Source of the DNA: Bacteroidaceae bacterium | Lineage (GTDB): Bacteria; Bacteroidota; Bacteroidia; Bacteroidales; Bacteroidaceae | Assembly (NCBI GenBank): GCA_017622815.1 | Contig: JAGAQH010000034.1 | Location: forward strand, 1 to 49,451 | Direction: 5' to 3' | Length of the DNA: 49,451 bases | Shown: positions 1-49,451 of the stretch, one piece after another | How the letters are laid out: each line of letters starts with the position of its first letter | Position numbering within the stretch: position 1 is the stretch's first letter | Notes under the pieces: model-generated | What the model was told of the DNA's origin: nothing | The model's input: only the letters and a program-made list of their open reading frames with translations | Database searches by the model: none | Translations under genes and position numbers: made by a program

Positions 1-33
1 CAGAGGGAGAAAGTTGGATGCTATTGTAACTGA

Positions 34-81
34 CTGTCCCTCTGAGTCAGGGGGACGAGCGCGGAGCGCGGAGGGGGTATG
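34..81. repeat. Partial GC-rich palindromic repeat (family C)
   Basis: A short hairpin opening with TGTCC and closing with GGACGAG is followed by a GGGGTATG end at 74-81. The same TGTCC/GGACA flanks and GGGGTATG end occur in the complete element at 9178-9263, so this looks like one half of the same repeat family. It lies downstream of the HlyD-like gene. Confidence 0.5.
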
Positions 82-123
82 TAAATTATTGTTCATACAT
101 TGACTGGTGTCATCCATCGGTCA

Positions 124-192
124 GTTGTAACCACTCCCCTCCATACAGGGAGGGGTTGGGGGTGGGTCTGTCGGGGTTGGGGGTGGGTCTTT
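124..192 (+). repeat. Family A GC-rich palindromic repeat, 3' of the adaptor gene
   Basis: This stretch contains TTGTAACCACTCCCCTCC, a complementary GGAGGGG arm, and then GGGGGTGGGTCT, with the last part duplicated. It matches the units at 1731-1776, 4946-4992 and inside ligA. It ends one base before the stop codon of the minus-strand adaptor gene, so it may also act as a 3' hairpin for that transcript. Confidence 0.6.
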
Positions 193-1443
193 CTAATCCA
201 CCACCACCTCCTCCACGTCTCCCAATCTGTCATAGCCGCTCACGATTACCTGGTCACCGGGGTTGAGGCCTTCGATAACTTCATATTGCTCGGGGTTCTG
301 GCGGCCTATCTTTATGTCCACGCGGCGTGCCACGTTGCTGCCTTCCTCCATTCGGTATATCCATCGGCCACCGGTCTTTTGGTAGAAGTCGCCACGAGGG
401 ATGATGACGGCAGGTTCGGGTTGGCCAAGTTCTATCTTCACACGGTAACTCTTGCCCAGACGGATGTTCTCGGGGATGGAAGCGGTGAAGAGCAGGTCGG
501 TATCGAACTTGCGGTCCTTCACCTCAGGTACCACGCGGCTGATGCGCAGGGGGAAGGTGTCCTGCTTCTGGATGACGGTGGCAGGGAGGCCGGCACTGAT
601 ACGCTCAACGTAGTATTCGCTCAGTTGGGTGTGCACCTTGTACTGGTTCATTATCTTCAGTTCGCCTATTTTGGAACCGGCACCCACCTGCTGGCCGAGG
701 GTAAGGTTCAGGTGTCCCAGTTGTCCGTCCACCGGCGCCCTTACCACAAGACCGTCAGTGCGGCTCTGGGTAAGGTGGAGTTTGGTATCCTCAGCCCTGC
801 GGTCGGCGGCAATCATCTCGCGGCGCAGTAGGGTAGTGACGGAGTCGTGCTTCAGGCTCTGCATCTGCAGGAGCAGTTTCTGGTGCTGGTACTTGTAGTC
901 CTCCTCATCGATGGTAAGTTCGGCACGCGACTTGATGCCCATGGAGAACTCCTCGCGGCTCTGCTCCAGTTTCCGTTCGAGGCTGCCTATCTGGTGTGCC
1001 TGCTCCAAGGCCTGGAGTTTCAGGTTGATGCTCTTCTGCTCCATCTCTATCTCCTGCTGGCGGAGGTTGCGTTGCGACTTCTCCCACATTTCGCGCTCCT
1101 GCTGTATGGTGCGCAGGAGGTCGGGGTTGTTGAGCACAAGGATGGTGTCGCCCTTGCGGAGCATGGCACCCTCTTCGCTGACGATACGGTCCACGAAGCC
1201 GCTCTCCATGGCATTGAGTTGGATGGTGTTGATGGGTTGCACTATGCCCTCCACCTCCACGAACTCCATGAAGGGTGCATCCTGTACTTCCGCCACCTTG
1301 ATGCGGTCGGAAGAGATACTCTGCCTCCGTGGTGACAGGGCAATGACAATGGTGTAAATGACAATGGCAACAAGTGCCGTGATGCCTGCAATGTGCAGAC
1401 GGTACTTCACGTACCAGGGCTTGGGAGGAATTTGAATGTCCAT
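193..1443 (-). CDS. HlyD-like periplasmic adaptor (membrane fusion protein)
   Basis: Predicted 416-aa adaptor linking an inner-membrane exporter to a TolC-type outer-membrane channel. One N-terminal membrane segment lies at about residues 15-35. It is followed by a biotinyl-lipoyl-like half (VEGIVQPINTIQLNAMESG), a long coiled-coil hairpin rich in Q, E and K, the second lipoyl half (VRAPVDGQLGHLNLTLGQQV) and a beta-barrel/membrane-proximal region. I chose the ATG at 1443 because longer frames run back into repeat DNA. It lies downstream of the TolC-like gene on the same strand; no ABC permease or RND pump is visible, so the pump probably lies beyond the left edge. Family assignment is firm; the substrate is unknown. 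Confidence 0.85.
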   Translation of the reverse strand: MDIQIPPKPWYVKYRLHIAGITALVAIVIYTIVIALSPRRQSISSDRIKVAEVQDAPFMEFVEVEGIVQPINTIQLNAMESGFVDRIVSEEGAMLRKGDTILVLNNPDLLRTIQQEREMWEKSQRNLRQQEIEMEQKSINLKLQALEQAHQIGSLERKLEQSREEFSMGIKSRAELTIDEEDYKYQHQKLLLQMQSLKHDSVTTLLRREMIAADRRAEDTKLHLTQSRTDGLVVRAPVDGQLGHLNLTLGQQVGAGSKIGELKIMNQYKVHTQLSEYYVERISAGLPATVIQKQDTFPLRISRVVPEVKDRKFDTDLLFTASIPENIRLGKSYRVKIELGQPEPAVIIPRGDFYQKTGGRWIYRMEEGSNVARRVDIKIGRQNPEQYEVIEGLNPGDQVIVSGYDRLGDVEEVVVD

Positions 1444-1677
1444 AAGTAATAAAGACCCACCCCCGTACCTTGTCCGCGCGTCGAACTGGAAAGTTCTCCC
1501 CTCACGAGGCACAGAAGCACATTCAGTGCTTCTTCTAAAGACCTTGTTCGCCCTCTATGGAGGGGAGTATATAGTACTGGAGGTTGGGATTTTGTTAGGG
1601 GTTAGGGATAATTGGGTTGGTTGATGTGTTTGGTTGTAGGGACGCTGCGTGCAGCGTCCGGGTTAAGTTGTTTGTTT
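1444..1677. repeat. Repeat-rich gap between tolC-like and adaptor genes
   Basis: This gap of about 230 bp holds a degenerate family A piece (GACCCACCCCC near 1453, then GGAGGGGAG near 1560) and the first arm of the family B hairpin pair at 1637-1660. I see no small gene in it. Adaptor translation probably depends on read-through from the upstream tolC-like gene. Confidence 0.5.
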
Positions 1678-1776
1678 CTATATATCGGACGCTGCACGCA
1701 GCGTCCCTACAAGTGGGTGTTCATTTTCTGTTGTAACTACTCCCCTCCCTTGTGGAGGGGTAAGGGGGAGGGTCTT
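1634..1776 (+). repeat. Compound palindromic repeat (B-B'-A), copy 1
   Basis: The order is: hairpin B at 1637-1660 (arms GGACGCTGC and GCAGCGTCC), its inverted partner at 1686-1710, the spacer AAGTGGGTG, and family A at 1731-1776. The same order occurs on the opposite strand at 4946-5140. The copy supplies the stop codon and about the last 30 codons of the tolC-like gene. The two copies flank the tolC-like and response regulator genes in inverted orientation. Confidence 0.8.
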
Positions 1777-3270
1777 GAGTTGATCGGTTATTGGGGTGTT
1801 ATGCTGAAAATCATACCCAGTCATGCTGCGCAGGGTGTAGTACAGGCTCCAGTAGGTGCTCATGGCATAGAGGTAGGAACGGCGGGCGGAGTTGCGCTCG
1901 GCAATGGCGTCGTTCAGGTCGAGCAGGGAGTTCTGCCCCATGATGTAGAGGCGCATGGCCACGGTGTGGCGGTGTTCGGCACGCTTCCCCGTGAGGGCGG
2001 CAATGCGCACCTTGCGTGCCTGCATGTTGAATTGCGACACGAGTTTCTGCACGTTCTGGCGGAAGTCCTCCATGCCCTGCTCTGCCTGTATGTCGGTAAG
2101 TTCCTGTTGCGAACGTGCCACACGCACCTTGCCCTTGCCGCGTCCCCAGTCGAGGATGGGCAGGGAGACGGAGATGCTTGCATACTCCTGGGTGAGGGGA
2201 TGCGAATAGGCCTCGCCCATGGTGTTGCCCGTCTGCGAGAGACCGAACTGCAGGTATATGTCGGCCTTGAGGCCCGCATTGGCCTTGGCGTATGAGAGGT
2301 TGCTGCGGGCCTCGCGCCGTATGCGCTCGTAATAGACAGGGTCGGGGCTATTCTGAAGGGCAAGGTCAAGCGCCTGAGCCAGAGGCACCTCGAACTGAGG
2401 CACCGTGTCGGGCAGGACAAGGCGTATGGGGATGTCCTGGGCAAGACCGAGGAAGGAACGGAAACTCTTCAGTTGCTCCTCCTCGGAAATCTGTGCGTCC
2501 ATGGCATTGGTCTCTTCGCTGAGACGTCGGATTTCCAGTTGCAGCATCTCGTTCTCCGTGATGGTACCTATCTTGTATCTGCCCTGGGCCATGCGGTAGA
2601 GCGTGTCGGCATTGGCATAGTTGTTGTTTGCCGTTACCACATCGCTCTGTGCCGAGGCCAGGTTGAAGAAGTAGTTGCATGTGCTGGCCGCCACCAGTTC
2701 TATGGCCTCGGCATAGTTCTTCTTTGCCTCGGTGTAGCGCAGAGGCTCTATGCGGCGGTCCCATTTCAGCGAGTTGTGGCCGAAGAGGCTCTGCTGGTAA
2801 CCTATGCTCACGGGAACGGAACTGAACATGTTGGTCTTGCTCTCCAGTTCGCGGAGGTAGTTGACACCGCTCTTTATGAAGAACGTGCCGCCCGTCCAAC
2901 TGACGTTCTGGTTGATGCTCAGTGCCAGGTCGGCGGAGAACTGGCTCTGTCGCAGGAAGCGGGATGTGCCGTCGCCCTGGGTGATCTTGTTTATCTCATT
3001 ATTTATATAAGGTGATGACGTGAGGGTGACGCTGGGCAGATAGTTGGCACGGAAATAGCGATAGTTCCAATGCTGTGCCAGGAAGGTGTGGCGTGCGCTG
3101 CGTGCCGTGGGCGATTGCTCCAAGGCCAGATGTATGGCCTGTTTCAGATCCAGATACATCGTGTCGGGCGTCTGTGCCTCTGCCGCAGGAGGGGCGAGGA
3201 ACGGGAGCAGGGTACACAGGACGGTATGCCTGATGTACGATTTGATGTTGGACATGACGTTTATGTTCAT
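1678..3270 (-). CDS. TolC-like outer membrane efflux channel
   Basis: Predicted 530-aa outer-membrane channel of the TolC/OEP family, the exit duct for the HlyD-like adaptor encoded next. A signal peptide ends near PPAAEAQ. It is followed by the family opening (LDLKQAIHLALEQSPT) and two alpha-helical repeats; the second begins near VPLAQALDLALQNSPDP. ATG 3270 is preferred over the TTG at 3294; ATG 3255 is also possible. The last 30 or so residues ([15 protein letters not shown]... GTLRAASDI) are encoded by repeat DNA and are not native family sequence. Transcription probably starts from the sigma-54 promoter at 3332-3347 under control of the divergent regulator. Confidence 0.88.
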   Translation of the reverse strand: MNINVMSNIKSYIRHTVLCTLLPFLAPPAAEAQTPDTMYLDLKQAIHLALEQSPTARSARHTFLAQHWNYRYFRANYLPSVTLTSSPYINNEINKITQGDGTSRFLRQSQFSADLALSINQNVSWTGGTFFIKSGVNYLRELESKTNMFSSVPVSIGYQQSLFGHNSLKWDRRIEPLRYTEAKKNYAEAIELVAASTCNYFFNLASAQSDVVTANNNYANADTLYRMAQGRYKIGTITENEMLQLEIRRLSEETNAMDAQISEEEQLKSFRSFLGLAQDIPIRLVLPDTVPQFEVPLAQALDLALQNSPDPVYYERIRREARSNLSYAKANAGLKADIYLQFGLSQTGNTMGEAYSHPLTQEYASISVSLPILDWGRGKGKVRVARSQQELTDIQAEQGMEDFRQNVQKLVSQFNMQARKVRIAALTGKRAEHRHTVAMRLYIMGQNSLLDLNDAIAERNSARRSYLYAMSTYWSLYYTLRSMTGYDFQHNTPITDQLKTLPLTPPQGRGVVTTENEHPLVGTLRAASDI

Positions 3271-3331
3271 AAAATATGATGTTTTATTGCACAAGACGTG
3301 TTTCGGCGGGAAGTGCGCCTATATATATACT

Positions 3332-3347
3332 TGCAAATATCGTGCCA
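3332..3347 (-). promoter_or_regulatory. Sigma-54 promoter for the tolC-like operon
   Basis: The minus strand reads TGGCAC-GATAT-TTGCA. This is an exact match to the sigma-54 -24/-12 form TGGCAC-N5-TTGC. The predicted start is near 3320, about 50 bases before the chosen ATG. The divergent neighbour is a GAFTGA-type sigma-54 activator, which supports the call. Confidence 0.85.
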
Positions 3348-3402
3348 CAACGGCAAAGTGTTGAGTAGTAGTGTGTTATGCCCTGTTTTCGGCTCTTAAA
3401 AG

Positions 3403-3439
3403 GTGTGCGGAAACGAACACAGGTGTGCGAAATCGCACA
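3403..3439. promoter_or_regulatory. Two tandem dyads, likely activator binding sites
   Basis: Site 1 (3403-3420) has arms GTGTGCG and CGAACAC. Site 2 (3424-3439) is the perfect dyad TGTGCGA-AA-TCGCACA. Both begin with AGGTGTGCG and repeat with a 20-bp period. They lie about 55-105 bp upstream of the sigma-54 promoter, the usual position for NtrC-type enhancer sites. Binding by the divergent regulator is inference. Confidence 0.7.
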
Positions 3440-3532
3440 TCCGCACAAAACGACTTTGGGAAAAGTGCAGGAAACTGACGGAGAAGAGGTAAAATAACCT
3501 TGCTCTGCCTTGGAAGATTCAAGTGTTTTACT

Positions 3533-3540
3533 TAACTTTG
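3533..3540 (+). promoter_or_regulatory. Housekeeping -7 box for the response regulator
   Basis: TAACTTTG fits the Bacteroidota -7 form TAnnTTTG and lies 36 bp before the chosen ATG. A possible -33 TTG lies near 3509-3511. Confidence 0.6.
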
Positions 3541-3575
3541 TCCGCAAGCGCGCAAACTTATCAATACATAACTTC

Positions 3576-4931
3576 ATGGAATGTAGAGGCAAGATATTGA
3601 TTGTAGATGACAATCAGGATATTCTCCTGTCGTTGAACATGCTGCTGAAACCATGGGTGGACGCCATACGGGTGATAACCAACCCGGAGCGCATCATAGA
3701 GTTCATGGACAGTTTCCAGCCCGACGTGATCCTGCTGGACATGAACTTCCGCAAGGACATGGTGAGCGGAGAGGAGGGATATGAATGGTTGGCACGTATA
3801 TTGGAACACGACCCCACGAGTGTGGTGGTCTTCATGACGGCATACATAAGTACGGAAAAGACGGTAAGGGCCATCAGGGCCGGAGCCTTGGATTTCATTG
3901 CCAAGCCCTGGGACAACAAGAGGATGCTGGAGGTGGTGCACTCTGCCGTGGACATGAAGCGAAGCAGGATGGCACAGATTCAGGCCCAGGAGTCTGAAGA
4001 CCAGAAGGCAGAGGAAACGTTGCCCGAGGTTAGCAACTTCATAGGCGAGTCGCCGCAGATTCTGGAACTCAAGTCGCGCATGGGCAGGGTGGCCAGGACA
4101 GATGCCAATGTGCTGATAACGGGAGAAAACGGTACCGGCAAAGATGTGCTGGCAAGGGAACTGCACAGGCTTTCCCCCAGGGCCGACCAACCCTTTGTGT
4201 CCATCGACCTCGGGTGTGTGCACGAACAACTGTTTGATAGTGAACTGTTCGGTCATGTGAAGGGAGCCTTCACCGGTGCGCATACCGCCAAGCAGGGCAG
4301 AGTTCAGCAGGCAAACGGCGGTACGTTGTTCCTGGACGAGATAGGAAACCTGTCTTTGCCAATGCAGCAGAAGTTGCTCACCGTGATAGAGAGGCGCGAG
4401 GTCTCTCCCGTAGGTTCAAACCAGGTACAGAGGGTGGACATACGCATTCTGGCGGCAACAAATGCCAATCTGAAGGAACGTGTGGCGGAGGGAACTTTCC
4501 GCGAGGACTTGCTCTATCGTCTGAACACCATAGAGATGCATATCCCGCCATTGAGGGAAAGAGGCGAGGATATCATGCTTTTGGCCAGGCACTTCCTGGC
4601 ACGTTATGCCGAGAAGCATGGGGGAGAGGTGAGGGATTTCTCCGCACGCGAGCAGGCCAAACTGATGGCACATTCGTGGTATGGCAACGTGCGTGAGCTC
4701 CAGCATAGTGTGGAACGGTGGATTATAGACCCTCAGTCGTCCCTCGTGTCCGAGAGCATGAAGCAGGCAAAGCCAGAGAACATCTACAATACGTTGAATC
4801 TGGAAGACATAGAACGCCTGGCAATACGCAAGGCCCTGGAACAGGCCAATGGCAATATGAAACAGGCCGCCGAACTGTTGGGCATCACACGCTATGCGTT
4901 GTATAGGAAGATAGACAAGCACGGGATATAG
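3576..4931 (+). CDS. NtrC/AtoC-type sigma-54 response regulator
   Basis: Predicted 451-aa activator of sigma-54 RNA polymerase. The receiver domain (about 1-125) has the acidic start ILIVDDN and phospho-acceptor D55 (VILLDMNF). The AAA+ domain has Walker A GENGTGKD near 183, the sigma-54 contact loop GAFTGA near 230 and Walker B GTLFLDEIG. A Fis-type helix-turn-helix ends the protein (NGNMKQAAELLGITRYALYR). ATG 3576 places the receiver at the true N-terminus. The gene is divergent from the tolC-like operon and followed by its presumed kinase. It probably activates the promoter at 3332-3347. Confidence 0.93.
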   Translation: MECRGKILIVDDNQDILLSLNMLLKPWVDAIRVITNPERIIEFMDSFQPDVILLDMNFRKDMVSGEEGYEWLARILEHDPTSVVVFMTAYISTEKTVRAIRAGALDFIAKPWDNKRMLEVVHSAVDMKRSRMAQIQAQESEDQKAEETLPEVSNFIGESPQILELKSRMGRVARTDANVLITGENGTGKDVLARELHRLSPRADQPFVSIDLGCVHEQLFDSELFGHVKGAFTGAHTAKQGRVQQANGGTLFLDEIGNLSLPMQQKLLTVIERREVSPVGSNQVQRVDIRILAATNANLKERVAEGTFREDLLYRLNTIEMHIPPLRERGEDIMLLARHFLARYAEKHGGEVRDFSAREQAKLMAHSWYGNVRELQHSVERWIIDPQSSLVSESMKQAKPENIYNTLNLEDIERLAIRKALEQANGNMKQAAELLGITRYALYRKIDKHGI

Positions 4932-4945
4932 AGGAGAGAGAGAGG

Positions 4946-5140
4946 AAGACCCACCCCCTTACCCCTCCACAAGGGAGGGGAGTAGTTACAACCGTCAATG
5001 AAATGCCTACCTGTAGGGACAAGATAAACGGAGAACGTAAAACTGCTAACGTTATCACCCACTTGTAGGGACGCAGCGTGCTGCGTCCGAAAACATGGTT
5101 GGAGAAATGTATATGCGGACGCTGCACGCAGCGTCCCTAC
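4946..5140 (-). repeat. Compound palindromic repeat (A-B-B'), copy 2, inverted
   Basis: On the minus strand this has the same order as 1634-1776: B, B', CAAGTGGGTG, then the A unit at 4946-4992. It carries about 60 extra bases between B' and A. One hairpin (5066-5089) has arms GGACGCAGC/GCTGCGTCC, a compensatory change relative to GGACGCTGC/GCAGCGTCC, so pairing is conserved. It fills the gap between the response regulator and kinase genes. Confidence 0.8.
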
Positions 5141-5176
5141 GAGCAAAGAGGGCGAGAATATAATGGTAAACTGACA

Positions 5177-6382
5177 ATGAGTATCTGGCAGAATTTGTTT
5201 TACAATAAAAGCACACGCAGGCTCAGGCAGATGCTGGAGTCGGTGCGGATGCGGGATTTCAGTTTGCAATACTCGCTGGAGCATCTGCACGGCGAGGAAC
5301 GTCGTATGGCAGAGGAGATAAATGCCGTGATACGTGAGTTCCGTGAGTCGGAACACCAGCATGTGAGCGATTCGCATCTCTACGATGCCATGCTTTCCAA
5401 GGTGGATGCCATACTTATTGCCACGGACGAGAACGGACGCGTGCGATGGATGAACAAGGCAGCCATAGACGGACTGTGCGGTTTCCGCTTTGACAACCTT
5501 GACCAACTGGCCGTACTTCATCATTCCCTGCCCCTGCAACTGAGAGGGCTGAAACGAGGACCATCGCAACTGGTATCGTATGTCAGCAAGGAGGGCGAGG
5601 AAAAGCAATATGCCGCTTCACGCACGCAGGTATTCGTAAGCGGTATACCTTATATATTATATAGCCTGCAGAGTGTGGCAAGCATACTGGAGCAAGGAGA
5701 GATAGAGGTCCAGCAGAAACTTATCCGTGTGCTGACGCACGAGATAATGAACTCGCTGGCTCCAATAGTATCGCTCTCCAACACCTTGGCCGAGAACCTT
5801 TCAAACGAAGGGGCGGGGGAGAGATACCGCGACGAGGAGGTGCAGATGGTGCTGTCCACCATAAGCAGGCGTGCCAACGGATTGATGGATTTTGTACAGA
5901 GGTACCGCATGGTATCCAATATACCACATCCTGATTTAGAGAATGTTAGCGTTGGAAGGTTGATGGAAGACTTTCAGCGCATGTGCGCCTCCGTGCTCAG
6001 GGAGGACTGCCATGTGGAGTACGATGTACAATGTGCCGAAACCTTTATTCGCCTGGATTCTTCGCAGATACAACAGGTGTTGATAAACCTTATGAAGAAC
6101 GCATCGGAAACGGAGACAACGGAAATAAGGATGAAGGTGACTCTGTCCGAAAACGGCCGTCATGTGGTGATGTCCATAGAGGACAATGGAGGTGGCATAT
6201 CGCAGGAAGTGGTGGACAATATCTTCACCCCGTTCTTCACCACCAAGGAAGGAGGACAGGGCATAGGCTTGGCCGTATGCCGTCAGATAGTGAGCAACCA
6301 CGGAGGCCTGATAGGTGTGGAAAACAAAACCTATGCCGACGGCAGCAAAGGTGCACGCTTCACCGTGCGCCTGCCGATGTGA
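5177..6382 (+). CDS. Soluble NtrB-like sensor histidine kinase
   Basis: Predicted 401-aa kinase, probable partner of the preceding regulator. No membrane segment or signal peptide is visible, so it should sense a cytoplasmic cue. A PAS-like region (about 70-170, VDAILIATDENGRVRWMN) precedes the phospho-acceptor box with H188 (LTHEIMNSLAPI) and a HATPase domain: N box INLMKNASE, G1 EDNGGGI, F/G2 FTPFFTTKEGGQGIGLAV. ATG 5177 is chosen because any longer frame runs into the repeat. The 3' end overlaps the convergent metallophosphoesterase by about 23 bp. A TTA-containing AT-rich patch near 5647-5672 resembles intergenic AT palindromes elsewhere in the window. Confidence 0.9.
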   Translation: MSIWQNLFYNKSTRRLRQMLESVRMRDFSLQYSLEHLHGEERRMAEEINAVIREFRESEHQHVSDSHLYDAMLSKVDAILIATDENGRVRWMNKAAIDGLCGFRFDNLDQLAVLHHSLPLQLRGLKRGPSQLVSYVSKEGEEKQYAASRTQVFVSGIPYILYSLQSVASILEQGEIEVQQKLIRVLTHEIMNSLAPIVSLSNTLAENLSNEGAGERYRDEEVQMVLSTISRRANGLMDFVQRYRMVSNIPHPDLENVSVGRLMEDFQRMCASVLREDCHVEYDVQCAETFIRLDSSQIQQVLINLMKNASETETTEIRMKVTLSENGRHVVMSIEDNGGGISQEVVDNIFTPFFTTKEGGQGIGLAVCRQIVSNHGGLIGVENKTYADGSKGARFTVRLPM

Positions 6383-7475
6383 GGGTGATGATTGTTATCT
6401 CGGGCCATGCGCCCAAACGGAAAGGAATGTTGGAGCCGGTACCCGTGTTGACATGCAGGTACTGGCCGTTTTCTTTGTAGAGGCCTCCCCATTCGGAGAA
6501 GAGCAGGGCAGAGGGTGACCAGCCGGATATGCGCAGATGCATGGCATGGGTGTGGCCGGAGAGGGTGAGGGCTATGTCTGTGTGGTTCAGCACGGCACGG
6601 CGCCAGTGTGAGGGGTCGTGGGTGAGCAGAATCTTGTAGCACTCTGCCGTTAGGCCGGATGTCGCTTTCTCAAGGTCGGCACGGGCAGGGAAGGGCGGAT
6701 GCCCGTCGTTTTCCACACCGATGACGGCAATGGAGTCGGTGGCGTTGTGCAGGACGGCATGTCCGTTCATTAGCAGGTTCCAGCCCATCTGCCTCTGCAT
6801 GGCTATGATTTCCTCCTGCATGGCCAGAGGTTCGGATGCCGACTTCTTGGGACCATAGGTGCAGTAGTCGTGGTTTCCCATGATGGAGATAACGCCGTAG
6901 GGTGCTTTGAGACGGGCGAGGGTTTCCGTGAAGGGGCGTAGTTCCTGGGGAGAGGTGTTGACGATGTCGCCTGTGAATACTATGAGGTCGGGCGAGGCTT
7001 CGTTTACCATTTTTACTATTCTCTCCACCATCTCCGGTTCAGATGAGTATGTGCCAAGGTGCAGGTCGGAGATATGTGCTATGCGGAAACCGTGGAAGGA
7101 GGGTGGGAGTGCGTGGCTCGCGACCTCAGTTTCCCTGACGACAAGCCGTTTCCAACCGAATGTTATGCCATAGAGCCCCACGGCAACGAGCATTATGCGC
7201 ACCGCCATTCCTGCGCGTGGCATGCGCAAAAGGGCCATGAGGGCATGGAACCAACGTGGCAGGCATGCAAGGAGAAAAAGATATATGCCAAAGCTAAAAA
7301 TCCACGTGAACATGATGCCGGTAAGCATCATGACTATGAGAACAGACACTATGCACAGGGGAATCCAGTGCATATAGCGCCATGGCGCGGGCCAGTGGCG
7401 TGCCACTCTGTACCAAAGGTACACGTCGGATACAAGCGAAAGCAGGCAGATGATGAGCAGGGATGTGAGTATCAT
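6360..7475 (-). CDS. YkuE-like membrane metallophosphoesterase
   Basis: Predicted 371-aa calcineurin-like phosphoesterase with an N-terminal membrane part of about four helices (residues 1-110). The catalytic domain has the usual metal-binding motifs: ISDLHLG, GDIVN, GNHDY, LLTHDP and SGHTHAMHL. Relatives are YkuE-like proteins; the substrate in this lineage is unknown (UDP-diacylglucosamine or other phospholipid-linked diphosphates are known for some relatives). It lies downstream of a 22-bp tandem repeat array at 7506-7564. Confidence 0.85.
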   Translation of the reverse strand: MILTSLLIICLLSLVSDVYLWYRVARHWPAPWRYMHWIPLCIVSVLIVMMLTGIMFTWIFSFGIYLFLLACLPRWFHALMALLRMPRAGMAVRIMLVAVGLYGITFGWKRLVVRETEVASHALPPSFHGFRIAHISDLHLGTYSSEPEMVERIVKMVNEASPDLIVFTGDIVNTSPQELRPFTETLARLKAPYGVISIMGNHDYCTYGPKKSASEPLAMQEEIIAMQRQMGWNLLMNGHAVLHNATDSIAVIGVENDGHPPFPARADLEKATSGLTAECYKILLTHDPSHWRRAVLNHTDIALTLSGHTHAMHLRISGWSPSALLFSEWGGLYKENGQYLHVNTGTGSNIPFRLGAWPEITIITLTSAGAR

Positions 7476-7505
7476 GTAGATGTGGTATCGGTGACGGTAT
7501 TATTT

Positions 7506-7564
7506 TGTTGTTGTATCAACACTCCTCTGTTGTCGTATCAACACTCCTCTGTTGTCGTATCAAC
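7506..7564 (-). repeat. 22-bp tandem repeat array between YolD-like and phosphoesterase genes
   Basis: Two full 22-bp units start at 7506 and 7528, with a partial third at 7550. Each contains a small inverted repeat, TGTTG...CAACA. The period is two DNA helical turns. The array supplies the last codons and stop of the YolD-like gene and lies 31-89 bp upstream of the phosphoesterase start. It could be a regulator-binding array or a slippage-prone repeat. Confidence 0.8.
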
Positions 7565-7723
7565 AAAAGGCTGGCAATCGGGTGCGTCGGTCTTGTTGTT
7601 GCTTTCTCCTTCCTTCAGCGCAGCAAAGGGAGCGAATTGCGCTGCACGTGCCTCCATGCTCATGCGCCGGCGCCCCGTGGGGTTCCAGTGGGGAAGGTTG
7701 ATGATGTCTTCGTAGTCGTTCAT
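7538..7723 (-). CDS. Short YolD-like protein
   Basis: 61-aa protein with the N-terminal signature of the YolD-like family (MNDYEDIINLPHWNP, then RMSMEARAAQFAPFAAL). Family members are usually about 100-120 aa and sit beside Y-family polymerases, possibly as accessory factors. Here the C-terminal half is missing and the last residues (VDTTTEEC) come from the 22-bp repeat array, so this is a shortened or decaying copy. Its ATG overlaps the polymerase stop codon (ATGA), so the two are probably translated together. Confidence 0.75.
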   Translation of the reverse strand: MNDYEDIINLPHWNPTGRRRMSMEARAAQFAPFAALKEGESNNKTDAPDCQPFVDTTTEEC

Positions 7724-9132
7724 TTGCGGTGTCCTCCTATCTGGCTGTTGCGTTCGCGCCCTGTGGCGCCTTCGTCGAAGTTCACGCCCTTCAGCAGGGC
7801 GTTCTTGCCATAGCGTTTGCGTATGGCAAGGGAAGCCTCCATCAGCCGTCTTTCCTTGCTGTCCGGGGCGTCCTGGGGAGCGGGTGCATTGTCATGTTCG
7901 GGCATGTCATTGAAAAGGTCCAGTTGTACGGCACCTCCTTTTGCATGGTGCATGCCTTCGTCCTCCGATACCACATTGGCCGCGGTGATGTTTATGCGGC
8001 GGACAAGCAGGATGGGGTTGATGATGCGCTGGTAGAGTTGCATGGCCGCCTCGGTGATGTGGTGTGCGGAGCAGGTGGTTAGGGGCAGGTTCTGGCTTCC
8101 GTGTGCATGTGCCGGAACCTGGCGACCGTAGTGGTCGGTGGTGACAGGACCGTGGTAGAGGCAACGGATGTCCTCTCGGACAAGGTTCTCCATGTCATAG
8201 CCTATGGTGAGGATAATCTGCGGAGTGAGCAAGTGCTTGGACAGGAGGTCGAGAGCCAGGGCCTCGGCCATCTCGCGTACCACCACACGTGCTTTGTCGG
8301 CAGAGTAGGGACGGTTCAGTACCTGTCCGCTGGACACGGAGGACGACTTCGGACGGTATGCCTTGATGTCGCTGATGCGGCACGGCTCCCATCCCCAGGC
8401 ATGGTCGATGAGCAGTTCGGCATTGACACCGAAGAGTTTGTACAGGAGCGCTTCGCTGGAGAGCGACATGCGTGCCAGTTGTCCCATGGTGGTGACTCCG
8501 TATTTGGCCAGTTTCTCTGCCGTCCGCCGTCCCACGCGCCAGAAGTCGGTAAGGGGACGGTGGTGCCATAGTTGGCGGCGGTACTCGCTTTCTGTCAGTT
8601 CGGCTATGCGTACCCCGTCCTTGTCGGCAGGGATGCGCTTTGCCACGATGTCCATGGCCACCTTGGCCAGATACATGTTCTCGCCTATGCCGGCCGTGGC
8701 GGTGATGCCCGTAGTGCGGAGCACGTCGCGGATGATGCGGATGGCAAGTTCGTGGGCAGACACCTTGTAGAGGAACATGTAGTCGGTGACGTCCATGAAC
8801 ACCTCGTCCACGGAGTAGCGGTGTAGGTCCTCGGGGGCAACGTATTTCAGGTACACGTCCGTCACCCTCTTGCTATACTCCAGATAAAGCCCCATGCGAG
8901 GCGGAGTGACGATGTAGTTGAGGTGTCCGGCACGCTGGCGCACTTCCCACAGGCGGGCACGTCCGGAGATGCCATAAGCCTTCAGTGCCGGGGTGACAGC
9001 CAGGCAGATAGTCTTGTCCGTGCGGCTCTCGTCCGCCACCACCAGTAGGGCGGTGAGCGGATCAAGGCCACGCTCTATGCACTCCACGGAGGCATAGAAG
9101 GACTTCAGGTCTATGGCGATGTATGTGCGCAT
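7720..9132 (-). CDS. Y-family DNA polymerase (UvrX/DinB type)
   Basis: Predicted 470-aa translesion polymerase acting at DNA damage. The palm motifs are IAIDLKSFYASVE (first metal site) and YSVDEVFMDVTDY (second), followed by helix-hairpin-helix-like sequence (AEKLAKYGVTTMGQLARM) and a little-finger domain. The YolD-like partner gene is typical of the UvrX branch known from Firmicutes and gut Bacteroidota, hinting at past exchange between phyla. ATG 9132 is used because longer frames lack conserved sequence. Upstream DNA is repeat-rich and no clear SOS box was recognised. Confidence 0.88.
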   Translation of the reverse strand: MRTYIAIDLKSFYASVECIERGLDPLTALLVVADESRTDKTICLAVTPALKAYGISGRARLWEVRQRAGHLNYIVTPPRMGLYLEYSKRVTDVYLKYVAPEDLHRYSVDEVFMDVTDYMFLYKVSAHELAIRIIRDVLRTTGITATAGIGENMYLAKVAMDIVAKRIPADKDGVRIAELTESEYRRQLWHHRPLTDFWRVGRRTAEKLAKYGVTTMGQLARMSLSSEALLYKLFGVNAELLIDHAWGWEPCRISDIKAYRPKSSSVSSGQVLNRPYSADKARVVVREMAEALALDLLSKHLLTPQIILTIGYDMENLVREDIRCLYHGPVTTDHYGRQVPAHAHGSQNLPLTTCSAHHITEAAMQLYQRIINPILLVRRINITAANVVSEDEGMHHAKGGAVQLDLFNDMPEHDNAPAPQDAPDSKERRLMEASLAIRKRYGKNALLKGVNFDEGATGRERNSQIGGHRK

Positions 9133-9407
9133 GGGGGAGTTAGAACGGAAAACGGAAAGGTGAAAACTGAAAACTGTCATACCCCTTCCGTCGCTTTGCT
9201 CCTCTGTCCAGCGTCGCACTCTCCAGTGCGACGTGCGGACAACCCGTAGGGGGAGGGGGTATGATGTAAACTGAAAACGGAAAACGACTATACAGATAAA
9301 AACTTTCCGATTTAATCCGACTTCGTCGTCTTGAATCTGCTTCCGCTCGGCAATTCAAACAAGTTTGATTGCTCTCGCTTACTCGCAGATTTCACCTTTC
9401 CGTTCTA
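9133..9407. other. Gene-free gap with simple repeats
   Basis: Besides the family C element at 9178-9263 this gap holds short direct repeats (GGAAAACGGAAA, GAAAACTGAAAACTG) on both sides of the element and an imperfect palindrome near 9351-9370 (CAATTCAAAC/GTTTGATTG). No gene is visible. Confidence 0.5.
9178..9263. repeat. Complete 86-bp family C palindromic element
   Basis: The termini are inverted 8-mers, CATACCCC and GGGGTATG. The centre is a perfect hairpin with stem CGTCGCACT / AGTGCGACG and loop CTCC (9212-9233), flanked by TGTCC and GGACA. It carries no gene, so it resembles REP- or MITE-like non-autonomous DNA. A partial copy lies at 34-81. Confidence 0.65.
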
Positions 9408-11561
9408 TTAGTTTCCTGCCTTGTTCTCGGTGGAAACCTTCTGGCCGGGTTGTGCCTGCAGGAAGCCACGGTTGCGCAGAAGACCGTCAATCTTGGGGTC
9501 GCGACCGCGGAAGCGGCGGTACATCTCGTCGCCGGGCAGGATACCGCCGGGGGTGAGCACCTCGGTGAGGAAGCGTTCTGCCACCTGCTGGTTGAAGATG
9601 TCGCCAGTCTCCTTGAAGGCCTCGAAGGCATCGGCATCCAGCACCTCTGCCCAGATGTAACTGTAGTAGCCGGCGCTATAGCCTCCACCCATGGTGTGGG
9701 AGAAGTTGGTAACACTGTATCGGGGCAGTATCTGCGAGGGCATGCCGCGCTTGCGCATCTTCTCCGCCTGGAACTTCATCACGTCCAGTTTCTTGGGCAT
9801 CTCGGTGAGGTAGTGCAGATCCAGGTCCACGTAGGAAGCGGCAAGATACTCCACGGTGGCAAAGCCCTGTCCGTACTTGCTGCTGGCATCTATCTTCTCC
9901 ACCAGTTCCTGGGGGATTACCTCGCCAGTGCGGTAATGGCGGGCATATTGGCGGAGCACCTCGGGTTCGAAGGCCCAGTGCTCGTTTATCTGCGAGGGCA
10001 GTTCCACAAAGTCGCGCTCCACACCGCCGGTACCCTCATACTGCACGTCGCGGAAGAATGAATGCAGGGCGTGGCCGAACTCGTGGAACATGGTCAGCAC
10101 GTTGTCCACAGTCTGCAGGGCAGGTCCTCCCTCCTCTGCAGGCAGGGTCATGTTGCACACGTTGGTGACGATGGGCTGCACGCGCATGGCACCATCGTAG
10201 GACTGAGGACGGAAGCGACCGCACCATGCACCGGCACCCTTGCCGTCGCGCGGATAGTAGTCGCTATAGAAGATGGCAATGAGGTTGCCTTTCTTGTCTA
10301 TCACGTCCCAACTCTGTTGCTGCTTGTGGTACTGGGGATAGTCCTCGGTGCGCTCTCGGAAGGAAAGGCCGTAGAGTTTGTTGGCCGTCCAGAATATGCC
10401 CTGAATGACGTTGTTGATTTCCAGATACTGGCTAACCTCGGCCTCGCTGATGTTGAACTTCTCCTGCTTGGCCTTGTCCAGATAGTACATGTAATCCCAA
10501 GGCTTGGGCTCGCCCTTGATGCCGTTCTTGCGCATCATCATGCTGATGTCGTCCAGTTCGCGCTCGGCGGCCTCCACGGCAGGTTTCCAAATCTGGTCGA
10601 GCAGGTGGTAGACGTTCTCCGGCTTCTTGGCCATACGAGTCTCCAGTTGCATGTCGGCAAAGGTCTTGTAGCCCATCAGGTTGGCCATTTCCAGTCGCAG
10701 GGCCACGATCTGTGCAGATATGGCCTTGTTGTCGTACTGGTCGGCATGGTTGCAACGGTTGTTGTACATCTCGTATACACGGCGGCGCAGGTCGCGGTTC
10801 TTGGCATACTGGAGCACGGGATTGCAACTTGGGCGCTGCATGTTGAAGCGGTACTTGCCCTTGGCACCTGTGCGCTCGGCCAGAGCGGCGGCCTTCTGTA
10901 TGTCCGCTTCGGGAAGTCCCTCCAGTTCCTTTGCGTCGGAAACGGTAACGTAACTGTTGTTCGTGTCGTGCATCAGGTTCTGGTTGAACTGAAGTTGCAA
11001 CTTGGCCAACTGCTGGTTAATCTCAGAACGGCGCTGCTTCTTGGCATCGTCCAGCATGGCACCGCCACGCACGAAACCCTTGTAGGTCTTCTCCAGCAGG
11101 CGCTTCTCCTCGGTGTTAAGGTTCAGTTTGTCCTGCCCGTCATATACGGCCTTCACACGGAGGAAAAGACCCTCGTTCATGTTCATGTAGTCGCTATGTG
11201 CCGAGAGCAGGGGAGAGAGTTCGCTCTCCAGGTTCTGCAATTCCGGTGTGGAGCATGAACGGCTGAGGCCGTAGAAAACTCCGGCGGTGCGGCTCAGCAA
11301 CTGCCCCGAGCGGTCGAGGGCGGCAATGGTGTTCTGAAAAGTAGGAGCCTCGGCATTGTTCACGATGGCGTCAATCTCCTTCTTCTGCTCCTCCATGCCA
11401 CGCAGGAAGGCCTCGCGATAGTTGTCGGTGGTAATCTTCTCGAAAGGTGGAATCTCATAGGGGGTGTTGTAGCGGCGCTCCAGCAATGGATTCGTGCTTT
11501 GTGCCATGGCACTGAGTCCCATGCCCAGAGCCATAGTTGCGGCGATAATGGTTTTCTTCAT
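9408..11561 (-). CDS. Secreted M3-family zinc metallopeptidase (Dcp-like)
   Basis: Predicted 717-aa M3 (thimet oligopeptidase family) peptidase, probably a periplasmic peptidyl-dipeptidase degrading short peptides. The zinc motif HEFGH is at about residues 493-497, preceded by the substrate-side sequence GAWCGRFRPQSYD. A signal peptide (MKKTIIAATMALGMGLSAMAQ) fits ATG 11561. Length and motif layout match Dcp. It is the last gene of the minus-strand run that begins with the tRNA-dihydrouridine synthase gene, 89 bp after the DUF4251 gene, and may have its own promoter. Confidence 0.9.
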   Translation of the reverse strand: MKKTIIAATMALGMGLSAMAQSTNPLLERRYNTPYEIPPFEKITTDNYREAFLRGMEEQKKEIDAIVNNAEAPTFQNTIAALDRSGQLLSRTAGVFYGLSRSCSTPELQNLESELSPLLSAHSDYMNMNEGLFLRVKAVYDGQDKLNLNTEEKRLLEKTYKGFVRGGAMLDDAKKQRRSEINQQLAKLQLQFNQNLMHDTNNSYVTVSDAKELEGLPEADIQKAAALAERTGAKGKYRFNMQRPSCNPVLQYAKNRDLRRRVYEMYNNRCNHADQYDNKAISAQIVALRLEMANLMGYKTFADMQLETRMAKKPENVYHLLDQIWKPAVEAAERELDDISMMMRKNGIKGEPKPWDYMYYLDKAKQEKFNISEAEVSQYLEINNVIQGIFWTANKLYGLSFRERTEDYPQYHKQQQSWDVIDKKGNLIAIFYSDYYPRDGKGAGAWCGRFRPQSYDGAMRVQPIVTNVCNMTLPAEEGGPALQTVDNVLTMFHEFGHALHSFFRDVQYEGTGGVERDFVELPSQINEHWAFEPEVLRQYARHYRTGEVIPQELVEKIDASSKYGQGFATVEYLAASYVDLDLHYLTEMPKKLDVMKFQAEKMRKRGMPSQILPRYSVTNFSHTMGGGYSAGYYSYIWAEVLDADAFEAFKETGDIFNQQVAERFLTEVLTPGGILPGDEMYRRFRGRDPKIDGLLRNRGFLQAQPGQKVSTENKAGN

Positions 11562-11650
11562 TGTCGTTATGTTATATGATAGTGTATAAATAATGTGTAT
11601 AGATAATGGTATAATGGACTTGTTGTAGATGTCGTGCATAGTGCGTAGGT

Positions 11651-12097
11651 CTACTCCTCCCGACTGTACACTCCCTTGTATCCGATGCGGTCGGCATAAG
11701 ACGGCGAGAGGTATATGTATGCCCCTCCTTCCGGGTATACTTCAATTTTGAATTCGTATGTGGCGGTGGAGTTGTTACATGTGAACCGGATTATCGTTTT
11801 GCCTTTCTTGCCGGGTTTCACGCTCTTGTCCGTTACGGGGATTTTGAAGTTGAGTCCGTCCGTATTGCCGTAGGTGGGACGATAGGCCTGCCCCATATAG
11901 GGGAGGTGTGAAATGACGGTGTCTCCCTTCAGGCAAAGGGAGAAGTCGGTAACGGCACGTGAGGAGTAGCGCTGTGGCATCATGTAGTTTACATCTATGC
12001 AGATGTTCTCCAGGTCGGCCTTCAGCGTGTCCTGCTGGGCCGTGGCCATGGAAGGAATGCTGATGGCGAGTAATAGTGCAGATATTGTGCGTTTCAT
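11651..12097 (-). CDS. DUF4251 family secreted protein
   Basis: 148-aa protein with a signal peptide (MKRTISALLLAISIPSMATAQQ) and the pattern of the Bacteroidota-specific DUF4251 family: DVNYMMPQR, then LKGDTVISHLPYMGQAY and DGLNFKIPVTD, with a C-terminal beta-strand region. These proteins are periplasmic and of unknown function. It lies between the paralogous membrane proteins and the M3 peptidase. Confidence 0.75.
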   Translation of the reverse strand: MKRTISALLLAISIPSMATAQQDTLKADLENICIDVNYMMPQRYSSRAVTDFSLCLKGDTVISHLPYMGQAYRPTYGNTDGLNFKIPVTDKSVKPGKKGKTIIRFTCNNSTATYEFKIEVYPEGGAYIYLSPSYADRIGYKGVYSREE

Positions 12098-12140
12098 TAC
12101 GTTTTTGCTTTATGTGCGTTTGTGTGGTTTATGTAGTCCT

Positions 12141-13049
12141 TTATCTAAGTATTGTATATATGGCGTAGATAAGTATTGAGGAACCGAATATGAATATTGC
12201 TCCGAGTACCATGTAGCCAAATTCTACTCCGTTGCTGTATGTGTTCCTGTTCTTTATGATTTTTTCAACGAATTCGGTTGAGGTACCGGCTCTCAATCCG
12301 CTATGGTCAATGATCAGAGTCTCATTCTGCTGTTTTCCCAGGACGGACAACCCTCCTATGTATTGTCCTACTGTCTTGCTGGAGTATGCTATCACGTCTC
12401 CGGTTTTTGCCGGGAGTGTGGCATCATCTGTGTTAATGCCGTCTGCTACGTACTTGCCGTTGATGGAGAATTTGCCCTTGATGTCTATCCCCTTGGTGAC
12501 ATGCAGACGCAATGTGGTTTCCTGTGCGTTTCCTGGAGGGTTGGCTTCCGTGTAGCGGAGCATGGCAAGGTGGAGTGAGGAGAATACTTGTCCTAAGTTG
12601 AACTTGTTGGTCTCCAGTTCCATAACGGTATAGTCCTTCAGCATGACGTATATGTATTCATCCAGTTCATAAGCTCCTTTTGGGGTTGCAATAGGTCCTT
12701 CCTGGTATGTTTCTATGTAGGTAATGTCTCGTAGTGGTATGACGATATGCTGTTTCTGCTGTATGATGTAATAGTAGTCATATATCAGGGAGTCATCTGT
12801 CAGCGTTATCCTGGTTTTCACCATGATGTAGGCAAACCTGGCAATCAGGCAAAAGCCGCTCCATGCCAGTAATCCTAAGAAAAAGACGAAGAATGGTGAA
12901 CTATTCATACCCCAATCCGCTAAAGTAAACTCTACATCTATGAGCTGGAGTGCAATCGAGATGAAGACTGCAACGACCAGATACGGGTAGTGCATCACTT
13001 TTATTTCCGTACGGATAACGGTAGTACGCTTGTCTGTCGTTGTGGTCAT
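12141..13049 (-). CDS. Paralogous membrane protein C, unknown function
   Basis: 302-aa protein with two N-terminal membrane segments (about 20-38 and 51-75) and one at the C-terminus (about 278-300). The soluble part opens with a beta-rich segment (LTDDSLIYDYYYIIQQKQHIVIPLRDITYIE) that resembles bacterial PH-like folds. A second beta domain contains AKTGDVIAYSS. It is homologous by eye to the products at 13046-13855 and 14410-15078. The start codon overlaps the upstream stop codon (ATGA), indicating coupling. The function is not recognised; the PH-like assignment is inference. Confidence 0.7.
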   Translation of the reverse strand: MTTTTDKRTTVIRTEIKVMHYPYLVVAVFISIALQLIDVEFTLADWGMNSSPFFVFFLGLLAWSGFCLIARFAYIMVKTRITLTDDSLIYDYYYIIQQKQHIVIPLRDITYIETYQEGPIATPKGAYELDEYIYVMLKDYTVMELETNKFNLGQVFSSLHLAMLRYTEANPPGNAQETTLRLHVTKGIDIKGKFSINGKYVADGINTDDATLPAKTGDVIAYSSKTVGQYIGGLSVLGKQQNETLIIDHSGLRAGTSTEFVEKIIKNRNTYSNGVEFGYMVLGAIFIFGSSILIYAIYTILR

Positions 13050-13855
13050 ACGTTGTCCTGTGTCGTTCCTTTTTTGATGGTGAGGTGAAAATCGTTGTTG
13101 AGGTCATCCAGATAGTATTCCGTAATCGATGTATCTTGCAGACGGTGGATGTGTGTGTTTGAGCCATGCTTCAAGGCGAATAGATCTCCAGTCTTGACAT
13201 CCAAGGTAATGCCCTCTTCTTTGCAACGTATGCACTTATCGTTGACAAAGATTTCCAGATTAAGGTATCCTGTTACGAATGCCTTGTAGTTATGGACATT
13301 TATCCGGTATTTCCTGGCTCCGGCAACTGGATTGGCTGTGTATTGGGCCAGCAGATGCTGGTACATCATCCTCACAACTTCGTCCTTATTGAAATAACAT
13401 GTATTCAAATCCAACTTTGTGCCATCACTCTTTTTTATAGACAATATTTCCCTATTGCTTTTGCCAATGCGTTCGGTATATGTTCTGGCCGAGGCAATGT
13501 CTGTGAATTGCAGGTCCACTATGCATCTGCGTGGGAAGAAACTAAAGTTGTACCCTTCGTAGTGCAATGAGGTGTCGTTGTATTGTAATTTCCCCTTAAT
13601 GCCTACTAAAATGGAGCGTATGATGAAGTATGCAGGTATGATGCCAAGCACTCCGAATACAATGACACTTGTCCAACTCGCACCGCCTGAGTATGGGTCT
13701 TTTGCTAAACTGATAATGTCTGGCCAAATTAAGTATATGGTATAGAGTATAACGGCGAGCCACATCAGTATTTCAAAATAACTGGATATGCCGCTTCCTA
13801 TTGCAGTCCACTTTTCTTTGCCGCAGTCCTGTTCCGTTTTGCTGTAGTTGTTCAT
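13046..13855 (-). CDS. Paralogous membrane protein B, unknown function
   Basis: 269-aa protein with two N-terminal membrane segments (about 28-48 and 60-80). The following beta-rich domain begins LQYNDTSLHYEGYNFSFFPR and aligns with LMYNDTSILYRGYDKGIFPK in paralog A. A second domain ends with LDVKTGDLFALKHG, matching LDVKSGDLLSVRHE in paralog A. It sits between the thioredoxin gene and paralog C, with a 4-bp overlap to the latter. The domains probably face the cytoplasm. I do not recognise a named family. Confidence 0.7.
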   Translation of the reverse strand: MNNYSKTEQDCGKEKWTAIGSGISSYFEILMWLAVILYTIYLIWPDIISLAKDPYSGGASWTSVIVFGVLGIIPAYFIIRSILVGIKGKLQYNDTSLHYEGYNFSFFPRRCIVDLQFTDIASARTYTERIGKSNREILSIKKSDGTKLDLNTCYFNKDEVVRMMYQHLLAQYTANPVAGARKYRINVHNYKAFVTGYLNLEIFVNDKCIRCKEEGITLDVKTGDLFALKHGSNTHIHRLQDTSITEYYLDDLNNDFHLTIKKGTTQDNV

Positions 13856-13883
13856 TTGGCGTGCTTATTGTTTCATACACTTT

Positions 13884-14372
13884 CTACTTCACCGCCTCCG
13901 GAGTCCAGTTCTTCAGGAAGCGCAGCACTTTGGCCTGGTCATACGAATTGCCTGACTCCAGGAAACTGCTGTCCTGGATGTGCAGCACTTTGCCCTTGGG
14001 GCTGAGCACCACCAGCACGGGATAGCCGAAACGGCCGGCATTGTCCAGACGCTTCTGCAAGGGGGCTGCTGCCTCGTACTGGGGAGTGCCACGGCGTGGT
14101 ATGTTCACGTGGATGTACTCGTAGTTCTTGTCGATGGTTGCCTTTATGTCTGCATTCTTGGTGATGAAGTCGGCAAACCTCAGGCACCAGATGCACCAGT
14201 TGCCGCCCAGTTGCACGATGACGTGTTTCTTTCCTTTGGCGGCCTTGGCCACGGCCTGGTCAATCTGTGCGATGGGGTCGGCTTTCTCGTCGTAAACCTT
14301 GGGAAGTTGTGTCTGTGCCTTCATGCCGAGGCATGCAATGGCGAGGAAGAGGATAAGAATGGTCTTTTTCAT
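13884..14372 (-). CDS. Secreted thioredoxin-like protein
   Basis: 162-aa thioredoxin-fold protein with a signal peptide (MKKTILILFLAIACLGMKAQ) and redox motif WCIWC (VQLGGNWCIWCLRFAD). It has the cis-Pro region (FGYPVLVVLSPKGK) typical of DsbD-gamma or thioredoxin_7-like proteins. It probably acts on disulfides in the periplasm. It lies between membrane protein paralogs A and B on the same strand. The partner is unknown. Confidence 0.85.
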   Translation of the reverse strand: MKKTILILFLAIACLGMKAQTQLPKVYDEKADPIAQIDQAVAKAAKGKKHVIVQLGGNWCIWCLRFADFITKNADIKATIDKNYEYIHVNIPRRGTPQYEAAAPLQKRLDNAGRFGYPVLVVLSPKGKVLHIQDSSFLESGNSYDQAKVLRFLKNWTPEAVK

Positions 14373-14409
14373 GTCTGTCTGTATTTTATTTGTTGTTTGT
14401 CAAAATGAG

Positions 14410-15078
14410 TTAGCAGAAACTTAGGTTCCTGTCACAGGTGTGGTGTAGCCGCACCATGTGCATTCCATGCTCGTGTCTTACTGACAGTAAATCTCCGCTT
14501 TTTACATCAAGGCCAATGGCTTCTTTGTCCGTGTGGAGAGATTCTCCGTTCAGGGATATTTGGGGATTGCTGAGTTTGGTTGTGTCTATGTTTATGCGAA
14601 ACGCTTCGGCATTGTCCACAGGTGTGGCGGAACTTCTGGCCAGAAGCAGTTTCTGAAGCAGTCCTATGATGTCGTCCATCAGGAAGTAGTTGATGCAGAG
14701 TTTCATCTTCTCGCCGTTTCTGGTCTTGATGGAGAGCATTTCTGTTTTATCGTTGAAATAGGTTTTCGCTTCGGCAATGTCGTCTATGGATATGTCGGCA
14801 TTGACGCGTTTGGGGAAGATGCCTTTGTCGTAGCCTCGGTAGAGGATGGAGGTGTCGTTGTACATCAGTTTGGTTGTCCACCTTGTGTAGAGTTTCTTGA
14901 AGAAAACCAAGAGTGCAATTATCCCAAGGGTATAGCGCTCCAAGGTGAAAGTCTGGCTCTGTGTGTCCGTAAACCTGTCAATGGCCATCATGGACAGCAG
15001 CAATATGCCCCATGGTGCCAGTTTGGATGCGAGGCATATCCCCATCGTTTTATAGTTCCCGTTGCATTCTCCTGTCAT
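14410..15078 (-). CDS. Paralogous membrane protein A, unknown function
   Basis: 222-aa protein. I chose ATG 15078 because it overlaps the stop codon of the upstream dihydrouridine synthase gene (ATGA); a longer frame to 15228 would lie inside that gene. Two N-terminal membrane segments (about 15-33 and 45-60) precede the shared domain LMYNDTSILYRGYDKGIFPKR and the C-terminal LDVKSGDLLSVRHEHG. It has the same layout as paralogs B and C but lacks their longer tails. The function is not recognised. Confidence 0.7.
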   Translation of the reverse strand: MTGECNGNYKTMGICLASKLAPWGILLLSMMAIDRFTDTQSQTFTLERYTLGIIALLVFFKKLYTRWTTKLMYNDTSILYRGYDKGIFPKRVNADISIDDIAEAKTYFNDKTEMLSIKTRNGEKMKLCINYFLMDDIIGLLQKLLLARSSATPVDNAEAFRINIDTTKLSNPQISLNGESLHTDKEAIGLDVKSGDLLSVRHEHGMHMVRLHHTCDRNLSFC

Positions 15079-15992
15079 AGTTTCCTTATTGCCTCCAGAT
15101 AGTTCTTCATGTTGCCAGCCTTCATTATCTTTTTCCATGTCTTGCGCTCCAGTTGGCTCTCCTGATATTCCCAGAAGGCATGTATGTGCAGGAGTATCTG
15201 CGAATCCACCTTGTACTTGCGAGTGCAATAGCCGAGCATGTCCTCGTGCATCTGCATCAGTATGGACATGCGTTCCTCATGTGGCATTTCCTCTCCTATT
15301 AGACACTCTTGGGCCAGGGTGGGGCGTGCCAGAAGACCTCGACCCATCATTATGCCGTGAAGGCCGGGGTATCTTTCCAACAAGTAAGAGACTTGCTCCA
15401 TACTTGTCACGTCTCCATTATATATAATAGGTATATGTATGCTGCTATAGACTTCGCTGAAGGCATCCATGTCCACCTCGCCCTTGTACATCTGCTTGCC
15501 TATGCGCGGATGGACGGTAAGGTGTTTCAGGCAGGAGGAGTTCAGCATGCCGGAGAGTTCCCTCCATTCCTCTTTTTCTTCAAGCCCCAAGCGCATTTTG
15601 GCAGAGAAACGTACTTCTGGTCTTCGTTCCATCTCCTTCAGCAGGGCGGACACGCGTGTGGGGTAGGGCAGTATGCCGCTTCCCCGCATCAGTTTTGTCT
15701 GCATGGGGGCAGGGCATCCCATGTTCAGATCCATTTCTCCATAGCCATGTTCCTGTATTGTGTCGGCCAGGCGGTTGAACTCATCCGTGTCCGCACAGAT
15801 GATTTGCGGAACGAGGTGCAGCTCTTCGTTGTTCTCAGGAAGGATGTCCCTGATGTCCTTTTCTCGTATGCCACCCTTCTCCCATCTTATGAACGGAGAA
15901 TAGTAGGTATCCACTCCACCGCAATGCCGTGCGTGAATTCTCCTGTATTCAAAATCCGTGTATCCCTGCAAAGGGGCAAAGTGTATCTCCAT
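15075..15992 (-). CDS. tRNA-dihydrouridine synthase
   Basis: 305-aa FMN-dependent enzyme that reduces uridine to dihydrouridine in tRNA D-loops. It has the N-terminal FAPLQGYTDFEYR, catalytic cysteine motif LNMGCPAPMQTK, AKMRLG, HPRIGKQMYKG and the flavin-binding end YNGDV...MMGRGLLARP. Length and motifs fit the Dus family; I cannot assign it to DusA, B or C with confidence. It is first in a minus-strand run and has its own -7 box at 16011-16018. Confidence 0.92.
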   Translation of the reverse strand: MEIHFAPLQGYTDFEYRRIHARHCGGVDTYYSPFIRWEKGGIREKDIRDILPENNEELHLVPQIICADTDEFNRLADTIQEHGYGEMDLNMGCPAPMQTKLMRGSGILPYPTRVSALLKEMERRPEVRFSAKMRLGLEEKEEWRELSGMLNSSCLKHLTVHPRIGKQMYKGEVDMDAFSEVYSSIHIPIIYNGDVTSMEQVSYLLERYPGLHGIMMGRGLLARPTLAQECLIGEEMPHEERMSILMQMHEDMLGYCTRKYKVDSQILLHIHAFWEYQESQLERKTWKKIMKAGNMKNYLEAIRKL

Positions 15993-16010
15993 GCTTGTAT
16001 TTTATCTATG

Positions 16011-16018
16011 CAAAGATA
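16011..16018 (-). promoter_or_regulatory. -7 box for the dus operon
   Basis: On the minus strand this reads TATCTTTG, an exact TAnnTTTG box, about 20 bp upstream of the dus ATG at 15992. Confidence 0.7.
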
Positions 16019-16116
16019 GGATTAAGTGTGCATAATGCAAAATAAATGCATGAAACTTTGTCCGATTCCTCTTTTCTTTGTAAATTAGCAGTGTCAAAGA
16101 CGCATAAATCGTTACT

Positions 16117-17418
16117 ATGAGAAGGCTTTTAGTCCTCTTTTTAATCATGAAGAGTGCCATGTTTGCCTATGCACAGGACAGTGGCAGTATGTGGTCTACA
16201 TTGCAGGATAATGCCGACATGGCCAGACGCCTTGGATACCAACCATACCGTGTGGACTCTGCGCAGACAAAGGCCTTGGGCATTGAGTTGGAGGCGTTGG
16301 CTTTCTTCAAGGATAACGAGTTTGACGGCAATGTGCAGAGAGGATATTCCCTGCCCGGCGTGCGACTTCAGCCACGTCTCACATACACTCCCATTGACGA
16401 GATAAAACTGGAACTTGGCCTTCATGCCACCATATATTCCGGTGCCAACAAATATCCGTGCTATGTGTTTCACGACATAGCCACATGGAAGGGCGACCAG
16501 TACCAGTCGGGGGCGCACCTGCTCCCATTTTTCCGTGCCACGGCACGCTTCAGGAACATAACCCTTGCCGTAGGACATATCTACGGGGGAACTACGCATG
16601 GATTCATTGAACCTATGTATAATCCCGAACTCATCCTTACGGACGACCCCGAGATGGGTTTCCAGATGATAGTGGATACCAAACGCTGGCACTCCGACCT
16701 GTGGATGAACTGGCAGAGTTACATATTTCAGGAATCCACCCATCAGGAGGCTTTTACCGTGGGATGGACACAGAGTGTAAACGTATGGAAGCGCAAAAGG
16801 GAGAACAAGGAACATAGCCTGCATATACCTATCCAACTGGTCGTCCAGCACAGGGGAGGGGAGCAGGACAATACCCATTTGGGCGTGCAGACGATAGCCA
16901 ACGGAGCATTGGGCCTGGCATACGAATACCGTGCACCATTGAATTGTGTCGTAACCGGCATCCAGGCAGAGGCCACGGCTCTGTACTGCCTCCAGCAGAG
17001 CGGCAGCCTGTGGCCCTTCAAGAACGGACCTGCCCTTTGGGTGAAGGCCAGCGTGGACTTCATCCGCGACCTCCGCGTCACGGCAGGCTTCTTCTCGGCC
17101 AAGGACTTTTGTTCCCTTTACGGCAGCCAGTATTTCGGCACCCTCAGCACCAAACATGCAGGAGGGCGTTTCAATAGCATGAACACCGGCTTGCTTGGTG
17201 TGGAGTATTCGCGCACTTTTGCCAAGGCATATACCGTAGGTGCACACCTCAAGGCCTATATCTGCAAGACCGGCACGCTTACGCTCCCTGCCGACGACTC
17301 GCATCCTCAACCCTACACCATACCCGGAGAGTTCCGCACTCCCTTCAGTTTCGGAGTCTATTTCCGTTGCTCTCCATCCTTTGTACTGAAACGTTTCGGC
17401 GTTGCCAAAGACAAATAG
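16117..17418 (+). CDS. Predicted outer-membrane beta-barrel protein, unknown
   Basis: 433-aa protein with a signal peptide (MRRLLVLFLIMKSAMFAYAQ). The mature part shows alternating hydrophobic/polar strands and frequent aromatic residues, and ends near FSFGVYFRCSP, as expected for a beta-barrel surface or porin-like protein. I do not recognise a named family. It lies 28 bp upstream of gdhA on the same strand and may share a transcript with it. Confidence 0.65.
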   Translation: MRRLLVLFLIMKSAMFAYAQDSGSMWSTLQDNADMARRLGYQPYRVDSAQTKALGIELEALAFFKDNEFDGNVQRGYSLPGVRLQPRLTYTPIDEIKLELGLHATIYSGANKYPCYVFHDIATWKGDQYQSGAHLLPFFRATARFRNITLAVGHIYGGTTHGFIEPMYNPELILTDDPEMGFQMIVDTKRWHSDLWMNWQSYIFQESTHQEAFTVGWTQSVNVWKRKRENKEHSLHIPIQLVVQHRGGEQDNTHLGVQTIANGALGLAYEYRAPLNCVVTGIQAEATALYCLQQSGSLWPFKNGPALWVKASVDFIRDLRVTAGFFSAKDFCSLYGSQYFGTLSTKHAGGRFNSMNTGLLGVEYSRTFAKAYTVGAHLKAYICKTGTLTLPADDSHPQPYTIPGEFRTPFSFGVYFRCSPSFVLKRFGVAKDK

Positions 17419-17446
17419 ATGTTACACTTGATAAAAATCATTCACC

Positions 17447-18787
17447 ATGCTGAACATTGAAAAATTCATGACCTCTCTGGAGGCCAAGCATCCAGGAGAA
17501 CGAGAGTATCTCCAAGCAGTACGCGAAGTGCTTGTCAGTATTGAAGATGTCTACAACCAGCACCCCGAATGGGAGCGCACCTCTCTGCTCGAACGCCTTG
17601 TCGAGCCCGAGCGCATCATCACATTCCGTGTTCCCTGGGTGGACGACAAGGGCAAAGTGCAGGTCAATCTGGGCTATCGTGTCCAGTATAACAGCGCTAT
17701 TGGCCCCTATAAGGGAGGACTTCGTTTCCATGCCAGCGTGAACCTCAGCATTCTCAAGTTCCTGGGCTTTGAGCAGACCTTCAAGAATGCCCTCACAACA
17801 TTGCCCATGGGTGGAGGCAAGGGTGGTAGTGACTTCTCTCCCCGAGGCAAGAGTGATGGCGAGATAATGCGCTTCTGCCAGTCCTTCATGAGCGAACTCT
17901 TCCGCCACATAGGTCCTGAGATAGACATTCCTGCAGGTGATATCGGTGTGGGAGCCAGAGAGATAGGTTATCTCTTCGGCCAGTACAAGCGTCTGACACG
18001 CGACTTCAGCGGTGTCCTCACAGGCAAGGGACTTGACTACGGAGGCTCTCTCGTACGTCCCGAGGCAACAGGTTTCGGCGGCCTCTACTTCGTGCGCGAA
18101 ATGCTCCAGCGTGCCGGCCACTCCATTGAGGGCAAGACCGTGGCCATCAGCGGATTTGGCAATGTGGCATGGGGCGCAGCCACCAAGGCAACGCAGATGG
18201 GTGCCAAGGTGGTTACCATCAGCGGCCCCGACGGCTATGTCTACGACCCCGAAGGTATCAGTGGTGAGAAGATAGACTTCATGCTCGACCTCCGTGCCAG
18301 CGGCAACGACATTGTCCAGCCCTATGCCGAGAAATACCCCTCTGCCACATTCTTCCCCGGCCGTCGTCCATGGGAACAGAAGGTGGATATAGCACTGCCT
18401 TGCGCCACACAGAACGAACTCAATGGCGAGGATGCCAAGAACCTCACCGACAACGGCGTGCTCTGCGTGGGCGAAATCTCCAACATGGGATGCACCCCCG
18501 AGGCTATCGACCATTTCCTGGAACTCCAGACCCTTTATGCACCCGGCAAGGCAGTAAATGCCGGTGGTGTGGCTACCAGTTGCCTGGAGATGAGCCAGAA
18601 TGCAGCCCACATCGTATGGAGTGCAGAAGACGTGGACAAGCGCCTGCATGAAATCATGCACAGCATCCACACCCAGTGCGTCCGCTATGGTGAGCGTGAG
18701 AACGGCACCGTCAACTATGTCCGTGGCGCCAACGTAGCAGGCTTCATGAAGGTGGCCCGTGCCATGATGGCCCAGGGAGTGGTATGA
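17447..18787 (+). CDS. gdhA: NADP-type glutamate dehydrogenase
   Basis: 446-aa hexameric-type glutamate dehydrogenase. It catalyses reductive amination of 2-oxoglutarate with ammonium, a main route of ammonium assimilation in Bacteroidales. Diagnostic stretches are GPYKGGLRFH, KFLGFEQTFKNAL, PMGGGKGGSDF, PAGDIGVGAREIG and the dinucleotide-binding SGFGNVAWGA. Length is normal for the small NADP class. No clear -7 box was found in the 28-bp gap upstream, so transcription may come from within or before the preceding gene. Confidence 0.96.
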   Translation: MLNIEKFMTSLEAKHPGEREYLQAVREVLVSIEDVYNQHPEWERTSLLERLVEPERIITFRVPWVDDKGKVQVNLGYRVQYNSAIGPYKGGLRFHASVNLSILKFLGFEQTFKNALTTLPMGGGKGGSDFSPRGKSDGEIMRFCQSFMSELFRHIGPEIDIPAGDIGVGAREIGYLFGQYKRLTRDFSGVLTGKGLDYGGSLVRPEATGFGGLYFVREMLQRAGHSIEGKTVAISGFGNVAWGAATKATQMGAKVVTISGPDGYVYDPEGISGEKIDFMLDLRASGNDIVQPYAEKYPSATFFPGRRPWEQKVDIALPCATQNELNGEDAKNLTDNGVLCVGEISNMGCTPEAIDHFLELQTLYAPGKAVNAGGVATSCLEMSQNAAHIVWSAEDVDKRLHEIMHSIHTQCVRYGERENGTVNYVRGANVAGFMKVARAMMAQGVV

Positions 18788-18826
18788 CCCTCTCTGTGCA
18801 ATGTTTCCGACAGACATTTCACTTCA

Positions 18827-18880
18827 TATGCATCCCTTCCCCCTATGCCCGGCATTGGAGGAGGGGATTATGCTTTTTTG
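18827..18880 (+). terminator. Probable gdhA terminator hairpin
   Basis: ATCCCTTCC pairs with GGAGGGGAT across a loop containing TATGC/GCAT, followed by a T-rich stretch. It lies about 40 bp after the gdhA stop. Confidence 0.45.
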
Positions 18881-18953
18881 CCCTTTCTCCTCTGCCCGAC
18901 ATCCCCAAATTACAGATTTTTGACCTTCGGCATGCTGATTTTTGCTCCAAAGT

Positions 18954-18984
18954 TTGGAGGTTTTAAGGAAAAGTCATACCTTTG
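18954..18984 (+). promoter_or_regulatory. tRNA-Glu promoter
   Basis: TTG at 18954-18956, a 20-bp spacer, then TACCTTTG at 18977-18984. The -33 box lies inside a perfect palindrome, CTCCAAA-G-TTTGGAG (18945-18959). Confidence 0.75.
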
Positions 18985-19002
18985 CAACGCAAAAAGCACA
19001 AT

Positions 19003-19074
19003 GGCGATTTCGTCTAGGGGTTAGGACACATGCCTCTCACGCATGGAACACGGGTTCGATTCCCGTAGTCGCTA
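19003..19074 (+). tRNA. tRNA-Glu (anticodon CTC)
   Basis: Full cloverleaf: acceptor GGCGATT with AGTCGCT (G1-U72 and one other wobble), anticodon stem CATGC/GCATG with loop CTCTCAC giving anticodon CTC, and T arm ACGGG-TTCGATT-CCCGT. CCA is not encoded. It has its own promoter and a downstream hairpin. Confidence 0.93.
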
Positions 19075-19081
19075 CACAGAT

Positions 19082-19120
19082 AAGGAGACATAAACATTCA
19101 AGGTTTGTGTCTCCTTGTTT
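19082..19120 (+). terminator. Terminator after tRNA-Glu
   Basis: Stem AAGGAGACA with TGTCTCCTT, extended by TAAAC/GTTTG, followed by a short T-rich tract. Confidence 0.7.
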
Positions 19121-19202
19121 CATTTATGGCACGTTTTGCCTTTTTTCTTGCGGCATGATGCTGATTTCTTCCCAAATTTTCGTGTTTTCTGCCAAGAAAA
19201 CT

Positions 19203-19210
19203 TAACTTTG
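19203..19210 (+). promoter_or_regulatory. -7 box for the iron-sulfur/Tat operon
   Basis: TAACTTTG, an exact TAnnTTTG box, 72 bp before the start of the first gene. The -33 region is less clear. Confidence 0.55.
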
Positions 19211-19281
19211 CAAAGGAATAGGCCCGATAAGGGCTCGTCCTGTCAGCTATAATTGTACACACCTTATTTAATAACTATACC

Positions 19282-20775
19282 ATGTTGAGAAAACTGAGAG
19301 TCGGCCTGGCAACGCTATTCTTTCTGCTTGTAACGGCCCTGTTCCTTGACTTCACCGGTACTGTCCACGTTTGGTTCGGGTGGATGGCAAAGGTGCAGTT
19401 CCTGCCCGCTGTGTTGGCCTTGAACTTTGTTGTGGTGGCACTGCTGGTGCTGCTTACCCTTTTGTTTGGTCGCGTATATTGTTCTGTGATATGCCCCCTT
19501 GGTGTTATGCAGGACATTTTCGCCTGGTTGGGCAAGAAGGCCAGAAAGAACCGCTACACATACTCGCCGGCCAAGTCATGGCTCAGGTATGCTGTGCTTG
19601 TATTGTTCATCCTCTCACTGGCATTGGGCGGCGGAGTCCTTGCCAGACTTGTTGCGCCATACAGTGCATACGGACGTATTGCCGGCAGCCTTCTTGCCCC
19701 GGTGTGGCAATGGGGCAACAATGCCCTGGCCTATTTGGCGGAGCGTGCCGACAGTTATGCATTTTACGAAACCGAGGTATGGCTGAAGAGCGGTCTTACC
19801 CTTGGTGTGGCCGTTGTCACCCTGCTTGTGCTTGCCGTGCTTGCATGGCGTGGCGGTCGCACGTATTGCAATACCATCTGTCCCGTGGGTACGGTGTTGG
19901 GTTTCCTGTCACGTTTCTCCTGGCTTCGTCCCGTCATAGACACGAGCAAGTGCATCGATTGCGGACTTTGTGCCAAGAACTGCAAGGCATCGTGCATAGA
20001 CCTTGCGGGACACAGTATAGACTACAGTCGTTGTGTGGCATGTATGGATTGCATAGAGAAGTGCAGAAAGGGAGCCATAAGTTATGCCCACAAATCCTCA
20101 GGATGCACGTCCTGTAAGGGCGAATCGCCTGCTCAGGAGAATGTTTCAGGTTCCCGTCGTGCATTTCTTGCCGGTGGTGCCGCTTTCGTAGCATCCACTG
20201 CTCTCAAGGCACAGAAGATGAAGGTTGACGGCGGTTTGGCAACCATCGAGGACAAGGTAGCCCCCAAACGCGAGAAGCACATTGTGCCCTCCGGAGCCTT
20301 GGGCGCACGCAATTTCGCCCAGCACTGTACGGCATGCCAGTTGTGTGTGTCCGCCTGTCCTAATGGAGTGCTGAGGCCTTCTTCCGACCTTTCCCGTCTG
20401 ATGCAGCCGGAAATGTCATACGAACGTGGTTATTGCCGTCCCGAATGTACCAAGTGTGCCGACGTTTGTCCTGCCGGTGCCATACGTCCTATAACCCGTG
20501 AGGAGAAGTCCTCCGTGCAGATAGGCCATGCCGTGTGGATCAGGAAGAACTGTATCCCAGTACGCGACGGACAGGCGTGCGGAAATTGCGAGCGCCATTG
20601 TCCAACCGGAGCCATACAGATGGTTCCTCTGGAGGAGGGAGGCAAGAAGAAACTGAAGATACCTGTTGTCAACACCGAACGCTGTATAGGCTGCGGTGCA
20701 TGCGAGAACCTTTGTCCGGCACGTCCTTTCAGTGCCATCTATGTGGAGGGACACGATAGTCACAGGATAATATAA
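19282..20775 (+). CDS. NapH/NapG-like membrane polyferredoxin with internal twin-arginine motif
   Basis: 497-aa protein that looks like a NapH-type quinol-oxidising membrane part joined to a NapG-like ferredoxin. Four or so membrane helices and CxxxCP motifs (VYCSVICPLG, TYCNTICPVG) come first. Two 4Fe-4S motifs follow from C224 (CIDCGLCAKNC, CVACMDCIEKC). A twin-arginine sequence at residues 291-303 (SRRAFLAGGAAF) precedes four more cysteine clusters (CTACQLCVSACP, CTKCADVCP, CGNCERHCP, CIGCGACENLCP). It probably passes electrons from the quinone pool to a periplasmic partner. It heads an operon that also encodes TatA and TatC. The partner reaction is inference. Confidence 0.85.
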   Translation: MLRKLRVGLATLFFLLVTALFLDFTGTVHVWFGWMAKVQFLPAVLALNFVVVALLVLLTLLFGRVYCSVICPLGVMQDIFAWLGKKARKNRYTYSPAKSWLRYAVLVLFILSLALGGGVLARLVAPYSAYGRIAGSLLAPVWQWGNNALAYLAERADSYAFYETEVWLKSGLTLGVAVVTLLVLAVLAWRGGRTYCNTICPVGTVLGFLSRFSWLRPVIDTSKCIDCGLCAKNCKASCIDLAGHSIDYSRCVACMDCIEKCRKGAISYAHKSSGCTSCKGESPAQENVSGSRRAFLAGGAAFVASTALKAQKMKVDGGLATIEDKVAPKREKHIVPSGALGARNFAQHCTACQLCVSACPNGVLRPSSDLSRLMQPEMSYERGYCRPECTKCADVCPAGAIRPITREEKSSVQIGHAVWIRKNCIPVRDGQACGNCERHCPTGAIQMVPLEEGGKKKLKIPVVNTERCIGCGACENLCPARPFSAIYVEGHDSHRII

Positions 20776-20790
20776 TAAGGATAGAACACT

Positions 20791-22149
20791 ATGGATAGAC
20801 GCGAATTTCTCAAGATATTGGGTGTCACTTCTGCTACGGCAGCCCTGGCAGGATGCAATGCAGGACAGGAACAGACCGGAGCGGTAGGCGAACTGGGCCC
20901 CGTTCCCACAGACAAGATGACTTATCGGAGTTTCCCGGCCCTGGGCGAGGATAAGGTATCCTTGCTTGGTTACGGATGTATGCGATGGCCCACCATCCCT
21001 AATCCCGAAGGCAAGGGCGACATTATAGACCAGGAGGCCGTGAACGGACTTGTGGACTATGCCATAGAGCATGGCGTGAACTTCTTCGACACGTCGCCCG
21101 TCTATGTGCAGGGCATGTCGGAGCGTGCCACGGGCATTGCCCTGAAGCGACATCCGCGCGAGTCATACTATGTATCCACCAAACTGTCCAACTTCTCCGA
21201 CTCTTCGCGCGAGAACTCACTGGCCATGTATCACCGCTCCTTCCGTGAGTTGCAGGTAGACTACATCGACTACTATCTGCTTCACTCCCTGGGTGGCGGA
21301 GGTATGGACAATTTCCGCAAGCGCTACGTGGACAACGGTATGCTGGACTTCCTCCAGGAGGAGCGCAAGGCAGGCCGTATCCGTCATCTTGGATGGTCTT
21401 TCCACGGTTCCAAGGAGGTGTTCGACGAACTCCTTTCCCTGCACGATACCTATCATTGGGACTTCGTGCTCTTGCAGATGAACTATGTGGACTGGCATAT
21501 TGCCAAGGGTAGCGGCATCGGTGCCGAATACCTCTACACAGAGTGCGCCAAGCGGGGTATACCCGTAATGGTGATGGAACCGCTCCTTGGTGGCCGTCTG
21601 TCCAAACTCCCTGACCACATCGTGGGCCGTCTGAAACAGCGCTGTCCCGAGCGTAGCGTTGCCTCGTGGGCATTCCGTTTCCTTGGTACACAACCCAATG
21701 TGTTTACCGTGCTCAGCGGTATGACCTACATGGAGCACCTTCAGGACAACATACGCTCGTTCTCGCCCCTTGTGCCCCTGACGGAGGAAGAGACGCAGTT
21801 CCTCTTCGACACTGCCAAACTCATAGAGCAGTATCCCACCATCCCTTGCAATGATTGCAAGTATTGCATGCCATGCCCCTATGGTATAGACATTCCGGCC
21901 ATTCTCCTGCACTACAACAAGTGCGTGAACGAGGGTAATGTGCCTGAAAGCCGTCAGGACGAGAACTATCGCAAGGCGCGTCGTGCCTTCCTGGTTGGCT
22001 ACGACCGTAGTGTGCCCAAGTTGCGCCAGGCCGACCATTGCATCGGATGCAAGCAGTGCAACCATCACTGTCCGCAGAGGATAAACATCCCTAAGGAACT
22101 GCACAAGATAGATGCCTTCATAGAGAAACTGAAGCAGGATACGCTGTAA
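20791..22149 (+). CDS. Tat-signal aldo/keto reductase with C-terminal 4Fe-4S domain
   Basis: 452-aa protein. The N-terminus [11 protein letters not shown] is a twin-arginine signal, and LAGC just after the hydrophobic core looks like a lipobox, so it may be an exported lipoprotein. The central TIM barrel is aldo/keto reductase-like ([37 protein letters not shown]). The C-terminus has two cysteine clusters ([14 protein letters not shown] and [15 protein letters not shown]). It lies 15 bp after the polyferredoxin gene, which may supply electrons, and directly before tatA/tatC. The substrate is unknown. Confidence 0.88.
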
Positions 22150-22151
22150 TG

Positions 22152-22213
22152 GGAGGGAGTACAGATTACAGAGTACAGATTACAGATTACAGAGAACAGA
22201 TTACAGAGGATAA
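22152..22213 (+). repeat. GATTACA-like short tandem repeats before tatA
   Basis: The words ACAGATTACAGAG and ACAGATTACAG recur at intervals of 7-17 bp between the aldo/keto reductase stop and the tatA start. It is simple repeat DNA with no open frame of interest. Confidence 0.7.
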
Positions 22214-22232
22214 ATATAATTATAGAAAGAAA

Positions 22233-22400
22233 ATGTTCGGAATAGGATTACAAGAGATTATCGTCATTGCCCTTGTGGTACTGCTTCTTTTCGGAGGAAA
22301 GAAGATACCTGAACTCATGAAGGGCCTTGGCAAGGGCGTGCGCAGTTTCAAGGACGGCATGAACGGCAAGGAGGACAAAGGGGAAGGCGGTGAGCAGTGA
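22233..22400 (+). CDS. tatA: Sec-independent translocase subunit TatA
   Basis: 55-aa TatA/E protein: one N-terminal membrane helix ([20 protein letters not shown]), the [16 protein letters not shown] hinge and amphipathic helix, and a charged tail ([16 protein letters not shown]). ATG 22233 gives the canonical MFGIG start; upstream sequence is simple repeat. It is followed 29 bp later by tatC. No tatB is present, as is usual in Bacteroidota. Confidence 0.93.
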
Positions 22401-22429
22401 CCGGTTAACGTTCAGAAAAGCAAGTCCCA

Positions 22430-23218
22430 GTGTCAGAACCTCAAACCTTTTGGGAACACCTCGACGAGTTGCGCAGTAGTCTTGTCCGCATGATTATTGC
22501 CGCGTTGGTGTGTACCATTGTGGCCTTCTGTTTCAAGGATGCGCTGTTCGGTGTAATCCTTGCGCCTCAGAATCCGGACTTCATTACCTATCGCCTTTTG
22601 CAGCGGATAGCGGAGTGCTTTTCCGGAACGGGGGAGGGCGGTGACATGCTTCCTTTGGGCGTGCGCCTTATCAATACGGGTTTGGCGCAACAGTTCCTTT
22701 TGCATGTCAAGACATCTGCCTATGTGGGTTTGATGCTGGCCTCGCCATACATTATATATCTGTTGTTCCGTTTCGTTTCACCGGCTTTGTATGACAAGGA
22801 AAGGCGTTATGCCGTGCACCTTGTGTCCAGTGGTTATGTCATGTTCGTGTTGGGCATACTGCTGAGTTATTTCCTCATCTTCCCCCTCACGTTCCGTTTC
22901 CTTGGCACGTATCAGATAAGCCATGTGGTGGAGAACACTGTAACCATAGAGTCCTATATAGATACCCTGCTGATGATAAGCCTCTCTATGGGCATAGTGT
23001 TTGAAATTCCAGTCTTGTGCTGGATAATGGGGCGTATGGGTATCATCAATGCAGGCATGATGTGCCACTATCGCCGCCATGTCATTGTAGCCCTTCTCAT
23101 AATCGGTGCAATCATCACTCCCACCGCCGATGTGTTTACTCTCCTGCTCGTCTCCATGCCTATGTGGCTGTTGTATGAATTAAGTATTTTCATCGTCGCG
23201 CGTGTGCGTGGCAATTAG
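22430..23218 (+). CDS. tatC: Sec-independent translocase subunit TatC
   Basis: 262-aa inner-membrane receptor for twin-arginine signals, with a GTG start. It has the signature FWEHLDELRSSLVRM, six predicted helices, and the conserved region AGMMCHYRRHVIVALLIIGAIITPTADVFT (shown in part: MMCHYRRHVIV, ITPTADVFT). It is co-directional with two twin-arginine proteins upstream, which are plausible substrates. Confidence 0.95.
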   Translation: MSEPQTFWEHLDELRSSLVRMIIAALVCTIVAFCFKDALFGVILAPQNPDFITYRLLQRIAECFSGTGEGGDMLPLGVRLINTGLAQQFLLHVKTSAYVGLMLASPYIIYLLFRFVSPALYDKERRYAVHLVSSGYVMFVLGILLSYFLIFPLTFRFLGTYQISHVVENTVTIESYIDTLLMISLSMGIVFEIPVLCWIMGRMGIINAGMMCHYRRHVIVALLIIGAIITPTADVFTLLLVSMPMWLLYELSIFIVARVRGN

Positions 23219-23230
23219 TTGTTGGAACAC

Positions 23231-24064
23231 ATGAGGGAATATGCGCGTTTGATACTCGTTCTCTTGATACCGCTTCTGCTGGTGTCGGCATATTCCGTTA
23301 GCGGCCGTTTGCTGAATTTTAATGGCTATACTGTGGCCAAGGCGCGTTTGTGGCAGAGTACCCTGTCTGAATGGAGAAACTGTTTCCAGGATTCCACGAA
23401 GGCCGATGAGGTGCATGCCGTGCCAGAAATGCGCTTGCAAGAGGATACTGCCTCCGTATTTCTGCCGGTTGATACGCTTGTGGATGGCGATATGCCTGAT
23501 ACCTGCGGCAAGAGAATACTGTTTTTCGGCGACTCTATGGTAGAGGGATTGTCCATGCGCTTTTCCGACTATGCCCATGAAAACGGTCATGACCTGTATA
23601 CCGTTTGCTGGTATGGTTCTTCCACGACCGGCTGGGCCTCTAATCTGGATACTTTGCGCAGTTTCCTGAGATGGTCGGAAGCGGATTATGTTGTTGTCTC
23701 GTTGGGAGGAAACGAACTTCGTGCCAAGGACCTCGGTTACAGGGCAGAGAATATCAGAAAGATTCAGGATGCGTTGGATAATAGGCCTACAGTGTGGATA
23801 GCGCCTCCCAGTTGGGTGAAGAATCCCACCATCACGGAGGTAATATGTTCTGTTGTAGGAAGCAGGAGATACTTTGACAGCACAAGGCTGAAGTTCAACA
23901 GAGGTTCGGACAACATGCATCCTACGTTCGGTTCGTCCTCGCGATGGATGGACAGTATAGCCGTGTGGCTCTCCTCTGCACAGACGGCACATCCCATCCG
24001 GATGAATGTGCCCTCAAGGACATATCCGCGCAAGTGGAATAAACGATTCATCTTCCCCGACTAA
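23231..24064 (+). CDS. SGNH/GDSL-like esterase, membrane-anchored
   Basis: 277-aa protein with an N-terminal hydrophobic anchor (LILVLLIPLLLVSAYSV). It has SGNH hydrolase blocks: ILFFGDSMVEGL (block I with Ser), VVVSLGGNEL (block with Asn) and DNMHPTF (Asp/His block). Start is ATG 23231 (a TTG at 23219 is possible). It lies 18 bp before an MBOAT acyltransferase gene; such pairs (compare AlgJ/AlgX with AlgI) O-acetylate exported polysaccharides. The target polymer is unknown. Confidence 0.8.
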   Translation: MREYARLILVLLIPLLLVSAYSVSGRLLNFNGYTVAKARLWQSTLSEWRNCFQDSTKADEVHAVPEMRLQEDTASVFLPVDTLVDGDMPDTCGKRILFFGDSMVEGLSMRFSDYAHENGHDLYTVCWYGSSTTGWASNLDTLRSFLRWSEADYVVVSLGGNELRAKDLGYRAENIRKIQDALDNRPTVWIAPPSWVKNPTITEVICSVVGSRRYFDSTRLKFNRGSDNMHPTFGSSSRWMDSIAVWLSSAQTAHPIRMNVPSRTYPRKWNKRFIFPD

Positions 24065-24082
24065 CCGCAATAGCACGAGACC

Positions 24083-25498
24083 ATGTTGTTCAACACGATA
24101 TCATTCTACGCCGTATTTGTTGTCTTCCTGACAATATATGCCGTACTGCAGAGGACCAGCAGGACGCTGATGATGCTATATGTGATGCTCTTCTCCCTGC
24201 TGTTTTTCAGCAGGATGAATCCTGAGGTGGCCATGCTTTTGCCTTTGACGGCCTTGCTGAGTTGGGCCATGACCAGGAGGATGAACGAATGTAAGGGGGC
24301 GTTGCGCAAGAGGTGGTTGTGGTTTATCATTGTGGTAGACCTTATGCCCCTGTTGTATTTTAAGTACACAAACTTCGGCATTGACGTGCTGAACACCCTG
24401 TTGCGCATGAATCTGCCCGTGTTGGACATCATATTGCCGGTAGGCATATCGTTCTATACGTTTCAGGCCATAGCCCACACGGTGGACGTGTACAGACGGC
24501 ACCTCCGTTTGAAGATGGACTTTCTCGAGTACATGTTCTATCTGAGTTTCTTCCCGTTGCTTCTGGCCGGTCCCATCACACGTCCGGGTATCATGCTTCA
24601 GCAGATGCGCGAGAACAAGGAAGTAAATCCGCGGCTTCTCTACACGGGTCTCTGGCTGGTGATGATGGGAGTGCTGAAGAAATGTGTGGTGGCCGACTAT
24701 ATGGCACAGTTCAACAACTGGGCTTTTGACGAGCCCATGCTCTACAATGGCTTTGAACTGCTGATGGCAACGGTGGGGTTCAGCATGCAGATATACTGCG
24801 ACTTTTCCGGCTATAGCGACATGAGCATCGGCATCGCAGCCATGATGGGATTCCGTTTGCGGGAGAACTTCAATTTTCCATACCAGTCGCTGAATGTATC
24901 CGAATTCTGGCGCCGTTGGCACATTTCCCTTTCCACGTGGTTCCGCGACTATGTGTACATACCGCTTGGGGGCAACAGGACAGACAGATTGCGACTCTAT
25001 TTCAACAACTTCCTGACCATGGTGGTTGCAGGTCTTTGGCATGGCAGCACCATGATGTTTGCATTGTGGGGCGCGTTGCACGGAGTGGCGTTGGTGGTGC
25101 ACAAGATGTTCCGCAAACTGTTTCTTGACAGACTGCCCTCGGACCGTCTGTGGGTAAAGGTACCTTCCTGGTTGCTCTGTCAGGTCTTTCTGCTTGTGAC
25201 CTGGGTGTTTTTCCGCTCTGCGGATATGTCTACGGCTCTTTTGTTCTTGCAAAGGATGTTTACGGAATTCAGTGTAGATTGTGTTCCTGCTTTCATATCG
25301 CAACGTCCCTTGTGGGTGGCCATATTGTCAGTGGCAATATTGGTTCACACCATCCGCGAGCGCTGGTTCTATCGTCTGCAGGACGCTTTCATTGCTTTGC
25401 CGTGGTGGATAAAGACAATGCTTCTGTTGGCTGTAGTCCAGTTGGCGGTTGAATTCAGCAATAGTGAAGTTCAGCCATTCCTTTACTATAAGTTCTAA
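24083..25498 (+). CDS. MBOAT family O-acyltransferase (AlgI/DltB-like)
   Basis: 471-aa polytopic protein with the MBOAT core: SFYTFQAIAHTVDVYR, CDFSGYSDMSIGIA, SEFWRRWHISLSTWFRDYVY and LWHGSTMMFALWGALHG with the catalytic-type His. It passes acyl groups across the inner membrane to an exported acceptor. The adjacent SGNH protein is the probable partner. It ends the plus-strand Tat/iron-sulfur gene run. Confidence 0.92.
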   Translation: MLFNTISFYAVFVVFLTIYAVLQRTSRTLMMLYVMLFSLLFFSRMNPEVAMLLPLTALLSWAMTRRMNECKGALRKRWLWFIIVVDLMPLLYFKYTNFGIDVLNTLLRMNLPVLDIILPVGISFYTFQAIAHTVDVYRRHLRLKMDFLEYMFYLSFFPLLLAGPITRPGIMLQQMRENKEVNPRLLYTGLWLVMMGVLKKCVVADYMAQFNNWAFDEPMLYNGFELLMATVGFSMQIYCDFSGYSDMSIGIAAMMGFRLRENFNFPYQSLNVSEFWRRWHISLSTWFRDYVYIPLGGNRTDRLRLYFNNFLTMVVAGLWHGSTMMFALWGALHGVALVVHKMFRKLFLDRLPSDRLWVKVPSWLLCQVFLLVTWVFFRSADMSTALLFLQRMFTEFSVDCVPAFISQRPLWVAILSVAILVHTIRERWFYRLQDAFIALPWWIKTMLLLAVVQLAVEFSNSEVQPFLYYKF

Positions 25499-25892
25499 GC
25501 CTGCTTTCCGGCATCTGCGTCATGTATTGATTTTTGATGTGTTGCAGGTGCACTCTTTGGCGTTCCCGTGCTCTTTGTCCGGTGTCGTCGGGACGACAGG
25601 CCCTTGTCCTCCTCGTTGACAAGGGCGTGTTGTCGTGAGAACACGCCCTTGTTGTCCTGGACAACGAGGCTGGGTTCTGCCGAGGACAGAACGGTGTTTT
25701 CTTCTCGGATGGTATATTGCTGTAAATGAACGTTATATGTATTATTGGACGAGAACAGGCATATTCTGCCGGAGAGATAAGCCGACAGGATATGCCTGTA
25801 TTTGTCTGCAATGTGTGATGTAAAGAAAATTCGGTATCCGTAGGAGGACGTTGCAAATCAGGTGTCTTGCCCTGTGCCTACAAGGGACAGGG
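25499..25892. other. 394-bp gap between convergent genes, hairpin-rich
   Basis: No gene is visible. The gap holds the nested structure at 25582-25700, a 9-bp stem CAGGCATAT/ATATGCCTG (25756-25798) and CCCTGT/ACAGGG near 25871-25893. The last could terminate the MBOAT transcript or, read in reverse, the TrmH one. None has a clear T-run. Confidence 0.5.
25582..25700 (+). repeat. Nested, mutually exclusive hairpins
   Basis: CCCTTGTC (25601-25608) can pair with GACAAGGG (25618-25625). The latter can instead open a 14-bp stem, GACAAGGGCGTGTT (25618-25631) with AACACGCCCTTGTT (25640-25653). CCTCGTTG (25611-25618) pairs with CAACGAGG (25662-25669) further out. A further stem GTTCTG/CAGAAC follows. 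Confidence 0.7.
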
Positions 25893-26669
25893 TTATCCCC
25901 TTCTGCGGAATTCGGCACATGTTATGGCCGTTGCTACCGCCACGTTGAGCGATTCGGTTGTCGGGCGGTCTTGCGGATAGTTGGGGATAAGTATGCGGTC
26001 GGACACTATGGATGCAATGTTGTGGCTGATGCCCTTTCCCTCGTTGCCCATTACGATTATTCCGTCTGGCGTAAGCGGATGTCCGTAGATGTTTTCCCCG
26101 TCAAGGAATGTTCCGTAGATTGGCACCGACTGCCTGGATGTTTCCGTGAGGAATGAGGCCAGATCGGTGTAGTGCACTTTCACTCTGGCCAAAGCGCCCA
26201 TTGTGGCCTGTGTGGCCTTGGGGTTGAAAATGTCTGCCGTGTCGGTGGAACATATAATGTCCTCTATGCCAAACCAGTCGGCCAGTCGGCAAATGGTACC
26301 GAGATTGCCCGGGTCCTGTACCCCGTCCAGGGCAATGAGCAAATGCGTCTTGCCTGTTTCGGGTGTCGGCATCTGCCATTGGGGTAGGGGAAAGAGGGCC
26401 AAAACCTGTTGCGGGTGTTGCAACAGGGAGGCACTGCGCAGTTCTGCTTCCGTAACGGTGTCAATATGGCAACTGCCACTGTCCTTCATGGAAGAAAGGT
26501 CGGCGGGTACTGGCCATTGTGGCGTATGGCACACATAGGCAGGCCTGTGGCCGGCAGAAATCAGTTCGCCCACCAGTTTGTGGCCTTCCGCAACGAACAG
26601 GCCCTCTTGGCGGCGGTATTTCTTGTGCTCAAGCGAGTGGATGAGTTTTATGCGTGCCTTGCTCAGCAT
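25893..26669 (-). CDS. TrmH/SpoU family RNA 2'-O-methyltransferase
   Basis: 258-aa SPOUT methyltransferase for tRNA or rRNA ribose methylation. The N-terminal substrate-binding part (EGLFVAEGHKLVGELI) precedes the knot domain with DGVQDPGNLGTICRLADWFG, GNEGKGIS and IPNYPQDRPTTESLNVAVATAI, the three classical motifs. It is last in an operon after the FKBP gene, with a 1-bp gap. The target nucleotide cannot be read from the sequence. Confidence 0.93.
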   Translation of the reverse strand: MLSKARIKLIHSLEHKKYRRQEGLFVAEGHKLVGELISAGHRPAYVCHTPQWPVPADLSSMKDSGSCHIDTVTEAELRSASLLQHPQQVLALFPLPQWQMPTPETGKTHLLIALDGVQDPGNLGTICRLADWFGIEDIICSTDTADIFNPKATQATMGALARVKVHYTDLASFLTETSRQSVPIYGTFLDGENIYGHPLTPDGIIVMGNEGKGISHNIASIVSDRILIPNYPQDRPTTESLNVAVATAITCAEFRRRG

Positions 26670-26670
26670 T

Positions 26671-27078
26671 TCAGCCTATTGAAATTAGTTTGATTTCAAA
26701 TATCAGAGTAGAATTTCCGGGTATGGGGCCGGAAGTTTTGGGTCCATAGCCCATGTTTGAAGGGATATATACAAGCCAGTGGTCGCCGATGTGCATGTTG
26801 ACCAGTGCAATTTGGAAACCGCTGATCAACTCGTTTACCCTAAAGGCTTCGGGGCAGTTTCTGGTAAAGGAATTGTCAAAAACCTTGCCATTGATGAGGG
26901 AGCCTTTGTAGTGGCAGGTGACGATGCTTCTTGGTCCTACCGTGCCGCCACCTGTCCCTTCCTCTATGACCTTGTAGTAAATGCCTCCACGCAAACAGTT
27001 TACCCCTTCGTCCAGAGCGATAGCCTCCAGGAACTTCTCGTTCTGCAGACGGTAATCTTCCTTGCTCTTTTTGGCCAT
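26671..27078 (-). CDS. FKBP-type peptidyl-prolyl isomerase, cytoplasmic
   Basis: 135-aa single-domain FKBP. It shows VTCHYKGSLINGKVFDNSF, VNELISGFQIALVNMHIGDHW, PSNMGYG and STLIFEIKLISI, all expected for the family. No signal peptide is seen at ATG 27078, unlike many Bacteroidota FKBPs. It lies between YqaE-like and TrmH-like genes in one operon. Confidence 0.9.
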   Translation of the reverse strand: MAKKSKEDYRLQNEKFLEAIALDEGVNCLRGGIYYKVIEEGTGGGTVGPRSIVTCHYKGSLINGKVFDNSFTRNCPEAFRVNELISGFQIALVNMHIGDHWLVYIPSNMGYGPKTSGPIPGNSTLIFEIKLISIG

Positions 27079-27083
27079 GGAAA

Positions 27084-27233
27084 TTACTTGTTGTTGACAA
27101 TCAATGCCGCGATCACGCCGGGAACCCAACCGCACAGGGTTAGCAATAGGGTGATGAGGATGGAACCGCAACCTTTGTCAATTACGGCCAGTGGGGGGAA
27201 GACGATGCAAAGTATAACTCTAATCAGACTCAT
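27084..27233 (-). CDS. YqaE/Pmp3 family small membrane protein
   Basis: 49-aa protein with two membrane helices and the family pattern VILCIVFPPLAVIDKG...LLLTLCGWVPGVIAAL. Members are stress-linked membrane proteins. ATG 27233 follows a clear -7 box at 27263-27270. It is first gene of the YqaE-FKBP-TrmH operon. Confidence 0.88.
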   Translation of the reverse strand: MSLIRVILCIVFPPLAVIDKGCGSILITLLLTLCGWVPGVIAALIVNNK

Positions 27234-27262
27234 GTTTTTATGTTGTTTCGTGTTTGTGGGCG

Positions 27263-27270
27263 CAAAGGTA
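27263..27270 (-). promoter_or_regulatory. -7 box for the YqaE-FKBP-TrmH operon
   Basis: Minus strand reads TACCTTTG, 30 bp upstream of the YqaE ATG. Confidence 0.7.
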
Positions 27271-27483
27271 ATGCTTTTTTTTCGTACACCCAAGGACACC
27301 GCTGTTTTTAAGGGGAAACTTTTCCCACATCAGGCATGTGTTTTCTCCCTTGCTCACGGTCTTGACCGGGAATATCCTTGTCTGCACCGAAAGTATGCTG
27401 TTCCTATGGAGTGTCTCCTCTACATGTCCAGCCGCTTTTAGACAGGGGCCTGACAACAAGGTCAGTCCTCAGATGCACTGTCG

Positions 27484-27513
27484 CCCATATAATATTATAT
27501 AAGGTATATGGGT
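27484..27513. repeat. AT-rich palindrome with AAGGTATA core
   Basis: Arms CCCATATA and TATATGGG surround ATATTATATAAGG. Similar intergenic elements lie at 32222-32251 and 36815-36848. Confidence 0.6.
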
Positions 27514-27585
27514 ACAATATGTTCTCCAAAGCGCATGTAAAATCGGAATATATGAATGAATTTATAAAAAAGTGCCGTGAATTCT

Positions 27586-27615
27586 TTGTGGTTTGCGTAA
27601 AAAGCAGTACCTTTG
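27586..27615 (+). promoter_or_regulatory. tRNA-Lys promoter
   Basis: TTG at 27586-27588, a 19-bp spacer, then TACCTTTG at 27608-27615. Confidence 0.8.
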
Positions 27616-27657
27616 CACTCGCAAAAAGGAAACAACGTTCTTCCTTGAATGCAGAAT

Positions 27658-27730
27658 GCGTCCTTAGCTCAGTTGGTAGAGCAATTGACTCTTAATCAAT
27701 GGGTCCAGGGTTCGAGCCCCTGAGGGCGTA
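27658..27730 (+). tRNA. tRNA-Lys (anticodon CTT)
   Basis: Cloverleaf with acceptor GCGTCCT/AGGGCGT (G1-U72 wobble), D arm GCTCAGTTGGTAGAGC, anticodon stem ATTGA/TCAAT with loop CTCTTAA giving CTT, and T arm CAGGG-TTCGAGC-CCCTG. CCA is not encoded. Confidence 0.93.
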
Positions 27731-27735
27731 CAGAG

Positions 27736-27770
27736 GATGACTTCCAACAGTGTTGGAAGTCATCTTTTTT
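27736..27770 (+). terminator. Rho-independent terminator after tRNA-Lys
   Basis: Perfect stem GATGACTTCCAAC / GTTGGAAGTCATC with loop AGT, followed by TTTTTT. Confidence 0.95.
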
Positions 27771-27970
27771 GTCTCCCCATCCTCTTTGTTTTTGTTCTGC
27801 TTTCTCTTGTGAATATTGCCTGAAGTTGTTTGCTAATAAAAAAGTCTCATAAGCGGTTTGCTCATGCCTCCCTTGCTTAGAAAGAAGGATTCGCGCCCGG
27901 CCCGAAGGGATGCTTGCGAAGTGGAACGGAGCAAGGCTCCCCCGGCCGTGGGGTGGGGTATCTCCCGACA

Positions 27971-28002
27971 TAACGAAAAAAGGTAACCCGAAGGTTACCT
28001 TT
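27971..28002 (-). terminator. Rho-independent terminator after tRNA-Ser
   Basis: On the minus strand AAAGGTAACC and GGTTACCTTT pair across TTCG and run into a T-tract, only a few bases beyond the tRNA end. Confidence 0.93.
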
Positions 28003-28007
28003 GTGAG

Positions 28008-28092
28008 CGGAGAGAGAGGGATTCGAACCCCCGGCACCTCTCAGTGCGGCAGTTTTCAAGACTGCTGTAATCGACCACTCTACCATCTCTCC
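28008..28092 (-). tRNA. tRNA-Ser (anticodon TGA)
   Basis: 85-nt class II tRNA: acceptor GGAGAGA/TCTCTCC, anticodon arm with loop CTTGAAA giving TGA, a long variable arm (CGCACTGAGAGGTGC) and T arm GGGGGTTCGAATCCCTC. Discriminator base G. CCA is not encoded. Confidence 0.95.
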
Positions 28093-28131
28093 AGACGTCC
28101 GTTGTGGGCGGCTTTCTTTTCAAAAGCGATG

Positions 28132-28139
28132 CAAAGGTA
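28132..28139 (-). promoter_or_regulatory. -7 box for tRNA-Ser
   Basis: Minus strand reads TACCTTTG, 40 bp upstream of the tRNA. Confidence 0.75.
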
Positions 28140-28225
28140 TGGCTTTTTCTTGAAACGTGCAAGTGTTTTCGCGTTTTTGTTGATATTTTTTTCTCAAATC
28201 AACGATGATTTTATATAAAAATGCC

Positions 28226-28233
28226 TAACTTTG
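28226..28233 (+). promoter_or_regulatory. -7 box next to the PAP2 gene start
   Basis: TAACTTTG lies just 5 bp before the preferred ATG of the PAP2 gene, so the mRNA may have almost no leader. A matching -33 box is not clear. Confidence 0.45.
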
Positions 28234-28238
28234 CGGAC

Positions 28239-28991
28239 ATGAAAGCGATAATTATTACACTTTGTTGCCTGTTATGCATGAGCAACGCGAAAGCACAAAC
28301 GGACTCGGTTAGCATAATGTGGGGCAACCGTTCCCAAGTAGTTGTACCCGTGGACATGAAGATAAGCACCAGGCAGTTCAATATGAATCGTCTGCATCAT
28401 TCCTTCAGCCTGGCCGTACCCGTGGCGGCCGCGGGTTTTGCCATGATGCCTGCCGACCATGCCATACGTGACCGCGTGGTAAACGGCATGTCCGGGTTTC
28501 ATACTAAGGTAGACGATTATATTCAGTATGCTCCTTTGGTCGCGCAGTTGGGCATGAGTTTAGGTGGTGTCAAAGGTCGCAGCAAGAACAGGTGGCAGGT
28601 GTTGGTTGCTGATGCCATGGCCGCAGCAATGATGGCAACCATAGTAAACGGCATGAAATATGGTATAGACAGGACTAGGCCCAATGGCGGAAAGGGGAGT
28701 TTCCCCTCTGGCCATACCGCCACGGCATTCATGGGCGCCACCCTGTTGGCGCACGAATACGGGCACAAGAGCGTGTGGATACCCATAGCGGGATATTCCG
28801 TTGCCACGGCTACGGGTGTGCTGCGCATATTGAACAACAAACACTATGCCAGCGACGTGCTCGTGGGAGCGGCCATAGGCATAGTGTCTGCAGAGTTGGC
28901 ATATTGGGCAACGGATGCGATATTCAACGACAGAAAACTGTTCAAGTCGCGCCGTGCGCGCATACATTACGAGGTGCTGAAAAACTACTGA
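28239..28991 (+). CDS. PAP2 family phosphatase, exported
   Basis: 250-aa acid phosphatase/lipid phosphatase. A signal peptide (MKAIIITLCCLLCMSNAKAQ) supports ATG 28239 over the in-frame ATG 28221. The three PAP2 motifs are present: KYGIDRTRP, FPSGHTATAF and RILNNKHYASDVLVG. It may recycle undecaprenyl or lipid A-type phosphates in the envelope; the actual substrate is unknown. Its 3' end overlaps the convergent neighbour by 7 bp. Confidence 0.9.
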   Translation: MKAIIITLCCLLCMSNAKAQTDSVSIMWGNRSQVVVPVDMKISTRQFNMNRLHHSFSLAVPVAAAGFAMMPADHAIRDRVVNGMSGFHTKVDDYIQYAPLVAQLGMSLGGVKGRSKNRWQVLVADAMAAAMMATIVNGMKYGIDRTRPNGGKGSFPSGHTATAFMGATLLAHEYGHKSVWIPIAGYSVATATGVLRILNNKHYASDVLVGAAIGIVSAELAYWATDAIFNDRKLFKSRRARIHYEVLKNY

Positions 28992-29344
28992 ACCTCAGTG
29001 TACTTGCACCATAGGAGCATGCGGCGGAGATATTCCTCCTCCTTGTTGTCCTCGATGTGGAAGGTGAATGTCTTGTCCGTGCCGTCGAGGGCATAGAGCA
29101 CACGGTCCATGAGGCGCTGGATGTTGCCCTCGGGCTGAAGGTAGATGTCCAGATGGGAAGCCTCCGTTATGATGGGGATGCACTTCTGCGCATCGTCCAG
29201 ATGGGTGATGCATTTCTTCACTCTGCGGCATGCCAGACATCCGCGGCACTTGCCTATTTCCTTCTCGTTGACGGCTATCAACTCTGTGCCCTCAATCTGG
29301 GGAACCGTCTCGTCTCGTCGTGTGCATATAATCAGTTTCTTCAT
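28985..29344 (-). CDS. Short flavodoxin-like protein, NADPH:FMN reductase-related
   Basis: 119-aa protein with an N-terminal strand (KKLIICTRRD) and a cysteine cluster CRGCLACRRVKKC followed by DDAQ. This recalls the CxxCxxC...DDM region of iron-sulfur flavoproteins and FMN reductases. It is much shorter than those (usually 170-200 aa) and lacks a clear flavin loop, so it may be a reduced or diverged member. The promoter box lies at 29402-29409. Confidence 0.5.
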   Translation of the reverse strand: MKKLIICTRRDETVPQIEGTELIAVNEKEIGKCRGCLACRRVKKCITHLDDAQKCIPIITEASHLDIYLQPEGNIQRLMDRVLYALDGTDKTFTFHIEDNKEEEYLRRMLLWCKYTEVQ

Positions 29345-29401
29345 AATATCATACATTTTTTATAGGTAAAGGGCAAAGCATATCCTTTGCGTACTACAGC
29401 G

Positions 29402-29409
29402 CAAAGTTA
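29402..29409 (-). promoter_or_regulatory. -7 box for the short flavodoxin-like gene
   Basis: Minus strand reads TAACTTTG, about 58 bp upstream of the ATG at 29344. A small hairpin GCAAAG/CTTTGC lies in the leader. Confidence 0.6.
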
Positions 29410-29534
29410 CGTTAGTTTTTCCGTATTATCAACAAAAGCCCACGCCATGTGTGCCGTACGGCTGCTTTTTAATTATTATTTAGATTTTGATTAACATATC
29501 TTTACGCGCAAGACGTGTTATAAGAAAAAAGTTG

Positions 29535-29542
29535 TATCTTTG
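29535..29542 (+). promoter_or_regulatory. -7 box for the thrS operon
   Basis: TATCTTTG, 33 bp before the thrS ATG. No T-box or attenuator was recognised in the short leader. Confidence 0.75.
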
Positions 29543-29574
29543 TAGCCGAATATTTAAAAACACAACACTAAGAA

Positions 29575-31518
29575 ATGATAAATATCACTTTCCCCGATGG
29601 CTCGGTGCGTCAGTATGAGGCAGGAGTCACCGGTTTGCAAATCGCAGAGAGCATAAGCAACCGCCTGGCTCAGGATGTGCTTGCATGCGGTGTGAACGGA
29701 GAAACCGTTGAACTGAACCGTCCCATAAACGAGGACGCAAGCATCCAACTCTACAAGTGGGATGACAAGGAGGGCAAGCATGCCTTCTGGCACACCAGTG
29801 CCCACCTGATGGCCGAGGCCCTGCAGGAATTGTATCCCGGCACACAGTTCGGCATAGGTCCTGCCATAGAAAACGGATTCTACTACGACATCATGCCTGC
29901 CGAGGGTGTGGTTATCCGTGAGGCCGTGTTTGCCGACATAGAGAAGAAGTTCATGGAACTGGCCCAGCGCAAGGAGCAACTGCTCCGCCAGGACATAAGC
30001 AAGGCTGCTGCCCTGAAGTTCTTCGGCGACCGCGGACAGACCTACAAGAACGAACTTATAGAAGACCTGGAGGACGGACACATCACCACCTACACACAGG
30101 GTGCCTTTACCGACCTGTGCCGTGGACCCCATCTGCTCTCCACCGCTCCCATCAAGGCATTCAAGGTGCTGAGCACCAGTTCTGCATACTGGCGTGGCGA
30201 CGAGAAGCGTCCCCAGATGACACGTATATACGCTATTTCATTCCCCAAGCAGAAGATGCTCACCGAGCACCTGCAACTGCTGGAAGAGGCCAAGAAGCGT
30301 GACCACCGTCGCATAGGCAAGGAGATGGAACTGTTCATGTTCTCCGACCTCGTGGGCAAGGGTCTGCCCATCTGGCTGCCCAAGGGTACCGCCCTGCGCT
30401 TGCGCCTGGAGGACTTCCTGAAGAAGATACAGCGCCGCTACGGCTACGAGCAGGTTATGTGCCCCCACATCGGCGGCAAGGGCCTGTACGTCACCTCCGG
30501 CCACTGGGACCACTATGGCAAGGACAGTTTCCAGCCCATACAGACACCCGAGGAGGGCGAGGAATACCTGCTGAAGCCCATGAACTGCCCCCACCATTGT
30601 CAGATATTCGCATGCAAGCCACGTTCCTATAAGGAACTGCCTTTCCGCTGCGCAGAGTTCGGTACCGTTTACCGTTACGAGCAGAGCGGCGAGTTGCATG
30701 GTCTCACACGTGTGCGTTCATTCACTCAGGACGATGCGCACATCTTCTGCCGTCCCGACCAGGTGAAGCAGGAGTTCATCCGTGTGATGGAAATCATCCA
30801 GATTATCTTCAAGGCTCTGGATTTCGACAACTTCGAGGCTCAGATTTCATTGCGCGACCCCTCCAACACCGAGAAGTATATCGGTTCGGACGAGGTGTGG
30901 AATGCCGCAGAGAGCGCCATCATCGAGGCTTGTGCCGAGAAGGGCATGAAGACTACCACCGAGTTGGGCGAAGCCGCCTTCTACGGTCCCAAACTGGACT
31001 TCATGGTGAAGGACGCCCTGGGACGCCGCTGGCAGTTGGGTACCATCCAGGTGGACTACAACCTGCCCGAGCGCTTCAACCTCGAGTACACCGGCGAGGA
31101 CGGCAAGAAGCACCGTCCCGTGATGATTCACCGCGCTCCCTTCGGTTCCATGGAGCGCTTTACCGCCGTGCTCATAGAGCACACCGCAGGCCGATTCCCC
31201 CTCTGGCTCGTACCCGACCAGGTGGCCATCCTGCCCGTCAGCGAGAAGTATCAGGAGTACGCAGAAAAGTTACGCGACTACTTTGACACTCAGGACGTAC
31301 GCTGCTACATCGACGACCGTTCAGAAAAGATCGGCCGCAAGATTCGCGATAACGAATTGAAGCACACTCCCTACCTGCTCGTCGTGGGAGAGAAGGAGCA
31401 GGCCGAAGGCACTGTAAGTTTCCGCAGACAGGGTGGCGGTGAGCAAGGATGTATGAAATTCGAGGATTTTGCAAAGAAAATCAACGAAGAAGTACGTAAT
31501 ATGACAGAAAATTACTAA
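29575..31518 (+). CDS. thrS: Threonyl-tRNA synthetase
   Basis: 647-aa class II synthetase charging tRNA-Thr. An N-terminal TGS domain ([15 protein letters not shown]), the editing domain with [12 protein letters not shown], and the catalytic core with [31 protein letters not shown] and [11 protein letters not shown] (motif 3) are seen. The C-terminal anticodon-binding domain begins near [11 protein letters not shown]. Full length. First in the conserved thrS-infC-rpmI-rplT order. Confidence 0.97.
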
Positions 31519-31543
31519 CTTTGCACCCCGAAACACATAGTTA

Positions 31544-32206
31544 ATGAAGAAAGACAACAAGCTTAAGGTAACCTACCGCGTGAACGGGCAAATCAGAGTT
31601 CCCGAAGTGCGCATAGTTGGTGACAACATCGAAAGCCAGGTACTGTCCATAGGCCGTGCACGACAGATGGCAGAGGAGATGGGTGTTGACCTCGTGGAGA
31701 TAAGCCCCAATGCAGAACCTCCCGTGTGCCGACTCATCGAGTTCTCCAAGTTCATCTACCTGCAGAAGAAGCACGCCAAGGAGGTGAAGGCAAAGCAGGT
31801 CAAGATAGAGGTAAAGGAAATCCGTTTCGGACCTCAGACAGACGACCACGACTATGACTTCAAGTTGAAGCATGCCAAGGGATTCCTCTCAGACGGCGAC
31901 AAGGTGAAGGCTTATGTATTCTTCAAAGGCCGTTCAATCCTGTTCAAGGAACAGGGCGAAGTTCTCCTCCTGCGTTTCGCCCAGGATCTGGAAGAATACG
32001 GCAAGGTGGAGTCAATGCCCACATTGGAAGGAAAGCGCATGACAATGTTCATCGCACCCAAGAAGGTTATTGCCAAGCCCATGAAGACCGCCGAGGAACT
32101 GGAGAACGAGAAAATCGTAGAGGCACCGGTAAAGAAGCAGCCACAACAGAAGGCACGCAAGGAATACACCGGTCCCAAGGTGGAAGGCGAGGACTTCGAC
32201 GATTAA
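31544..32206 (+). CDS. infC: Translation initiation factor IF-3
   Basis: 220-aa IF-3: N domain with [18 protein letters not shown], linker, and C domain with [25 protein letters not shown] and [10 protein letters not shown]. The acidic/lysine-rich tail after residue 185 is typical of Bacteroidota. It starts with ATG, not the AUU used by E. coli for autocontrol. It lies 25 bp after thrS. Confidence 0.96.
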
Positions 32207-32221
32207 ACGGCAAGGGCGCTT

Positions 32222-32251
32222 CCCTATAATATATATAAATAAGGTATAGGG
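32222..32251. repeat. AT-rich palindrome in the infC-rpmI gap
   Basis: Arms CCCTATA and TATAGGG enclose ATATATATAAATAAGG. It lies between infC and rpmI, where it could fold in the mRNA. It resembles the elements at 27484 and 36815. Confidence 0.55.
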
Positions 32252-32334
32252 GCGTCTGGAAAAGAAAAGTCTGTGCGCCGTGTCTTTTGGATGCGCGGCC
32301 ACGATTATTAATAACAACTTAATTATTTAACAAA

Positions 32335-32532
32335 ATGCCAAAAGTAAAGACCAATTCCGGTGCAAAGAAGCGTTTCGTACTCACCGGAACCGGCAAGGTA
32401 AAGCGTCATCACGCTTACCACAGCCACATCCTGACCAAGAAGACCAAGAAGCAGAAGCGCAACTTGGTACACAGCGGTCTCGTAGTAACATCAGACATGA
32501 AGCAGGTTCGCGACCTGTTGTGCATGCGCTAA
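32335..32532 (+). CDS. rpmI: Large ribosomal subunit protein bL35
   Basis: 65-aa basic protein with [20 protein letters not shown] and a lysine-rich [14 protein letters not shown] segment, complete for L35. It lies 128 bp after infC and 28 bp before rplT. The gap upstream contains an AT-rich palindrome and may hold autoregulatory RNA structure for L20, as in other bacteria; this is inference. Confidence 0.96.
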
Positions 32533-32560
32533 ACATTAACCCCTAAAAAGACAAAAGAAA

Positions 32561-32905
32561 ATGCCAAGATCAGTCAATCATGTAGCATCACGTGCTAAGA
32601 GAAAGAAGATATTGGGTCTGACCAGAGGTTACTTTGGCGCCCGCAAGAATGTTTGGACCGTTGCCAAGAACACTTGGGAGAAGGGTCTTACCTATGCTTT
32701 CCGCGACCGTCGCAACAAGAAGCGCACTTTCCGCGCTCTGTGGATCCAGCGTATCAACGCTGCCGCACGTCTGGAGGGTCTCAGCTACAGCCAGCTGATG
32801 GGTCTGTTGCACAAGGCTGGTATCGAGATCAACCGTAAGGTTCTCGCCGACCTGGCCGTAAACAACCCCGAGGCTTTCAAGGCTATCGTAGCAAAGGTAA
32901 AGTAA
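32561..32905 (+). CDS. rplT: Large ribosomal subunit protein bL20
   Basis: 114-aa basic protein with [28 protein letters not shown] and [19 protein letters not shown], diagnostic for L20. Last gene of the thrS operon, followed by a GC-rich terminator hairpin. Confidence 0.97.
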
Positions 32906-32935
32906 AGGATTAACAAGAACAAATCCAAATCAATG

Positions 32936-32972
32936 GCGCCCACCCTTGTGAAAGGGCGGGCGTTATTCTTAT
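32936..32972 (+). terminator. Terminator of the thrS-rplT operon
   Basis: Stem GCGCCCACCCTT with AAGGGCGGGCG across a GTGA-type loop, followed by TTATTCTTATTT. Confidence 0.85.
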
Positions 32973-33021
32973 TTAAGAATATTCACGAGATTTGACCACA
33001 CAAGGCTAAACGCCTGATATC

Positions 33022-33882
33022 ATGATAACGGCAAGCATAGTCACATACAACGACCACCTTCTGGACATAGAGGCCATCCTGCGCTCTATCATTGCGTCTC
33101 CCATACGTAAGGTATGGATAATAGACCATAGCGACGAGGTTTACTCTCTGCGCGAAGAACTTCAGCAATACATGCAAAGGGACAAGGAGATACGCGCTCA
33201 CATACAACGTGGTTTCCAGATAGAGTATCTTTTTGAGGACAATGTAGGGTATGGACGTGGCAACAACCGTGCCATACGTCTGGCCATGGAGGAAGGCAGC
33301 CTTTACCATCTGGTTGTGAACCCCGATGTGTGGTTCTCTTCCGATGTTATCCCCACAATCTGGAAGTACATGGAGGAGCATCCCGAGGTGGGACAGATTA
33401 TGCCTAAAGTGTTGTTCTTGGACGGCACTATCCAGCCTTTGGCAAAACTCCTGCCCACTCCAATGGACATGTTCTGCCGTATGTTCCTGCCGGAATGGAT
33501 GTTTGCAAGACGCAACAAGCGCTACGAACTGGCACACTCCGGCTACAAGCACACAATGGACGTGCCTTGCCTTTCCGGTTGCTTCATGTTCCTGCGCATG
33601 AGCACACTGAAGGAAACGGGGCTTTTTGACGAGCGCTATTTCATGTATGCCGAAGATTTCGACCTTACCCGACGCATACACCGCAATTACCGCACGCTCT
33701 TCTTCCCGCAGGTTTCCATATACCACAAGTTCAGCCGTGGCTCACACCGAAGTCTGCGCCTCTTCCTTGCCCACACCATAAGCATGATGCGCTATTTCTG
33801 CAAATTCGGTTGGTTCTACGATAGCGAACGCCGCCATTTCAACCGCAGGATACTTGATGAGATAAAGGAAAAGCAGGGATGA
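33022..33882 (+). CDS. GT2 family glycosyltransferase, rhamnosyltransferase-like
   Basis: 286-aa GT-A fold enzyme transferring a sugar to a cell-envelope glycan. N-terminal ITASIVTYNDHL, then EDNVGYGRGNNRAI, NPDVWFSSD (metal/nucleotide site), CLSGCFMFLRM and the acceptor-side DERYFMYAEDFDLTRRIHR. Its stop overlaps the start of the BASS transporter gene (ATGA). The sugar and acceptor are unknown. Confidence 0.9.
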   Translation: MITASIVTYNDHLLDIEAILRSIIASPIRKVWIIDHSDEVYSLREELQQYMQRDKEIRAHIQRGFQIEYLFEDNVGYGRGNNRAIRLAMEEGSLYHLVVNPDVWFSSDVIPTIWKYMEEHPEVGQIMPKVLFLDGTIQPLAKLLPTPMDMFCRMFLPEWMFARRNKRYELAHSGYKHTMDVPCLSGCFMFLRMSTLKETGLFDERYFMYAEDFDLTRRIHRNYRTLFFPQVSIYHKFSRGSHRSLRLFLAHTISMMRYFCKFGWFYDSERRHFNRRILDEIKEKQG

Positions 33883-34853
33883 ACGAAGTATTCCTTTTTC
33901 TGAAGCGATGGGGACTGGTGGTAAGCATGCTTACCGGTGCAAGTGCGTATTTCCTCTACATCAACATTGATGCTCTGGAGGGGACACGCGCATTGGCCAA
34001 CAATGTGGTGCAGGTGGCACAACCGACCCTGCTTTTCTTGATGCTCCTGCTTACGTTTCTGAAAGTGAAGCCCTCCGACCTGCACCTTCGCCGATGGCAG
34101 ATGGGAGGCCTGGCATTGCAGGGCAGTTTCTGGGTGCTGGGTGGCTTGGCGCTGATGTATATCCCCATGTCGTACACATGGAGGCTTGGCATGGAGGGAT
34201 TCCTTCTGTGCATGATATGCCCCACGGCCACGGCGGCGGCGGTGATTACAGGCAAACTGGGTGGCAACCAGGGGTCGCTGACCATGTACATCATCCTGGC
34301 CAACCTGATGGCGTCCCTGCTCATCCCTGCCATGATACCGCTGATATACCAGAACAGCGACATCACCTTCTGGGCAACATTCTCGCAAATAGTGCTGAAG
34401 ATTTTTCCCCTGCTGTTCCTCCCATTTGTCTGTGCCATAATAATGCGCCGTCTGACACCTGGACTTGCAAGGGTGCTGACCGGCATTCCCAATGCCGCCT
34501 TCTACCTGTGGATGATAGCCCTGTCCATGGCGATTGCCGTAAGCGTGAAGAACATGCACCATAGTCTCAATGCCGGTCATGGCCTGTTGCCACAGGTGAC
34601 CATAGCGGCAGGAAGCCTGCTGGCATGCCTGATACAGTTCTCCTCGGGCAGATGGATGGGAAAGCATCTTGGCCGTCATGCCGAAGACGAGGTTATCAGT
34701 GCCACACAGGGTCTCGGCCAGAAGAACACCATCTTCTCCATCTGGTGCGGATACTCCTTCATGGATCCGCTGAGCAGTATTGCCGGAGGTTTCTACAGCA
34801 TCTGGCACAACGTGTACAATTCCTACCAGTTGGCAAAGAGGGTGGGGAAGTAG
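33879..34853 (+). CDS. BASS family sodium-dependent transporter
   Basis: 324-aa polytopic protein with about nine or ten helices. It has family sequences: TFLKVKPSDLHLRRWQM, MICPTATAAAVITGKLGGN and TQGLGQKNTIFSIWCGYSF. Relatives import bile acids, pyruvate or other organic anions with sodium; the substrate here is unknown. Translationally coupled to the GT2 gene. Confidence 0.87.
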   Translation: MNEVFLFLKRWGLVVSMLTGASAYFLYINIDALEGTRALANNVVQVAQPTLLFLMLLLTFLKVKPSDLHLRRWQMGGLALQGSFWVLGGLALMYIPMSYTWRLGMEGFLLCMICPTATAAAVITGKLGGNQGSLTMYIILANLMASLLIPAMIPLIYQNSDITFWATFSQIVLKIFPLLFLPFVCAIIMRRLTPGLARVLTGIPNAAFYLWMIALSMAIAVSVKNMHHSLNAGHGLLPQVTIAAGSLLACLIQFSSGRWMGKHLGRHAEDEVISATQGLGQKNTIFSIWCGYSFMDPLSSIAGGFYSIWHNVYNSYQLAKRVGK

Positions 34854-34859
34854 TCTTGC

Positions 34860-35525
34860 TTAGTCTTGCCGAGGTAATACCAATTCTGCCAACTCGTCTG
34901 CATGATTGGCTATGGCACGAGGATTGTACGATGCCAGTTCTGCCAGGGGACGGAATCCCCATGAAACTCCGACGGCATCAATGCCGGCGTTGATGGCGGT
35001 CTGCATGTCAACCCCGGAGTCGCCGACATAAAGGGTGTCGGACTTGCCTACATTGGCCTTCTCTATTATTTCGTGGACGATGTCGGGAGACGGCTTTACA
35101 GGGATGCCCTGGCGTTGGCCAAGGACACATACAAAATTGATATGAGGGAAATAGTGAGCAACAAGTTTCTCCGTGGCTGACTGGTATTTGTTGGAGGCAA
35201 CAGCAAGCATGACTCCGCCCTCTTGAAGACTGGAGAGCATTTCCGAAATGCCGGGATATGGTGTGCTGAGGTCGGCATTATGCTGGTCATAGTATGCCAT
35301 GAAGTGGCGGCGGACGAGGGCGATGTTTTCTTCCGTCCGCTTGTCCAAGGGCATGGAGCGCTCCAATAACTTGCTTACCCCGTTGCCCACGAAGGTCTGG
35401 ATGACCTCCTCGCTATGTGTGGGGTATCCCATGACTTTGAGTGCTTCATTGGTAGCAACGGCAAGATCGGCTATGGTGTTCAGTAGGGTGCCGTCCAAAT
35501 CAAAGATGACAAGTCGCTTTTTCAT
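34860..35525 (-). CDS. HAD family phosphatase, phosphoglycolate phosphatase-like
   Basis: 221-aa HAD hydrolase with motif I VIFDLDGTLLNT, motif II AVASNK, the motif III lysine in PVKPSPD and motif IV YVGDSGVDMQTAINAG, plus a helical cap (residues about 15-85). ATG 35525 places motif I at the start; the upstream frame has no conserved sequence. It resembles Gph, but substrate range in this group is broad. Confidence 0.88.
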   Translation of the reverse strand: MKKRLVIFDLDGTLLNTIADLAVATNEALKVMGYPTHSEEVIQTFVGNGVSKLLERSMPLDKRTEENIALVRRHFMAYYDQHNADLSTPYPGISEMLSSLQEGGVMLAVASNKYQSATEKLVAHYFPHINFVCVLGQRQGIPVKPSPDIVHEIIEKANVGKSDTLYVGDSGVDMQTAINAGIDAVGVSWGFRPLAELASYNPRAIANHADELAELVLPRQD

Positions 35526-35564
35526 TTCCCTATCAACGCATTTTGCAAAATTTGCATGGACACG

Positions 35565-35599
35565 ACATAAACATTCAACGTTAAACATTCAACGTTTTA
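35565..35599. repeat. Short direct repeats before the MscS-like stop
   Basis: ACATTCAACGTT occurs twice in tandem (ATAAACATTCAACGTT, then AAACATTCAACGTTTT). It belongs to the class of simple repeats seen at several gene borders in the window. Confidence 0.6.
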
Positions 35600-36784
35600 C
35601 TATCCCAACTGCCCACCGTTGAAGTCTATACCCATGGGGGACTGGAAGACGTGCAGCCCGAACTTGGGGAGCATGGCAAAGACGTGTTCGAAGATTTCTG
35701 CTTGAAGATGCTCGTATGGTATCCATGTTGTGCCGTCGTAGAAGAAGTAGAGTTCCAGTGGCAGACCCTGCACGGTGGGCTGGAGTTGTCGCACCATGAT
35801 GGTGAGATTCTTATTGACGCGCGGATGACGACGCAGATAGTTTTCCAGATAGTTGCGGAAGACGTGGAGGTTGACGACCATATTGTCCTCACGTTCCAAC
35901 CCCTCCAGCCAACCATGTTTCTGGAACTCGGCCATCTGCTCCTTGGTGGCAAAGGTGATGGAGCGCATGTCTATGTAGACGGAACGCTTTATGCGTCGGC
36001 CGCCGCTCTCTTCCATGCCGCGCCAGTTCTGGAAGGAGTCGCTGACAAGGGCATAGGGCGGTATGGTGGTTATGGTCATGTCCCAGTTCTGCACCTTCAC
36101 CGTGGTGAGGGTCACTTCTATCACGGAACCGTCAGCACCGTACTTGGGCATGGAAATCCAATCACCGGGGCGAAGCATGTCGTTGGCAGAAAGTTGCACA
36201 CCTGCCACCAGACCCATTATCATGTCCTTGAAGACAAGCATCAGCACGGCGGCCGAAGCACCGAGGGCTGTGAGGATGTAACCGGGGTTCTTGTTGATAA
36301 GTATGCTGACGATAATTATTAGTGCAACGCAGATAACTGCTATCTTCAGCATCTGGTATACTCCCTTCAGGGGATGGTTCTTTAGTTTGCCGTTGTGATT
36401 GGTGAGGTCGTACAGTGAGGTGAGGAACGAGCAAAGCATCTTGGCCACCACCACAATCATGTATATGGTATTCACCTTCAGGAGGAATTCCAGCACATGG
36501 TTGTCCTCGGAGAAAGCCAATGGCAGGAGTATCGTTATCAGAATCGGAGGAAGTAGCCGTGTGATGTCCTTCAGCACGATGTCATTAAGCAGGATATCGT
36601 CCCACTTGGAGCGTGTCCCCTCCCTGAGTTTCCTGACCAGAGGGATGATGCCGCGGTTGCAGAGCAGGTTCACAATGTATATGACTATGGCTATGCCTAA
36701 AACAACAAAGCACCAGTAGAGCCAGTACATGGAGTCGGGATTGACGCCCCAGTCTTGAAGAAGTCTTACTATTGTGTTGTTCAT
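35600..36784 (-). CDS. Mechanosensitive channel, MscS family (YbdG-like)
   Basis: 394-aa channel protein with about five membrane helices, the pore-lining helix rich in Gly/Ala (LTALGASAAVLMLVFKDMIMGLVAG, in part GASAAVLMLVFKD) and the beta domain MLRPGDWISMPKYGADGSVIEVTLTTVKV. The long C-terminal domain with NLHVFRNYLENYL resembles YbdG rather than classical MscS. It should relieve osmotic stress. Confidence 0.9.
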   Translation of the reverse strand: MNNTIVRLLQDWGVNPDSMYWLYWCFVVLGIAIVIYIVNLLCNRGIIPLVRKLREGTRSKWDDILLNDIVLKDITRLLPPILITILLPLAFSEDNHVLEFLLKVNTIYMIVVVAKMLCSFLTSLYDLTNHNGKLKNHPLKGVYQMLKIAVICVALIIIVSILINKNPGYILTALGASAAVLMLVFKDMIMGLVAGVQLSANDMLRPGDWISMPKYGADGSVIEVTLTTVKVQNWDMTITTIPPYALVSDSFQNWRGMEESGGRRIKRSVYIDMRSITFATKEQMAEFQKHGWLEGLEREDNMVVNLHVFRNYLENYLRRHPRVNKNLTIMVRQLQPTVQGLPLELYFFYDGTTWIPYEHLQAEIFEHVFAMLPKFGLHVFQSPMGIDFNGGQLG

Positions 36785-36814
36785 ACCTAAAGAATGTGTG
36801 TTTGAGTTAGTGAT

Positions 36815-36848
36815 GATGTGTATATATTATTATATATAAGGTATAGGT
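36815..36848. repeat. AT-rich element upstream of the MscS-like gene
   Basis: TATTATATATAAGGTATAGG, matching the cores at 27484 and 32222, lies between the phospholipase D-like and MscS-like genes. The arms pair less well here. Confidence 0.5.
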
Positions 36849-36868
36849 GTACCGCTCGGGGCGTAGGC

Positions 36869-38107
36869 CTATAGGATACCGCGTATGCCCTTTGTCCACC
36901 AGCCGAGACGACGTTTGGAACGGGGATAGAGTTCCTTCCAGTTGTCCTCGGTAAGCATGACGGCAGTTTCGCGATGGATGTCAAAATATGCATTGAGTTG
37001 CGAGCAGTACTCCGGTGAGAAGAAGTAAGCATTCACCTCGTAGTCGAAACTGAGCGAGCGGGCATCCAGGTTGGCCGTGCCTACGGTACAGAGCGAGTCG
37101 TCCACTATCATCACCTTGTCATGATGGAAGCACTCCTTGCAAAGCCACACCTTGGCGCCACGTCGGGCAAGGTTGTACACCTCGCGTGCCGTGCTGACCT
37201 CGCTTATCAGGTTGTCGCCCTTGTGCCCGAGCAGGAATTCCACCTCCACACCGCGCTCGATGCACCGGCGTATGGCCTTGCGCACACTGCTGACGAGAAT
37301 GACGTAGGGATTGATGATGCGCACACGTTTCTGTGCGTTGTCCAGACATGATATGTAACTTTCCCGGATGTGTGCACTCTTCTTTCCCGGTTCGCGGTCC
37401 ACCACAAAGGCTTCGTATCCTCCGGGCAATGTTTCGTAGAGATGGGCTTCGGGACTCTGGTATGCCATAGAGTCAAGATACTCTCCTGTCTCCTTGTACC
37501 ACATCTCGGCAAAAAGACGCTGGTATCCCTCCACAATGGGGCCTTCCAGACGGGCATGCATATCTGCCCACTTGCCTATTTCCGGTTTGCCGTGTATGTA
37601 GTAGTCGGCAATATTCAGACCTCCCGTAAATACCATGCGTCCGTCAATGACCACCATCTTTCGGTGCATGCGGTGCAGGGCATGGTTCACATAGGGGAAG
37701 CGCATGGGATCGAAGCCGACAAGTTCAAGTCCCTGCGAACGGTAATGGTTGATGAAATCCTCTGTCAGGTTCGGCTCCTTTCCACTACATCCGAAGGCAT
37801 CGTAAAGTATGCGCACCTTCACACTTCTTTTAGCGGCCTTGGCCAGTTCGTCAAGCAGATGACGTCCTATACTGTCGTTGTACCACTTGTAGTATTCTAT
37901 GTGTATGTAGTGTTTTGCCTTGGAAATGGCTTCTTCCAGGTCCTGCAACTTTGCCTTGGCTCCTGGAAGGATTTTCATGGAGCAATGCTCATACCTTGGG
38001 AAACCGTATGTGATGAAGTCTTGTCTTATACGGGATACCTGTGCATTAAGAGGCAGGTGGGTATACAGGATGAACAGGAAAAGCAGGGTGGTCAGTCGTC
38101 TCCTCAT
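36869..38107 (-). CDS. Phospholipase D-like protein, cardiolipin synthase type
   Basis: 412-aa protein with two HKD motifs: HRKMVVIDGRMVFTGGLN and HHDKVMIVDDSLCTVGTAN. A hydrophobic N-terminus (TTLLFLFILYTHLPLNA) could be a signal peptide or anchor. Cardiolipin synthases join two phosphatidylglycerols in the inner membrane. It lies between SIS and MscS genes on the same strand, 10 bp after the SIS stop. Confidence 0.88.
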   Translation of the reverse strand: MRRRLTTLLFLFILYTHLPLNAQVSRIRQDFITYGFPRYEHCSMKILPGAKAKLQDLEEAISKAKHYIHIEYYKWYNDSIGRHLLDELAKAAKRSVKVRILYDAFGCSGKEPNLTEDFINHYRSQGLELVGFDPMRFPYVNHALHRMHRKMVVIDGRMVFTGGLNIADYYIHGKPEIGKWADMHARLEGPIVEGYQRLFAEMWYKETGEYLDSMAYQSPEAHLYETLPGGYEAFVVDREPGKKSAHIRESYISCLDNAQKRVRIINPYVILVSSVRKAIRRCIERGVEVEFLLGHKGDNLISEVSTAREVYNLARRGAKVWLCKECFHHDKVMIVDDSLCTVGTANLDARSLSFDYEVNAYFFSPEYCSQLNAYFDIHRETAVMLTEDNWKELYPRSKRRLGWWTKGIRGIL

Positions 38108-38117
38108 ACTCCCGTGT

Positions 38118-38708
38118 CTATGCGTTTAGGGTTTGCTTCATCAAGCCTCCGGGTGTTACGCGTGCCACATCGGCTGGCTTTACCTTGCGCGCCTCTATAA
38201 GGGCACATGCCAATGCATCGCCCAAGGCCATGGAGACGATGGTACTGCTTGTGGGTACCAGGTTTATGGGGCATGCCTCCGTTTTTGTACGTATGTCCAG
38301 AATGCACTCCGAGGCGACACCCAAGGTGGACTCCGGTGCAGATGTAATGGAGATGACCGGAACATTGCATTCCTGGATGTATGGCAAGAGGCGCAGTATT
38401 TCGCTTGTCTCTCCGCTTTTGCTCACGACAAGCAGGACGTCTCCCTCCGTTACCGCCCCCAGGTTCCCGTGATAGGCATCCACGGCATTCATAAACAGGG
38501 CAGGTGTGCCCGAACTGCTCATCGTGGAGGCTATCTTGGCGCCGATGTGTCCGCTATTGCCCACACCGGTCACTATTACTTTTCCCTTGCATGAAAGTAT
38601 CATGTCTACGGCACGGATGAAATTGTCGTCCAAGGACTGTACTACGTCCAATATTGCCTGGACCTCATCGTGAAGGCATTTCTCTGCTATATAGGAATAC
38701 GTGTTCAT
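38118..38708 (-). CDS. SIS-domain sugar-phosphate isomerase (KdsD/KpsF-like, no CBS)
   Basis: 196-aa single SIS domain: VTGVGNSGHIGAKIASTMSSSGTPALFMNAVDAYHG (in part GVGNSGHIGAKIAST), VSKSGETSEIL and SMALGDALACAL. It matches the SIS half of arabinose-5-phosphate isomerases but lacks the two CBS domains, and the usual HPGG end is changed to TPGG. It may act on another sugar phosphate. ATG 38708 is chosen by conservation. Confidence 0.75.
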   Translation of the reverse strand: MNTYSYIAEKCLHDEVQAILDVVQSLDDNFIRAVDMILSCKGKVIVTGVGNSGHIGAKIASTMSSSGTPALFMNAVDAYHGNLGAVTEGDVLLVVSKSGETSEILRLLPYIQECNVPVISITSAPESTLGVASECILDIRTKTEACPINLVPTSSTIVSMALGDALACALIEARKVKPADVARVTPGGLMKQTLNA

Positions 38709-38820
38709 AAGCGTAGAAGTGTTGTTGCCTATTCGGGGAGTATCGTGAAGGCATGTCCCCTTTGTCACAAACAGACCTTTTGCCTGACGAGGGGATGCCT
38801 GCAATGCCGTTATCGCTGGC

Positions 38821-39282
38821 TTATTTCTTGAAGTAGTAGATGAAGGTGGCTATGCCCTCCACGGCCTTCTTGCCCGTTTCCTGTATCTCGATGACAAACT
38901 TCACGTTGGTCTTGATGGCACCGCGGAGGTTCTGTATCTCATCCAGTGATACCTTCATGCGTATGCTCTGGCCGGACAGGACGGGCTGGCCGAAGCGCAT
39001 GTCCTTCATGCCGTAGTTCATCATACGCTCCAGATTGTTCACTTCGATAATCTGGTTCCACATCAGGGGAATCATGCTCAGGGTCAGATAGCCGTGTGCT
39101 ATGGTCTGTCCGAAGGGACTTTCCGTCTTGCACTTCTCCACGTCCACGTGAATCCACTGGTGGTCGTCCGTGGCATCGGCAAACTGGTTTATTCTGTCTT
39201 GGGATATCAGCACCCACTCGCTGGCACCGAGTTCCTTGCCCTCATAGGCAACAAACTCCTCGTATGAATTGATTGTAAGCAT
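38821..39282 (-). CDS. MaoC-like (R)-enoyl-CoA hydratase
   Basis: 153-aa hot-dog-fold protein with the MaoC signature INQFADATDDHQWIHVD (catalytic Asp and His), and TIAHGYLTLSMIP. It hydrates enoyl-CoA esters. It sits between dapA and the SIS gene; the metabolic context is not evident. Confidence 0.88.
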   Translation of the reverse strand: MLTINSYEEFVAYEGKELGASEWVLISQDRINQFADATDDHQWIHVDVEKCKTESPFGQTIAHGYLTLSMIPLMWNQIIEVNNLERMMNYGMKDMRFGQPVLSGQSIRMKVSLDEIQNLRGAIKTNVKFVIEIQETGKKAVEGIATFIYYFKK

Positions 39283-39317
39283 ATATTAGGAAGGTTTAGG
39301 TTTGTTGGATTGCAAGT

Positions 39318-40211
39318 TCAGATTCTTATCCCCAGTTCCGTGGCCAGTTCGGAGATGCGCTTCTCCGTGCCAAGGCGTGCCGGCACGAGGGGCAGGCGCA
39401 GTTCGTTCTGGATGAGGCCCATTTCGCTGAGCAGGGCCTTCACGCCGGCAGGGTTGCCGTCCACGAAGAGCAGTTTGAAGAGTTCCGTGAAGCGGTGGTG
39501 TATCTCCAGTGCCTGCGGATACTCTCCGCGCAGTGCCAGGCGCACCATGCGGCTGAACTCGTAGGGCAGAGCGTTGCCAATCACACTTATTACGCCCACT
39601 GCACCCAGGGTGATGAGGGGGAAGGTGATACCGTCGTCGCCACTGATAACGTCGAAGTCCTGGGGTTTGTTCTTGATTATCTCGTCCATCTGGCTGATGT
39701 TGCCCGACGCTTCCTTGATGGCCACCACATTGTCAAACTCGCGTGCCAGACGCAAGGTGGTTTCCACCGCCATGTTCACGCCGGTACGGCCGGGCACATT
39801 GTAGAGCACCACGGGTACGGGGCTTGCCTTGGCTATAGCGGCAAAGTGCTGGTAGATGCCTTCCTGGGAGGGCTTGTTGTAATACGGGCAAACGCTGAGG
39901 ATGCCATCAATGCCGGTAAAGTCGCCGGTCTTCAGTTCCTGCACCACGGCGGCGGTGCTGTTGCCTCCGCATCCGAGCAGGATGGGCACACGTCCGGCCA
40001 CACGCTGTACGATCTCCTCGCGGATACGTGTCTTTTCTTCCGATGTCAGTGTCGGGGTTTCCGCCGTTGTTCCCATCACGCAAAGGAAATCAATGCCGCG
40101 CGATATCTGGTATTCCACCAGGCGGAAGAGAGAGTCCCAGTCTATACTCCCGTCTGCATTGAAGGGCGTTACGAGTGCTACTCCCAAGCCCTTGAATTTA
40201 TTTTGAGCCAT
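39318..40211 (-). CDS. dapA: 4-hydroxy-tetrahydrodipicolinate synthase
   Basis: 297-aa TIM-barrel enzyme that condenses pyruvate with aspartate semialdehyde in the lysine/diaminopimelate pathway. It has GTTAETPTLTSEEK, VVLYNVPGRTG with the catalytic Tyr, VVAIKEASGN with the Schiff-base Lys, and SGDDG. Standard length. Confidence 0.96.
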   Translation of the reverse strand: MAQNKFKGLGVALVTPFNADGSIDWDSLFRLVEYQISRGIDFLCVMGTTAETPTLTSEEKTRIREEIVQRVAGRVPILLGCGGNSTAAVVQELKTGDFTGIDGILSVCPYYNKPSQEGIYQHFAAIAKASPVPVVLYNVPGRTGVNMAVETTLRLAREFDNVVAIKEASGNISQMDEIIKNKPQDFDVISGDDGITFPLITLGAVGVISVIGNALPYEFSRMVRLALRGEYPQALEIHHRFTELFKLLFVDGNPAGVKALLSEMGLIQNELRLPLVPARLGTEKRISELATELGIRI

Positions 40212-40336
40212 GCTTCTTTCTTTGGGTCACGCACCGCCGGCCTTTATGCCTTGTCGCGATACGTGCTTCTTAATTTATTTGGGCACAAAATTACAACTTT
40301 TTCATGATATAAAGGGCGGGTGTGCTCCTTTTTTAT

Positions 40337-40344
40337 TACTTTTG
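40337..40344 (+). promoter_or_regulatory. -7 box for ligA
   Basis: TACTTTTG (TAnnTTTG), 19 bp before the ligA ATG. Confidence 0.65.
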
Positions 40345-40357
40345 CAATATAAATTAA

Positions 40358-42472
<2,115 letters not shown>

Positions 42473-42480
42473 ACGTTCCC

Positions 42481-42582
42481 CGAGGCGAAGGGCATCGCTT
42501 CACGAGGCGAAGGGCGTGACAATACGTTGTGAGAGGCTTGACAATACGTTGTCAAGGCCATTACAATACGAGGCCTTTTCCA
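42481..42582 (+). repeat. Degenerate short repeats between ligA and the next gene
   Basis: CGAGGCGAAGGGC occurs twice (from 42490-region and about 19 bp later) and TGACAATACGTTGT twice. CTTGACAA-TACG-TTGTCAAG forms a perfect stem. No gene is seen here. Confidence 0.6.
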
Positions 42583-42608
42583 TAGCAAAGAATACCGTTG
42601 GCAAGAAC

Positions 42609-43379
42609 ATGACAAGAACCTTGCAATTCCACATCGAGGAACTCATACCCTACATCAACTGGGTGTACTTCTACCATGCTTGGGGAGTGAACTCCGAGCA
42701 GGGCAGGGAAATCCGTGCGGAAGCGGACATGCTGCTTGCCCGTTGGGCAGAAGAGAAACGCCAAACCAGATTCCGGGTGCGCCTGTTCAAGGCGCACTCT
42801 TCTGAGGAGGACATACTGCTCTATGGAGACAAGGGCGACACACATGTACTTCCGCTCCTGCGCCAGCAAAGTCCTCCCTACCTCTGCCTTGCCGATTTCC
42901 TGCCTCCCGTCAGCATGCCGGCGGAAACGATGGGCGTGTTTGCATCCATGGTGCCGTTCCGTGTGGATGACCTGCTCGGACAGACACTTGCCGACAGGCT
43001 TGCCGAGGCGTCGGCCGAGCGCGGGCATGAGATAGTCAGGAAAGACATTTGGGGATATGCCCCCGACGAGAACCTGACACCCGGGGAGATGTTTGCCGAG
43101 CGCTACCGTGGCAAGCGCCCTGCCGTGGGCTATCCTTCTCTGCCCGACCAAAGTCTGAACTTCGTGCTTGCCGACCTGCTGGACTTTGCCTCGCTGGGCA
43201 TAAGCCTGACAGAGAACGGGGCAATGATACCGCATGCCAGCACCACGGGCCTTATGATAGCGCATCCCCAATGCCGCCACTTCAAGGTAGGAACCATAGG
43301 CGAAGACCAACTGGCCGACTATGCCTCGCGCAGGGGGACCTCGCCGGATGCGCTAAGGAAATTCATGGACATTGCATAA
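42609..43379 (+). CDS. Stand-alone MetH activation-domain-like protein
   Basis: 256-aa protein resembling the reactivation domain of cobalamin-dependent methionine synthase. It shows the RGKRPAVGYPSLPDQSLN stretch (compare RPAxGYPACPD) and an N-terminal region predicting GVNSEQGREIRAEAD. The methionine synthase core is absent. In Bacteroidota such proteins are annotated separately and may help activate a split MetH or another corrinoid enzyme; this is inference. ATG 42609 is preferred because upstream sequence is repeat DNA. Confidence 0.75.
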   Translation: MTRTLQFHIEELIPYINWVYFYHAWGVNSEQGREIRAEADMLLARWAEEKRQTRFRVRLFKAHSSEEDILLYGDKGDTHVLPLLRQQSPPYLCLADFLPPVSMPAETMGVFASMVPFRVDDLLGQTLADRLAEASAERGHEIVRKDIWGYAPDENLTPGEMFAERYRGKRPAVGYPSLPDQSLNFVLADLLDFASLGISLTENGAMIPHASTTGLMIAHPQCRHFKVGTIGEDQLADYASRRGTSPDALRKFMDIA

Positions 43380-43409
43380 CCAAGGACTCAAAGACGTCTA
43401 TCATCAACA

Positions 43410-44783
43410 ATGGAAAAGACCAACTACATAGGAGAATACCGCCACCTGCTAAAACTGGGCCTCCCCATCACGGTGGCACAGGTGGGGTTCACCCTGCAGG
43501 GCATGGCCGACACGCTGATGCTCGGCCAGCATTCGCCCTCGGAACTGGCGGCGGCAGGCTTTGCCAATTCCCTCCTCATAATGGCACAACTCCTGGGCAT
43601 GGGCTTCTGCATGGCGGCCGTGCCCACCATAGGCAAACTCTACGGCCAGCGCAAGCATCAGGACATAGTCAGCGAACTGAAATCCTCGCTCCTTGCCGAC
43701 ATCCTTCAGGGCATCTTCGTGTGCCTGCTCATGTATGCCAGTTATGCCGCCCTGCCCCTGATGGGAGTGGACACGGGACTTCTGCCTCTCATCCGCAAGT
43801 ACATGCTCATACTCATACCCTCGCTTCTGGTAATGAACGTATGTTCGGGCATGAAGTGCTTCTACGATTGCCTCACGGACACACGCACCACCATGTGGAT
43901 AGTGCTGGCAGGAAACGTATGGAATATCGTATGGAACTGGATACTCATCTTCGGCAACCTCGGCTTTCCGGAAATGGGTGTCGCTGGTGCGGCATGGGCC
44001 ACGGTGTCCAGCAGGATACTGATGCTCGTGCTCTACTTCGCATGCTTCATGCTGAACAAGAGGTACTCCATATACCGCACCCTGTGGAAGACGGCCGTGG
44101 TGACACGCAGTTCGCTCCTCAGGCATAACCGCCTCGGCTGGCCCATTGCCCTGCAACTGACCATGGAACTGGCTGCCTTCTCTGGTGTGGCCCTTGCCCT
44201 GGGGCGCGGAGGCATATCGTGGGATGCCACCTCTGCCCTGGCCGCACATCAGGTGGGATGCCAGGTGTCCTCGTTCATATATATGTTCTATATAGGTATA
44301 GGCTCTGCCGTGTCCATCCGCGTGGCGCACTACCATGGACTTGGCGGATGGAGGGGCATACGCCTTTCCGCCCATGCCGGCTATCATCTGATGATAGTCA
44401 TAGGCATAATCGCTACGTCGCTGGTATTCATCTTCCGCCGGCAGATAACCGGCATCTTCGTGTCCGACGACGACCCTGCACTGTTTGCCGCCATCTCCGC
44501 CACCGTGGTGTCCATGGTTTGGCCCATGATATTCTATCAGGTAGGCGACGGCATGCAGACGTGCTACGTCAATGCCCTCCGAGGCATAGGCGACGTGAAG
44601 AAACTGATGAAATACTCCTTCTTCTGCTACGGTATCGTGACCATCCCCCTCAGTTACCTCTTCGGCATCATCATGGACGGCGGTGCCACCGGCATCTGGT
44701 GGGGTTTCCCCTTCGGCCTCACCATGGCAGGACTTCTGTACCTGCGCCGTTTCCTCTTCCAACTGAAGAAGAACGGACTTTAA
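43410..44783 (+). CDS. MATE family multidrug/sodium antiporter
   Basis: 457-aa polytopic exporter with 12 predicted helices and the MATE pattern: LGLPITVAQVGFTLQGMADTLMLG, GMGFCMAAVPTIGKLYGQR, GWPIALQLTMELAAFSG and QVGDGMQTCYVNALRGIGDVK (each shown in part). It is followed by a strong terminator. Substrate unknown. Confidence 0.92.
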   Translation: MEKTNYIGEYRHLLKLGLPITVAQVGFTLQGMADTLMLGQHSPSELAAAGFANSLLIMAQLLGMGFCMAAVPTIGKLYGQRKHQDIVSELKSSLLADILQGIFVCLLMYASYAALPLMGVDTGLLPLIRKYMLILIPSLLVMNVCSGMKCFYDCLTDTRTTMWIVLAGNVWNIVWNWILIFGNLGFPEMGVAGAAWATVSSRILMLVLYFACFMLNKRYSIYRTLWKTAVVTRSSLLRHNRLGWPIALQLTMELAAFSGVALALGRGGISWDATSALAAHQVGCQVSSFIYMFYIGIGSAVSIRVAHYHGLGGWRGIRLSAHAGYHLMIVIGIIATSLVFIFRRQITGIFVSDDDPALFAAISATVVSMVWPMIFYQVGDGMQTCYVNALRGIGDVKKLMKYSFFCYGIVTIPLSYLFGIIMDGGATGIWWGFPFGLTMAGLLYLRRFLFQLKKNGL

Positions 44784-44842
44784 CCCAAAGCCCATTAGCG
44801 CATAATTGTCTAATGGGCGATTTGGGTTTAACCTTTTTTTAA
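44781..44842 (+). terminator. Rho-independent terminator after the MATE gene
   Basis: Long stem AACCCAAA-GCCCATTAG with CTAATGGGC-GATTTGGGTT, followed by a run of seven T. Confidence 0.95.
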
Positions 44843-44875
44843 CTCTACTTTGCCGTTACTTTGCCCAAAAAGTGG

Positions 44876-44883
44876 TAACTTTG
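44876..44883 (+). promoter_or_regulatory. -7 box for maeB
   Basis: TAACTTTG lies 35 bp before the ATG. Two further ACTTTGC words lie just upstream (near 44847 and 44858), so alternative boxes are possible. Confidence 0.65.
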
Positions 44884-44918
44884 CAAGCGAATTAGTTTAA
44901 CTTAAGGTAAAAGTTTTT

Positions 44919-47219
44919 ATGGCAAAGATTACAAAAGAGGCTGCCTTGGCATATCATGCCGAGGGCAAGCCTGGCAAGATAGAGGTAGTTCCCACCAAAC
45001 CTTACAGTACCCAGACCGACCTTTCCCTGGCTTACTCGCCGGGTGTGGCAGAGCCTTGTCTGGAAATCCAGAAGAATCCCGACGATGCCTACAAGTACAC
45101 CAGCAAGGGCAACCTTGTGGCCGTGATAAGCAACGGCACCGCTGTGCTTGGCCTCGGCGACATTGGCGCCATGAGCGGCAAGCCCGTCATGGAGGGCAAG
45201 GGACTGCTCTTCAAGATATATGGCGGCATTGACGTGTTCGACATAGAGGTGAACGAGAAGGACCCCGAGAAGTTCATCCAGGCGGTCAAGGCCATTGCCC
45301 CCACCTTCGGCGGCATCAACCTGGAGGACATCAAGGCGCCCGAGTGCTTCGAGATAGAGCGTCGCCTGAAAGCCGAACTGGACATCCCCGTAATGCACGA
45401 CGACCAGCACGGCACGGCCATCATCTCCAGTGCAGGTTTGCTCAACGCCCTGGAAGTGGCAGGCAAGAAGATTGAGGACGTGCGCATAGTGGTGAACGGT
45501 GCAGGTGCCGCGGCCATTTCATGTACCAAACTCTATGTGGCTCTGGGTGCACGCAAGGAGAACATCCTCATGCTGGACAGCAAGGGCGTGATAACCGACG
45601 ACCGCGAGAAACTGACCCCCGAGAAGCAGGAGTTTGCCACACCGCGCCGCGATGTGCATACCCTGGAGGAGGCCGTCAAGGGTGCCGACGTGTTCCTGGG
45701 CCTCAGCAAGGGCGGTGTTCTCTCGCAGGACATGGTACGCTCCATGGCAGACATGCCCATAGTGTTCGCCCTGGCCAACCCCGAACCCGAAATCACCTAC
45801 GAGCAGGCCATGGAGGCACGTCCCGACGTGCTCATGTCCACGGGCCGTTCCGATTATCCCAACCAGATAAACAACGTAATCGGTTTCCCCTACATCTTCC
45901 GCGGTGCGTTGGACACCGCCGCAACCGCCATCAACGAGGAAATGAAACTTGCCGCCGTGCATGCCATTGCCGCACTGGCCAAGAAGCCCGTGCCCGATGT
46001 GGTCAACGAGGTGTACAACGTCAACAACTTCACCTTCGGCAAGGACTACTTCATTCCCAAGCCCGTTGACCCGCGCCTGATCACCGAGGTGAGCATGGCC
46101 GTGGCAAAGGCCGCCATGGAGAGCGGTGTGGCACGCAAGCAGATAACCGACTGGGACGCTTACTCCGCACACCTGAAGAACATCATGGGACAGGAGAGCA
46201 AACTCACCCAGCAACTCTACGAGACAGCACGCCGCAATCCCCAGCGCGTGGTGTTCGCCGAGGGCATACACCCCACCATGCTCAAGGCTGCCGTGGAGGC
46301 CCGCAACGAGGGCATCTGCCATCCCATACTCCTTGGCAACGACGAGATGATAGCCAAGAAGGCGGCAGAACTGGAACTCTCTCTCGAGGGCATTGAAATC
46401 ATCAACCTGCGCCACGACCGCGAGGCTCCACGACGCGAGCGCTTCGCACAGATCCTGGCAGAGAAGCGTGCCCGACAGGGTTACACCTTCGAGGAGGCCA
46501 ACGACAAGATGTTCGAGCGCAACTACTTCGGCATGATGATGGTGGAGACGGGCGAGGCCGACGCCTTCATCACCGGCGTCTACACCAAGTACAGCAACAC
46601 CATCAAGGTGGCCAAGGAGGTTGTCGGCATCAAGCCCGGCTACGAGCACTTCGCCACCATGCATATCCTCAACTCCAAGAAGGGCACGTTCTTCATCGGC
46701 GACACCCTCATCAACCGCCATCCAGGCACAAACACCCTGGTGGACGTGGCACGACTGATGGAAGGTGCCGTGCGTGTCTTCAACCACGAGCCCGTCATGG
46801 CCATGGCCAGTTACTCCAACTTCGGTTCTGACACCGTTGGTTCACCTGCCGAGGTGCACGAGGCCGTCCGCATCCTTCAGGAGGAAGACCCTTCACGCCT
46901 CATTGACGGCGAGATGCAGATAAACATCGCCCTGGACAAGGAACTCCGCGACCGCAAGTACCCCTTCACCCGTCTTCGCGGCAAGGACGTGAACACCCTC
47001 GTGTTCCCCAACCTCTCCAGTGCCAACATGGCCAGCAAACTCATCCAGTACATGTCGCCCGACGTGGAGGTTATCGGCCCCCTGCAGATAGGTCTGAACA
47101 AGCCCATCCACTTCACCGACTTCGAAAGCAGCGTGCGCGACATCCTCACCATCACCGCCGTAGCCGCCATCGATGCCATCGTCTCCAAGTGCAAGTGCAC
47201 CGAGAACTGCCTGATCTGA
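44919..47219 (+). CDS. maeB: NADP-dependent malic enzyme with phosphotransacetylase-like C-terminus
   Basis: 766-aa MaeB-type enzyme converting malate to pyruvate and CO2 with NADP. The N-terminal malic domain has [33 protein letters not shown] and [12 protein letters not shown]. The PTA-like part starts near residue 440 ([17 protein letters not shown]) and acts as a regulatory domain in relatives. Length is complete. The last 16 codons plus terminator (47172-47307) recur at 49102-49260. Confidence 0.96.
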
Positions 47220-47307
47220 TTGAACGGTGAGCGGTTAACGGTTAGCGAAAACTCAAAGTATTCAGTCATATATAGAGCGCCAGCGGAACATCACCGCTGG
47301 CGCTCTT
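47172..47307 (+). repeat. maeB 3' end, left copy of a long direct repeat
   Basis: This copy contains the codons for [15 protein letters not shown], the stop, GAGCGGTTAACGGTTAGCG, CAGTCATATA and the hairpin AGAGCGCCAGCGG/CCGCTGGCGCTCT. Apart from a few substitutions and an indel, the same order occurs at 49102-49260. Confidence 0.88.
47274..47307 (+). terminator. maeB terminator
   Basis: Stem AGAGCGCCAGCGG with CCGCTGGCGCTCTT across a short loop. The same hairpin recurs at 49227-49260. Confidence 0.85.
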
Positions 47308-47380
47308 GTCATCAGCCATTAAGGATCTTACCAAACGGACTTAAAATAATCAAATATCTTATGCTTTTCCGTCAAAACTC

Positions 47381-47410
47381 TTGCAAAAATCTCAAAAAGG
47401 TGTATATTTG
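47381..47410 (+). promoter_or_regulatory. Promoter of the DUF4143 ATPase gene
   Basis: TTG at 47381-47383, a 19-bp spacer, then TATATTTG at 47403-47410, an excellent fit to the Bacteroidota promoter. The spacer is almost filled by iteron 1. Confidence 0.85.
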
Positions 47411-47469
47411 CACCGTGTAAAATCTCAAAAAGGTGTAAAACATAGAGGTTCAGAAATCTCAAAAAGGTG
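47387..47469 (+). repeat. Three 16-bp iterons over the ATPase promoter
   Basis: AAATCTCAAAAAGGTG occurs identically at 47387-47402, 47420-47435 and 47454-47469, spaced 33 and 34 bp (about three helical turns). The first lies between the promoter boxes; the other two lie in the leader, ending 14 bp before the ATG. This is a likely operator array. Confidence 0.9.
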
Positions 47470-47483
47470 CGGATGACATCATT

Positions 47484-48833
47484 ATGAAGCGTAAAATATA
47501 TCAGCAACTCCTTGATTGGAAGGAGAAAAGAAACGGTGAGGTGGCACTACTTGTAGAGGGAGCACGACGTATCGGAAAGAGTTATATCGTAGAGGAATTC
47601 GCCAAGAATGAGTATGAGTCATACATCCTCATTGACTTCAATAAGGCTCCCCAGATGGTAAGAGATTGGTTTGACCTCTATCTGGAAGACCTCGACACGT
47701 TGTTCCTCTATCTGAGCCAACACTATAAGGTAAGGCTCCATGAGCGCAAGTCGCTTATTATCCTTGATGAGATACAGTTATGCCCCAGAGCGAGAGCAGC
47801 CATCAAGTTTCTGGTGGCCGACAGAAGATATGACTACATTGAGACGGGATCTTTGGTAAGTATCAAGAAAAACACACAAGGCATCGTGCTCCCATCGGAA
47901 GAACGTTCTATTCAGATGTACCCTATGGACTTTGAAGAGTTTCTTTGGGCCACAGGTAATGATATGCTGATGGACTTGATACGTAAGATGTATGCAGAGA
48001 GAAAACCGATGGGACAGGTTTTCCATCGTCAGGCAATGGATGCTTTCCGTCTCTATATGATAGTTGGAGGAATGCCGCAAGCCGTCAAAAAGTATGTTGA
48101 GACCAAAGACTTTGATGCCGTAGATGCAGCTAAACGTGATGTGCTGACAATCTATCGTAATGACATCTTCAATTATGCAGGTGAGATGGCAGACAAGGTG
48201 GTGTCTATCTTCGACCAGATTCCTCCCCAGCTCTTCAAACATGAAAAGAAGTTTCGGTTGTCAGCCCTGAGACCAGGTGCGAAATACCGCGATTGGGACG
48301 ATGCATTCTTCTGGCTGAAGGACGCGAGGGTTGTCAATATATGCTACAATTCGACAGAGCCGAACATAGGACTTAAGATGAATGAAGACCGTACGACTTT
48401 GAAGTGTTATATGAACGATACGGGCTTGCTAATCAGTCATGCTTTCGATGAAAAGGGCATCGTCTCGTCTGAGATTTACCAGAAACTGCTCTTTGGAAAG
48501 CTGGAGGTGAACGAGGGAATGCTCATTGAGAATATCGTGGCCCAGATGCTGACAGCCAGCGGTAACAAACTCTTTTTCTACAGTAAGTCGTCAGAGGAAG
48601 CCGAGGAACGAATGGAAATAGACTTCTTGCTTCAAAAGGACAAAGTGACCAGTCGTCACAATATCCGTCCGATAGAAGTCAAAAGCGGCAAGAACTACAC
48701 TTTATCTTCCCTAAAGAAGTGTATGAATAAGTTTGAAGAGTATATGACCACTCCTACCGTTTTGCATGCAGCTGACTATAAAGTAGAGGATGGTATCACC
48801 TATCTTCCGCTTTACATGACACCTTTATTGTAA
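47484..48833 (+). CDS. AAA ATPase with DUF4143 domain
   Basis: 449-aa protein of the archaeal-type AAA_14/DUF4143 family. Walker A is GARRIGKSY (residues about 25-33), Walker B LIILDEIQLCPRA, followed by ETGSLVSIKKN. The C-terminal DUF4143 part shows KCYMNDTGLLIS and a nuclease-like core MEIDFLLQKD...IRPIEVKSGKNYT. Function is not settled for the family. Its codon use is more AT-rich than maeB, its leader carries three iterons, and it lies between duplicated maeB ends, all suggesting acquired DNA. Confidence 0.88.
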   Translation: MKRKIYQQLLDWKEKRNGEVALLVEGARRIGKSYIVEEFAKNEYESYILIDFNKAPQMVRDWFDLYLEDLDTLFLYLSQHYKVRLHERKSLIILDEIQLCPRARAAIKFLVADRRYDYIETGSLVSIKKNTQGIVLPSEERSIQMYPMDFEEFLWATGNDMLMDLIRKMYAERKPMGQVFHRQAMDAFRLYMIVGGMPQAVKKYVETKDFDAVDAAKRDVLTIYRNDIFNYAGEMADKVVSIFDQIPPQLFKHEKKFRLSALRPGAKYRDWDDAFFWLKDARVVNICYNSTEPNIGLKMNEDRTTLKCYMNDTGLLISHAFDEKGIVSSEIYQKLLFGKLEVNEGMLIENIVAQMLTASGNKLFFYSKSSEEAEERMEIDFLLQKDKVTSRHNIRPIEVKSGKNYTLSSLKKCMNKFEEYMTTPTVLHAADYKVEDGITYLPLYMTPLL

Positions 48834-48881
48834 GTACAAGGAGCGTAAGTCTCGTATTGGCGCTATTAGCTTGATGATAGT

Positions 48882-49175
48882 ATGTCCTCGCAACGGTATC
48901 AGGAATTCGTAGCAGAACGGACACGACTGCTTGAACGCATCAAGGAGTTGGAAGCAGAGAACGCCGAGCTTAGGAAAAGGCTTGGCGAACCTGTTAACCC
49001 TGTGCCCTCAGCCTCCAATGCTATGCAGAATCTGTCACTACAAGAGAAGATGGATTTGTTTTGTAGTTTGTTTAAGGGACGTGATGATGTGTTTGCGAGA
49101 AGATGCCATCGTGTCCAAGTGCAAGTGTACCGAGAACTGCCTGATCTGATTGAACGGGGAGCGGTTAACGGTTAG
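48882..49175 (+). pseudogene. N-terminal fragment of a TOTE-type primase/helicase protein
   Basis: 97 codons open. Residues 1-75 show a coiled coil (RTRLLERIKELEAENAELRK) and then LSLQEKMDLFCSLFKGRDDVFARR, which matches the start of the archaeo-eukaryotic primase domain in TOTE conflict-system proteins, normally far longer. After FARR the reading frame enters the maeB 3' repeat out of frame (HRVQVQVYRELPDLI), so the gene is broken exactly at 49101/49102. It has probably lost function. The TOTE assignment is from motif recall, not a search. Confidence 0.65.
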
Positions 49176-49260
49176 CGGATGAGCGGTGAGCGAAAGTTCA
49201 TAGTACTCAGTCATTCAGTCATATACAGAGCGCCAGCGGAGCATTCCTGCTGGCGCTCTT
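49102..49260 (+). repeat. maeB 3' end, right copy of the direct repeat
   Basis: This repeats the end of maeB: codons for [15 protein letters not shown] (in a frame different from the broken primase), stop, GAGCGGTTAACGGTTAGCG, CAGTCATATA and the terminator hairpin at 49227-49260. It is about 20 bp longer than the left copy through an added GATGAGCGGTGAGCG. Confidence 0.88.
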
Positions 49261-49317
49261 AGTGTATAGAATGTGATAGAGATTGACGCTACACTCGTTT
49301 TTTATCGGCAATATCTA

Positions 49318-49347
49318 TTGTTATATGGAAATTAGTATCTATCTTTG
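49318..49347 (+). promoter_or_regulatory. Promoter reading out of the right edge
   Basis: TTG at 49318-49320, a 19-bp spacer, then TATCTTTG at 49340-49347. No start codon of a convincing gene follows before the window ends. Confidence 0.7.
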
Positions 49348-49432
49348 TGCCATAAAATATGTTAATATGCAAGCGTCTTGTCTAAATAATATCAAAGTTT
49401 CCGCCATAATATTTGGTGGTTCGGATTATTTT

Positions 49433-49451
49433 GTTAGCAAGCAAGCAAGCA
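49433..49451. repeat. AGCA tetranucleotide repeat at the right edge
   Basis: At least four AGCA units run to the last base; the full length cannot be seen. Confidence 0.6.

What the first reader, a model, noticed from the sequence alone, without database searches (positions are those of the whole stretch)
47172..49260. Accessory insertion flanked by a duplicated maeB 3' end
The last 16 codons, stop and terminator of maeB appear twice, 1.9 kb apart, with slight divergence. Between them lie an AT-richer ATPase gene and a broken TOTE-like fragment. The right copy cuts the fragment exactly where homology starts. This looks like an integration or recombination scar that restored the 3' end of maeB, possibly a recurrent site for defence or mobile DNA.
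Basis: partly seen in the sequence, partly recalled or inferred. Interest (0 to 1): 0.8.

Follow-up and report, generated by a model that had tools for sequence, protein, structure and literature searches.

The report
Defence gene pasted behind maeB
A single candidate anti-phage gene appears to have been pasted behind a metabolic gene in a gut-type bacterium, leaving a doubled gene end as a scar; similar scars were unusually common around relatives of this gene, which hints at how one of the commonest candidate defence genes spreads.

Summary
In detail: the last 15 sense codons, stop and terminator of maeB lie at 47172-47307 and again at 49102-49260. Between them are an intact ATPase gene (47484-48833) and 220 nt of a TOTE-type primase gene, cut at 49102. 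The ATPase matches PADLOC's candidate single-gene defence family PDC-S01. Copies of the unit, 83-99% identical, sit elsewhere in related species and end at different points behind the ATPase gene. No integrase or fixed right end was found. Best reading: one-sided homologous recombination in maeB from another lineage, closed on the other side by illegitimate joining at a 4-bp GATG; this is supported by the different sequences behind the two copies, but not proven. None of 17 other maeB loci carries the unit. Close flanking direct repeats occur at 23 of 134 genes of this family against 14 of 383 others (p=1.4e-6); after moving related genes over, 28 of 179 against 3 of 327. Ten of those 14 others match PADLOC models, against 6 of 30 random repeat-free genes. 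A second regularity: 69 of 179 PDC-S01-like genes carry a leader array of three or more direct repeats, mostly at 33-bp or 23-bp pitch, with locus-specific motifs.

The parts
44919..47219 (+). maeB (malic enzyme fused to a phosphate acetyltransferase-like domain), 766 aa, intact
47172..47307 (+). left copy of the repeat: maeB 3' end, stop and terminator
47308..47337 (+). 30 nt between terminator and unit, shared with the maeB downstream region of G026, not found behind the right copy
47338..47483 (+). leader of the unit; 10 of 14 aligned copies share sequence from about 47332-47342 onward
47386..47471 (+). three direct repeats (AAATCTCAAAAAGGTG), pitch 33 and 34 bp; the only sites in the 2.57-Mb draft genome at up to 1 mismatch
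47484..48833 (+). ATPase gene, 449 aa, AAA_14 + DUF4143, PADLOC PDC-S01; PD-(D/E)XK-like C-terminus
48882..49101 (+). first 73 codons of a TOTE-type primase-helicase gene, truncated
49102..49105 (+). GATG shared by TOTE gene and maeB at the junction
49102..49260 (+). right copy of the repeat: stranded maeB 3' end, stop and terminator

Best explanation
A solitary defence-candidate gene with its own leader, followed by part of its TOTE neighbour, entered behind maeB on a DNA piece that carried a maeB 3' end from another lineage. Homologous recombination in maeB anchored the left side; the right side was closed by illegitimate joining at GATG inside the recipient's own maeB end. The recipient's old maeB end and terminator were thereby displaced to the right of the insert, and maeB stayed readable. 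This is homology-facilitated illegitimate recombination (HFIR). Shown: the anatomy, the 4-bp overlap, different sequence behind the two copies, copies of the unit in other contexts with variable right ends, maeB loci without the unit. Inferred: the donor, the order of events, and that one event did it.
For: Between the copies only the ATPase gene and the TOTE fragment stand out among the reading frames; no integrase. The one inverted pair around the unit is made of the two terminator hairpins. Right ends vary: ten copies, the window included, end at ten points between L073 positions 1242 and 1673 behind the ATPase gene, two of them one base apart and three before the TOTE start codon; L084 has an internal deletion instead. 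Overlap GATG at the junction. Behind the left terminator lies a sequence shared with G026's maeB downstream region, behind the right one a different sequence, which an exact same-chromosome duplication would not give unless changed later. Two of six other loci searched for an unoccupied counterpart had one, and both are two-sided: G125 against G132, 9 of 329 mismatches on the promoter side and 43 of 318 on the other (p=3e-7); G095 against G101, 3 of 224 and 18 of 200 (p=4e-4). HFIR is in print as a proposed model for displaced immunity genes in Vibrio (passages of PMC5361080).
Against: No donor with maeB - ATPase - intact TOTE was found (0 of 17 maeB loci). No crossover shows in maeB: identity to G026 is 94-99% in the 150-bp bins from 44850 to 46950; the only drop (0.79, bin 47100) holds the length-variable intergenic repeat. 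Over the whole tail the left copy is nearer G026 (158/170) than G042 (148/177); only a short stretch matches G042 while the right copy's counterpart matches G026. The two tails differ at 8 of 124 ungapped sites; that is more than the unit as a whole against its G026 copy (16 of 1502, p=2e-4), but not more than the unit's own non-coding part (7 of 152, p=0.60), so tail divergence does not prove two alleles. In the repeat alone the G095 contrast is weak (2/132 against 8/132, p=0.10). Flanks may evolve at different rates. A 4-bp overlap can occur by chance. A case with identical repeats (L135, 73 bp, 100%) fits a same-chromosome duplication as well.
Confidence: 0.52

Rival explanations
1. Break repair in one chromosome: a break or template switch behind maeB was healed by copying the ATPase unit and returning upstream in maeB, which duplicates about 160 bp locally; later allelic recombination changed the flank of one copy.
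For: Repeat lengths vary widely (37-510 bp among the 23) and some pairs are nearly identical (L135 100%, L089 97%, L182 97%, and 99% at the DUF1016 gene in L142). The left edge shares GACTTAAAATAA with the G026 site, a possible microhomology. Tail divergence is compatible with ageing after one duplication.
Against: In the window the sequences behind the two copies differ and the left one is the one shared with G026; this needs a second event.
Confidence: 0.26
2. Gene-driven, homing-like insertion: the ATPase-nuclease cuts the target and is copied in during repair.
For: PD-(D/E)XK-like residues invariant in 38 relatives (E349, D380, E398, K400) and a fitting order of helices and strands in the model; repeats are enriched around this family.
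Against: Similar repeats flank genes of other kinds, such as AbiD, DUF1016 and Bro-N proteins, so the scar does not need this protein; no target motif was seen; activity untested.
Confidence: 0.12
3. Site-specific integration of an element that carries the gene 3' end, as with tRNA-targeting islands.
For: Gene 3' ends and a tRNA 3' half in some repeats (L087 tRNA-Met, L188 leuS by eye). tRNA-Met recurs: repeat in L087, a tRNA 3' half on the left of L112, sequence of the same region in L091, and an intact tRNA-Met beside the full unit in L073.
Against: No integrase and no fixed core; the left flanks of L087 and L112 share 393 bp at 96%, so these two are one event; other repeats have other content.
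Confidence: 0.07
4. Assembly or binning artefact at a contig end.
For: The contig ends 191 bp behind the right copy, in a tetranucleotide repeat that also lies at other contig ends.
Against: A join at a 4-bp overlap is too short for k-mer assembly (general knowledge), and the right copy is a distinct sequence; flanking repeats also occur at an ATPase gene of an isolate genome (L150, Segatella buccae ATCC 33574).
Confidence: 0.03

Closest known systems
Homology-facilitated illegitimate recombination, e.g. proposed for displaced T6SS immunity genes of Vibrio cholerae (PMC5361080, passages read)
   Same: One anchored side, one non-homologous side, old gene end stranded downstream
   Different: Here the insert is a solitary defence-candidate gene behind a metabolic gene, and similar repeats recur around one gene family in several phyla
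PDC-S01 candidate phage defence gene (PADLOC; PMC13356809 and PMC12988326, passages read)
   Same: Protein family, E=4e-113
   Different: Those passages treat abundance and phylogeny; they do not mention flanking repeats or a leader array
Small variable segments of E. coli, S. aureus and S. pyogenes genomes (PMC2884548, passages read)
   Same: 10-18% of segments flanked by direct repeats; HFIR proposed
   Different: There 66-94% of the repeats are under 30 bp; here 37-510 bp, though my test could not see very short ones
Islands that integrate into tRNA or gene 3' ends (recalled)
   Same: Duplicated gene 3' end at both borders
   Different: No integrase, no fixed attachment core seen

Membership tests
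PDC-S01 (AAA_14 + DUF4143) | profile match over the whole protein | tested here: met
   PADLOC 376 bits, residues 1-446; PF13173 82.4 and PF13635 69.8 bits, both over cut-off
PDC-S01 (AAA_14 + DUF4143) | anti-phage activity | not testable with these tools
   validation is said to be pending for most PDCs of the core defensome (passage of PMC12988326)
TOTE conflict system | complete primase-helicase gene | tested here: not met
   only profile positions 1-23 of 230, below cut-off
HFIR scar | one junction in homologous sequence, one with little or no overlap | tested here: inconclusive
   GATG overlap on the right; crossover on the left not visible
HFIR scar | foreign allele on the anchored side | tested here: inconclusive
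   different flanks behind the two copies, few diagnostic sites in the tail, divergence not above the unit's own non-coding part
Site-specific integrative element | integrase gene and fixed ends | tested here: not met
   no integrase among the reading frames between the copies; variable right ends
PD-(D/E)XK nuclease | core fold and catalytic residues | tested here: inconclusive
   residues invariant in 38 sequences, order of elements fits (pattern recalled), fold comparison could not be run

The most novel reading that the evidence does not exclude
Solitary defence genes, PDC-S01 above all, travel as bare single-gene units without transposase and settle beside host genes with a duplicated piece of the neighbour (37-510 bp) as scar, possibly helped by the ATPase-nuclease itself; PDC-S01 genes carry a private operator array of fixed pitch, so that each answers to itself alone.
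Probability: 0.2. Interest if true: 0.85.

Novelty: new variant of a known kind. Interest (0 to 1): 0.6.

Why it matters
[quoted passage not shown] A recognisable scar would let one date and trace its gains without any mobile-element gene, and the private leader array gives a direct handle on what the protein binds.

Tried and rejected
maeB as recurrent site: 0 of 17 other loci. Integrase or intact element: none found. Gene 3' ends as the general rule: only some repeats hold one; L150 seems to duplicate a 5' region (by eye). My first impression that the left tail is simply G042-like and the right one G026-like did not hold on full alignment, and tail divergence as proof of two alleles did not hold against the unit's non-coding part. 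Literature: DUF4143 (1 paper), TOTE conflict (0), AAA_14 (570 hold the letters, 20 listed, unrelated), HFIR with duplication (20), PDC-S01 (3), defence genes with direct repeats (9), single-gene defence with direct repeats (933 hold two of the three terms, 12 listed, unrelated), PADLOC candidates (4), COG1373 (7). No listed title or abstract start, and no passage that I read, reports these flanking repeats or arrays; most of these papers I saw as listings only. Errors of mine: 14 of 24 control positives were slicing artefacts; mis-placed minus-strand genes; one search is the corrected count, the hairpin count was not rerun, so its L085 and L283 rows are void. One search failed and was rerun. 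After the report check I added a base rate for PADLOC matches and shifted odds slightly: best explanation 0.55 to 0.52 because of the non-coding comparison, local duplication 0.25 to 0.26, site-specific integration 0.05 to 0.07 because tRNA-Met recurs.

Full report
OBSERVATION. The repeat is real and far beyond chance. The left copy continues from an intact maeB; the right copy begins in frame at codon 752 and is joined to a truncated TOTE-type gene with the overlap GATG. Between the copies lie an intact 449-aa gene and the fragment, and no reading frame that looks like an integrase.

THE CARGO. The protein has AAA_14 and DUF4143 domains and matches PADLOC's PDC-S01 models along its whole length. 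In 38 sequences of 52-96% identity to it, Walker residues (G31, K32, S33, D95, E96) and E349, D380, E398 and K400 are invariant. The predicted model (mean pLDDT 88, pTM 0.88) has helix 344-358, strands 363-368, 377-384, 394-399, helix 408-416, strand 425-428, the order expected of a PD-(D/E)XK core as I recall it. No solved relative by sequence at E up to 0.1; comparison of folds could not be run.

THE UNIT SITS IN MANY PLACES. In 139 genomes of the genus, 52 had a match to 47310-49101, weak ones included. The best eight are 83-99% identical over much or all of the ATPase gene, in other contexts. G026, nearest in maeB among the 17 (95.8% over 2587 bp), has a copy on another contig that differs at 16 of 1502 sites. 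Of 14 copies aligned at the left edge, 10 share sequence from about 47332-47342 onward and 4 begin later; five copies share some 50 bp more to the left. Behind the ATPase gene the copies end at different points: ten copies, the window included, at ten positions (L073 1242-1673), while G104 has the full TOTE gene and L084 an internal deletion. Eight matches begin at base 1 of their contig, as repeats do in draft assemblies. Remnants with internal deletions exist (L098, L106). The more constant left side may simply reflect selection for a working leader.

EMPTY SITES. None of the 17 other maeB loci shows the ATPase. Joined flanks of six ATPase loci were searched in the genus; the search scored two candidates per genome and its list was cut. 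Two had an unoccupied counterpart: G132 for the G125 locus (one match of 547 bp, 91%) and G101 for the G095 locus (tRNA-Met; 292 bp, 95%). In both, the promoter side of the filled locus is closer to the counterpart than the other side. Homology around these sites is short, so the comparison is local.

REPEATS AROUND THE FAMILY. A first pass found direct repeats near 19 of 90 ATPase loci. The corrected test (800 bp each side, blastn E<1e-6) gave 23 of 134 for the narrow family and 14 of 383 other genes, p=1.4e-6. Of the 14 I chose ten to scan, leaving out L095, L175, L182 and L285: all ten matched PADLOC models, four of them PDC-S01. Base rate: 6 of 30 randomly drawn repeat-free controls, out of 329, also match some PADLOC model at the same threshold; these include AbiEii, PDC-S05, SoFic and a diverged PDC-S01 gene, and two that look generic (an ABC-type gene and a DNA ligase-like gene). 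So at least 10 of 14 against 6 of 30. With PDC-S01 relatives moved over, the split is 28 of 179 against 3 of 327 (p=8e-11), 11 homologs of other positives set aside; it was made after seeing the positives, and the remainder still holds at least one diverged PDC-S01 gene, so the narrow test is the conservative figure. At least three positives are of another kind by eye: L172 (leader repeats), L253 (tandem array), L182 (dispersed repeat). Inverted matches occur at 4 of 134. Fourteen of 27 repeats, two of them mis-placed and counted as negative, have a strong hairpin in at least one copy, against 15 of 216 random segments (two chances per repeat), in keeping with gene ends and terminators.

THE LEADER ARRAY. 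Of 179 PDC-S01-like genes, 69 have three or more exact 10-mers at even spacing within 300 bp upstream, against 11 of 333 other genes, of which seven lie beside a PDC-S01 start; five PDC-S27-like genes were kept apart (one positive); downstream of PDC-S01-like genes 6 of 179. Pitch: 32-34 bp in 55, 23 bp in 11, other in 3. The motifs fall into 38 groups sharing no 9-mer. In the window's draft genome the motif occurs three times at up to one mismatch, all here. The first copy overlaps a promoter-like TTG...TATATTTG (47381-47410; consensus recalled). I infer autoregulation by the ATPase; this was not tested.

MECHANISM. HFIR explains at once the doubled tail, the absence of ends and enzyme, the short overlap and the unequal flanks. 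Against it stand the missing donor, the lack of a visible crossover in maeB, few diagnostic sites, and a tail divergence no greater than that of the unit's own non-coding part. Local duplication followed by allelic exchange remains possible, and a contribution of the nuclease is not excluded. That AbiD-, DUF1016- and Bro-N-type genes also show such repeats (one gene each) speaks for a general route rather than one driven by this protein.

Noticed in passing
window 47386-47471 and leaders of 69 of 179 PDC-S01-like genes: Leader arrays of direct repeats with a pitch of mostly 32-34 bp or 23 bp and locus-specific motifs.
   Followed up: partly
window 49380-49451; L077, L078, L060: Recurring short reading frame ending in GGSDYFVSKQASKQAS... 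over an AGCA tetranucleotide repeat, followed in the longer copies by a hairpin-like stretch and a new reading frame; looks like a phase-variable leader or attenuator; several contigs end in it.
   Followed up: no
L073 1261-4101; L076 7955-10807: Full TOTE-type primase-helicase genes, in G104 directly behind the ATPase; in L112 the ATPase end is followed by sequence from behind the TOTE stop, without the TOTE gene.
   Followed up: partly
L037 (G026), downstream of maeB: An IS-like element with ends GTTCGACGAATT / AATTCGTCGAAC sits near the place where the window has the ATPase unit.
   Followed up: no
L142 1762-2823; L161 924-1838: A DUF1016 gene with 159-bp flanking repeats (99%) and an AbiD gene with 93-bp repeats (98%): the same kind of scar around other defence genes.
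   Followed up: no
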